A stretch of 33,576 nt of DNA, from the IMG/VR virus record IMGVR_UViG_3300031825_000054, positions 1 to 33,576 of that record; one strand, written 5' to 3'. Shown here one piece after another: positions 1 to 33,576 of this stretch. A program made the translations under genes and the position numbers. Within the stretch, counting starts at the first letter, position 1. Every line of letters begins with the position of its first letter. The notes under the pieces were generated by a model. The model had not been told where the DNA came from. It did no database searches and saw nothing but the letters and a program-made list of their open reading frames with translations. This stretch comes from a virus.

Positions 1-92
1 CGCTTCCCGTTTTTCTCTCTCCCGCCGGAAATTCATGCACCGCGCCGTATAGATCATCCTCGAATGGTCACGCTCAGTGGTGGGGCGGGCGA

Positions 93-695
93 GTGACGCG
101 GCGGAAGGAGCCGGAGCGCAAGCCTGGCCCGGTGGAGACGGCGGTGCTGGCCGACCTGCAGCGGCTGGGGCAGATGGACCAGGGCGTGCGCGGCACGCTG
201 GAGCAGATGGCGCTGAAGCTGGCGCGCGCGTTCGATGACTACAGCGGGGCGGACCCGACGAAGTTGGCCCGGCTGAACCAGGAACTACGGCAGACCCTCG
301 CGGCGATGGTGGAAGGTGGCGATGACGGCGACCCTGACGGAGCTGACCTGCCCGCCCCTGTATGGGACTCCCCGCAGCCCGGAGCGGCCGACGCTGGGCG
401 GCCAGCTGGCGGCGGTGGCGGCGCGGCTGGGAAAGCCGCTGATGCCGCACCAGCGGCACATCGCCGACGTGGCGCTGGAGCTGGACCCGGAGACCGGCCT
501 GCTCGCGTACAGCGAGGTCGTCGTGATCGGGCCCCGGCAGGCCACCGGGAAGACGGAGCTGCTGCTGCCGGTGATGACCCACCGGTGCGTGGGGTTCAGC
601 CCGGCGCTGACGCAGTGGATCCGCCAGCACCTCGGCCACGTCGTGCCCGAGCCCGGACCGCAGACGGTGGTGTACACGGCGCAGACCGCGGATGA
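93..695 (+). CDS. Terminase small subunit (P27-like), with anomalous C-terminal run-on
   Basis: Probable DNA-recognition subunit of the packaging motor. The N-terminal 70 residues are charged and helical (PGPVETAVLADLQRLG, then LARLNQELRQTLAAM), as in short P27-type small terminases of actinobacterial phages, and the gene lies directly before the large subunit. Family members usually end soon after an acidic stretch and an APVWD-like motif, here near residue 90. Instead the frame stays open about 100 more residues inside the large-subunit gene, and this extension is Gly/Ala/Arg-rich and looks like a shadow of the other frame. The GTG start has only a weak G-rich Shine-Dalgarno. The first 92 bases of the window hold no gene I can support. 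Family is inferred from composition and context. Confidence 0.7.
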   Translation: MTRRKEPERKPGPVETAVLADLQRLGQMDQGVRGTLEQMALKLARAFDDYSGADPTKLARLNQELRQTLAAMVEGGDDGDPDGADLPAPVWDSPQPGAADAGRPAGGGGGAAGKAADAAPAAHRRRGAGAGPGDRPARVQRGRRDRAPAGHREDGAAAAGDDPPVRGVQPGADAVDPPAPRPRRARARTADGGVHGADRG

Positions 696-1995
696 CGCCC
701 GCAAGAAGTGGCGGGACGTGCACCTTGCTCGGCTGCTGAGGTCGAGCTACGGCCGGCCGCGGCCGCAATTCACCGCGCGGCTGCGGCTGAACGCCGAGGC
801 GATGATGTGGCGCAACGGGTCGACCTGGTCGCCGGCGTCGACGACCGGGAAGACGGCCGGCACGGGTGACTCCATCGACGTGCCGGTGATCGATGAGGCG
901 TGGTCGCGGCCGGACTCGCGTACCGAGTTGGGCATGCGGCCGGCGTCGATGACGCGGCCGTGGCGGCAGATGTGGGTGATGTCGATGATCCCGGGCCTGT
1001 CGCGGGCGGCGCCGGGCACGTGGCCGTACCTGGCGCACAAGCGGCAGGTTGGCCGCGCGCGGGTCGCTGCCGACAACCGCCGTGGGACTGCGTTTTTCGA
1101 CTTCTCCGCCGCGCCGGGTCTCGATCCGGGCGACCCGGCCACCTGGTGGTCGTGTATGCCCGGACTGGGCCGGACGGTGCCGGAGAAGGCGGTGCGCGAG
1201 GACTTCGAGGCGATGGACCTGGTGGACTTCTGCGCCGAGTACCTGGGATGGGAGCCGATGGCGACGATACCGAAGTGGCGGCTGATCCGGCGGGAGACCT
1301 GGGACAACCGGCACGACCCGACGTCGGCGGTGCACGGCCGGCCGGCCCTCGCCATCGAGATGGCCAAAGACCGCAGCCGAGGGGTGATCGGGGTGGCCGG
1401 CCGGCGCGCGGACCGGCACTGGCACGTGGCGATCGCCGAACCGGGCTACCGGGTGGCCGCCGGCGTGACCGGCGTGGAGTGGATGCTGCCGCGGGTGCTG
1501 GAGATCATCGACGAGGCCGACCCGGTCGCGGTGGTCATCGACCCGCGGCGGCCGGCGAATTCGCTGATCACCCCGCTGCGGAACCGGGGTGTGAAGGTGC
1601 TGACCCCGAACCAGGGCGAGATCGCCGGAGCGTGCGGCCGGTTCTACGACGCCACCGGCGAGCAGGCCAACGAGGGTGCGTCGGATGACGCACCTGTCGA
1701 CCCGACCCGGCTGTTCCACCTCGGCCAGGCGCCGCTGGCCCGCGCGCTGGGCGCCGCGGTGAAACTCGATCTGGGCAACGGGGCGTTCACCATCGTCAAC
1801 CGGCGCAGCGGTGACGAGCTGATCGACCTGTACGCGGTGATCCTGGCGATGCACGGGCACGAGGTGATGGACCCGGGCGACTACGACCTGGCCGACTCGG
1901 TGGACAGCACCTGGCCATGCCCACTTTGTGGCCGGCAGCTGTACGGGCATGATGGTGCATGGGTGCACTGCGACGACGACAGCCCGCAGTGCTGA
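322..1995 (+). CDS. Terminase large subunit (ATPase/nuclease)
   Basis: Packaging motor that cuts DNA and pumps it into the prohead. Residue numbers count from ATG 322, which has GGAAGG five bases upstream; GTG 316 is an alternative. Seen: a Walker A-like loop GPRQATGKT at 70-78, a Walker B strand VPVIDEAW at 187-194 with the Asp-Glu pair, and a MSMIPG segment near 220-225 as a possible coupling motif. The nuclease half has acidic candidates E346/D350 in ALAIEMAKD and D408 in VVIDPRR. At 557 residues the length is normal. Unusual: the extreme C-terminus forms a Cys cluster (C533, C536, H549/C550, C557) resembling a zinc ribbon. The gene overlaps the small-subunit frame. Confidence 0.95.
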   Translation: MTATLTELTCPPLYGTPRSPERPTLGGQLAAVAARLGKPLMPHQRHIADVALELDPETGLLAYSEVVVIGPRQATGKTELLLPVMTHRCVGFSPALTQWIRQHLGHVVPEPGPQTVVYTAQTADDARKKWRDVHLARLLRSSYGRPRPQFTARLRLNAEAMMWRNGSTWSPASTTGKTAGTGDSIDVPVIDEAWSRPDSRTELGMRPASMTRPWRQMWVMSMIPGLSRAAPGTWPYLAHKRQVGRARVAADNRRGTAFFDFSAAPGLDPGDPATWWSCMPGLGRTVPEKAVREDFEAMDLVDFCAEYLGWEPMATIPKWRLIRRETWDNRHDPTSAVHGRPALAIEMAKDRSRGVIGVAGRRADRHWHVAIAEPGYRVAAGVTGVEWMLPRVLEIIDEADPVAVVIDPRRPANSLITPLRNRGVKVLTPNQGEIAGACGRFYDATGEQANEGASDDAPVDPTRLFHLGQAPLARALGAAVKLDLGNGAFTIVNRRSGDELIDLYAVILAMHGHEVMDPGDYDLADSVDSTWPCPLCGRQLYGHDGAWVHCDDDSPQC

Positions 1996-2014
1996 AGGGA
2001 AAGATTGTGGTGGT

Positions 2015-2200
2015 GTGCGTGACGCGGTGACGGCGGCGTTGGACGTGCTGGGCCTGCTGGGCCTGGCCGCCGGTGTGTTCTTCGCGCTGTTGCCGTTCAT
2101 CGGCTACGCCTCGGTCGGGGTCGCCTCCCTGGTGGTCCTCGGCGTGTCCGCGTTCTGGCAGACCCGCCGGCCCGCCCATGGCGACGGGACCCGGCTGTGA
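2015..2200 (+). CDS. Small membrane protein, function unknown
   Basis: 61-residue protein from GTG 2015. The frame continues upstream into the terminase gene, but GTG 2015 is the first start after the terminase stop, with GAAGGGAAAG about 14 bases upstream. Residues 5-50 are almost entirely hydrophobic (LDVLGLLGLAAGVFFALLPFIG, shown here only as the region, then a second stretch ending VVLGVSAFW), predicting two transmembrane helices or a hairpin, followed by a short basic tail. Its stop overlaps the portal start (GTGA), so translation is probably coupled. Small membrane proteins between terminase and portal occur in other actinophages without a known role. High G/C at third positions supports real coding. 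Confidence 0.65.
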   Translation: MRDAVTAALDVLGLLGLAAGVFFALLPFIGYASVGVASLVVLGVSAFWQTRRPAHGDGTRL

Positions 2201-3459
2201 GCATGTGGCGGCGCCCGCAGCAGCGGGCCGCCGGGATCACCGGGCCGGTCATCCCGCCGCGCGGCGGCGGAAACGGCGTCGACCCGGCGTCCATCAACGA
2301 CGACAAGGCGCTGCGGCACTCAGCGGTGTGGGCGTGCCGCCGGCTGCGCGCCAACCTCATCTCGACGATGCCCGTCGACGTGTTCCGCCGCGTCGACGGC
2401 TACCAGGTGGAGTTGCCCAAGCCGCCCGTCCTGGTCGAGCCGGGCGGAAAGCGGTGGCGGTGGATCCCGTGGGCGCACGCCTCGCAGTGGGAGCTGGACG
2501 GGTCCGGCAACTCGATCGGGCTGATCACCGAGGTCAACGCGCTGGGCCTGCCGTCGCGCATCGACCTGTTCCCGTCGTCGGTCTGTTCGGTCCGCAAGCG
2601 CAAGGGTGAGACCGAGCCCCGCTACAAGATCGACGGCAAGGAGTACACCGTCGACAAGGTGTGGCACGAGGTGCAGTACCCGGTGCCCGGGCTGCCGGTC
2701 GGCCTGTGCCCCATCGCCTACGCCGCCTGGTCGATCAGCGAGGGCCTGTCGATGCAGCAGTTCGCCCTGGACTGGTTCGGCGGCGCCGGTGTGCCGAAGG
2801 CCCGGCTGAAGCACACCCAACGCAAGGTCGACTCCAAAGAGGCCGGGATCATGAAGGACCGGCACAACGCGGCGATCCGCAACGGCGACCTGTTCGTCCA
2901 CGGCGTCGACTGGGAGTACGACTTCATGCAGGCCGAGGCGGCCGGCAACGAGTTCATCGACGGCCGCCGGATCAACGTGCCGGACATCGCCCGCTACTTC
3001 GACTGCCCCGTGGACCTGATCGAAGCGGCCGTGTCCGCACCCGGGTCGCTGCGGTACGAGACGACCGTGACCCGCAACCTCCAGTTCCTGATCATGTCGC
3101 TGGGTCCGGCGATCATCCGCCGCGAGGACGCCTGGAGCAGCGGTTTGCTGCCCCGACCGCGGTACGTGAAGCTGAACACCGACGCGCTGCTGCGGATGGA
3201 CCCGCAGACGCAGGCCAAGGTCATCGACACGCGGATCAAGAATCGCACGCTGACCGTGACGAAGGCGCGGGAGCTGTACAACGAGAAGCCGCTGACCGAC
3301 GCCGAGATCGCCGAGTTCGAGACGCTGTTCGGCCCTCCGCGCACCCAGCCGGCCAGCGCCGCCCAGACGCGCGGCTACGACCCGGTCAACCCGCTGTCCG
3401 CGGTGCCGTACGACAACTCGGCGGCGTGGGCCGCCGCATACGGGGAGGGAACGCTGTGA
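2197..3459 (+). CDS. Portal protein, HK97 family
   Basis: Dodecameric portal at the packaging vertex, through which terminase loads DNA and to which head-tail connectors bind. The 420-residue length and architecture match the HK97-type family: an N-terminal ALRHSAVWACRRLRANLIS segment, a central region binding the ring (PGLPVGLCPIAYAAWSI, GGAGVPKARLK), and the typical clip/crown helices with YFDCPVDLIEA and the LQFLIMSLGPAI stretch. The C-terminal tail is Pro/Ala-rich. The GTG start at 2197 overlaps the preceding stop, and an internal ATG at 2203 is an alternative start. The stop overlaps the GTG of the protease gene. Position between terminase and protease supports the call. Confidence 0.95.
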   Translation: MSMWRRPQQRAAGITGPVIPPRGGGNGVDPASINDDKALRHSAVWACRRLRANLISTMPVDVFRRVDGYQVELPKPPVLVEPGGKRWRWIPWAHASQWELDGSGNSIGLITEVNALGLPSRIDLFPSSVCSVRKRKGETEPRYKIDGKEYTVDKVWHEVQYPVPGLPVGLCPIAYAAWSISEGLSMQQFALDWFGGAGVPKARLKHTQRKVDSKEAGIMKDRHNAAIRNGDLFVHGVDWEYDFMQAEAAGNEFIDGRRINVPDIARYFDCPVDLIEAAVSAPGSLRYETTVTRNLQFLIMSLGPAIIRREDAWSSGLLPRPRYVKLNTDALLRMDPQTQAKVIDTRIKNRTLTVTKARELYNEKPLTDAEIAEFETLFGPPRTQPASAAQTRGYDPVNPLSAVPYDNSAAWAAAYGEGTL

Positions 3460-5132
3460 CCAGCATCCACACCCGACGGCTGGAGACCATGGTCGCGCGG
3501 ACCACCGCGCGGTTCCTGGAGCTGGCCGCCGCCCGACAGATGTCGGTGGAGGACCTGCCGACCGCCCGGCTGCCGTGGTTCGAGGTGCGCAACGCCGACG
3601 GGGCGGGCAACCCCGGGCAGCCGCCCACCGTGCTGATCTTCGACGAGATCGGCGGCAGCCTCGGCGTGAAGGCCAAGGAGTTCGTGGAGACGATCGAAGC
3701 CATTCAGGCCCCGACGATCCGAGTGCGGATCAACTCCCCCGGCGGCAGCGTGTTCGACGCCCTGGCGATCCACTCGGCGCTGCTGCACCACCAGGCCCGC
3801 ATCGAGGTGTACGTGGACGGCCTCGCCGCGTCGGCGGCGTCGGTCATCGCGATGGCCGGCGACGAGCTGATCATGATGCCGGGGTCGCAGCTGATGATCC
3901 ACGACGCGTCGGCGGTGGAGCAGGGCAACGCCGACGACCACCGTAAGATGTCGACCTTCCTGGACCGGCAGTCGGACAACCTGGCCGACCTGTACGCCCG
4001 CCGCGGCGGCGGTGAGCCGGCCGAGTGGCGGGACCTGATGCGCGCCGAGACGTGGATGTTCGCCCGGGAGGCCGTGGAGGCCGGCCTGGCCGACCGGGTG
4101 GAGGCGGTGGAGGTCGACGAGAACGAGGAGCCGGAGCTGCGGCGGCGGATGCGCCGGTCGTTCGACCTGTCGGGCTACCGGTACGCCGGACGTGACGCCG
4201 CGCCGGCACCAGCTCGCCGCCGGACTGCCCCGTCCACCGCGCCCGCCCGCGAGGTGCGCGAGGTGCGCGCGCCCGCCAGGACCACACCGCGCCCGCCGTC
4301 CGTCGACCAGTATCGGGAAGCGGCCGACCGCCGGGCCGCCGCCATCCGCGACCGCCGCGCAGAGCCGCCGACCGGTCAGGCCCGGTCGGTGTCGACCGCG
4401 TGGATGAACCGTTCCGTCGCAGGCACCCGGGAGTTGGCGCCGCTGCCGCCGCGGCTGACCGCGCAGCGCGCCGAGCGGGACGGCAAGATGTTCTACACCG
4501 TGGGCGGCCACTACACCGTGCACGAACGCGGATACGAGATGTGGGACGAGAACGGCCCGTACGTCGAGATCGTGTCCGCCGGCGCCGGTGACAAGACCCT
4601 CGCCGCGAACCCGGATGTGATCTTCCTGGTCAACCATCGGGGCCTGGCGATGGCCCGCACGGCGGCCGGGACGCTGGAGCTGTGGTCCGACCGCATCGGC
4701 GACGGGAACACCGCCTGGCTGAACCCACAGCGTCAGGACGTCATGGACCTGGTGCACGGGATCGAGGACGGCACGATCACCGAGCAGTCGTTCGCGTTCA
4801 TGATCGAGGCCGGGCACTGGAACGCGGACTTCACCGAGTACCGCATCGACGTGTACGACCTGGACCGCGGCGACACCAGCGCCGTAAACTACGGCGCGAA
4901 CCCGAACACCTCCATCGCTGCCCGCTCCGCCCGGGAGATTCTGGACGAGCTGGACCGGCTACCGGCCGGGGCCGCACGCGCAGCGATGGACCGCCTGACC
5001 CACCGGGTCGACCTGGCGCAGAGGCGAGATCAGCCCGCCGCCCCCGCCGCCCCGGACCTGCCACACCACCACGGTGGCCGCACCGTCACCCAGCTGGACG
5101 CCTGGCTGGCCACGGTCGACGCCGGACGGTAG
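3456..5132 (+). CDS. Fused head-maturation protease: ClpP-like (S14) plus HK97 prohead protease-like (S78)
   Basis: Protease cleaving the capsid scaffold and delta domain during head maturation. A single 558-residue frame carries two complete-looking protease domains. Residues 55-220 are ClpP-like: oxyanion loop RINSPGGS (91-98), nucleophile region VDGLAASAAS with S126, LMIHDAS with H149, and an AETWMFAREAVEAGLADRV segment whose E198 occupies the usual acid position. Residues 250-315 are an Ala/Pro/Arg-rich linker. Residues 320-490 resemble the S78 family: VNHRG with H394, ITEQSFAF with S445, then the YDLDRGDTSAVNYGANP tail typical of that family. The GTG start overlaps the portal stop. Phages usually have one protease type or the other. 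Domain calls rest on motifs; catalytic assignments are by analogy. Confidence 0.88.
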   Translation: MTSIHTRRLETMVARTTARFLELAAARQMSVEDLPTARLPWFEVRNADGAGNPGQPPTVLIFDEIGGSLGVKAKEFVETIEAIQAPTIRVRINSPGGSVFDALAIHSALLHHQARIEVYVDGLAASAASVIAMAGDELIMMPGSQLMIHDASAVEQGNADDHRKMSTFLDRQSDNLADLYARRGGGEPAEWRDLMRAETWMFAREAVEAGLADRVEAVEVDENEEPELRRRMRRSFDLSGYRYAGRDAAPAPARRRTAPSTAPAREVREVRAPARTTPRPPSVDQYREAADRRAAAIRDRRAEPPTGQARSVSTAWMNRSVAGTRELAPLPPRLTAQRAERDGKMFYTVGGHYTVHERGYEMWDENGPYVEIVSAGAGDKTLAANPDVIFLVNHRGLAMARTAAGTLELWSDRIGDGNTAWLNPQRQDVMDLVHGIEDGTITEQSFAFMIEAGHWNADFTEYRIDVYDLDRGDTSAVNYGANPNTSIAARSAREILDELDRLPAGAARAAMDRLTHRVDLAQRRDQPAAPAAPDLPHHHGGRTVTQLDAWLATVDAGR

Positions 5133-5267
5133 CGGCACCCGCACCACAACTCCATCCCAACCTCCGCAGAGCAGATGACCGCGCGGGAACGCTGACGCGC
5201 GAGCCGGAGATTCGAGCCGCCACGGCGCATGGGGATCCCTGATCCTTCTGCCCGAGAGGCCCCGGTC

Positions 5268-6698
5268 ATGACGACCACCTTCGACGATCTGATCATCTCC
5301 GCGGAGGCGGAGGAGTCCCAGGCGATCCGCCGACGTGAGAAGGCGCTCGCCACCGTCAAGTACATCCACAGCAAGGCCAAGCAGGAGGCCCGCGCCCGGC
5401 TCACGCCGGATGAGGACGCCGAGGTCGCTGCGGCCATGGAGACGCACGCCCGCGCCGAGGAGGACGTGGAGGGCGCGAAGGCGAAGATCGCGCAGCTGAA
5501 GACGGCGAAGGCCGCCGAGGAGCGCCACGACCAGGCGATGCTGGAGCGCCGCGCCGATCCGGTGACGGCACCGTCGCACAAGGCGGCGTACGACCAGGTG
5601 GCCCGGATCGGCCGCGAGGAGCGCACCTACCACAAGGGCAACTGCCGCAAGGGCGCCGAGTTCCTGCGCGACGTGGTGGCCGCGCAGATCAACCGCGACA
5701 TGGACGCGGAGATGCGCCTGTCCCGGCACATGCAGGAGGAGAAGGTCGAGCGCGGCCAGTACCTGGAGCGCGCGGTCGGCACCGGCGGCTTCGCCGGCCT
5801 GGTCGTGCCGCAGTACCTCACCGAGATGTACGCCCCGGCGGTCGCCGCCCGGCGGCCGTTCGCGGACGCGATGCAGAAGCTGCCGCTGCCGGCCAAGGGC
5901 ATGACCGTCAACATCTCCCGGATCACCACCCCGACCGGCGTCGGCAACCAGGCGTCCGAGAACACCGCGGTGACGAACACCCCGGAGATCGACGACACGC
6001 TGCTGACCATCCCGGTGCAGACGGCGGCTGGTTCGCAGACCCTGTCCCGGCAGGCCGTCGACCGTGGTCTGGGCGTCGAGGACGTGACGATGTCGGACAT
6101 GCAGCGCCGGTACGCCACCAACCTCGACTCGACGATCGTCAACCAGGCGTCCACCGGCCTGGCCGCCGTGTCGCAGCTGATCACCACCGACGACGCGGCG
6201 CCGACCGGCGAGAAGCTGTACCCGAAGATCCTTCAGGGGGCGTCGCAGTCGGAGGCCGCGCTGCTGGGCCAGGCCAACCCGGACCTGGTGGTCATGCACT
6301 CCCGCCGCTGGTACTGGTTCCAGTCGCAGATGGTGGCGAAGTGGCCGCTGATCGGCCAGCCCGGCATCCCGAGCCAGCAGGCCGGCATCAACTACGCCGA
6401 GCGGTACGGCTCCGGCTTCCGCGGTCTGCTGCCCAACGGCATGGGTGTGATCACCGACAACAACATCGTCACCAACCTCGGCGCCGGCACGAACCAGGAC
6501 GAGATCTACGTGGCCCCGTCGGAGGAGTCCTACCTGTGGGAGGACCCGGACGCGCCGCAGTTCATCCGCGCCGACCAGGCCAAGCAGCTGTCCATCGACC
6601 TGGTGCTGTACGGCTACTACGCCTACACGATGGGCCGGTACGCCAACTCGCACCAGAAGCTGTCCGGCACCGCGCTGGTCCAGCCGGTGTTCGCGTAG
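5268..6698 (+). CDS. Major capsid protein, HK97 fold with N-terminal delta domain
   Basis: Forms the icosahedral shell. The 476-residue protein starts at ATG 5268, preceded by GAGAGG at 8-base spacing; an in-frame ATG at 5229 lacks a comparable site. Residues 1-115 are highly charged and helical and would act as the internal scaffold (delta domain) removed by the preceding protease. The shell domain follows, with AVGTGGFAGLVVPQYL, a SRITTPTGVGNQ strand, VMHSRRWYWF and a C-terminal GYYAYTMGRYANSHQKLSGTA region, all characteristic of HK97-fold capsids. The 135 bases before it (5133-5267) contain no supportable gene and may carry the translation-initiation region of this highly expressed gene. 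Confidence 0.95.
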   Translation: MTTTFDDLIISAEAEESQAIRRREKALATVKYIHSKAKQEARARLTPDEDAEVAAAMETHARAEEDVEGAKAKIAQLKTAKAAEERHDQAMLERRADPVTAPSHKAAYDQVARIGREERTYHKGNCRKGAEFLRDVVAAQINRDMDAEMRLSRHMQEEKVERGQYLERAVGTGGFAGLVVPQYLTEMYAPAVAARRPFADAMQKLPLPAKGMTVNISRITTPTGVGNQASENTAVTNTPEIDDTLLTIPVQTAAGSQTLSRQAVDRGLGVEDVTMSDMQRRYATNLDSTIVNQASTGLAAVSQLITTDDAAPTGEKLYPKILQGASQSEAALLGQANPDLVVMHSRRWYWFQSQMVAKWPLIGQPGIPSQQAGINYAERYGSGFRGLLPNGMGVITDNNIVTNLGAGTNQDEIYVAPSEESYLWEDPDAPQFIRADQAKQLSIDLVLYGYYAYTMGRYANSHQKLSGTALVQPVFA

Positions 6699-6701
6699 GT
6701 C

Positions 6702-7109
6702 ATGGCGACGCTGCCGGCCAACGCATCGGGCCGCACGCCCGAGATCGTGCCGTTGTCGGTCGCCCAGGCCGGCAACGGCCCGTCGACGAACGTCGCCGAC
6801 CGCGGGCCGTCCCACAAGGGCGGCATCGTGCAGATCCGCACGGCGGTCGGCGGCACCCCGACGTGCACCTACCTGATCGAGGTGTCGGCGGACGGCGTGA
6901 GCTGGTCGCCGGCGACGTACGCCGACGTGGCCACCCCCACCGTCAACTCGACCAGCACGTTCGTGATCACCGCGGCCACGATCGTGCAGAAGATCGTCAA
7001 GCAGCCGGCGCCGTGGCGGTACGTGCGGGTGACCTACTCCGCCAACACGAACGTCACCAACACCACGGACCTGCTCTACGACGACACCCAGACCCCACCG
7101 TGGTCCTGA
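6702..7109 (+). CDS. Probable capsid decoration or head-associated protein (unrecognised)
   Basis: 135-residue protein beginning three bases after the capsid gene. I do not recognise the family. The sequence is rich in Thr, Val and Ser with alternating hydrophobic residues (IVQIRTAVGG, TYLIEVSADGVSWS, YVRVTYSAN), predicting an all-beta, immunoglobulin- or jelly-roll-like domain. A GVSWSPA motif resembles surface beta-sandwich repeats. The position directly after the major capsid gene suggests co-expression and a role as decoration or head fibre, but this is inference from synteny only. The stop overlaps an ATG at 7109, although the next gene more likely starts at 7124. Confidence 0.75.
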   Translation: MATLPANASGRTPEIVPLSVAQAGNGPSTNVADRGPSHKGGIVQIRTAVGGTPTCTYLIEVSADGVSWSPATYADVATPTVNSTSTFVITAATIVQKIVKQPAPWRYVRVTYSANTNVTNTTDLLYDDTQTPPWS

Positions 7110-7123
7110 TGAGGGAGCAGCAC

Positions 7124-7564
7124 ATGGCGCAGGACAAGGACAAGGCGCCCGAGGCGCACGCCGACAGCGCGCCCGCCTGGGCGACCGGGCCGACCGACGT
7201 GCCGGCCGCCGGCAACGACCCGGACTCGCGGCTGCGTGAGCTGAAGGCGCAGCTGGCCCGGGCCGAGGCGACCGGCGACACCAGCACCGCCGACACGGTC
7301 CGGAAGGAGATCGAGAGGGTGCAGAAGGAGGCGCCGCGGCAGACCGCCGCGCAGGCGCGCCGGGAAGCCGCGCAGGGCGACCCGGCCGCGCGTACCCGGG
7401 TCCCACAGGGCCGCACCGGCACGCCGTCGGCGAAGACGGAGACCGGCGGCGCCTCGGGCGGCAAGGCCCAGACGGCCGGCGGCGCGTCGGCCACGTCGGG
7501 CAGCTCGGCCGCAGGTAAGGACGCCGCCGGCGCCGGCGACAAGCCGGCGGGCAAGGACAAGTAG
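7124..7564 (+). CDS. Low-complexity Ala/Gly/Lys-rich protein, function unknown
   Basis: 146 residues from ATG 7124, which has a GAGGGAG Shine-Dalgarno seven bases upstream; ATG 7109, overlapping the previous stop, is less likely. Residues 30-75 form a charged helix (SRLRELKAQLARAEATGD, then TVRKEIERVQKEA), followed by a long disordered tail of Ala, Gly, Ser, Thr and Lys ending KPAGKDK. The charged helix could be a short coiled coil. No family is recognised. The position between capsid/decoration and head-tail connector genes suggests a structural accessory or scaffold-like role, which is inference. Confidence 0.7.
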   Translation: MAQDKDKAPEAHADSAPAWATGPTDVPAAGNDPDSRLRELKAQLARAEATGDTSTADTVRKEIERVQKEAPRQTAAQARREAAQGDPAARTRVPQGRTGTPSAKTETGGASGGKAQTAGGASATSGSSAAGKDAAGAGDKPAGKDK

Positions 7565-7567
7565 CCG

Positions 7568-8404
7568 ATGGGGCTGTTTCGGATCCTGCGCGCGTCGGGG
7601 GCGACCCTCACCCACACCATCCGGGTGGGTGAGGCCGCCACCGACGCGACCGGTGCTGTCACCGTCACGGTGACCCGTCTCGACGGCAGCGCCGTGCAGT
7701 CCGGAACAGCCACCCTCGCCGGCGCCGGAACCGGGAAGTACACCTTCGCCCTCGACCCGGTGGCCCAGCTGGACACCCTCGCCGTCGACTGGGCCGGCAC
7801 CGTCGCCGGGATGGTCCGGACCGAACGGGACCTGGTGGAGGTCGTCGGCGGGTACCTGTTCGAGCTGGCCGACCTGCGGGCCGAACACAAGGTCGACCCG
7901 GTGCGATTCCCGACCGCCGTGCTGGAGGCCAAGCGGATCGTGGCCGAGGTCGAGTGCGAGGACATCTGCGGGGTCGCGTTCGTGCCGCGGTTCACGCGGG
8001 TGTCGCTGGACGCCCGCGCCGGCCGGGACCTGCTGCTGCCGCACCCGTACGTGCGGGCACTGCGGGCGGTCACCGTCGGCGGCGTGGTGTGGCCGCTGGA
8101 CCAGGCCCAGGTGACCAGCTCGGGGGTCCTCACCACCGCTGGTGGTTGGCCGGCCGGGCCGGCGGTCGTCGAGTACGAGCACGGGGTGGACGGGCCGCCG
8201 CCGGACCTGGTCGACGCGGTGATGCTGCGGGCGTTCTCGCTGCTGGGCCGGGCCGGGTCGGCGGTGCCGCAGCGGGCGATCACCTGGTCGGCGGAGGCGG
8301 GCGGCACCTACCGGCTGGCGCTGCCCGGCGCACGCAAGACGGGGATCCCCGACGTGGACGGCCCGTACGAGCGGCACACCGTGGATGTGGGGGGATTCGC
8401 GTGA
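7568..8404 (+). CDS. Head-tail connector (gp6-like adaptor) with N-terminal Ig-like domain
   Basis: Adaptor expected to bind the portal and begin the neck. Residues 1-92 are beta-rich (GAVTVTVTRLDGSAVQSG, GKYTFALDP), an Ig-like or carbohydrate-binding-like fold. Residues 93-278 resemble gp6/gp15-type connectors: paired N-terminal helices (YLFELADLRAEHK, FPTAVLEAKRIVAEVEC), the ICGVAFVPRF strand, a central beta stretch ending VVEYEHGVDGPPPDLVDAV, and a C-terminal helix. The combination of Ig-like and connector modules makes it longer than a simple adaptor. Start ATG 7568 lies three bases after the previous stop; its own stop overlaps the next GTG. Function is inferred from motif pattern and synteny. 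Confidence 0.75.
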   Translation: MGLFRILRASGATLTHTIRVGEAATDATGAVTVTVTRLDGSAVQSGTATLAGAGTGKYTFALDPVAQLDTLAVDWAGTVAGMVRTERDLVEVVGGYLFELADLRAEHKVDPVRFPTAVLEAKRIVAEVECEDICGVAFVPRFTRVSLDARAGRDLLLPHPYVRALRAVTVGGVVWPLDQAQVTSSGVLTTAGGWPAGPAVVEYEHGVDGPPPDLVDAVMLRAFSLLGRAGSAVPQRAITWSAEAGGTYRLALPGARKTGIPDVDGPYERHTVDVGGFA

Positions 8405-8859
8405 CCACCCGGGTGTACGAGGGCAAGAAGGCCCTGTTCGATCGGCTGGCCGTCCTCACAGCCACCGGGCAGCCGCTGGACGGCATCCAGGTGGCGTACG
8501 CGTTCCCCGGCGACCCGCAGCTGGAGTGCGTGTACGGCGGCGGGGTGCGGTTCTCCCACGAGGACGCCGTGGCCGAACGGGGCGTGCTGGTCACCGAGGT
8601 GGCGTTGGTGTCGGTGTACATCCGCGTGGCCCGCAAGCCGGCAGTGCCGGTGGAGGAGACCGACACCCGTGCGGCGGAGATCTTCGCCCAGCTCGCGGTG
8701 CAGCTGACCGGCAACCCGTACCTGGCCGGCCAGCTCATGTTCGCCGGCATCACCCAGGGGCAGGGCGACTACGAGGTGCTGCCCGACGGCAGCCAGTCGA
8801 CCAGCATCCTCGGCGTGCAGGCCCGCATCGAGACCGACCTCACCTACGGAGCCGCCTGA
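8401..8859 (+). CDS. Tail terminator-like protein
   Basis: 152 residues. The N-terminal helix followed by GIQVAYAFPGDPQLECVYGG, a central strand VTEVALVSVYIRVARKP and a helix with DTRAAEIFAQLAVQL match the pattern of small neck proteins that cap the tail tube in siphoviruses of actinobacteria. The C-terminal QSTSILGVQARIETDLTYGAA is a typical final beta strand. The GTG start overlaps the connector stop and the TGA stop overlaps the next ATG, so expression is coupled to both. It precedes the gp10-like gene, the reverse of the most common order, so the assignment between terminator and stopper is tentative. Confidence 0.65.
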   Translation: MTTRVYEGKKALFDRLAVLTATGQPLDGIQVAYAFPGDPQLECVYGGGVRFSHEDAVAERGVLVTEVALVSVYIRVARKPAVPVEETDTRAAEIFAQLAVQLTGNPYLAGQLMFAGITQGQGDYEVLPDGSQSTSILGVQARIETDLTYGAA

Positions 8860-9170
8860 TGTCCGGGGTGCGCGTCGACGTCGACCAGCAGGCCGTCGCC
8901 GCGGTGGCGGCCAGCACGGACGTGCGGGACCTGCTGATGGAGGCCGGCGAACCGGTCGAGGACCGCGCGAAGCTCGGCGCGCCGAAGGAGACCGGGGAGG
9001 GCGCCGGGTCGATCCGGCGGGAGCCGGTGTTGGACGGCTTCGCCTGGACGGTGCGGATCAGCTGGGACCGGCCGCACTACTACCTGTACTTCCACGACCG
9101 GGGCACTGAGCATCTGCCGGCCCGGCCGTTCCTGGAGCCCGCGTTGGAAGCGGCGATCGGAGGCATCTGA
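8859..9170 (+). CDS. HK97 gp10-like neck/tail-completion protein
   Basis: 103-residue protein with the hallmarks of the HK97 gp10 family: an N-terminal helix (VAAVAASTDVRDLLMEAGEP), an early loop with GAPKETGEGAGSI corresponding to the usual P-x-x-TG-x-L/S segment, strands around AWTVRISWDRPHYYLYFHDRGTEH (a pattern of aromatic residues then H-x-x-GT), and a final RPFLEPALEAA helix. This last element is the most diagnostic. Members join the head connector to the tail. ATG 8859 overlaps the preceding stop and TGA overlaps the next ATG. Confidence 0.85.
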   Translation: MSGVRVDVDQQAVAAVAASTDVRDLLMEAGEPVEDRAKLGAPKETGEGAGSIRREPVLDGFAWTVRISWDRPHYYLYFHDRGTEHLPARPFLEPALEAAIGGI

Positions 9171-9583
9171 TGACGTACCCGGGTATCGAGAACGATCCGC
9201 AGGCCGCGCAGGTCAACCCGGACCTGGTGGCGGTGGAGGAACGCCGCCGGCAGCGGGAGGCCGAGTACGGGGTGTGGGTGGCCATCCGCGACATCCCGTG
9301 GGGCACCGTCCTGGCTGCCACCCCCGGCATGCGGGTGCCCACCTCCACGGTGCAGCGGCTGAAGTGGGACCAGCTGGGCCTGGTCGCGAAGCGCACCTCC
9401 ACGGCCGGGCGGGAGGTGCTGGAGCGCACCGGCGCGGCCACCACCGAGGAACGGGAGCGGTGGGCGGCCGAGGACAAGGCCGCCGCCGACCGCGCCCGCG
9501 CGGCCGAACAGGAGAAGACCGCGGCGGCCGAGAAGAGGGCGGCCGGACGCACGACCACGACCGGGAAAGGAGGGGCCAGCTGA
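9170..9583 (+). CDS. Hypothetical tail-region protein with charged coiled-coil C-terminus
   Basis: 137 residues, family not recognised. The first 85 residues look globular (PGIENDPQAAQVNPDLVAV, AIRDIPWGTVLAATPGMRVP, STVQRLKWDQLGLVA), and the region around 40-70 contains a Pro-Trp turn and a possible small winged-helix-like pattern. Residues 86-130 are a run of Glu, Arg, Lys and Ala predicting a single long helix, then a basic TTTTGKGGAS tail. Both ends overlap neighbouring genes by one base (TGATG), placing it firmly in the neck/tail operon before the tube gene. A structural or assembly role is likely only by context. Confidence 0.75.
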   Translation: MTYPGIENDPQAAQVNPDLVAVEERRRQREAEYGVWVAIRDIPWGTVLAATPGMRVPTSTVQRLKWDQLGLVAKRTSTAGREVLERTGAATTEERERWAAEDKAAADRARAAEQEKTAAAEKRAAGRTTTTGKGGAS

Positions 9584-10176
9584 TGTCGCTGACCCAGGCC
9601 ACACCGCTGCTGATCAAGGAGCCCGGGTTCCTGTTCCACGCCCTGCTGGCCAGCAGCGAGCCTCTGCACGCCGCGGCCGGGTCCACCTACGACGCCGACC
9701 CGTGGCCGGCAGCGTGGATCCCGTGGGGCCCCACTCTGGAGGGGTCGGTGTTCGCCAACAGCCAGAACGTCGAGCCGATCCGGGTCGCCGAGCTGTTCGA
9801 CGCGGTCGCCTACTCGGTGACGGAGGTGACCACCACCCTGGCGTTCGCGGTCACGAACTACACCCTGCACAACCTGCGCCGGGCGATGAACGCCCCGTCG
9901 TCGCTGGTGACCACCGTGTCCGGCACGGCCGCGACCCTGTCCAGCAAGCTGGAGCCGCCGGACCCCAGCGAGATCGTCCGCAGCATGATCGGCTGGGAGT
10001 CCCTGGACCACACGCTGCGGCTGGTGGGCCGGCAGTGCATCAACGGCGGCGAGCTCCAGTCCACCTACGGCCGCGGCGCTGCGGCCGGCATCGCCACGGT
10101 GTGGAACTTCGAAAGGCCGGCGTCCGGTAAGCCGTTCGCGTTCTACGGCGCCGGCGTCGACCGGCTGGGAGCCTGA
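9583..10176 (+). CDS. Major tail tube protein
   Basis: 197-residue protein expected to polymerise into the tail tube. It begins with LTQATPLLIKEPGFLF and contains AAWIPWGPTLEGSVFA and NSQNVEPIRVAELFDAVAY, a pattern typical of actinophage tube proteins where early strands pack into hexameric rings. It continues with alternating strands and an internal helix region (NLRRAMNAP). The position between the neck genes and the tail-assembly chaperone is the canonical place of the tube gene. Start ATG overlaps the previous stop. Function assigned from context and secondary-structure pattern, not from a catalytic motif. Confidence 0.85.
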   Translation: MSLTQATPLLIKEPGFLFHALLASSEPLHAAAGSTYDADPWPAAWIPWGPTLEGSVFANSQNVEPIRVAELFDAVAYSVTEVTTTLAFAVTNYTLHNLRRAMNAPSSLVTTVSGTAATLSSKLEPPDPSEIVRSMIGWESLDHTLRLVGRQCINGGELQSTYGRGAAAGIATVWNFERPASGKPFAFYGAGVDRLGA

Positions 10177-10177
10177 C

Positions 10178-10834
10178 GTGGGCCGCAACATCGGCACCCT
10201 CGGCCGGCAGCGCGATCCCCTCGACCTGGAGTTCACCTACTTCGGGTCGACGATCCGCGTGCACCCGCAGGCCACCGACGCCGTCGAGCTCGAGTTCCTT
10301 CAGGCCGGCCGGGAGCTGGACATGTCGGCGCTGGAGGGCGTGGACCTGACCCGGGTCGACGCCCTCGACCCGGAGCAGCAGGTCAAGCTGGCCACCGCGA
10401 TGGGTCAGGCGGTGGCCGCCACCTACCGGGTGTTGGAGGGGGCGCTGCGGCAGCTGATCCACCCCGACGACTGGGCCCGGTACTGGCGGCTGGGCATGCA
10501 GCACGGGCAGCAGATCCGGGACCGGATGGCCGACGTCAAGGCCATCACCGCGGCGGTGGTGGAGGCGACCACGGATTTTCCTACTGGGCCGCGCGCCGCC
10601 TCGCCGGCTGGGCCCGCCACAACGCCGCCCGCATCCGGGGACGTCTCGCCCTCGCTGACCCCGGCACCGCCGGCCGGTTCGGACCTGGAGCGGGCGTTGG
10701 CCCTGGAGAGGGGCCGCCCGGACATCCAGGAGTTCTACGTGATGCAGGCCGAGGCGGAGGAACGGGAACGCCGGGAGGCCCGGGAGCAGGCGAAGAAGGA
10801 CCAGCGGAAGCTGGCGGCGGCGGGCCTGGCCTGA
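10178..10834 (+). CDS. Tail assembly chaperone (G-like), 0-frame product
   Basis: Chaperone expected to bind the tape measure and recruit tube subunits, equivalent to lambda gpG. 218 residues from GTG 10178. The first 130 residues resemble the family: LGRQRDPLDLEFTYFGSTIRV at the start, then an acidic helix region and an IHPDDWARYWRLGMQHGQ segment that matches the conserved tail-chaperone core. After residue 134 the 0-frame becomes a Pro/Ala/Ser/Thr-rich linker, then a charged helix ending RKLAAAGLA. At codons 133-134 a four-T run (GATTTTCC) permits a -1 slip into an open frame reaching 11082, as described separately. The position between tube and tape-measure genes is diagnostic. Confidence 0.8.
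   Translation: MGRNIGTLGRQRDPLDLEFTYFGSTIRVHPQATDAVELEFLQAGRELDMSALEGVDLTRVDALDPEQQVKLATAMGQAVAATYRVLEGALRQLIHPDDWARYWRLGMQHGQQIRDRMADVKAITAAVVEATTDFPTGPRAASPAGPATTPPASGDVSPSLTPAPPAGSDLERALALERGRPDIQEFYVMQAEAEERERREAREQAKKDQRKLAAAGLA
10573..10582 (+). other. Candidate programmed -1 ribosomal frameshift site
   Basis: The 0-frame reads ACG GAT TTT CCT; T 10576-10579 lets a Phe-tRNA re-pair perfectly after slipping back one base (TTT to TTT). The -1 frame is then open from 10579 to the TAG at 11080-11082. The first 20 codons of the -1 frame have G or C at all 20 third positions, against 15 of 20 in the 0-frame, so both frames look coding here. The P-site re-pairing (GAT to GGA) is poor, so it is not a classical heptamer. 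A slip here would give a protein of about 301 residues. Confidence 0.5.
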
Positions 10835-10845
10835 GCCTGGCGGAC

Positions 10846-11082
10846 GTGCTGGCGGTGGCGTACGTGCTGCGGCTGGAAGACCTGGCCCGCGACGTGCACG
10901 CCCACACCGTCGCCGCATGCCTCGCCCAGGCCCTCGGCATGCAGCAGGTCGCCGGCGACCGCGCCGACTGGGACCTGGTGAAGGCCCGGTTCGACGCGGA
11001 GCTGGCGGCCCCGCCGGCCGGCGAGGGCCCCCACGACGACAGCCCGCGCGGGATCAAGCTGCGGGCCCTCGGCGTGGCGTAG
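10846..11082 (+). CDS. Tail assembly chaperone T-like segment (frameshift extension or separate small gene)
   Basis: The 78-codon segment LAVAYVLRLEDLARDVHAH, then a helix with LAQALGMQQV, ends with RGIKLRALGVA. It is in the -1 frame relative to the upstream chaperone and begins 11 bases after its stop. GTG 10846 has no convincing Shine-Dalgarno, and the frame is open upstream back to at least 10579, so it is probably the C-terminal part of a gpGT-like fusion. Independent, coupled translation from GTG 10846 is the alternative. It immediately precedes the tape-measure gene, as the T part does in other siphoviruses. Confidence 0.65.
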   Translation: MLAVAYVLRLEDLARDVHAHTVAACLAQALGMQQVAGDRADWDLVKARFDAELAAPPAGEGPHDDSPRGIKLRALGVA

Positions 11083-11100
11083 CGGAAAGGGAGGTGCGCG

Positions 11101-13473
11101 GTGGCGACGAAGAAGCTGGCTGACGCGTACCTGGAGCTACGCGCGGACGACTCCAAGCTGTCCGGTGACGTCAAGGTCAAGGCGACCCGGGTTGGCAAGG
11201 AGTTCGGCGGGCAGCTCAACCGGGCGCTGCGCACGCTGAGCATCGACCCGATCGACGTCAAGGCCGACCCCAAGGCCGCCATCGCGGCGATCGAGACGAC
11301 CCGGCAGCGGCTGCGGCAGATGTCGACCGAGGCGTCCAGCGTCGAGATGCGCATCAAGGCCGAACGCGCGATCACCCAGGTGGAGCGGTTCCGCAAGCAG
11401 CTCGGCGCCGTCGACGACACACCGGTCGAGCCGAAGGTGGAGGTGTCGCCGGCGCAGCGGCAGATCGAGCAGCTGCGCCGCCAGCTGACCGCCCTCGGCA
11501 TCGACCCCGTCGACATCGACGCCGACCCGAAGAAGGCCGTCGCGGCGATCAAGCGCGTCGACGAGCAGCTGCGCCGTCTGTCCGGCGAGGCCGCCACCGT
11601 CCACGTGCGGGTCGACGCCGAGTCGGCCCGGTCCAGCCTGGCCCGGTTCCGCAACCTGGTCGGCGACGCCGGGGGCGACGCCGCCAGCGGCTTCGCGGCG
11701 CAGTTCGGGGCGAAGGTCGGCCCGCTGATGGCCCGGCTGCCGCTGTCCCCGTACGTCGCCGCGGCGGTGGCTATCGCCGCGGCGGCCGCCGCACCGGGCC
11801 TGGCCGGTGTCCTGTCCGCCGCGGTGGTCGGCGGCGCGGGGGCGGGCGGCATCATCGGCGGCGTCAAGATCGCCTCCACGCACCCTGCCGTGCAGCAGTC
11901 GGCGCAGCTGGTGGCCGCCGACTTCACCAAGGCCATGCAGCGCGCTGGCGTGTCGTTCGTGCCGGTGGTCGTCGACGCCCTCGGTGACGTGCGGTCCGAG
12001 ATCTACGTCCTGGAGGACGACGTCGAGCGGGCGCTGACCCGCGCCGCCGTCTACGTGCGCCCGCTGACGAAGGACTTCCTGGCCGGCGCCCGCCGCGGTG
12101 TGGAGGGCTTCGCCACCGCGGTGGAGCGGTCCGGGCCGGTCCTGACCGTGGTCGGTAACATCGGCGAGCGGGCGGGTGACCTGCTCGGCGACACCTTGGA
12201 GGGCCTGTCCGAGCACAGCGTGGAGGCCGGGCACGCCCTGGCGGTGTTGTGGACGATCGTCGAGTACGGCACCCGGTCGATCTTCGGCACGATCGAGATG
12301 CTGACCACCGCGTACGGCTGGTTCGAGAAGGTTGGCGCGGTGCTGACCGCCGACACCGCCAAGCTGGGCCGGCTCGCCGCCGAGCAGGAGTTGGCCAAGC
12401 AGTCCGGTGGTGGCCTGTCCGACGGGCTGCGGCAGCTGCTCGACGGGTTCACTCAGGCCGGCACGGGCGCGGCCACCATGGGGTCGCAGGTGCGGTCGCT
12501 GCGGCAGATCCTCGACGAGTTCACCACCGGCGCGCTGGACGCCCGGCAGGCCAACCGCGACTACGAGGCCGCGATTGACGCCGTGTCCGAGTCGGTGAAG
12601 AAGAACGGCGCGACCCTGGACATCCACACCGCGAAGGGCCGCGCCAACCAGGCCACCCTGGACGAACTGGTGCGGGTGACGCAGCGCAAGTCCGCGGCGA
12701 CCCTGCAGATGACCCAGGACCAGGAGAAGGCCAACGCCGTCACCGAGCAGGGCAAGGCCGCGTTCATTCGGGCCGCCACTGCGATGGGCATGAGCGCCAC
12801 GAAGGCGCGCGAGCTCGCGAACAGCCTGTTCAAGATCCCCGACGTGGACCGGACGGTCACCATCCGCAACAAGCAGGCCCTCGACGCGATCCACGCGGTG
12901 CAGCAGTCCCTCGGCAAGATCAAGGACGTACACGTCGGCGTCTACTACGACATCCACGGCAATCTGAAGCTGCCGGGTGGCACGCAGCTGAAGGGCCTCG
13001 CCGGCGGCGGCCCGGTCGACGACGCGCCCGGCCCGAAGGGCGTCGACTCGCGCGCCTACCTGCTGGCCCGCGGCGAGCACGTGTTCACCGCGCCGGAGGT
13101 CGACCGGCTCGGCGGGCAGCAGGCCGTGCTCGAGCTGCGGCGGCAGATCATGTCGTGGCCCACCGGCTGGCGGCCCGGCACCACCACCATGGCGCCGACC
13201 GCCGTAGCGACGGCCCGGCCGCGGGTGATGGACTCCGGCGGCCAGCTGATGCCCGGCTGGAACCCGCCGATCTACAACGGCACCGGCCGGCCGGAAGCGG
13301 TCACTACCGCCCGGTCGATGGACGACATCGCCACCCTGCTGCGTGTGCTCATCCGCCGCCAGGAGGACACCATCGCCGCGGTGGCGGAGATCGCGCCGGG
13401 CGTCGGTCAGGCGATCAACGGGGTGGGGCAGACGCTGCGAGTGAGAGGCAGGACCGGGGCATGGCCACGCTGA
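11101..13473 (+). CDS. Tape measure protein
   Basis: Determines tail length and may reach the cell membrane during DNA injection. 790 residues, short for a siphovirus; at about 0.15 nm per residue this predicts a tail near 120 nm. Start GTG 11101 has AAAGGGAGG seven bases upstream. Residues 1-190 are charged helices with an 86-residue tandem duplication (LSIDPIDVKADPKAAIAAI from 46 and LGIDPVDIDADPKKAVAAI from 132). Residues 215-260 are an Ala/Gly-rich hydrophobic region that could span a membrane. Further helices follow, and the last 130 residues (GGGPVDDAPGPKGVDSR, LARGEHVFTAPEVDRLGG) match the typical C-terminal domain of actinophage tape measures. No lytic motif was recognised. Confidence 0.93.
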   Translation: MATKKLADAYLELRADDSKLSGDVKVKATRVGKEFGGQLNRALRTLSIDPIDVKADPKAAIAAIETTRQRLRQMSTEASSVEMRIKAERAITQVERFRKQLGAVDDTPVEPKVEVSPAQRQIEQLRRQLTALGIDPVDIDADPKKAVAAIKRVDEQLRRLSGEAATVHVRVDAESARSSLARFRNLVGDAGGDAASGFAAQFGAKVGPLMARLPLSPYVAAAVAIAAAAAAPGLAGVLSAAVVGGAGAGGIIGGVKIASTHPAVQQSAQLVAADFTKAMQRAGVSFVPVVVDALGDVRSEIYVLEDDVERALTRAAVYVRPLTKDFLAGARRGVEGFATAVERSGPVLTVVGNIGERAGDLLGDTLEGLSEHSVEAGHALAVLWTIVEYGTRSIFGTIEMLTTAYGWFEKVGAVLTADTAKLGRLAAEQELAKQSGGGLSDGLRQLLDGFTQAGTGAATMGSQVRSLRQILDEFTTGALDARQANRDYEAAIDAVSESVKKNGATLDIHTAKGRANQATLDELVRVTQRKSAATLQMTQDQEKANAVTEQGKAAFIRAATAMGMSATKARELANSLFKIPDVDRTVTIRNKQALDAIHAVQQSLGKIKDVHVGVYYDIHGNLKLPGGTQLKGLAGGGPVDDAPGPKGVDSRAYLLARGEHVFTAPEVDRLGGQQAVLELRRQIMSWPTGWRPGTTTMAPTAVATARPRVMDSGGQLMPGWNPPIYNGTGRPEAVTTARSMDDIATLLRVLIRRQEDTIAAVAEIAPGVGQAINGVGQTLRVRGRTGAWPR

Positions 13474-13838
13474 CACTCGACCGAGTCTGGATCAACCGGC
13501 TGGACAGCGGTGAGGCCATCTCCGCGCAGTCCGCCCCCGGCCGCGCCCGCTCATCATCCAAGGACGGCGAGGTACGCACCTACGCCGGCGGCCGGCAGCG
13601 CTCGATCACTCAGGCCGGTGTGCGGGGCCGCTTCGAGGTGACGTTGGTGCAGGTGACGTTCGCCGACCTCGCGCGGCTGGAGTCCTGGATGGGCGTGCCG
13701 GTGCAGCTGCGCGACCACCGCGGGCAGTGGTTCACCGGGGTGTTCTTCGAGGTGCCCGCCGTCGAGCACCGGGACAACCGCGACCGCTACGACGTGCCGC
13801 TGTCGCTGCGCACGATCACCACCCCGGAGGGTGTGTGA
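13461..13838 (+). CDS. Minor tail protein, possible distal-tail component
   Basis: 125 residues from ATG 13461, with AGGA seven bases upstream, overlapping the end of the tape-measure gene by 13 bases. The protein is beta-rich: LTLDRVWINRLDSGEAI, VRTYAGGRQRSITQAG, FEVTLVQVTFADLARLESW, VQLRDHRGQWFTGVFFEV and a final PLSLRTIT. This resembles small distal-tail or tail-tip proteins with one beta-sandwich. The position after the tape measure and before larger tail-tip genes supports a role in the tail tip. Exact family not recognised. Confidence 0.75.
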   Translation: MATLTLDRVWINRLDSGEAISAQSAPGRARSSSKDGEVRTYAGGRQRSITQAGVRGRFEVTLVQVTFADLARLESWMGVPVQLRDHRGQWFTGVFFEVPAVEHRDNRDRYDVPLSLRTITTPEGV

Positions 13839-15010
13839 TGCAGCCCGTGACCGCGCCGCCCCGCGATGCGCTGACCGAGGCGCAGGTGACCGCGCTGATC
13901 CGCGACGCCCCCGGCATCGAGATCGCCGGCGGCTGCGAGCTGCTGGACATGTCCCTGACGGTCCTCGACGACATCAGCGACGTGCTGGAGGGCGGGTCGG
14001 TCACCCGGCAGTCGTACGCGGATCTGCACGGCAGCGCGCAGCTGGTGCTGGAGGGCGCGTTGGACTGGGGGCGGGCGCTGGTGCGCCCCTACATGCTGGT
14101 GTCCAGCCCAACCCTGCGTAACGTCCGGTTTAACCTGGGCGCGTACTTCACCTCCAGCCCCCGCAACACCCTCGGCGCGGACCCGGCGCTGTACGCGGTG
14201 ACCGGTTACGACGTCTTGGACGTGCTCAACGCCCCGGTGGGTGAGGCGTACGCGGTCGACAAGGGCACGGGCTACCTGACGGCGGTGGAGACGATCCTCC
14301 AGGACCAGGGCGTCACGCAGTACGTGATCGACCAGATGTCGGCGGGGTCGGTGCTGCCGTCGGCGCGGGTGTGGCCGATGGACGAGCGGACGACCTGGCT
14401 GACCGTCGTCAACGGCCTGCTGGGGTCGATCGGCTACCAGGGCATCTGGTCGGACTGGGATGGCCGGCTGCGGGTGCAGCCGTACCAGTCGCCCGGGCAG
14501 CGCGGCAGCGAGTGGACCTACGACGTCGACCCCGCCACAGCGATCATCTCCCCGGAGCGGTCGGTGGAGCAGGACCTGTACCGGGCGCCCAACCGGTGGG
14601 TGTTCTACCGGTCCAACAACGTGGACGGGCCGGCGCCGGTGAACGGTGACGGCGTCTTCACCTACGTCAACCAGTCGGCTGGGCCCACGAGCGTGGACGC
14701 CCGGGGCGGGCGGGTGATCACCAAGCCGGTGCCGCTGGACGTCGGCGGTCAGCGGGAGCTGGTCAGCGCCGCGCAGAAGGTCATCGACGCGGACCTGCGC
14801 AACCCGGCGAAGGTCACCTTGACGACGTCGCCGAATCCGCTGCACTGGCACTTCGATCGGATCACGCTGACCGACCCGGCATGGCCGTGGCCGGACATGC
14901 TGGCGACCGCGTGGACCCTGCCGCTGGACGGCGGGGAGATGAGTCACGAGTGGTCGCAGGCGCGGCCAGATGTGTGGACCGGCCCGATCCCGAGGGACGT
15001 GACGGCATGA
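13838..15010 (+). CDS. Minor tail protein, tail-tip hub-like
   Basis: 390 residues from ATG 13838, which overlaps the previous stop. The sequence begins with an Asp/Leu-rich strand region (LLDMSLTVLDDISDVLEGG), continues with SQ-Y-A-D and HGSAQLVLEGALDWGRALV, then YAVTGYDVLDVLNAPVGEAY, and a LLGSIGYQGIWSDWDGRLRV segment. Such sequences are typical of hub or baseplate-type tail proteins (gp27/Tal-like) in actinophages, where barrel domains hold a protein-DNA channel. This is inferred from strand pattern and order. TGA overlaps the next ATG (ATGA). Confidence 0.75.
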   Translation: MQPVTAPPRDALTEAQVTALIRDAPGIEIAGGCELLDMSLTVLDDISDVLEGGSVTRQSYADLHGSAQLVLEGALDWGRALVRPYMLVSSPTLRNVRFNLGAYFTSSPRNTLGADPALYAVTGYDVLDVLNAPVGEAYAVDKGTGYLTAVETILQDQGVTQYVIDQMSAGSVLPSARVWPMDERTTWLTVVNGLLGSIGYQGIWSDWDGRLRVQPYQSPGQRGSEWTYDVDPATAIISPERSVEQDLYRAPNRWVFYRSNNVDGPAPVNGDGVFTYVNQSAGPTSVDARGGRVITKPVPLDVGGQRELVSAAQKVIDADLRNPAKVTLTTSPNPLHWHFDRITLTDPAWPWPDMLATAWTLPLDGGEMSHEWSQARPDVWTGPIPRDVTA

Positions 15011-16173
15011 GCCTCGCTGACGACATCGCCAGCTACGTCGCCGACGCCGACGACGCCAATGACGCCGACAGCGGGGGCCTGATCACCGCCGCGGGCACGG
15101 TGGCCACCTCCCCCTCGGCGGTGTCGACGGACCCGCTGACGGTCGTGCTCGACGGCTCCGCCGTGGCCGTCCCGGTCAAGCAGTTCCGGGCCTTCCCCGT
15201 GTTCCCCGGAATGCGGGTCGGCCTGGTGCGCATCGGCACCGACTGGGTGGTCATCGGCAGCTTCACTAACCCGGGTGCGGGCACCGGCCAGCAGCGGATG
15301 GCGGTGGGCGCGGACACCCCGCCGGAGTTGCAGACGTACGGCATCGGCGTGGCGATGCTGATGTACGACGTGGACAAGACCTCCGGGCTGGAGGTCGGCT
15401 ACTTCTTCATCGGCGTCAGCAACACCCTGGACTCCACCGCCAACGAAAAGGTGATGTTGTTCGGGCATGTGAAGTACCCGACGCCGGGCGATCCGTCGTC
15501 GCCCACGGCCAGCAACGTCAAGACGGACCACCAGATCAACCTTGAGGGATTCACCTGGTTCAAAGACTCCAGTGTCCGATTCCTGGATAGCGTCCCGTAC
15601 GTCCGGTTCCACAGCGCGGACATCATCTTTGAGCAGTACGGCGTCGGCAAGCCGGACCCGGCTGTGTGGTTCATGAACCACGACACGTGGTTCTACGGCC
15701 ACCAGGTGTCGATGAATCCGACTGAGTTCTGGGTGCACGGCCGCCTGTTTCAGAACAACGTCCGCACGGTCGAGAACGACGGCACGATCACCGCGACGGT
15801 GCTGGGCACCTCCAACACCCTCATCCCGGGGGCGGCGATCACCGACGTGACCAAGGAGTTGGACGGCAGCCGGATGCGGGTCCGCATCGAGGGGACCGGC
15901 TACCGGTCCAACGCCGCGTACACCCGCCTGCACTACGGGGTTCAGATCAGGAACAACTCAGGTGGGGCGGTGGTGGGTAACTACGACGTCGGGCGCATGG
16001 GCCTGTCGGTGGCGAACGACCGGCGCGGGTACTCCGCTGTCCGCACGCTACCGGCCATCGCGGCCGGGTCGTACACCGTGCAGGTGTACATGCGGACGAC
16101 CACGGCCGGGGGCCAGTTCGAGCTGGGCGGCACCGAGGACTGCCTCAACCTGACGTGGGAGGAGATCCACTGA
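15007..16173 (+). CDS. Minor tail protein with OB-like N-terminus and variable C-terminal region
   Basis: 388 residues from ATG 15007. Residues 1-95 contain acidic helices and then VVLDGSAVAVPVKQFRAFPVFPGMRVGLVRIGTDWVVIGSF, listed here as a region: a barrel-like domain like that in phage spike and hub proteins. Residues 100-250 are aromatic-rich (GYFFIG, NLEGFTWFKDSSVRF, PAVWFMNHDTWFYGHQV), probably host-binding. The C-terminal 120 residues form a beta-sandwich (GGAVVGNYDVGRMG, AGSYTVQVYMRTTTAGGQFELGG). One 60-base line here (15541-15600) is 32/60 G+C, clearly below the surrounding genes. The ATGA overlap couples it to the upstream gene. A receptor-binding role is inferred. Confidence 0.75.
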   Translation: MSLADDIASYVADADDANDADSGGLITAAGTVATSPSAVSTDPLTVVLDGSAVAVPVKQFRAFPVFPGMRVGLVRIGTDWVVIGSFTNPGAGTGQQRMAVGADTPPELQTYGIGVAMLMYDVDKTSGLEVGYFFIGVSNTLDSTANEKVMLFGHVKYPTPGDPSSPTASNVKTDHQINLEGFTWFKDSSVRFLDSVPYVRFHSADIIFEQYGVGKPDPAVWFMNHDTWFYGHQVSMNPTEFWVHGRLFQNNVRTVENDGTITATVLGTSNTLIPGAAITDVTKELDGSRMRVRIEGTGYRSNAAYTRLHYGVQIRNNSGGAVVGNYDVGRMGLSVANDRRGYSAVRTLPAIAAGSYTVQVYMRTTTAGGQFELGGTEDCLNLTWEEIH

Positions 16174-18272
16174 TGGCCACGGTCACCACCACCACCAACA
16201 GCGCGCCGCTGGTCTGGCCGTCGACGACGCTGATCGACCGGTCCCCGGTCACCGGCCACCTCTGGGCGATGGTGAAGGCCAGCACCGCGAACACCTACCA
16301 GCTGTGGCGGTCGCAGGACAACGGCGGCACGTGGGCGCTGGTCACCTCGCAGGTCCGCGCCAGCGTGCAGGAGATCTCCTCCATCCACATCCCCACCGAC
16401 GGGCACGTCTTCTGGGCTTTCCGCACCTACGAGGGCGGCCAGGATCGGATCTACACGCAGCGGATCTACGTGCGGGGCACGACGATCCTGTGGGGCGACC
16501 AGGTGCTGCTGGCCGCGGCCACCGCCGCCTCAGCCGGGGCGGTGTACACCGGCATGGACATCCAGTCGGTGTCCGCCGGTGGGCTGCGGGTGGTCGCCGT
16601 CGCGGTCGGCACGACCAGCGGCAGCAAGATCGGTGTGACGATGCTCGGGGAGACCATCGACGCCAACGACGTGCCCCGCGCCACCCTGGCCATCTACGGC
16701 GGCACCCGCTGGTGGAACCACACCGGCACGGGCCGGATCACCCCGTCGCTGGAGATCGAGCACGTCGGCGACGGCAAGACCGGCGCGCCCGCGCACCTGT
16801 GGGTGACGTGGGGCCGCACCGATGTGTACGTGGCGAAGATGGCGTGGTCGGGTGGCCGGTGGGTCGGCCCGACCTCCCCGGTCCGGCTGAACCCCGCAGC
16901 CATGACCCCGGCGCAGGACCAGCTCACCGCCCGGTGGGACGGCTACCGGCTGATGACGGTGTATCCGGACCCCATCGCCACGTCGACGGTGCGGGTGCTG
17001 GAGCGCAACCGGGCGAACACGGCGACGACGCAGCGGCAGACGCCGGTGCACCCCGCCGGCGTGGTCCGCAACTGCTCGGCCGGCTACAACTCCGTCACCG
17101 GGGACCTGCGGGTGTACGCGGTCGGCACCAGCAACCCCGACCTGTACTACGTGGACTACGCGCGGCTGACCGGCACGTGGACCAGCTGGACCACGGTGTC
17201 GACCACGGACATCCTCGGCGCCTCCGGGAACAACTACAGCGTGCGGCGGGCCACGGACGGCAACGCCCGCTACGACGTGCTGACCGCCCACGCCACCCCG
17301 ACCCCGAACACAATCGTGCACACCCCACAGGTGATCACCTACGCGCCCAACCCGCCGACCTGGGACACCGCGTCGATCGGCTACCCCAACGGCGGCGCCG
17401 CCGACGTCGCCGCGGCGCTGAACCTGTTCTGGAAGTTCTCCGACCCGGACCGGTCGGACACGCAGTCGGCGTGGGCGCTGTCCCGGCAAATCGGGGCGGG
17501 GACGGTCCAGTACTTCCGGGCGTCCGACTCGACGTGGCAGGCCACCGAGCAGAAGAACCTGGGCGCCACCACGTCGAGGTCCCTCGCGGCCGGGTGGGGG
17601 GCCGACGCCGACGCCCCGCACTCGTACGCCGTCAAAGTCTGGGACAGCTCCGACACGGCCAGCCTCTACAGCGCCGCACTGGTGCTGATCCCGTCGACGA
17701 AGGTCAACCCCACCGTCACCGCGCCTACCGCCGCGGAGGTCATCGCCGTCGACACCGTCACCGCGGCGTGGACGGTGGCGCAGCAGACCGCCTACCGGGT
17801 CACCCTGGCCACCAACCCGGGCGGGTTCGTCGTGCACGACTCCGGCTGGCGCACCGGCACCGACACCAGCTACACCGTGCCCTACCGGCTGCCGGACGGC
17901 ACCGGCTGGACGGTGACGGTGCAGACCCGCAACAACGAGGGCTTGGCCTCCACCATCCAGTCGGTGGCGTTCACCGTCGACTACCTGGAGCCACCCACCC
18001 CGACCCTGGTGCCGGCGCCGCTGCCGGCGTCCGGGGTGATCCGCGTGGTCATCACCAACCCCGCCCCGTCCGGTGGGCAGCCAGCGCTGGTCGACCAGGA
18101 CCTGTACCGCCGGCCGGTCGGCGACACCAGCGAGGGGGTGCGGGTCGCCGCCGGTGTGGCCGGCGGCGCCACGGTCGACGACTGGCGGGCTGTGTCCGGT
18201 GTGCCGTACGAGTACCGGGCCCTGACCCGAGGCGTCAACGGCACCTCGATCTACTCGGCGTGGACCGCGTAG
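16173..18272 (+). CDS. Large minor tail protein with Asp-box propeller-like N-terminus and FN3-like C-terminus
   Basis: 699 residues from ATG 16173, with GGGAGGAGAT upstream; GTG 16155 is in frame but unlikely. An Asp-box (BNR) motif SQDNGGTW lies at residues 48-55, and repeated strand-turn patterns to about residue 400 (HIPTDGHVFWAFRTYEGGQ, HLWVTWGRTDVYVAKM, GDLRVYAVGTSNPDLYYVDY) suggest a sialidase-like beta-propeller. No catalytic Arg triad or Asp was identified, so it is probably a binding rather than a hydrolytic domain. Residues 400-699 contain two or more fibronectin-III-like domains (PTWDTASIGYPNGG, PTPTLVPAPLP). Likely a tail fibre or adhesin. It directly precedes the endolysin gene. 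Confidence 0.8.
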   Translation: MATVTTTTNSAPLVWPSTTLIDRSPVTGHLWAMVKASTANTYQLWRSQDNGGTWALVTSQVRASVQEISSIHIPTDGHVFWAFRTYEGGQDRIYTQRIYVRGTTILWGDQVLLAAATAASAGAVYTGMDIQSVSAGGLRVVAVAVGTTSGSKIGVTMLGETIDANDVPRATLAIYGGTRWWNHTGTGRITPSLEIEHVGDGKTGAPAHLWVTWGRTDVYVAKMAWSGGRWVGPTSPVRLNPAAMTPAQDQLTARWDGYRLMTVYPDPIATSTVRVLERNRANTATTQRQTPVHPAGVVRNCSAGYNSVTGDLRVYAVGTSNPDLYYVDYARLTGTWTSWTTVSTTDILGASGNNYSVRRATDGNARYDVLTAHATPTPNTIVHTPQVITYAPNPPTWDTASIGYPNGGAADVAAALNLFWKFSDPDRSDTQSAWALSRQIGAGTVQYFRASDSTWQATEQKNLGATTSRSLAAGWGADADAPHSYAVKVWDSSDTASLYSAALVLIPSTKVNPTVTAPTAAEVIAVDTVTAAWTVAQQTAYRVTLATNPGGFVVHDSGWRTGTDTSYTVPYRLPDGTGWTVTVQTRNNEGLASTIQSVAFTVDYLEPPTPTLVPAPLPASGVIRVVITNPAPSGGQPALVDQDLYRRPVGDTSEGVRVAAGVAGGATVDDWRAVSGVPYEYRALTRGVNGTSIYSAWTA

Positions 18273-18297
18273 AGTCGATCACGAGGAGGAGAACCAT

Positions 18298-19446
18298 GTG
18301 ACGGTCCTGTACGTGGACGTCTCACACCACGACTGGTCACGTCACGGCGGCCAGCTGGACTGGGCCAGGATCCGCGAGGCGACATCGCCGGTGATGGTGG
18401 CCCGCGCCACCTACGGCGACCCGTCCGGCTTCTCCCCGGAGACCCGCTACTTCGGCAGCATGGTCAAGGCCGCCCGGTCGGCCGGCTTCCTGACGGGCGG
18501 GTATCACAACCTGGTGCGCGGCGACGCGGCCAGCATCGCCCGGCAGGTCGACTGGCTGCGCCGCGAGATGGACGCCACCGGCGCGGCCTGGGCGATGCTC
18601 GACGTCGAGCGGTACGACGAACTGGTCTCCCGCAACCTGCACCCCCGCTTCGACGACGCCCGCCGGTTCGTCGAGCGGTGGCGGGCCGTCGACCGCCGGG
18701 TGCTGACGGTGTACCTGCCGCGGTGGATCTGGGACGGCCACATGGGCCGCCCGGACCTGCGGCCGTTGCGCTGCCCGCTGGTCGCCTCCGACTACGGCAC
18801 CAACCCCGACGGCTCGCCGGCGTCCGTCTACCGCGCCCGGGGCGGCGACACCGGGCGCGGCTGGAACGCGTACGGCGGGGCCACCCCGACCATGTGGCAG
18901 TACGGCAGCAACATCGACTGCCCCGGCGCGTCCGGGCAGACCGACGTCAACGCGTACCGCGGCACCTTGGCGCAGCTGCGGGCGCTGCTCACCGGATCGG
19001 AGGAGGATCCCATGGCCCTGGCCGACGTGGAGCGCGAGCTGGCGGAGCTGCGCGCCGACGTGCGCAAGATCCTGACCGGCAACCTGGCCCCCAACCCGGA
19101 CACCGGGAAGCCGGAGAACGCGGTCACCTGGTGGCTGCGGATGCTCGCCAACAACGCCGACCCGACGGTACTCAAGGCGTACCCCGACTGGCCCGCGATC
19201 CCGGCGGGGCTTGCGCAACTCGGGGCCCAGCTCGCCGTGCTGCGCGCCGACGTGGCGGCCCTGGCCGGTCGGGACCCGGTCGACGAGGCGCAGCTGGCCG
19301 ACCTGCTCGCCCCGCAACTGGTCGCCGCGGTAACGGCGCAGTTGCCCGACGACCTCGGGGGGATGACCCGCGACCAGGTCGTCGGTGCGGTGGAGCAGGG
19401 CGTGCGGGACGCGTTCGCCGGCGGCCTCGCACCGGACGCGGCCTGA
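18298..19446 (+). CDS. Endolysin, GH25 muramidase
   Basis: Peptidoglycan hydrolase for host lysis. Start GTG 18298 follows GGAGGAGAACC; the ATG two bases upstream is immediately followed by a stop. Residues 1-230 match glycoside hydrolase family 25: YVDVSHHDW with D7 at strand one, GGYHNLVRGD, the catalytic-region LDVERYDEL with D102 and E104, and the terminal MWQYGSN followed by TDVNAYRG. Residues 240-382 are a helical, coiled-coil-like extension (LADVERELAELRADVRKIL) with no recognised cell-wall-binding repeat. A second strong start lies inside at ATG 19012, in frame. No signal peptide, so export needs a holin. Confidence 0.9.
   Translation: MTVLYVDVSHHDWSRHGGQLDWARIREATSPVMVARATYGDPSGFSPETRYFGSMVKAARSAGFLTGGYHNLVRGDAASIARQVDWLRREMDATGAAWAMLDVERYDELVSRNLHPRFDDARRFVERWRAVDRRVLTVYLPRWIWDGHMGRPDLRPLRCPLVASDYGTNPDGSPASVYRARGGDTGRGWNAYGGATPTMWQYGSNIDCPGASGQTDVNAYRGTLAQLRALLTGSEEDPMALADVERELAELRADVRKILTGNLAPNPDTGKPENAVTWWLRMLANNADPTVLKAYPDWPAIPAGLAQLGAQLAVLRADVAALAGRDPVDEAQLADLLAPQLVAAVTAQLPDDLGGMTRDQVVGAVEQGVRDAFAGGLAPDAA
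19012..19446 (+). CDS. Internal in-frame translation product of the endolysin (C-terminal domain only)
   Basis: ATG 19012 is in frame with the endolysin and preceded by CGGAGGAGGATC at about six bases, a better Shine-Dalgarno than that of many full genes here. Initiation there would give a 144-residue C-terminal protein, MALADVERELAEL and onward. Several phage endolysins make such shorter products that assemble with the full-length enzyme. Whether it is used is not visible from sequence; a purine-rich coding accident is possible. Confidence 0.5.
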   Translation: MALADVERELAELRADVRKILTGNLAPNPDTGKPENAVTWWLRMLANNADPTVLKAYPDWPAIPAGLAQLGAQLAVLRADVAALAGRDPVDEAQLADLLAPQLVAAVTAQLPDDLGGMTRDQVVGAVEQGVRDAFAGGLAPDAA

Positions 19447-19447
19447 T

Positions 19448-19861
19448 ATGGATGACCGGCCGCCGCCGCTGCTGGTGGTGTCCGGCCGGCGCCGCCCGCA
19501 CGAGGTGATGCTGTTGGCGGTGTCGGTGTTCCTCGGCCTGTCCTACCTGGCGGGCGCGCCGAGGCCCGGAAGCGTCAATGCCGCCCTACCTACGGCCGTG
19601 GTGTACGGCTGGGCGATCGCCCTGCTGGCGACCGGCGCCGCCGGGCTCTGGGCGTGTTTCTCCCGGGACACCGAGGAGGGGCTGGAGCTGGAGCGCGGCG
19701 CGATGGTGGCGCAGACCGGCGCCCTGATCCTCTACGCCACCATCGCGGTCACCTCCGTCGGGTTCGCTGCCCTGATCAGCGCCACCGTCGTCACGGGCTG
19801 GGCGATCGCGAACGCCGTCCGCGCCGTGCAGATCACCCGCGATTTGCGGGGTCTGAGGTGA
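19448..19861 (+). CDS. Four-helix membrane protein, holin-like candidate
   Basis: 137 residues from ATG 19448, one base after the endolysin stop. Four hydrophobic segments are visible: near residues 18-36 (EVMLLAVSVFLGLSYLAG), 47-70 (AVVYGWAIALLATGAAGLWA), 83-108 (AQTGALILYATIAVTSVGFAAL) and 108-124 (ISATVVTGWAIANAV). A charged loop lies around FSRDTEEGLELERG. Basic ends (RRRPHE, TRDLRGLR) favour cytoplasmic termini. Position in the lysis module suggests a holin or accessory membrane protein. It resembles no specific family I can name. The stop overlaps the next GTG. Confidence 0.7.
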   Translation: MDDRPPPLLVVSGRRRPHEVMLLAVSVFLGLSYLAGAPRPGSVNAALPTAVVYGWAIALLATGAAGLWACFSRDTEEGLELERGAMVAQTGALILYATIAVTSVGFAALISATVVTGWAIANAVRAVQITRDLRGLR

Positions 19862-20253
19862 CCAACGGTTGGGTGGCCCTCGCGACGATCGTGGGCGGCA
19901 TCATCGCCTCCGCCGGCGGGGGCGAGATCATCAAGGCGGCGCTGCGGAAGCTGCGGCAGCGCGGCACGCCCGTGGAGCGGGTGCGGACGCTGACGGAGTC
20001 CACGCTGGAGTGGGCGGAGAGTCTGAAGTCGGAGGCGGCGGCAGCGCGCAAGGACGCGAGGGCGGCACGCGCCGAGACGGCGCAGGTCCGCCGGGAGGTG
20101 GCCACCATCCGGGTCGACCTGGAGTACCTGGAGTCGCTGGTGTCGCGGATCACCCAGCTGATCCATCACGAGCCAGGCATGACGATCGAGCGGTTGCGGC
20201 TGCTGGTGCCCGAGGGGCCACCGCGCCGCCGGCAGGGAGGTAGACCCTCATGA
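19858..20253 (+). CDS. Membrane-anchored coiled-coil protein, lysis module (DUF2746-like)
   Basis: 131 residues from GTG 19858, overlapping the previous stop. One N-terminal hydrophobic helix (VALATIVGGIIASAGGGEII) is followed by a basic segment and a long heptad-like helix of Ala, Arg and Glu (SLKSEAAAARKDARAARAE, VRREVATIRVDLEYLE), then a Pro/Arg-rich tail. This is the architecture of many small actinophage proteins between endolysin and holin genes, for which a spanin-like or holin-regulator role has been proposed. No motif settles the function. Confidence 0.7.
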   Translation: MTNGWVALATIVGGIIASAGGGEIIKAALRKLRQRGTPVERVRTLTESTLEWAESLKSEAAAARKDARAARAETAQVRREVATIRVDLEYLESLVSRITQLIHHEPGMTIERLRLLVPEGPPRRRQGGRPS

Positions 20254-20519
20254 CCGATCCGAGCACGACCACGCAGGCGCGGCATCCGTGGCGGGCGGTG
20301 CTGCGCACCATCGTGGCGTACATCCCGCCGGTGGCCATCATGCTGCCCGAGGCCGCCCGGGCGGCCGGGGTCGAGCGGTGGGCGTGGGTCGCGGCGATCC
20401 TCGCCGTGGCCGGCGCGATCACCCGCGTTCTGGCGGTCCCCAGCGTCAACCGGTTCTTCCAGCAGGTGTTCCCGCCGCTGGCCGCCGCGCCGGGCTGGAA
20501 GCCGCCGAGGGAGCCGTGA
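20250..20519 (+). CDS. Holin candidate
   Basis: 89 residues with two predicted transmembrane helices (AVLRTIVAYIPPVAIMLP and WAWVAAILAVAGAITRVLAV) linked by a short charged turn (EAARAAGVER), a basic N-terminus and a C-terminal amphipathic tail (SVNRFFQQVFPPLAAAPGW). This two-helix form with a VPSVNRF-like tail is typical of small actinophage holins, which permeabilise the membrane and control lysis timing. The gene overlaps the upstream stop (ATGA) and ends the lysis group. Confidence 0.75.
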   Translation: MTDPSTTTQARHPWRAVLRTIVAYIPPVAIMLPEAARAAGVERWAWVAAILAVAGAITRVLAVPSVNRFFQQVFPPLAAAPGWKPPREP

Positions 20520-20521
20520 CC

Positions 20522-20956
20522 ATGTGGCCGTTCCGGCGCGGCGCGAGAGTCGACCGGCCCGCCCACCTGGCGGCTGACCCTCCCGGCCGCCAGGGCGATT
20601 GCGACCGTCCGCCCGTGGGGTGGACCTGCCCCCGTGGATATGGCCACGACGGACCGTGCGCTGCCGTGCCGGTGAACGCGCCGCCGAGGATGCCGCACTG
20701 CGACTCAGCGGTGCTGCACGCCCCCGGCGAGTGCGCCTACTGCGACGCCCACCCGGACTGGCAGCAGCTGCGCCAGCTGTGGGGTATCGCGTTCACCGGT
20801 CACGCGCCGAAGGTCGACGTCGAGCGGCCGTGGCTGTCGGAGGTGCCATGCCCGTCCGACGCCCGCCGGCCGGGCGGCGCAAACCAGGTGTGGCCCGGGA
20901 ACCGGCCGGAGATCGGCCGCACCGGCCGCGCAGCCGGCGGCCCGTACCTGCCGTAG
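20522..20956 (+). CDS. Cys-rich hypothetical protein
   Basis: 144 residues from ATG 20522, chosen for GAGGGAG at eight bases; GTG 20516, overlapping the holin stop, is alternative. Cys and His are clustered in two groups: GDCDRP, WTCPRGYGHDGPC and then PHCDSAVLHAPGECAYCD, which suggests one or two structural zinc sites. The segment HPDWQQLRQLWGIAFTGH is the most conserved-looking part. Similar small proteins occur near actinophage lysis genes without assigned function. It is the last plus-strand gene of the late operon. The 78 bases between it and the convergent minus-strand gene show only a weak 4-bp stem (20957-20968). Confidence 0.7.
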   Translation: MWPFRRGARVDRPAHLAADPPGRQGDCDRPPVGWTCPRGYGHDGPCAAVPVNAPPRMPHCDSAVLHAPGECAYCDAHPDWQQLRQLWGIAFTGHAPKVDVERPWLSEVPCPSDARRPGGANQVWPGNRPEIGRTGRAAGGPYLP

Positions 20957-21034
20957 GGCGAATGCGCCGTCAGCCAGGACGAACGACATCGCCCCGCTCT
21001 GCTTCGCCAGGTTGGGGGCGCTCCGTGCCTGGGT

Positions 21035-21535
21035 TCAGTGCACCTTCGCGACCTTACAGGTAATGGAGCCGTCGCTAGGCGTTGCGTTCAGAAATGTCGA
21101 CTCCTCGCCCCGCACCGTGTCGTGCGCTGGCACGCTCCCCACGTAGGCGGTGTCAGTATCCAGGCGAGCCCCGGACGAGTCCCGGTACTCGATGTCGATC
21201 CTGACTCGGCGGGCCTTGTCTCCGTTGTTGGTCACCGAGTAGCCGACTTTCGCGACGCTGCCCGTGCCGCCACACGACGTAAGCTCCACGTCGATCTTCT
21301 TCACGGCGTTGCGTTCGCCGACGGCGCCAACCACAGCCAGACCGCCACACAGCAGCACGACCAGGCCGATCGACCCGAACACGATGATGAGGATGCCGCC
21401 GGTCGAACTCCAAAAGCTCTTCTTCCTCGGCGGCGGGTAGAAGCCATACGGGCCGGGCACGGGCGGGTGCGGTGGTGGCGGGTACGGCCCGGGCTGCTGC
21501 GGAAACGGGCGGGTCGGCTGGTCGGGTGTGGTCAC
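21035..21535 (-). CDS. Single-pass membrane protein with Pro-rich cytoplasmic tail and C-terminal beta domain
   Basis: 166 residues from GTG at 21535, which overlaps the upstream mini-gene stop (GTGA), so translation is likely coupled. Residues 1-40 are a Pro/Gly/Tyr-rich tail (QQPGPYPPPPHPPVPGPY), residues 47-70 a transmembrane helix (ILIIVFGSIGLVVLLCGGLA), and residues 80-166 an extracytoplasmic beta domain with two Cys (SCGGTGS, SITCKVAKV) that may form a disulphide. The pattern VGYSVTNNGDKARRVRIDIEY resembles FxLYD-type immunoglobulin-like domains of actinobacterial surface proteins. Opposite strand to the lytic genes and next to the immunity region, so it may be expressed in the lysogen. 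Function unknown. Confidence 0.75.
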   Translation of the reverse strand: MTTPDQPTRPFPQQPGPYPPPPHPPVPGPYGFYPPPRKKSFWSSTGGILIIVFGSIGLVVLLCGGLAVVGAVGERNAVKKIDVELTSCGGTGSVAKVGYSVTNNGDKARRVRIDIEYRDSSGARLDTDTAYVGSVPAHDTVRGEESTFLNATPSDGSITCKVAKVH

Positions 21536-21660
21536 GGCTGCCCCAGTTGTCCAAGGTAGGCGAAGATGAACGGCGCCGTGATTCCGACCGTGATACAGAA
21601 GAGAAGCCAGGCGCAGACGAGAATCAGCGGCAGATACGGGTGCCGATCGGACAGGTTCAT
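21532..21660 (-). CDS. 42-residue membrane peptide
   Basis: Small gene read from ATG at 21660 to TGA at 21532-21534. The peptide begins MNLSDRHPYLPLI, then is almost wholly hydrophobic (LVCAWLLFCITVGITAPFIF) and ends AYLGQLGQP, giving one transmembrane helix with a short polar N-terminus. No Shine-Dalgarno is clear. Its stop overlaps the GTG of the larger membrane protein, implying a coupled pair that may act as a complex. Not recognised. Coding is supported by reading-frame coupling more than by length. Confidence 0.6.
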   Translation of the reverse strand: MNLSDRHPYLPLILVCAWLLFCITVGITAPFIFAYLGQLGQP

Positions 21661-21683
21661 GCCGGGCACGGTACTCGCGGCGG

Positions 21684-22010
21684 TCAATGGTCACCAGGTG
21701 CGTCACGTGTCGCACCTCGCAGACGCCGGCGTGGCCGGCGACGTGCCGACGGTATGGCCTCCGGCGGCACCACATCGCCGGAGACGGCCCGCTGCCGGGG
21801 GACCACGGGCCGGACGGTGGTGGCGACCTCGACCTGCGGCAGGTCGTCGAGCGCTGCGGCGATCAGCAGGTCGGCGTGCCCATCGAGGACCATCCGCAGG
21901 GCCACGGCCGCCTCCGCGACGGCGGTCACCTGGTAGCCGCAGTCGAGGGCGTAGGCTGCGGCGTCGGCGAGCCGCTGGGCCTGGTCGTGATCGGGCATGA
22001 CGATGACCAC
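21684..22010 (-). CDS. Small Rossmann-like (resolvase N-domain-like) protein
   Basis: 108 residues from GTG at 22010. Residues 1-70 (VIVMPDHDQAQRLADAA, CGYQVTAVAEAA, MVLDGHADLLIAAALDDLP) have the strand-helix-strand pattern of a small alpha/beta domain like the N-terminus of serine recombinases, but no catalytic Ser/Arg set is seen, so it is not an active recombinase. The last 25 residues are Arg-rich (RRRPRRRLRG). A second protein with the same spacing of features is encoded at 23212-23535. No Shine-Dalgarno precedes the start, and a strong hairpin separates it from the gene upstream, so it may have its own promoter. Function unknown. Confidence 0.6.
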   Translation of the reverse strand: MVIVMPDHDQAQRLADAAAYALDCGYQVTAVAEAAVALRMVLDGHADLLIAAALDDLPQVEVATTVRPVVPRQRAVSGDVVPPEAIPSARRRPRRRLRGATRDAPGDH

Positions 22011-22021
22011 GCGGGGAGACC

Positions 22022-22056
22022 GCGGCCCGCCACCGGGTGCGGAGGTGGCGGGCCGC
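22022..22056 (-). terminator. Hairpin terminator
   Basis: Perfect 13-bp inverted repeat GCGGCCCGCCACC (22022-22034) and GGTGGCGGGCCGC (22044-22056) around a 9-base loop. It lies 20 bases past the stop of the minus-strand gene ending at 22076 and before the next start, so it probably terminates that transcript. No T-run follows on the minus strand, as is common in GC-rich actinobacteria. Confidence 0.75.
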
Positions 22057-22075
22057 AGCGGGTCCGGGGGCGGCT

Positions 22076-22624
22076 CTACCAGGACGCCCGCCTAGCGCCT
22101 CGGCACCCCTTGCTCAGGTCGAGCAGTCGGCGTACCTGGTGGGAGAGGACGCGACCCTGGCCGAGGGACAGCACGACCTCTTGGCCGCCGGCGTCGATGA
22201 CGGTCAACGTCAGCATCGGGTCGACGGCGGCGGCGAGGGCCTGCGTCAGCGTCAGCTCGACGATGGTCGGGTCGGGGCAGCCTGCGTTGACTGGCAGCCG
22301 GACCGACCGGTGTTGGCCACGGCCGGCGCAGTCGCGGCGGTCGCACCAGTGCGGGTGTGGCATGTCGGCCGGGTCGGAGAGCTGCCCGGTGGGGTAGACG
22401 TGCACGTGCCCGCACGGCCGGTTGATGTCGGGGGCGAGGGGGACGCGGCGGGCGGTGAGGCCGGCCGCCTGGCACGCCGACACCGCCGGGATGCCATGTA
22501 GGTCGCAGACGTACGCCGAGGCGTCCAGCGAGCCGTGCAGGTCGCCGTTGGCGGCGCTGTAGATCTCCAGCCGGACGGTGGCGGGCCCTCCACACGTGGG
22601 GAGCGCGATGGGTAGGGTTCTCAT
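22076..22624 (-). CDS. Cys/His-rich hypothetical protein
   Basis: 182 residues from ATG 22624, three bases after a hairpin whose loop and 3-prime arm hold the Shine-Dalgarno (see 22628-22645). Cys and His form scattered pairs: LPTCGGPATV, AYVCDLHG, ACQAAG, CGHVHVY, HWCDRRDCAGRGQH. This suggests one or two zinc sites in the first 110 residues. The remainder is an alpha/beta domain (VDPMLTLTVIDAGGQEVVLSLG). Family not recognised, though an N-terminal CGG and CDLHG pattern is common in small actinobacterial phage and ICE proteins. It diverges from an HTH gene across a regulatory region rich in inverted repeats. Confidence 0.7.
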   Translation of the reverse strand: MRTLPIALPTCGGPATVRLEIYSAANGDLHGSLDASAYVCDLHGIPAVSACQAAGLTARRVPLAPDINRPCGHVHVYPTGQLSDPADMPHPHWCDRRDCAGRGQHRSVRLPVNAGCPDPTIVELTLTQALAAAVDPMLTLTVIDAGGQEVVLSLGQGRVLSHQVRRLLDLSKGCRGARRASW

Positions 22625-22627
22625 GGG

Positions 22628-22645
22628 TCGACCTCCCGGGGTCGA
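22628..22645 (-). promoter_or_regulatory. SD-presenting leader hairpin
   Basis: On the minus strand, TCGACC (22645-22640) and GGTCGA (22633-22628) pair around CCGGGA; the Shine-Dalgarno GGGAGG straddles loop and 3-prime arm. The arm ends 3 bases before ATG 22624. The same architecture with different but still complementary arms is found at 25001-25018, and both are preceded by CCTTGA. A leader element affecting initiation is inferred. Confidence 0.55.
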
Positions 22646-22724
22646 TCAAGGGCTCCCGGGACGCTGCGCCACAGCTTCCCGGGGCCCGCCTTGACGGTGA
22701 CGATGGATGACCGTCTCACTGCTC

Positions 22725-22754
22725 ACGGTATGCCTGGCAGTGCCACATCATCAA
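22725..22754 (-). promoter_or_regulatory. Candidate promoter for the Cys/His-rich gene
   Basis: On the minus strand, TTGATG (22754-22749) and TACCGT (22730-22725) are spaced by 18 bases, matching an actinobacterial -35 TTGNNN and -10 TANNNT. Predicted start near 22718 gives a leader of roughly 94 bases carrying the SD hairpin. The -35 lies inside the inverted repeat at 22743-22766, so a bound regulator would block it. Confidence 0.4.
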
Positions 22755-22796
22755 CCCTTGATGTGGATACATGGTGTCGTTCCGTGTGGACCACAC
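22743..22796. promoter_or_regulatory. Operator-like inverted repeats in the divergent region
   Basis: CCACATC (22743-22749) pairs with GATGTGG (22760-22766), and GTGTGG (22784-22789) pairs with CCACAC (22791-22796). All four arms share CCACA or its complement TGTGG. An alternative inner palindrome, CATCAACCCTTGATG, lies at 22749-22763. The block sits between the minus-strand gene at 22624 and the HTH gene at 22847. This 222-base region lacks third-position G/C bias, so it is not coding. Binding by the adjacent HTH protein is a guess. Confidence 0.5.
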
Positions 22797-22846
22797 AAGA
22801 TCCCCACGTCGTGGCAGGCCCCGGCGGATACATAGGATTCCGCGAC

Positions 22847-23098
22847 GTGGCCACGCTCGACGACCTGGTGAAGGCGTACCGGCGCGCCGAGAGTGCGGTG
22901 CCGGCAGCCGAACGGGCCGCCGAAGCGAAGGTCAAGGCAGCACGGGAGGCACAGGCCGCAGCCCGCCGCGCGCTGGCCGCCGGCATCATCGAGGCGTGGC
23001 AGGCCGGCATCAGCCAGTCGGAGATCGCACGGCGGACCGGTTACTCACGGGAGCACATCCGGCGGATCCTGCGTGCCGGGGGAATCGAGCCGGAGTAG
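22847..23098 (+). CDS. Small HTH protein with coiled helix
   Basis: 83 residues from GTG 22847. An upstream TTG at 22691 is in frame, but codons 22691-22846 lack the G/C third-position bias of real genes here, so the shorter form is preferred. Residues 1-45 are a charged Ala-rich helix (TLDDLVKAYRRAESAV, AAREAQAAARRAL). Residues 48-80 carry a helix-turn-helix typical of small DNA-binding proteins (GISQSEIARRTGYSREHIRRIL). TAGGAT (22833-22838) could be a -10 for a nearly leaderless message. Probably a regulator acting on the adjoining inverted repeats, by position only. Confidence 0.65.
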   Translation: MATLDDLVKAYRRAESAVPAAERAAEAKVKAAREAQAAARRALAAGIIEAWQAGISQSEIARRTGYSREHIRRILRAGGIEPE

Positions 23099-23211
23099 CG
23101 GCTTCCTGTTTGAGCAGTACGCCTGTTCGGATAGGCAGAGGCAGATCCCGCGTTATCTGTCAGACCGGCGGAGAATTGTTGACTCTGCAACTTGTAGCTG
23201 GCGAAATCGTC

Positions 23212-23535
23212 ATGGTGTGGTCGTCACTGGAAGTCGCCGCCATCTGGATTCCCCCCGACCTCGATCCCCTTGAACCCCACGTCATGGCCTGCCTGCACCA
23301 CGTCCGGCGCTGCCGCTACGAGTTGCTTGGGGTCATCACCGCCGCCCCGTGGGACGACGTCGGGCAGTTGATGGCCGCTGGGAAGGTCGACGTCGTGGTC
23401 GTCTCCGACCCGGACCACCTTCCGGCCGACCGGAGGCCCCGCCTCGAAATCGCCGGCGCGCACATGCTGCCGCCCCCACCGGACGCGCTGCACGTTGCGC
23501 CTGCCCGCCGCCGGCCCCGACGTCGCCGCATCTGA
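23212..23535 (+). CDS. Second small Rossmann-like protein
   Basis: 107 residues from ATG 23212; TTG 23179, with GGAG five bases upstream, is a possible longer start. The protein has MACLHHVRRCRYELLGVIT, DVGQLMAAGKVDVVVVSDPDHLP and an Arg-rich end (PARRRPRRRRI). This matches feature by feature the protein encoded on the minus strand at 21684-22010, suggesting distant paralogues. The alpha/beta order and acidic DPD loop recall resolvase-like folds, but no catalytic serine is placed as in active recombinases. A perfect terminator follows seven bases after the stop. The 113 bases 23099-23211 hold no gene I can support. Confidence 0.6.
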   Translation: MVWSSLEVAAIWIPPDLDPLEPHVMACLHHVRRCRYELLGVITAAPWDDVGQLMAAGKVDVVVVSDPDHLPADRRPRLEIAGAHMLPPPPDALHVAPARRRPRRRRI

Positions 23536-23541
23536 CACGAC

Positions 23542-23575
23542 GATGCGCCCCGCCCGAACCCGGGCGGGGCGCATC
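23542..23575. terminator. Bidirectional hairpin terminator
   Basis: Perfect 15-bp inverted repeat GATGCGCCCCGCCCG (23542-23556) and CGGGCGGGGCGCATC (23561-23575) with a 4-base loop, between convergent genes ending at 23535 (plus) and 23589 (minus). Strength and position support termination of both. Minus-strand readers would come from the integrase operon. Confidence 0.85.
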
Positions 23576-23588
23576 CATTGGTATCACG

Positions 23589-23771
23589 CTATCCGGCCCA
23601 GGGCGGGCACGGCCGGTCGTACGCGGTGCATGCCGGCGCGGACGGCGCCAGCGGCGGCGGCGTGGCCGGCTGGCCCTGCGCGGGGCAGCCCGCGAGGACG
23701 TAGACCGCGGTAACCAGGACGCCGGCGAGCACGACCGTCAGCAGCACGAAACGCTGCCTGAGGCTGATCAT
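23589..23771 (-). CDS. Small lipoprotein coupled to the integrase gene
   Basis: 60 residues from ATG 23771, overlapping the integrase stop (ATGA). A strong Shine-Dalgarno GGGGAGGTGAT lies just upstream, on a 4-bp hairpin. Residues 1-28 are a basic start then a hydrophobic helix, ending in a lipobox LAGC with C29; the rest is Pro/Ala-rich (GQPATPPPLAPSAPACTAY, then DRPCPPWAG) with two more Cys. This predicts an envelope-anchored lipoprotein. Placement after an integrase is odd; it may be a lysogenic-conversion gene or a remnant. A TM-anchored rather than lipidated protein is possible. Confidence 0.65.
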   Translation of the reverse strand: MISLRQRFVLLTVVLAGVLVTAVYVLAGCPAQGQPATPPPLAPSAPACTAYDRPCPPWAG

Positions 23772-24619
23772 GTGGGATCACCTCCCCTCGACGGCGGGGG
23801 CGGCAGCGCCCGCACGGCGGCGGTCGCCTTGTCGCTGACCGTGGCCACGTAGATCGACGTGGTGTCCGGCGACGAGTGGCCGAGCAGTTCCTGCGTCATG
23901 CGCAGGTCGCCGCCGCCGGCGTCGTTGACGTTGGTGCCGTACCAGTGGCGCAGCCGGTGCATGGTCACGTCCTGGTGGCCGAGCCGGCACAGATGACGGT
24001 TGCCGCGGTCGCTGACCGCTTCGGCGGTCGCGCCGCCGGCGATGAGACCGGCGGGCAGGTCCCGCACGGCGTCCCACACCGCAGGGTGGGTGGGGATCCG
24101 CCGCGACTTGCCGCCCTTGCCGTTGACGAAGGTGACCGTCTCGTACACGTCGCCGCGGTCGAGCTCGGCGATCTCGCAGCAGCGCATCCCCTGGTAGGCG
24201 GCGATGAGGTACCACAGCCAGTAGGGGTCGGCGGCCCGGGCGAGGATGTCGTGGTGCTGCGCGGCGGTGATCGGCCGTGGCCGGCCCTTCTCCACCCGGA
24301 CGCCGGGCAGCCGGCGGGCCGGGTTCTGGTCAAGCCACGCGTTGTCGTCCAGGTCGTCGGGGTCGGGGCACGCCCAGGCGTAGAAGCCGACGATGGCCGC
24401 CCGGTACAGCTTCGACGCCTCCTTGGAGCGGTTGTCCGCCCAGATCCACGCGGTCAGTTCCTCTGGGTACGCGGACTCCAGTCCGTAGGGGAGTTCGCGG
24501 TCGGCGCGGGCCAGGATCTGCCGGTAGCTGTTGATCGTTTTCGGTCGGCGGCCGAGGATCCGCAGGTGGGTGGTGTAGTGGTCGATGAGGTCGGTGACCT
24601 CTCGCGCGGGCGCGGTCAC
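23768..24619 (-). CDS. int: Tyrosine-family site-specific integrase
   Basis: Catalyses integration into, and with a partner excision from, the host chromosome. 283 residues from GTG 24619, overlapping the previous stop. Residues 1-95 form the SAM-like core-binding domain (VTDLIDHYTTHLRILGRR, ASKLYRAAIVGFYAWA). The catalytic half shows the full set: R146 in AYQGMRCCEIAEL, a lysine in GKGGKSRR (K168/K171), H221-x-x-R224 in MHRLRHWYGT, H248 in ELLGHSSPDTT and nucleophile Y257 in TSIYVATV. There is no obvious arm-binding domain at the N-terminus, so it belongs to the shorter class. attP is not identified with certainty; palindromes at the repressor 3-prime end are candidates. Confidence 0.95.
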   Translation of the reverse strand: MTAPAREVTDLIDHYTTHLRILGRRPKTINSYRQILARADRELPYGLESAYPEELTAWIWADNRSKEASKLYRAAIVGFYAWACPDPDDLDDNAWLDQNPARRLPGVRVEKGRPRPITAAQHHDILARAADPYWLWYLIAAYQGMRCCEIAELDRGDVYETVTFVNGKGGKSRRIPTHPAVWDAVRDLPAGLIAGGATAEAVSDRGNRHLCRLGHQDVTMHRLRHWYGTNVNDAGGGDLRMTQELLGHSSPDTTSIYVATVSDKATAAVRALPPPPSRGGDPT

Positions 24620-24996
24620 CGCCGCCCCCGGCTGATCTCACCAGCCTCACCGGCTGCCGCCATGCCGGTGGCCGCCTGGTCTAGGTCATCGGCCGGCGCC
24701 GCCTGGCACTGCCCGGTGCCCCGTTGGACGGGCGGCGGCAGCTGCTCGGTCCGTCGGTGGATCTCGAGGCACGCGATGGCCTCGCGCAGGTAGTGGGCGA
24801 GCAGGTACGCCCCGGCCAGATCCTCATCGGCAAGGTCGGCCACGGCGTCGATCATCTTGTCCTCGCTGCTGAAGCGCAGGTTCCAGTCCCAGTCGATCGA
24901 CACGGCGCGGGCCAGCACGCCGCGGCCGGCGACAGACACGCGCCTCGCCGCCGTGGCGTCGGCCGTGCCAGCGGGAGTTCTCGGTACTGTGCGCAT
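24616..24996 (-). CDS. Hypothetical protein between repressor and integrase
   Basis: 126 residues from ATG 24996, with AGGAGG in the loop of a hairpin just upstream. A basic, Ala/Arg-rich N-terminus is followed by an apparently globular segment, IDWDWNLRFSSEDKMIDAVADL then LAGAYLLAHYLREAIACLEI, mainly helical. The remaining third is Gln/Pro/Ala-rich. I do not recognise the family. Its stop overlaps the integrase start (GTGA), so the two are probably translated together; an integration partner or recombination directionality factor is possible only by position. Confidence 0.65.
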   Translation of the reverse strand: MRTVPRTPAGTADATAARRVSVAGRGVLARAVSIDWDWNLRFSSEDKMIDAVADLADEDLAGAYLLAHYLREAIACLEIHRRTEQLPPPVQRGTGQCQAAPADDLDQAATGMAAAGEAGEISRGRR

Positions 24997-25000
24997 TGGG

Positions 25001-25018
25001 TCGGACCCTCCTGTCCGA
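25001..25018 (-). promoter_or_regulatory. SD-presenting leader hairpin, second copy
   Basis: On the minus strand, TCGGAC (25018-25013) and GTCCGA (25006-25001) pair around a loop that is exactly AGGAGG. The arm ends four bases before ATG 24996. CCTTGA precedes it, as at 22628-22645, where the arms differ yet remain complementary. Such covariation suggests an RNA or DNA element under selection. Confidence 0.6.
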
Positions 25019-25091
25019 TCAAGGCCCTCGGTGCGGCGTCGCGAGCGACCGCCTGAGGCCGACTACTGGTGGTGGGCGTGCCTGTTCGGAT

Positions 25092-25138
25092 CGTGCATCG
25101 ATGCACGTCAGCGGGGCATCGTCCGGCCGGCCGGACGA
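25092..25138. repeat. Two perfect palindromes at the 3-prime end of the repressor gene
   Basis: CGTGCATCGATGCACG (25092-25107, 16 bp) and TCGTCCGGCCGGCCGGACGA (25119-25138, 20 bp) are perfect palindromes 11 bases apart. The second lies within the last codons of the repressor gene; the first abuts its stop. Roles as an attachment-site component, a protein-binding site or a repressor-mRNA 3-prime end are all possible. Two perfect palindromes this close are unlikely to be accidental, though the GGCC core is favoured by base composition. Confidence 0.7.
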
Positions 25139-25548
25139 ATCCGACTCGGCCTGCGGCGACTCGACTGATCACCCGATGCCGGCCGCGTGGCCTCGTTAAC
25201 CGGTCGTCCCTTCGGCCGATCCGGCGCGCGCCGGCGTTCATCGGTGGCCCGGGTGGCGTCCGACATTGCCTGTTCAGCCATCACGTGAGAACGTGCGTTA
25301 ATCCGCGTCGCCTCCTGCGGCCACAGGGCCAGGGGGTCCACGCCGAGGACGTCGGCGATGCGCTGCAGGTCGTTCAGGTCGATGGTCTGGTCGCCACTGA
25401 GACGCCGTGACGTCCATGCTTCGCTGACCCCCAGCTGTCGTGCCAGCTTCGCTGCCGACATGCGCTGACGGCCCATTTCCGCGCGGATCTCGCGTGCTAC
25501 TTGCGCGCTGAGAGTGGGCTTCGCGGTGCCCACAGGCGTCGTCGTCAT
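25108..25548 (-). CDS. Immunity repressor, XRE/HTH type
   Basis: Probable lysogeny repressor. 146 residues from ATG 25548, apparently leaderless. Residues 14-75 form an XRE/Cro-C1 helix-turn-helix (IRAEMGRQRMSAAKLARQLG, SEAWTSRRLSG, LQRIADVLGVDPLAL). The remaining half is basic and disordered-looking (ERRRAPDRPKGRP, SSRRRPSRIRPAG) and has no peptidase domain, so LexA-type self-cleavage is not expected. The same IRAEM...SRRLxG...LGV layout occurs in the Cro-like protein encoded divergently at 25650. Integrase lies in the same direction downstream. Two palindromes sit at its 3-prime end. Confidence 0.85.
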   Translation of the reverse strand: MTTTPVGTAKPTLSAQVAREIRAEMGRQRMSAAKLARQLGVSEAWTSRRLSGDQTIDLNDLQRIADVLGVDPLALWPQEATRINARSHVMAEQAMSDATRATDERRRAPDRPKGRPVNEATRPASGDQSSRRRPSRIRPAGRTMPR

Positions 25549-25554
25549 GACCGC

Positions 25555-25583
25555 AGATTACCCGCGCAGTGAGTAAAAGTCAT
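25555..25583 (-). promoter_or_regulatory. Repressor promoter, apparently leaderless
   Basis: On the minus strand, -35 ATGACT (25583-25578) and -10 TAATCT (25560-25555) are 17 bases apart. The start would be about seven bases downstream at ATG 25548, so the mRNA has almost no leader and no Shine-Dalgarno. The spacer contains the imperfect TTACCCGCGCAGTGAGTAA repeat. Confidence 0.6.
25558..25576. promoter_or_regulatory. Imperfect operator (TTAC-N11-GTAA)
   Basis: Inverted half-sites TTAC (25558-25561) and GTAA (25573-25576) flank the spacer of the repressor promoter and overlap its -10. They share core bases with the perfect palindrome at 25622-25638, but the spacing is 11 instead of 7, so it may be a weaker or differently bound site. 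Confidence 0.45.
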
Positions 25584-25614
25584 GCCCCCATTCAAAGAAT
25601 CTTGTGCTGCATGC

Positions 25615-25643
25615 TTGACACCTTACGCTGAGCGTAAGACGCT
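25615..25643 (+). promoter_or_regulatory. Early promoter of the Cro-like gene, apparently leaderless
   Basis: TTGACA (25615-25620) is a consensus -35. A 17-base spacer leads to GACGCT (25638-25643), a weak -10 keeping the A2 and T6 positions. Transcription would start near ATG 25650, and no Shine-Dalgarno is present, matching the geometry of the divergent repressor promoter. The spacer contains the perfect TTAC-N7-GTAA operator. Confidence 0.6.
25622..25638. promoter_or_regulatory. Perfect 17-bp operator CTTACGCT-G-AGCGTAAG
   Basis: A perfect palindrome with one central base lies in the spacer of the Cro-like promoter. A further CTTAC at 25642-25646 pairs with the GTAAG inside this palindrome (25634-25638) at a 3-base gap, giving an overlapping second site. 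Binding by repressor or Cro-like protein would block transcription rightward. Identity of the bound protein is inferred. Confidence 0.75.
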
Positions 25644-25649
25644 TACGAC

Positions 25650-25877
25650 ATGGCGGAGAACCTTACCCACGCCGTGGCATCCGGCATCCGGGCCGAAATG
25701 GCCCGACGCGGCATCACCCAGCAGACCTTGGCCGGGCTGATCGACATGTCCCAGCAGTCGCTGTCTCGACGACTGCGCGGCGAGTACCCGTTTGACACCG
25801 CCGAGCTGGAGCGGATCGGTGCCGCCCTGGGCGTTCCCGTCGCGGAGTTCCTGCCGGTCGCGGAGAGGGTCGGGTGA
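25650..25877 (+). CDS. Cro-like XRE regulator
   Basis: 75-residue protein from ATG 25650, consisting almost solely of an XRE helix-turn-helix: VASGIRAEMARRGITQQTLAG, DMSQQSLSRRLRGEYP and ELERIGAALGVPVAEFLP. It lies divergently from the repressor gene, with operators between. Residues IRAEM, SRRLxG and LGV are shared with the repressor, so the two probably arose by duplication and now compete for the same operators. It is the first gene of the rightward early operon. The stop overlaps the next GTG. Confidence 0.85.
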   Translation: MAENLTHAVASGIRAEMARRGITQQTLAGLIDMSQQSLSRRLRGEYPFDTAELERIGAALGVPVAEFLPVAERVG

Positions 25878-26023
25878 GCCCCTTCCCCTGGTCGAAACCG
25901 ACCAGCGCGCCCCGGCCGGCGACGGTCCCGAAACCGCGGAACCCCGGCAAGCCGCCGAAGCCGGCCAAGCCGAAGCCGAGCAAGCCAACAAAGAGCACGA
26001 ACCCGATCCCACGGAGGGGATGA
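25874..26023 (+). CDS. Lys/Pro-rich mini-protein
   Basis: 49 residues from GTG 25874, overlapping the Cro-like stop (GTGA), with GAGAGG four bases upstream. The sequence begins SPFPWSKPTSAPRPA and is dominated by KP repeats (NPGKPPKPAKPKPSKPTKST), ending PIPRRG. It is strongly cationic and predicted to be unfolded or polyproline-like. Third codon positions are mostly G or C, which supports coding. Not recognised. It may bind nucleic acid or a host protein such as an SH3-like or membrane partner; no evidence decides. Confidence 0.5.
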   Translation: MSPFPWSKPTSAPRPATVPKPRNPGKPPKPAKPKPSKPTKSTNPIPRRG

Positions 26024-26029
26024 CTGGAG

Positions 26030-27241
26030 ATGACCGACACCCTGCGACACAGCGACCTCGCCACCCTCGCGGCGGCCCTCAACGACCAGCGCACCCGCGC
26101 GCTGGACCTGGTGATACCCGCCCGGGAGATGACCTTCGACGGCGGCGCGCTGCGCCTGCGCGACGTGTCCCCGGTCCTGACCGACGACGGGGTCACCGAC
26201 GCCAACGGCCGGTACGTGCCGACCGGCGTCGGTGACGAGGGGATCGCCGACAAGCTGGGCATCCCGCTGAAGTACGTGCGGCGGCTGCGTACCGAGGCCC
26301 CGGACCTGTACGACGCGAACGTCAACGGCTGGCTGTCCCGCGACTCCGGCTCCTACCTTGTGCGGCTCCTGCGCGGCGACGCCGAGACGGTCGAGTCCCG
26401 GGGCGTGCTGCGCGCGTTCCTCAGTGACCGGTACCGCACCATCGACAACTTCGACGTGCTGCTCGCCGCCCTCGACGGGATGCGCCGCCACGGCTGGGGC
26501 GAGCCGGGCTCCGACATGCCGCACATCAGCGCGGACCTGACCGACCGGCGCATGTACGTGCGGGTCACCCACCCCGGCATCGCGGCGTACGCCCCCGATC
26601 TGCTGAAGGGCTACCGGTCCCCGTGGGGCGGGCAGGACGTCGGCAACGGCTGGACGCCAGAGCGGGTCGCCGCAGCGGCCGGCGGTGAGGGCCAGGCCAT
26701 CCCCGCCGGCGAAGAGCCGATCGTGTTCGCCGGCTTCGTCATCAGCAACAGCGAGACGGGCGGGGGCGCGTTCTCCATCACCCCCCGCCTGGTCGTCAAG
26801 GTCTGCAACAACGGCCTGACGATCACCGCCGACGCGCTGCGTGAGGTCCACATCGGCGGCCGACTCGACGCCGGCGTCATCCGCTGGTCCGAGACCACCC
26901 AGCGCAAGGCCCTCGACCTGGTGACGGCGCAGACCGCCGACGCGGTCGCGACGTTCCTCGACACCGACTACGTCAAGGCAAAGGTCGCCGAGCTGGAGGA
27001 AGCGGCCGGCGCGCCGGTCAAGGACCCGCAGGGCGTCATCACCACGGTCAGCAAGAAGCTCGGCTTCACCGAGGCGCAGCAGCAGAACATCTTGTCCTGC
27101 TTCATCGCCGGTGGGCAGCTCTCCGCTGGCGGGGTGATGCACGCGGTGACCGCCGCCGCGCAGCTCGCCGACGGGGACACCGCCTGGGACATGGAGGCCG
27201 CCGCGCTGCCGGCCCTCGCGCTGGCCGCCGCCTCCCGCTAG
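26030..27241 (+). CDS. DUF932-type phage/plasmid protein
   Basis: 403 residues from ATG 26030, with GGAGGGG ten bases upstream. The pattern REMTFDGGALRLRDVSPVL, DKLGIPLKYVRRLRTEAPDL, LLRGDAETVESRGVLRAFL, SDRYRTIDNFDVLLAALDGM and NSETGGGAFSITPRLVVKVCNNGL matches the DUF932 family (TIGR03299-like) found in phages and plasmids. Its molecular function is not established. A helix-rich C-terminus ends the protein. It is early and within the rightward operon, followed by a nested-hairpin element. The only internal Cys that stand out are CNN and SCF. Confidence 0.85.
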   Translation: MTDTLRHSDLATLAAALNDQRTRALDLVIPAREMTFDGGALRLRDVSPVLTDDGVTDANGRYVPTGVGDEGIADKLGIPLKYVRRLRTEAPDLYDANVNGWLSRDSGSYLVRLLRGDAETVESRGVLRAFLSDRYRTIDNFDVLLAALDGMRRHGWGEPGSDMPHISADLTDRRMYVRVTHPGIAAYAPDLLKGYRSPWGGQDVGNGWTPERVAAAAGGEGQAIPAGEEPIVFAGFVISNSETGGGAFSITPRLVVKVCNNGLTITADALREVHIGGRLDAGVIRWSETTQRKALDLVTAQTADAVATFLDTDYVKAKVAELEEAAGAPVKDPQGVITTVSKKLGFTEAQQQNILSCFIAGGQLSAGGVMHAVTAAAQLADGDTAWDMEAAALPALALAAASR

Positions 27242-27258
27242 ATCCCCCTCCCCCCGAA

Positions 27259-27329
27259 GGGGTGCCGGCGGTGCCGCTCTCCCGCTGTCCCGGGCAGCGG
27301 ACGGGGCGGACCCCCACCGCCGGCACCCC
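27259..27329 (+). repeat. Nested hairpin element between early genes
   Basis: Outer arms GGGGTGCCGGCGGT (27259-27272) and ACCGCCGGCACCCC (27316-27329) form a perfect 14-bp stem. Inside, CCGCTG (27282-27287) and CAGCGG (27295-27300) form a second hairpin. It fills the 121-base gap between the DUF932 and HTH genes. It could be a terminator, RNase site or structured leader. A similar nested element follows the next gene. Confidence 0.7.
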
Positions 27330-27362
27330 ACCAAACCTCCCCGCGAAGGACGTGAGCCAGAG

Positions 27363-29333
27363 ATGACCAAGGTCGCCCCCGCCGAGATCGTGTTCGGGCA
27401 GCTGCCCGGCCCGACAGAGGAACCGATCAGCCCCGCCCTGCTTGCCGAGGTGACCGGCATGGGCTATTCCACCGTCACCCGCCACCTGCGTGCCCTGGCC
27501 AGTGCGGGCCGCGCCGACAAGGTGGACCCGATCGAGCGCGGCGCCCCGGTGCTGTGGTTCCGCACCAGCGCGGACGCCGCCGGCTCGACCCCGAAGACCC
27601 CGGCCCGTCAGGACAGGTCCCGACCGACCGCTGCCGCCCACCCTGACGGGCCGGCCCCCACGGCCGCCAGCGTCGGAGATCCTCCGCTGGCGGATGAAGC
27701 GGACGTCGACGCTGAGGCCCGTCGACCCGGCAATGCCGGTGGTGGCCCCGTCGACCACGCCGCTCCAGCCCCGGCGGCGTCCACCGACGCCGTGGACGCC
27801 GCCGGGGTAACCCCCGACCACCCGCAGTCGCGAGCGGGTGAACCGGCCGACGCCCGGCCGGACACCGAGACGCAGGCCACCGACCCCCGGCCTGCGCCGG
27901 TAGCCGACGCGGAGGTTCGCGGCTCCGCCGAGGCAGGCGAGCCGGCCGGGCCGGCGGTGGTACTTCCCCCGCCGCCGGCCCAGCCGGACCCCGACCGCCA
28001 CGTCTGGATGGCCGCCGAGCGGCGCGGCCTGGAGTTCCACCGCATCGCCCGCTGGCCCGGGCCCAGCGACGACGGCCGGACGGGATGCGACCGGTCGATG
28101 CGCACCGGCGACATCTACAGCCGCGACCAGGCGACCAACGTGATGGAGGGCAAGCCGTGCCGCCGCTGCTGGCCGGCCGATGACCCGCGCCCGGTGTCGG
28201 CCGCGCCCGCGTCCGGCGGTGTCGCCGACGTCGCCGAGTGGATGCAGTCGGCCCGCCCGGCCACGCCCCTGCCCGCGCTGCTGGACGCCGCGCCGCCGGA
28301 CCGGCTGACCGAGGCCGAGGCCCGCCAGCTGACCGCCGAGATCCGCGCCCGGGTCACCGACCTGCTGCCGCTGATCAAGCAGGCATTCCGGCGGCGCGCC
28401 GACCTGGCGCTGGGCTACCCGTCGTGGGCGGCGTACTGCGACGCCGAGCTGGCCGGGCTGCGGATGCCGCTGGAGGAGCGGCAGCAGGCGACAGCGGCGC
28501 TGCACGCGGAGGGCATGTCCACCCGGGCGATCGCCGGTGCGCTGGGCACCTCCGACGCCACCGTCCGCCGCGACCTGCGCGAGGCAGGCGCGACGGATGA
28601 CGCACCAGGGCGAGTGGTCGGGCTGGACGGCAAGCAGTACGCGTCCAGCCGACCGAAGACGGCTGCCGAGGTTGGCGACCTTGCCTCGGCAGATGCGGGC
28701 GGTGAGGGGCTGTCCTCCAGCAGCCCTGCCGGAGCCGCCGCAGCCCCGGTCGCGCCTGCGGGGGCGGGCGCGACCGGGGTCACCCGCAACTGCTACTGCC
28801 CCAACAACTCGGAGCAGTGCCCGGTCTGCAACCCGCATGAGCACGACTCGGCCGACTGCGCCGACATGACGGCCGCCGAGGGCTCACGCAGTCCGGCCCC
28901 GGCGGATGGGGTGGATGGTCCGGCGGGTGGGGGACAAGCCCCGCCGGACTCGGCAACCACCCCAGCCCCCTCCCCGGCCGGGCCGGGCGGGGAGGGGGTA
29001 ACCCCCACCGACCCGTACATCCAGGATCCGGCCGAGCGGGCCGCCTGGGTCGCGGAGAACGCGTCGCCATACGTGCGGGTGATCGAGGGAGAGGCCGTGG
29101 AGACGGCCGTCGACCCGCACGACCCGGGGCCCGTGCCCGAGCCCCCCGCCCTCGACCCCGCGGTCCGCGACCGGATCGAGAACGCCCTCAACCAGGTCGA
29201 GATGCACATCGGCGACCTGGCCACCTGGCTCTACCAGGCCGGCACCCACGGACCCACCTGGATCCACGCGGTGCGCACCCAGCGGCACTCGCTCGACCAG
29301 CTCATCCGCCGACTCGACCAGGTCGACGGCTAA
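27363..29333 (+). CDS. Large modular regulatory or replication-associated protein (two HTH regions, Cys motifs)
   Basis: 656 residues from ATG 27363. Residues 1-70 carry a winged HTH (PISPALLAEVTGMGYSTVTR, HLRALASAGRADKVD), followed by a 150-residue disordered Pro/Ala/Asp linker. A Cys motif (CDRSM, then CRRCWP) lies around 243-271. Residues 325-425 include a helical segment and a second HTH (GMSTRAIAGALGTSDATVRR), then the sequence RVVGLDGKQYASSRP, found in actinobacterial ParB- and replication-associated proteins. A third Cys cluster (CYCPNNSEQCPVCNPHEH) lies near 478-495. The C-terminal 60 residues are helical. Lacks an obvious ATPase or nuclease motif. Function inferred to be DNA binding. 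Confidence 0.75.
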   Translation: MTKVAPAEIVFGQLPGPTEEPISPALLAEVTGMGYSTVTRHLRALASAGRADKVDPIERGAPVLWFRTSADAAGSTPKTPARQDRSRPTAAAHPDGPAPTAASVGDPPLADEADVDAEARRPGNAGGGPVDHAAPAPAASTDAVDAAGVTPDHPQSRAGEPADARPDTETQATDPRPAPVADAEVRGSAEAGEPAGPAVVLPPPPAQPDPDRHVWMAAERRGLEFHRIARWPGPSDDGRTGCDRSMRTGDIYSRDQATNVMEGKPCRRCWPADDPRPVSAAPASGGVADVAEWMQSARPATPLPALLDAAPPDRLTEAEARQLTAEIRARVTDLLPLIKQAFRRRADLALGYPSWAAYCDAELAGLRMPLEERQQATAALHAEGMSTRAIAGALGTSDATVRRDLREAGATDDAPGRVVGLDGKQYASSRPKTAAEVGDLASADAGGEGLSSSSPAGAAAAPVAPAGAGATGVTRNCYCPNNSEQCPVCNPHEHDSADCADMTAAEGSRSPAPADGVDGPAGGGQAPPDSATTPAPSPAGPGGEGVTPTDPYIQDPAERAAWVAENASPYVRVIEGEAVETAVDPHDPGPVPEPPALDPAVRDRIENALNQVEMHIGDLATWLYQAGTHGPTWIHAVRTQRHSLDQLIRRLDQVDG

Positions 29334-29338
29334 TGGCC

Positions 29339-29385
29339 CCGGGGTGGGCGTCCGCCGAGCTGGAATCTCCAGGCGCCCACCCCGG
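29339..29385 (+). repeat. Second nested hairpin element
   Basis: Outer arms CCGGGGTGGGCG (29339-29350) and CGCCCACCCCGG (29374-29385) pair perfectly over 12 bp, with an inner stem CTGGA (29360-29364) and TCCAG (29368-29372). It lies in the gap after the HTH gene and mirrors the element at 27259-27329. Confidence 0.7.
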
Positions 29386-29417
29386 CCTCAACCGAAGAGA
29401 CCGGGAGGCATCCTCTC

Positions 29418-29771
29418 ATGAACCACCCGAACCACGACGAGCACCTGATCCGCGGCCACGACCCCACGGCCGGCCCCGCCGCGCCGGCCACCGGCACCAT
29501 CCGCCTGACCGAGCAGCGGGACCTGGAACGCCGCCCGCCCGTCTGCGACCGGCACCCGTCCGCGATCGCGCTGGTGATGGTCGAGTCCAGCTACTACGCC
29601 GGCCGGCCGTACGCGACCGTCGAGTCGGGGCCGAAGGGCCGGCTGGCCTTCTGCGGGCACTGCTACGAGACCCACGGCCTGGTCCTCGACCTGCGGGGCT
29701 GGTCGGTCATCGCCGACACCCGGCCCCGGCTGTACGCCGAGGAAGACGCCCGCCGGCGGGGTGTCCGGTGA
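29418..29771 (+). CDS. DUF7455-like zinc-binding protein
   Basis: 117 residues from ATG 29418, with GGGAGG 11 bases upstream. The conserved part is PPVCDRHPSAIALVMVE, then an extra-loop region, then GRLAFCGHCYETHGLVL, a CxxH...CGHCxxxH arrangement able to hold one zinc ion. This resembles the DUF7455 family, common in actinobacteria and their phages, with unknown function. Residues 1-35 are polar. The stop overlaps the next GTG. Assigned by motif only. Confidence 0.65.
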   Translation: MNHPNHDEHLIRGHDPTAGPAAPATGTIRLTEQRDLERRPPVCDRHPSAIALVMVESSYYAGRPYATVESGPKGRLAFCGHCYETHGLVLDLRGWSVIADTRPRLYAEEDARRRGVR

Positions 29772-30130
29772 AGGCCAGCCGCCGGCCCCGCCCGACGCGG
29801 CCGTTCACGGTGCCGCGCCCGGCGGGCCGGCCCGCCCCGGCCCGCCGGCCGGCCGGCTACCGCCGGGCGGTGGTGGCGATCGCCGCGGTGGCGTTCGGCC
29901 CCGTGTCGATGCTGTGGCTGATCGCGCACGGCCGACTCGCGCAGGCCGGGATCCTCACGCTGCTGCTGCTCGGGTACGCCGCCGCGGAGGTGGTGGCGTT
30001 CGCCCGACGGCACCCGCCGGCGTACCTCGATCACGGCGACCTCGACCGGGCCGCCGGCGCCCGGCTCGCCGGTCACACCCCGCAGACCGTGGACTGGGAG
30101 ACGCAGTGGTGGGAGGCGGGCCGGCCATGA
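29768..30130 (+). CDS. Two-helix membrane protein with basic Pro-rich N-terminus
   Basis: 120 residues from GTG 29768, overlapping the previous stop. Residues 1-33 are Arg/Pro-rich (SRRPRPTRPFTVPRPAGRPA), then two hydrophobic helices (VVAIAAVAFGPVSMLWLIA, GILTLLLLGYAAAEVVAF) joined by a short charged turn. A cytoplasmic C-terminal tail follows (YLDHGDLDRAAGARLAG, then TVDWETQWWEAGRP). The basic start and two-helix core predict a membrane protein with both ends inside. It is in the early operon and not recognised; a takeover or exclusion function is possible. Confidence 0.65.
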   Translation: MKASRRPRPTRPFTVPRPAGRPAPARRPAGYRRAVVAIAAVAFGPVSMLWLIAHGRLAQAGILTLLLLGYAAAEVVAFARRHPPAYLDHGDLDRAAGARLAGHTPQTVDWETQWWEAGRP

Positions 30131-30411
30131 CCGCCACACCCGCGTTCAAGACGGTGCCGTGCGCGTCGTGCCGCCGGCCGGTGATCTGGACGGTGACCGA
30201 CAAGGGCAAGCGGATGCCCGTTGACGCGCGGCCCTCTCCGGACGGGTCGATCGTGCTGACCGTCGACAAGGCCGAGGTGCGGTCCCGGGTCGTCGAGGTC
30301 AAGTTCCGGTTCGGCCGCACCGACCTGCACACCTCGCACTTCGCGCGCTGCCCCGCCGCCGACACACACCGCCGGCCGCGCGGCTGGGCGCCGGGAGGTG
30401 GCCCGCGATGA
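30127..30411 (+). CDS. Zinc-ribbon-like hypothetical protein
   Basis: 94 residues from ATG 30127, overlapping the previous stop. A CxxC pair starts the fold (FKTVPCASCRRPVIWTVT), a conserved DKGKRMPVDARPSPDGSIVL follows, and a closing HTSHFARCP provides the remaining ligands, making a zinc-ribbon-like domain. Similar small proteins occur in many actinophages; the function is unknown. The stop overlaps the ATG of the next mini-gene. Confidence 0.7.
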   Translation: MTATPAFKTVPCASCRRPVIWTVTDKGKRMPVDARPSPDGSIVLTVDKAEVRSRVVEVKFRFGRTDLHTSHFARCPAADTHRRPRGWAPGGGPR

Positions 30412-30566
30412 CGATCACCTTCCCGGCCACCGTGGTGCCTGCCACCGGCTGCCCGCACTACATCCCCGCCAGCAGCGGGGCCACCACGTGCTCGCGGTGC
30501 GCCCGGCACCCGGTGGTGCCGTCGTCATCTGGCGCGGCCCGGCAAGGCGGCCGGAGATGGCGATGA
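30408..30566 (+). CDS. 52-residue zinc-knuckle-like protein
   Basis: Short gene from ATG 30408, with GGGAGG about nine bases upstream. The peptide includes TGCPHYIPASSGATTCSRCA, giving C15, H17, C28 and C31 as possible zinc ligands, then a basic tail (ARQGGRRWR). Overlaps at both ends (ATGA on each side) tie it to its neighbours. Too short for family assignment; nucleic-acid binding is possible. Confidence 0.6.
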   Translation: MTITFPATVVPATGCPHYIPASSGATTCSRCARHPVVPSSSGAARQGGRRWR

Positions 30567-31216
30567 ACAGCGCGACGGCCGTCTCCACGGTGCTGCGGAT
30601 CCCCCTCGACCTCATCGAACCCGGCCCCAACGCCCGGGGCCCGGTCGGCGACGTCGACGAGCTCGCCGCATCGCTGCGCGCGGTCGGCCAGGAGCTGCCG
30701 GTCATCGTCGAGCAACTGCCCGAGGGCCGGTTCCGGCTCATCGACGGCCACCGCCGGCACGCGGCTGCCAACCAAGCCGGCGTGCGGCACCTCGACGCGG
30801 TGGTCCGCCGCCCGCCCGGCGACGCCGAACGGATCCTCCGGCAGTTGGCGATCAGCACCCACACCAAGGCATTCGACCCGATGGCTGAGGCCGCTGCGCT
30901 GCACCGGCTGATGTTCCACGAGCGGATGACGCGGGAGGAGATCGCCCGCCTGGTCGGCCGGTCCCCGGGCTGGGTGCGGGACCGGATCGCGCTGGTGCAC
31001 CTGACGCCGACGGAGCAGTCCGAGGTGCGGACCGGCCGGCTGTCGGTGGCGGAGGCGACGCTGCGGCTGAAGGGCCGGCGGGAAGCACGGGATGGAGTCG
31101 AGGGGCGCCCGGCCGCCGCGCCGGCGTCGGCGAAGCGTGACCCCGGCCCGGCCCCGGCCGCCCAGCCGTCGGTGCGGCACTGCGCGACGTGCACCTGCGG
31201 GGGTGGCGGTCGATGA
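30563..31216 (+). CDS. ParB-like nuclease/CTPase-domain protein
   Basis: 217 residues from ATG 30563, chosen because GGAG lies six bases upstream and the ATGA overlap is retained; ATG 30557 is alternative. The domain has the ParB order: IPLDLIEPGPNARGPVGDVDELAASL, shown here as a region, QELPVIVEQLPEGRFRLIDGHRRHAAANQAG including the GHRRHAAA box, then an HTH (MTREEIARLVGRSPGWVRDR). A Cys-rich tail ends in HCATCTCGGGG. Phage ParB-like proteins can act in partition, replication or defence. There is no ParA beside it, so partition is not certain. Confidence 0.85.
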   Translation: MNSATAVSTVLRIPLDLIEPGPNARGPVGDVDELAASLRAVGQELPVIVEQLPEGRFRLIDGHRRHAAANQAGVRHLDAVVRRPPGDAERILRQLAISTHTKAFDPMAEAAALHRLMFHERMTREEIARLVGRSPGWVRDRIALVHLTPTEQSEVRTGRLSVAEATLRLKGRREARDGVEGRPAAAPASAKRDPGPAPAAQPSVRHCATCTCGGGGR

Positions 31217-31578
31217 GGCCGATCGAGGTGGCGTTCCGGCAGAACGCGATCAGCGCCCGCCAGCAGATGGGCCTGTCGCAGCGGCAGGTTGCCAAGCGCA
31301 TGGAAGCGCACGGGCACGGCTGGCACCAGACGACCCTGAGCCGCATCGAGAAGGGGGAACGCGGGGTCAGCCTCGGCGAGGCCGCCGACCTGGCCGACGT
31401 GTTCGGCGTACGACTCGCCGACCTCATCGGTGACTGCCCCGTCGACGTTCCGCCCGCAGTTCAGGATGCGCGGCTTCAGGGGTTCCGGGAGTGCGCCGAC
31501 CGGGTGCATCGGGCGCTGGAATTCGGCGAGCAAGAACTGCGGGCCCTCAGCCATGCGGGCGGTGGCGGCCGTGGCTGA
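31213..31578 (+). CDS. XRE-family transcriptional regulator
   Basis: 121 residues from ATG 31213, overlapping the ParB-like stop. The XRE helix-turn-helix is at residues 10-70: ISARQQMGLSQRQVAKRMEA, TTLSRIEKGERGVSLGEAAD and LADVFGVRLADLI. An extra loop (HGHGWHQ) separates the two HTH helices. The C-terminal helix RVHRALEFGEQELRAL could dimerise. It differs from the immunity repressor and Cro-like protein and may control later early genes. The next gene begins inside its end. Confidence 0.8.
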   Translation: MRPIEVAFRQNAISARQQMGLSQRQVAKRMEAHGHGWHQTTLSRIEKGERGVSLGEAADLADVFGVRLADLIGDCPVDVPPAVQDARLQGFRECADRVHRALEFGEQELRALSHAGGGGRG

Positions 31579-32125
31579 TGTGCAGATCACCGCCCAGGTC
31601 ATCGCCGAGTCCACCGCGCTGCCCGACGTGCTGCTGACCGCCCTCGACGCCGCGGTGCCGCTGTGGATGCTGGAGCTGGCCCGCCTCGACATCGAGGAGC
31701 GCGACCACACCCGGCAGGTGTGGGCCCAGCAGGGCGCGACCGTCGTCGGGTCGCGCGGCGACCAGCTGATGTGGGCCACCAAGCGGCGCCGCCCGTCGAC
31801 GGGCACGTGCGTGCACTGCGGGCAGCCGATCCACCCGGACGACCGGTACGCGTCGACGTGGCTGCACGACGGCGACGGCCGCGGGGCACGCTGCGACCCG
31901 GACGCCTTGGCTGCGTGGCGGCGCAGGACGGTTGCCCCGCACGGCAGCATGGCCCGGCCGGCCGATGACGGCGGGGGCACCGCTGACACGTTCAACCACT
32001 TGGCCCGCGGCTTGGCCGCCCTCGCGTACCAGCCGGGCGGGGTGACCGCGTTCGGCCGGCACTGGTGCACCGACCACGAGGCCTGCGAGGCCGCCGCGGT
32101 GGAGGCGGGGGTGCGCCGTGGCTGA
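31571..32125 (+). CDS. Hypothetical protein with central Cys pair
   Basis: 184 residues from GTG 31571; ATG 31553 in the same frame would add six residues. Residues 1-65 are helical (VLLTALDAAVPLWMLELARLD). A CVHCGQPIHPDD segment near residue 78 and CTDHEACE near the end may bind one zinc. The conserved GTADTFNHLARGLAALAYQPGGVTAFG lies between them. Similar proteins occur in early regions of actinophages. Function unknown. Confidence 0.65.
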   Translation: MADVQITAQVIAESTALPDVLLTALDAAVPLWMLELARLDIEERDHTRQVWAQQGATVVGSRGDQLMWATKRRRPSTGTCVHCGQPIHPDDRYASTWLHDGDGRGARCDPDALAAWRRRTVAPHGSMARPADDGGGTADTFNHLARGLAALAYQPGGVTAFGRHWCTDHEACEAAAVEAGVRRG

Positions 32126-32444
32126 CACCCTGCCCGCCCACCTGCAGGCGGCCCTCGACCAGTGGGCGGCGAACGGCCGCGAGGCGACGCGCAACGTCGT
32201 CGCGAAGGCCCGCAAGCAGCTGGCCGGCGGCGACGACCCGACGGTGGTGGCCTTCGACATGGCGTCGGCCTGGAAGGACTTCGGCGACCAGAACCGGCTG
32301 GCCATGTGCGCCGCGTTCGCGGTGATCGCCCTCGCCCAGCAGTCCGGATACGAGACCGGGGGTGATGGCGATGCAACTGGCCTTCGCCCTCGGCGCGCCA
32401 GCAACGACGAACCGACCGACCCGGAAGGGAACGGCAATGAGTGA
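32118..32444 (+). CDS. Hypothetical helical protein
   Basis: 108 residues from GTG 32118, overlapping the previous gene by eight bases. The N-terminal 75 residues are helical (LQAALDQWAANGREATRNV, VVAFDMASAWKDFGDQNR, AMCAAFAVIALAQQSG), including a hydrophobic helix that could be membrane-associated or a buried core. The C-terminal tail is polar and rich in Asp, Glu, Gly and Asn. Not recognised. Its stop lies within the start of the next gene. Confidence 0.65.
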   Translation: MADTLPAHLQAALDQWAANGREATRNVVAKARKQLAGGDDPTVVAFDMASAWKDFGDQNRLAMCAAFAVIALAQQSGYETGGDGDATGLRPRRASNDEPTDPEGNGNE

Positions 32445-32802
32445 CACCCTGACCGTGCTGCCGCCGAACACACCGGTGGCGGACATCCTCGACGCCGCCG
32501 CCGACGCCATGGCGCTGCGGGGCAAGTGCGTCGGCGACTACACCGACGACCAGGGCCAGGTGTGCGCGCTGGGCGCGCTGCGTCTGGTCCTCACCGGACG
32601 CGCCGACCCGGAGCCGGTCGCCGCCGAGGACCGTGACCGCCAGGTCGCGTACCTCGACGCCACCAGGACCCTCCGCCAGTACCTGGAAGCCGTCGACGTT
32701 GACGCGCCCGCGGTCTACGAGTGGAGCGACGACCACCCGCAGGCCGAGGTGGTGGCCGGCATGCGGGCCGCCGCGGAGCGGGCGCGGACGGTCCAGCAGT
32801 GA
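32437..32802 (+). CDS. DUF6197-like hypothetical protein
   Basis: 121 residues from ATG 32437, with GGAAGGGA seven bases upstream; an in-frame start at 32362 lacks this support. The pattern PVADILDAAADAMALRGKCVGDYTDDQGQVCALGALRLVLTG is typical of the DUF6197 family (helix, G-x-C, a GQVCALGAL core), and the C-terminal VYEWSDDHPQAEVVAGMRAAAER matches its closing W-x-D/N...EV helix. DUF6197 proteins are widespread in actinobacteria and phages, with unknown function. Confidence 0.75.
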   Translation: MSDTLTVLPPNTPVADILDAAADAMALRGKCVGDYTDDQGQVCALGALRLVLTGRADPEPVAAEDRDRQVAYLDATRTLRQYLEAVDVDAPAVYEWSDDHPQAEVVAGMRAAAERARTVQQ

Positions 32803-33317
32803 TCCGGGACTACGCCGCCGAGATGCGCGCAGCCATCGACGCCGAGACCGGCGACGGCCCGTACGTCGCCCGGGTCGCCGCCGGCCGGCTGGTGAAGCAC
32901 CTCCGCGACACCGACCCGGAGCTGCTGCGCGGCTGGCTGGATCTGATGGCCGAGCAGTTCGTGTGGCAGGCGATCAACGATCGGGACCGGTCGATGCGTG
33001 GCCACGCCCGGCAGTCGGCGAAGCCGCGCGCGTTCGCCGACGACGCGAGGGCCGCTGAGGCGGGCGACGGCTCGCGTCTGGTGCGGTGGCTGTCGGTGCC
33101 GTTCACGGTCGCGGACGGGTCGCGGGTGCGGCTCGGGGAGATGCGCCGCGCGGATCTGCTGTTCGCCGGCGACGCCTATGAGGCGCGGGAGCGGGAGAAC
33201 CGGCTGACGGCGGCGTTCCTGCGGGCGGTCGCCCGGAAGGTCGGCGACGACCGGGTCCGCGATCACTACACCGACGACCAGCTGTCCGCGATGTGGCAAT
33301 CGCTGGCGGAGCGCTGA
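32799..33317 (+). CDS. Hypothetical early protein, probable conserved actinophage family
   Basis: 172 residues from GTG 32799, overlapping the previous stop. The N-terminal half is helical (YAAEMRAAIDAETGDGPYV, LRGWLDLMAEQFVWQAIND). The C-terminal half includes RLVRWLSVPFTVADGSRVRLGEMRRADLLFAGDAYEARERENRL, shown here as a region, and AAFLRAVARKVGDDRVRDHYT, a pattern seen in many actinophage hypothetical proteins. Function unknown. It is the last clear gene. Confidence 0.7.
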   Translation: MIRDYAAEMRAAIDAETGDGPYVARVAAGRLVKHLRDTDPELLRGWLDLMAEQFVWQAINDRDRSMRGHARQSAKPRAFADDARAAEAGDGSRLVRWLSVPFTVADGSRVRLGEMRRADLLFAGDAYEARERENRLTAAFLRAVARKVGDDRVRDHYTDDQLSAMWQSLAER

Positions 33318-33576
33318 CATGCCTACACCGACCACCCATCCCAGCGCGCGCCTTCCCGGCCCTGCCCTCGCCTTCCCGACTGCCCAAGCCTGGCCCTCTG
33401 CGCCCGCGATCCGATCCGACTACCCGACCCCGTCCAGCCCAGCACGATGCCGACCCCGCCCGACTCGACTGACCCACCCCGGCCCACCGCTGCGCCCTGC
33501 CTCTCCTCTCCCGGCCCAGCCCACACCGACTACCCAACGCAGTTCACGTCCGCCCATCCCCTGCCGACAGCCCAGC
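33318..33576 (+). other. C-rich, strand-skewed terminal segment with degenerate repeats
   Basis: 259 bases with many C and T and few G on the plus strand. CCGACTRCCC occurs at 33376, 33416 and 33526. A frame from ATG 33319 is open to the window end and would encode a Pro-rich, low-complexity protein, but codon usage is C-biased at all positions and the call is not supported. Confidence 0.5.

Follow-up and report, generated by a model that had tools for sequence, protein, structure and literature searches.

To our knowledge, few structured leaders have been described for GC-rich actinobacteria. Among phage sites, the SAS/ESAS elements of cluster K mycobacteriophages (PMC3203893) and cluster EF Microbacterium phages (PMC7302621) resemble the leader described here in having a conserved SD motif 3-7 nt from the ATG, an inverted repeat or motif upstream, and many unrelated genes downstream. 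According to the discoverers of the cluster K ESAS, the differences between its arms do not support RNA pairing (Pope 2011, PMC3203893), and later work placed a putative SigA-like promoter there (PMC11373665). The ANTAR-target RNAs of actinobacteria consist of two stem-loops joined by a linker of 2-25 nt, with hexaloops that carry A1 and G4; like the leader, they combine two hairpins with a short linker, often lie over the SD or AUG, and have many targets (PMC8164766). Translational riboswitches and RNA thermometers share with the leader the presence of structure around the SD.

The phage window and its two leader copies

The window, that is, the whole stretch of DNA that was analysed, is a virus record of 33,576 bases in which terminase, portal, major head, tail and endolysin genes are present. 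The closest named relatives of the capsid are those of mycobacteriophages (about 29% identity). Given the structural and lysis genes, together with a tyrosine integrase, we take the window to be a temperate tailed phage. The features that concern the leader are as follows.

22076-22624, minus strand: gene A, 182 aa, N-terminus MRTLP
22613-22700, minus strand: leader copy A, entire conserved element (model R1, 54.2 bits, E 9.8e-13)
22650-22687, minus strand: copy A P1, a long hairpin with an inner stem (P1-only fold -30.5 kcal/mol; P1 covaries in relatives)
22646-22649, minus strand: copy A linker UUGA, read directly from the sequence
22628-22645, minus strand: copy A P2, TCGACC / CCGGGA / GGTCGA, containing the SD GGGAGG (22637-22632)
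23768-24619, minus strand: tyrosine integrase, 3' of gene B (Pfam PF00589, E 1.3e-12)
24616-24996, minus strand: gene B, 126 aa, N-terminus MRTVP, overlapping the integrase start by 4 nt
24985-25073, minus strand: leader copy B, entire conserved element (model R1, 47.5 bits, E 5.5e-11)
25023-25060, minus strand: copy B P1, with some mismatches (fold -16.4 kcal/mol)
25019-25022, minus strand: copy B linker UUGA, read directly from the sequence
25001-25018, minus strand: copy B P2, TCGGAC / AGGAGG / GTCCGA, the SD being the exact loop
25108-25548, minus strand: XRE-type regulator, upstream of leader B on the same strand (Pfam HTH_31, E 8.5e-9)

The preliminary description reported two minus-strand hairpins, each running from CCTTGA through an arm, a loop and a second arm to an ATG, and every detail of these holds on re-reading. 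In copy A, CCTTGA (22651-22646) is followed by the arm TCGACC (22645-22640), the loop CCGGGA (22639-22634), the arm GGTCGA (22633-22628), CCC and the ATG (22624-22622). The corresponding parts of copy B are CCTTGA (25024-25019), TCGGAC (25018-25013), a loop that is exactly AGGAGG, as had been noticed (25012-25007), GTCCGA (25006-25001), CCCA and the ATG (24996-24994). However, each hairpin makes up just the 3' half of a larger element, about 90 nt long, whose upstream hairpin P1 (22687-22650 and 25060-25023) had been missed.

The covariance model R1 was built from 43 other sequences, with the window excluded, and the window was searched with filters off. It found exactly two sites, copies A and B, which are far beyond chance; the next best of the 34 matches scored 10.7 bits (E 0.29). 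Several non-standard pairs occur in P1 of copy B in the model alignment. The sequence of a third, weaker hairpin proposed earlier (23786-23774) is present, but R1 does not match it and it is an ordinary extended SD, so that it was ruled out as a member of the family.

Copy B lies between the XRE regulator and gene B, and is the head of the integrase operon in the window. A 60-aa ORF, whose ATG overlaps the integrase stop, has the extended SD GGAGGTGATCC (23769-23786, minus strand), a sequence fully complementary to the 3' end of actinobacterial 16S rRNA. Gene B, the integrase and this ORF look translationally coupled. A Pfam search with gene B gave no match, and gene A has a weak match to Phage_zn_bind_7 (E 0.00037), below the cut-off. 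Gene A also clusters with L111 and L199, relatives in two other genomes that carry the same leader. Protein searches of viral contigs with genes A and B found no relatives, and nucleotide searches of plasmids and phages gave none, or short chance matches only; relatives were therefore collected through DNA patterns and the covariance model.

Architecture and distribution of the leader family

The search pattern derived from the two window sites, CCTTGATCGN{2,9}GGAGGN{0,5}CGACC, was run against contigs from viruses and genomes. Many matches were chance ones inside genes, and at least about 45 lie directly before an ATG or GTG. Once lined up, these relatives share far more than the pattern, namely P1, the UUGA linker, P2 and the start codon. 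From 5' to 3', the element of about 90 nt comprises P1, the linker UUGA, P2 around the SD, CCC, the AUG, and a conserved UA about 11 nt into the gene. P1 has the form GGnCCCGG…CCGGGnCC and contains an inner stem, and its apical loop ends in AA. Among short-type relatives (defined below), CCTTGA directly precedes P2 in 76 of 85, and the SD motif lies within P2 in 84 of the 85 cases parsed.

The hairpin structure is well supported by covariation in the aligned sequences. Alignment A1 (43 sequences, window excluded) has 18 pairs in three helices, with 92.0% of cells paired, and contains 97 double changes, compared with 30.0 (sd 4.9) on shuffling and 2-25 with partners slid; three P2 base pairs imposed by the search pattern count for nothing here, and the inner pairs and all of P1 are free. 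Pair 66-79, for instance, is CG in 29 sequences, GC in 12 and AU in 2, and is broken in none. The 122 further model matches (120 distinct sequences), many of them outside the pattern, give 363 double changes against 96.9 (sd 7.1) shuffled, in an alignment that leans towards the model because it was fitted to it. The P2 stem is replaced by variants such as TCAGGA/TCCTGA and TAGCTC/GAGCTA. Short-type stems fall into a few discrete types (TCAGGA, TCGCAC, TCGGAC, TCGCC and TCGAC), which perhaps follow host groups. The covariance search that the preliminary description had proposed as its own test thus yielded many further covarying examples, and these strongly support its claim of a shared element at translation starts, with changes that preserve pairing.

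The leader occurs both in actinobacterial viruses and in bacterial genomes. Among the matches listed, all start-adjacent pattern matches of known source are actinobacterial, the named sources being Micromonospora, Actinoplanes, Nonomuraea, Streptosporangium, Planobispora, Herbidospora, Microtetraspora, Sphaerimonospora, Spongiactinospora, Actinomadura, Pseudonocardia and Actinomycetospora. The model has matches in all 20 source genomes, 1 to 16 in each and sometimes several within a few kilobases. In the class Actinomycetes, the model matches 82 of 297 genomes at E<=1e-3; at E<=1e-5 the number is 58 (a count of the rows listed). The best score in 20 control genomes outside Actinomycetes was 31.7 bits, and none of 142 alphaproteobacterial genomes had a match at E<=1e-4. 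The class of a Thermoleophilia genome and that of an Acidimicrobiaceae genome gave one weak match each (1 of 79 genomes, 32.8 bits, and 1 of 80, 34.9 bits). When 30 named actinobacterial genomes were searched, Phytohabitans, Herbidospora, Nonomuraea and Allosalinactinospora proved to contain the leader and one Streptomyces had a weak match; S. griseus, Nocardia, Mycobacterium, Rhodococcus and Microbacterium lack it. Loci L351, L353, L355 and L356 have several copies within a few kilobases, including three in L356 and three in L351 before similar XRE-type genes that begin MQNVPN.

An ATG or GTG stands at the expected place in 183 of 187 distinct matches, with the leader in sense with the gene. 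The four matches without a recognised ATG or GTG gene start are L205:1501-1596, L188, L353 and L361; the L205 copy, with ATA at the expected start, may have decayed. The downstream proteins of at least 25 residues (n=173) form 81 unrelated clusters, or 91 when all 183 are counted. Pfam searches with ten cluster representatives identified DUF6907, GntR, DUF2637 and S-adenosyl methyltransferase, most representatives having no clear family; by sequence inspection, XRE regulators, HNH and GIY-YIG type enzymes and an integrase also lie downstream. No function shared by the downstream genes points to a ligand. According to a crude gene caller, the upstream neighbour is divergent in 90 cases and co-directional in 80. 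A promoter at a fixed place upstream was sought, and TANNNT has no clear enrichment there (23 occurrences within the 18 nt closest to P1 and 21 within the most distant 30).

Early codons are AU-enriched, and a UA dinucleotide is found at offset 10 or 11 from the start codon (+10 to +12) in 58 of the 91 clusters, compared with 2 at a control offset. Both window genes carry it (22613-22614 and 24985-24986, minus strand). Given that the UA occurs in two reading-frame phases, it is a signal in the nucleotides rather than in the peptide.

Possible function and rival explanations

In the short type of P2 (112 cases, including the two in the window), the SD lies in the loop and extends over the beginning of the 3' arm. 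The long type (47 cases) has CCUG or CCUU paired with a portion of the SD itself. Median P2 energies are -7.5 kcal/mol (quartiles -8.1 to -6.6) and -7.1 kcal/mol, respectively. The idea that the long forms are a separate RNA was rejected, P1, UUGAUC and the start position being identical on inspection. Ordinary genes have a modelled SD accessibility of 0.39, compared with 0.66 in the short type and 0.38 in the long type; the earlier term 'SD-presenting' therefore suits the short type, to which the window copies belong, but not the long type. The higher modelled accessibility of the short type fits display of the SD as well as control. When short-type leaders were placed over foreign coding starts, mean accessibility fell from 0.58 to 0.37 on shuffling the first 62 nt. 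Insulation of the short type from the coding sequence is unsupported, since foreign coding starts make its accessibility more variable rather than less so.

We think it reasonably probable that the leaders are a structured 5' family of the class Actinomycetes and its viruses, acting in mRNA at translation initiation, with a factor that opens or holds P2. The preliminary description had suggested a translational or protein-binding control element, which would fit the position, orientation and structure. In this scenario, P1, a stable hairpin with an apical loop ending in AA, and the UUGA linker would serve as a recognition and stabilising module, and P2 encloses the SD. Because the 3' arm of P2 fills the spacer between SD and AUG, the 30S subunit would have to open P2 to start. 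A factor, for which a host protein, a small molecule and temperature are candidates, may read P1, the linker or the early-coding UA and shift the balance of P2, so that one signal would set the translation of many unrelated genes. The sequences show that the leader exists, together with its covarying structure, its position and its distribution, and from them we infer the regulation of P2 opening and the factor; the asymmetric conserved bases (UUGA, the apical AA and the UA) suggest specific recognition. Counted against this scenario as a whole is the unusual scarcity of G-U pairs in the covarying helices (about 13 of roughly 1,870 paired cells), which are rarer than in 28 tRNAs of the same loci (4.3%). 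For the window, this predicts that the expression of gene B depends on copy B; given that the end of gene B overlaps the integrase start by 4 nt, this control would probably reach the integrase through translational coupling. More tentatively, the leader may be the target of a host factor of filamentous actinobacteria that reads P1, UUGA and the coding-region UA. Such a factor would control the translation of a regulon scattered over small genes of mobile elements, phage genes and regulator genes.

A different and, in our opinion, unlikely explanation is that of a passive, portable module for translation and stability, whose local hairpins keep the SD exposed in GC-rich mRNAs and protect the 5' end, no regulating factor being involved. 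It would account for the SD zone of the short type being unpaired more often than in ordinary genes and than with the upstream 62 nt shuffled (0.37), and for the AU-enriched early codons, and unrelated downstream genes require no shared signal. However, it leaves UUGA, the apical AA and the UA unexplained, the long type is no more accessible than controls, and the greater variation of the short type over foreign coding starts also argues against it. The strict Watson-Crick covariation, and the large number of copies that lie in viral contigs or precede small genes of mobile type, would suit a hairpin site in single-stranded DNA that serves recombination or transfer, as attC does, travels with mobile genes and is located at gene starts only incidentally. 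The near absence of G-U keeps such a site alive at low odds, but the start-codon placement, the single orientation, the SD inside P2 and the chromosomal copies before regulators make it highly improbable; position, orientation and the SD favour the RNA reading.

We also give very little credence to the inverted repeats as operators of a dimeric DNA-binding protein. About half of the copies lie in divergent intergenic regions and the set of P2 stems is limited, but double-stranded DNA operators are disfavoured because the paired bases change freely in sequence yet keep pairing, and arm spacing and loop length vary in a way that a sequence-specific dimer would not tolerate. It is similarly difficult to believe that the leader is a divergent form of the cluster K SAS/ESAS sites, which have the same layout of an upstream inverted repeat and then an SD-containing short inverted repeat by the AUG, before unrelated genes (PMC3203893). 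R1 detects no copy in phage Anaya, where its best score is 5 bits (E 8.2) although 15 SAS-like sites are present, and the 13-bp SAS sequence GGGATAGGAGCCC has one match with 2 mismatches in the window, away from the leader sites and not above chance (0.9 expected). ESAS is a 17-bp imperfect inverted repeat with arms that do not covary (PMC3203893) and hold a putative SigA-like promoter (PMC11373665), whereas the P1 arms of the leader covary.

Comparison with known RNAs and sites

Searches of Rfam 15 returned nothing beyond chance matches over the element, whether in the window, in 10 loci at the gathering score or in 15 loci at E<=1, and no description of the leader was found in the open-access PMC literature. 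Given the lack of a match in the RNA database searched, the leader is probably a new translation-control signal. Unlike riboswitches and thermometers, it has no large conserved ligand-binding core, no shared downstream pathway and no Rfam match. Its linker of 4 nt and the two hairpins formed in 128 of 183 minimum-energy folds agree with the two-stem-loop plan of the ANTAR-target RNAs. However, hexaloops with A1 and G4 occur in both hairpins in none of these 128 folds (in P1 in none, in P2 in 8), and the SD, unlike in those RNAs, is fixed inside P2. In comparison with SAS/ESAS, the leader is unrelated in sequence, has a covarying P1 in place of arms with a putative promoter, and is found in bacterial genomes too.

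With compensatory changes in its helices and a constant place at the start codons of diverse genes, the leader is by structure and position of the structured cis-regulatory type, and an effect on expression is predicted. In hosts and their viruses, it is shared by some 90 gene families that are unrelated to each other, and a single genome has up to 16 matches. Because it heads the integrase operon of the window phage, it may influence whether the phage integrates or enters lysis. The leader family offers a search-ready model and a regulon that can be tested, and it stands in clear contrast to the unexplained SAS/ESAS sites.
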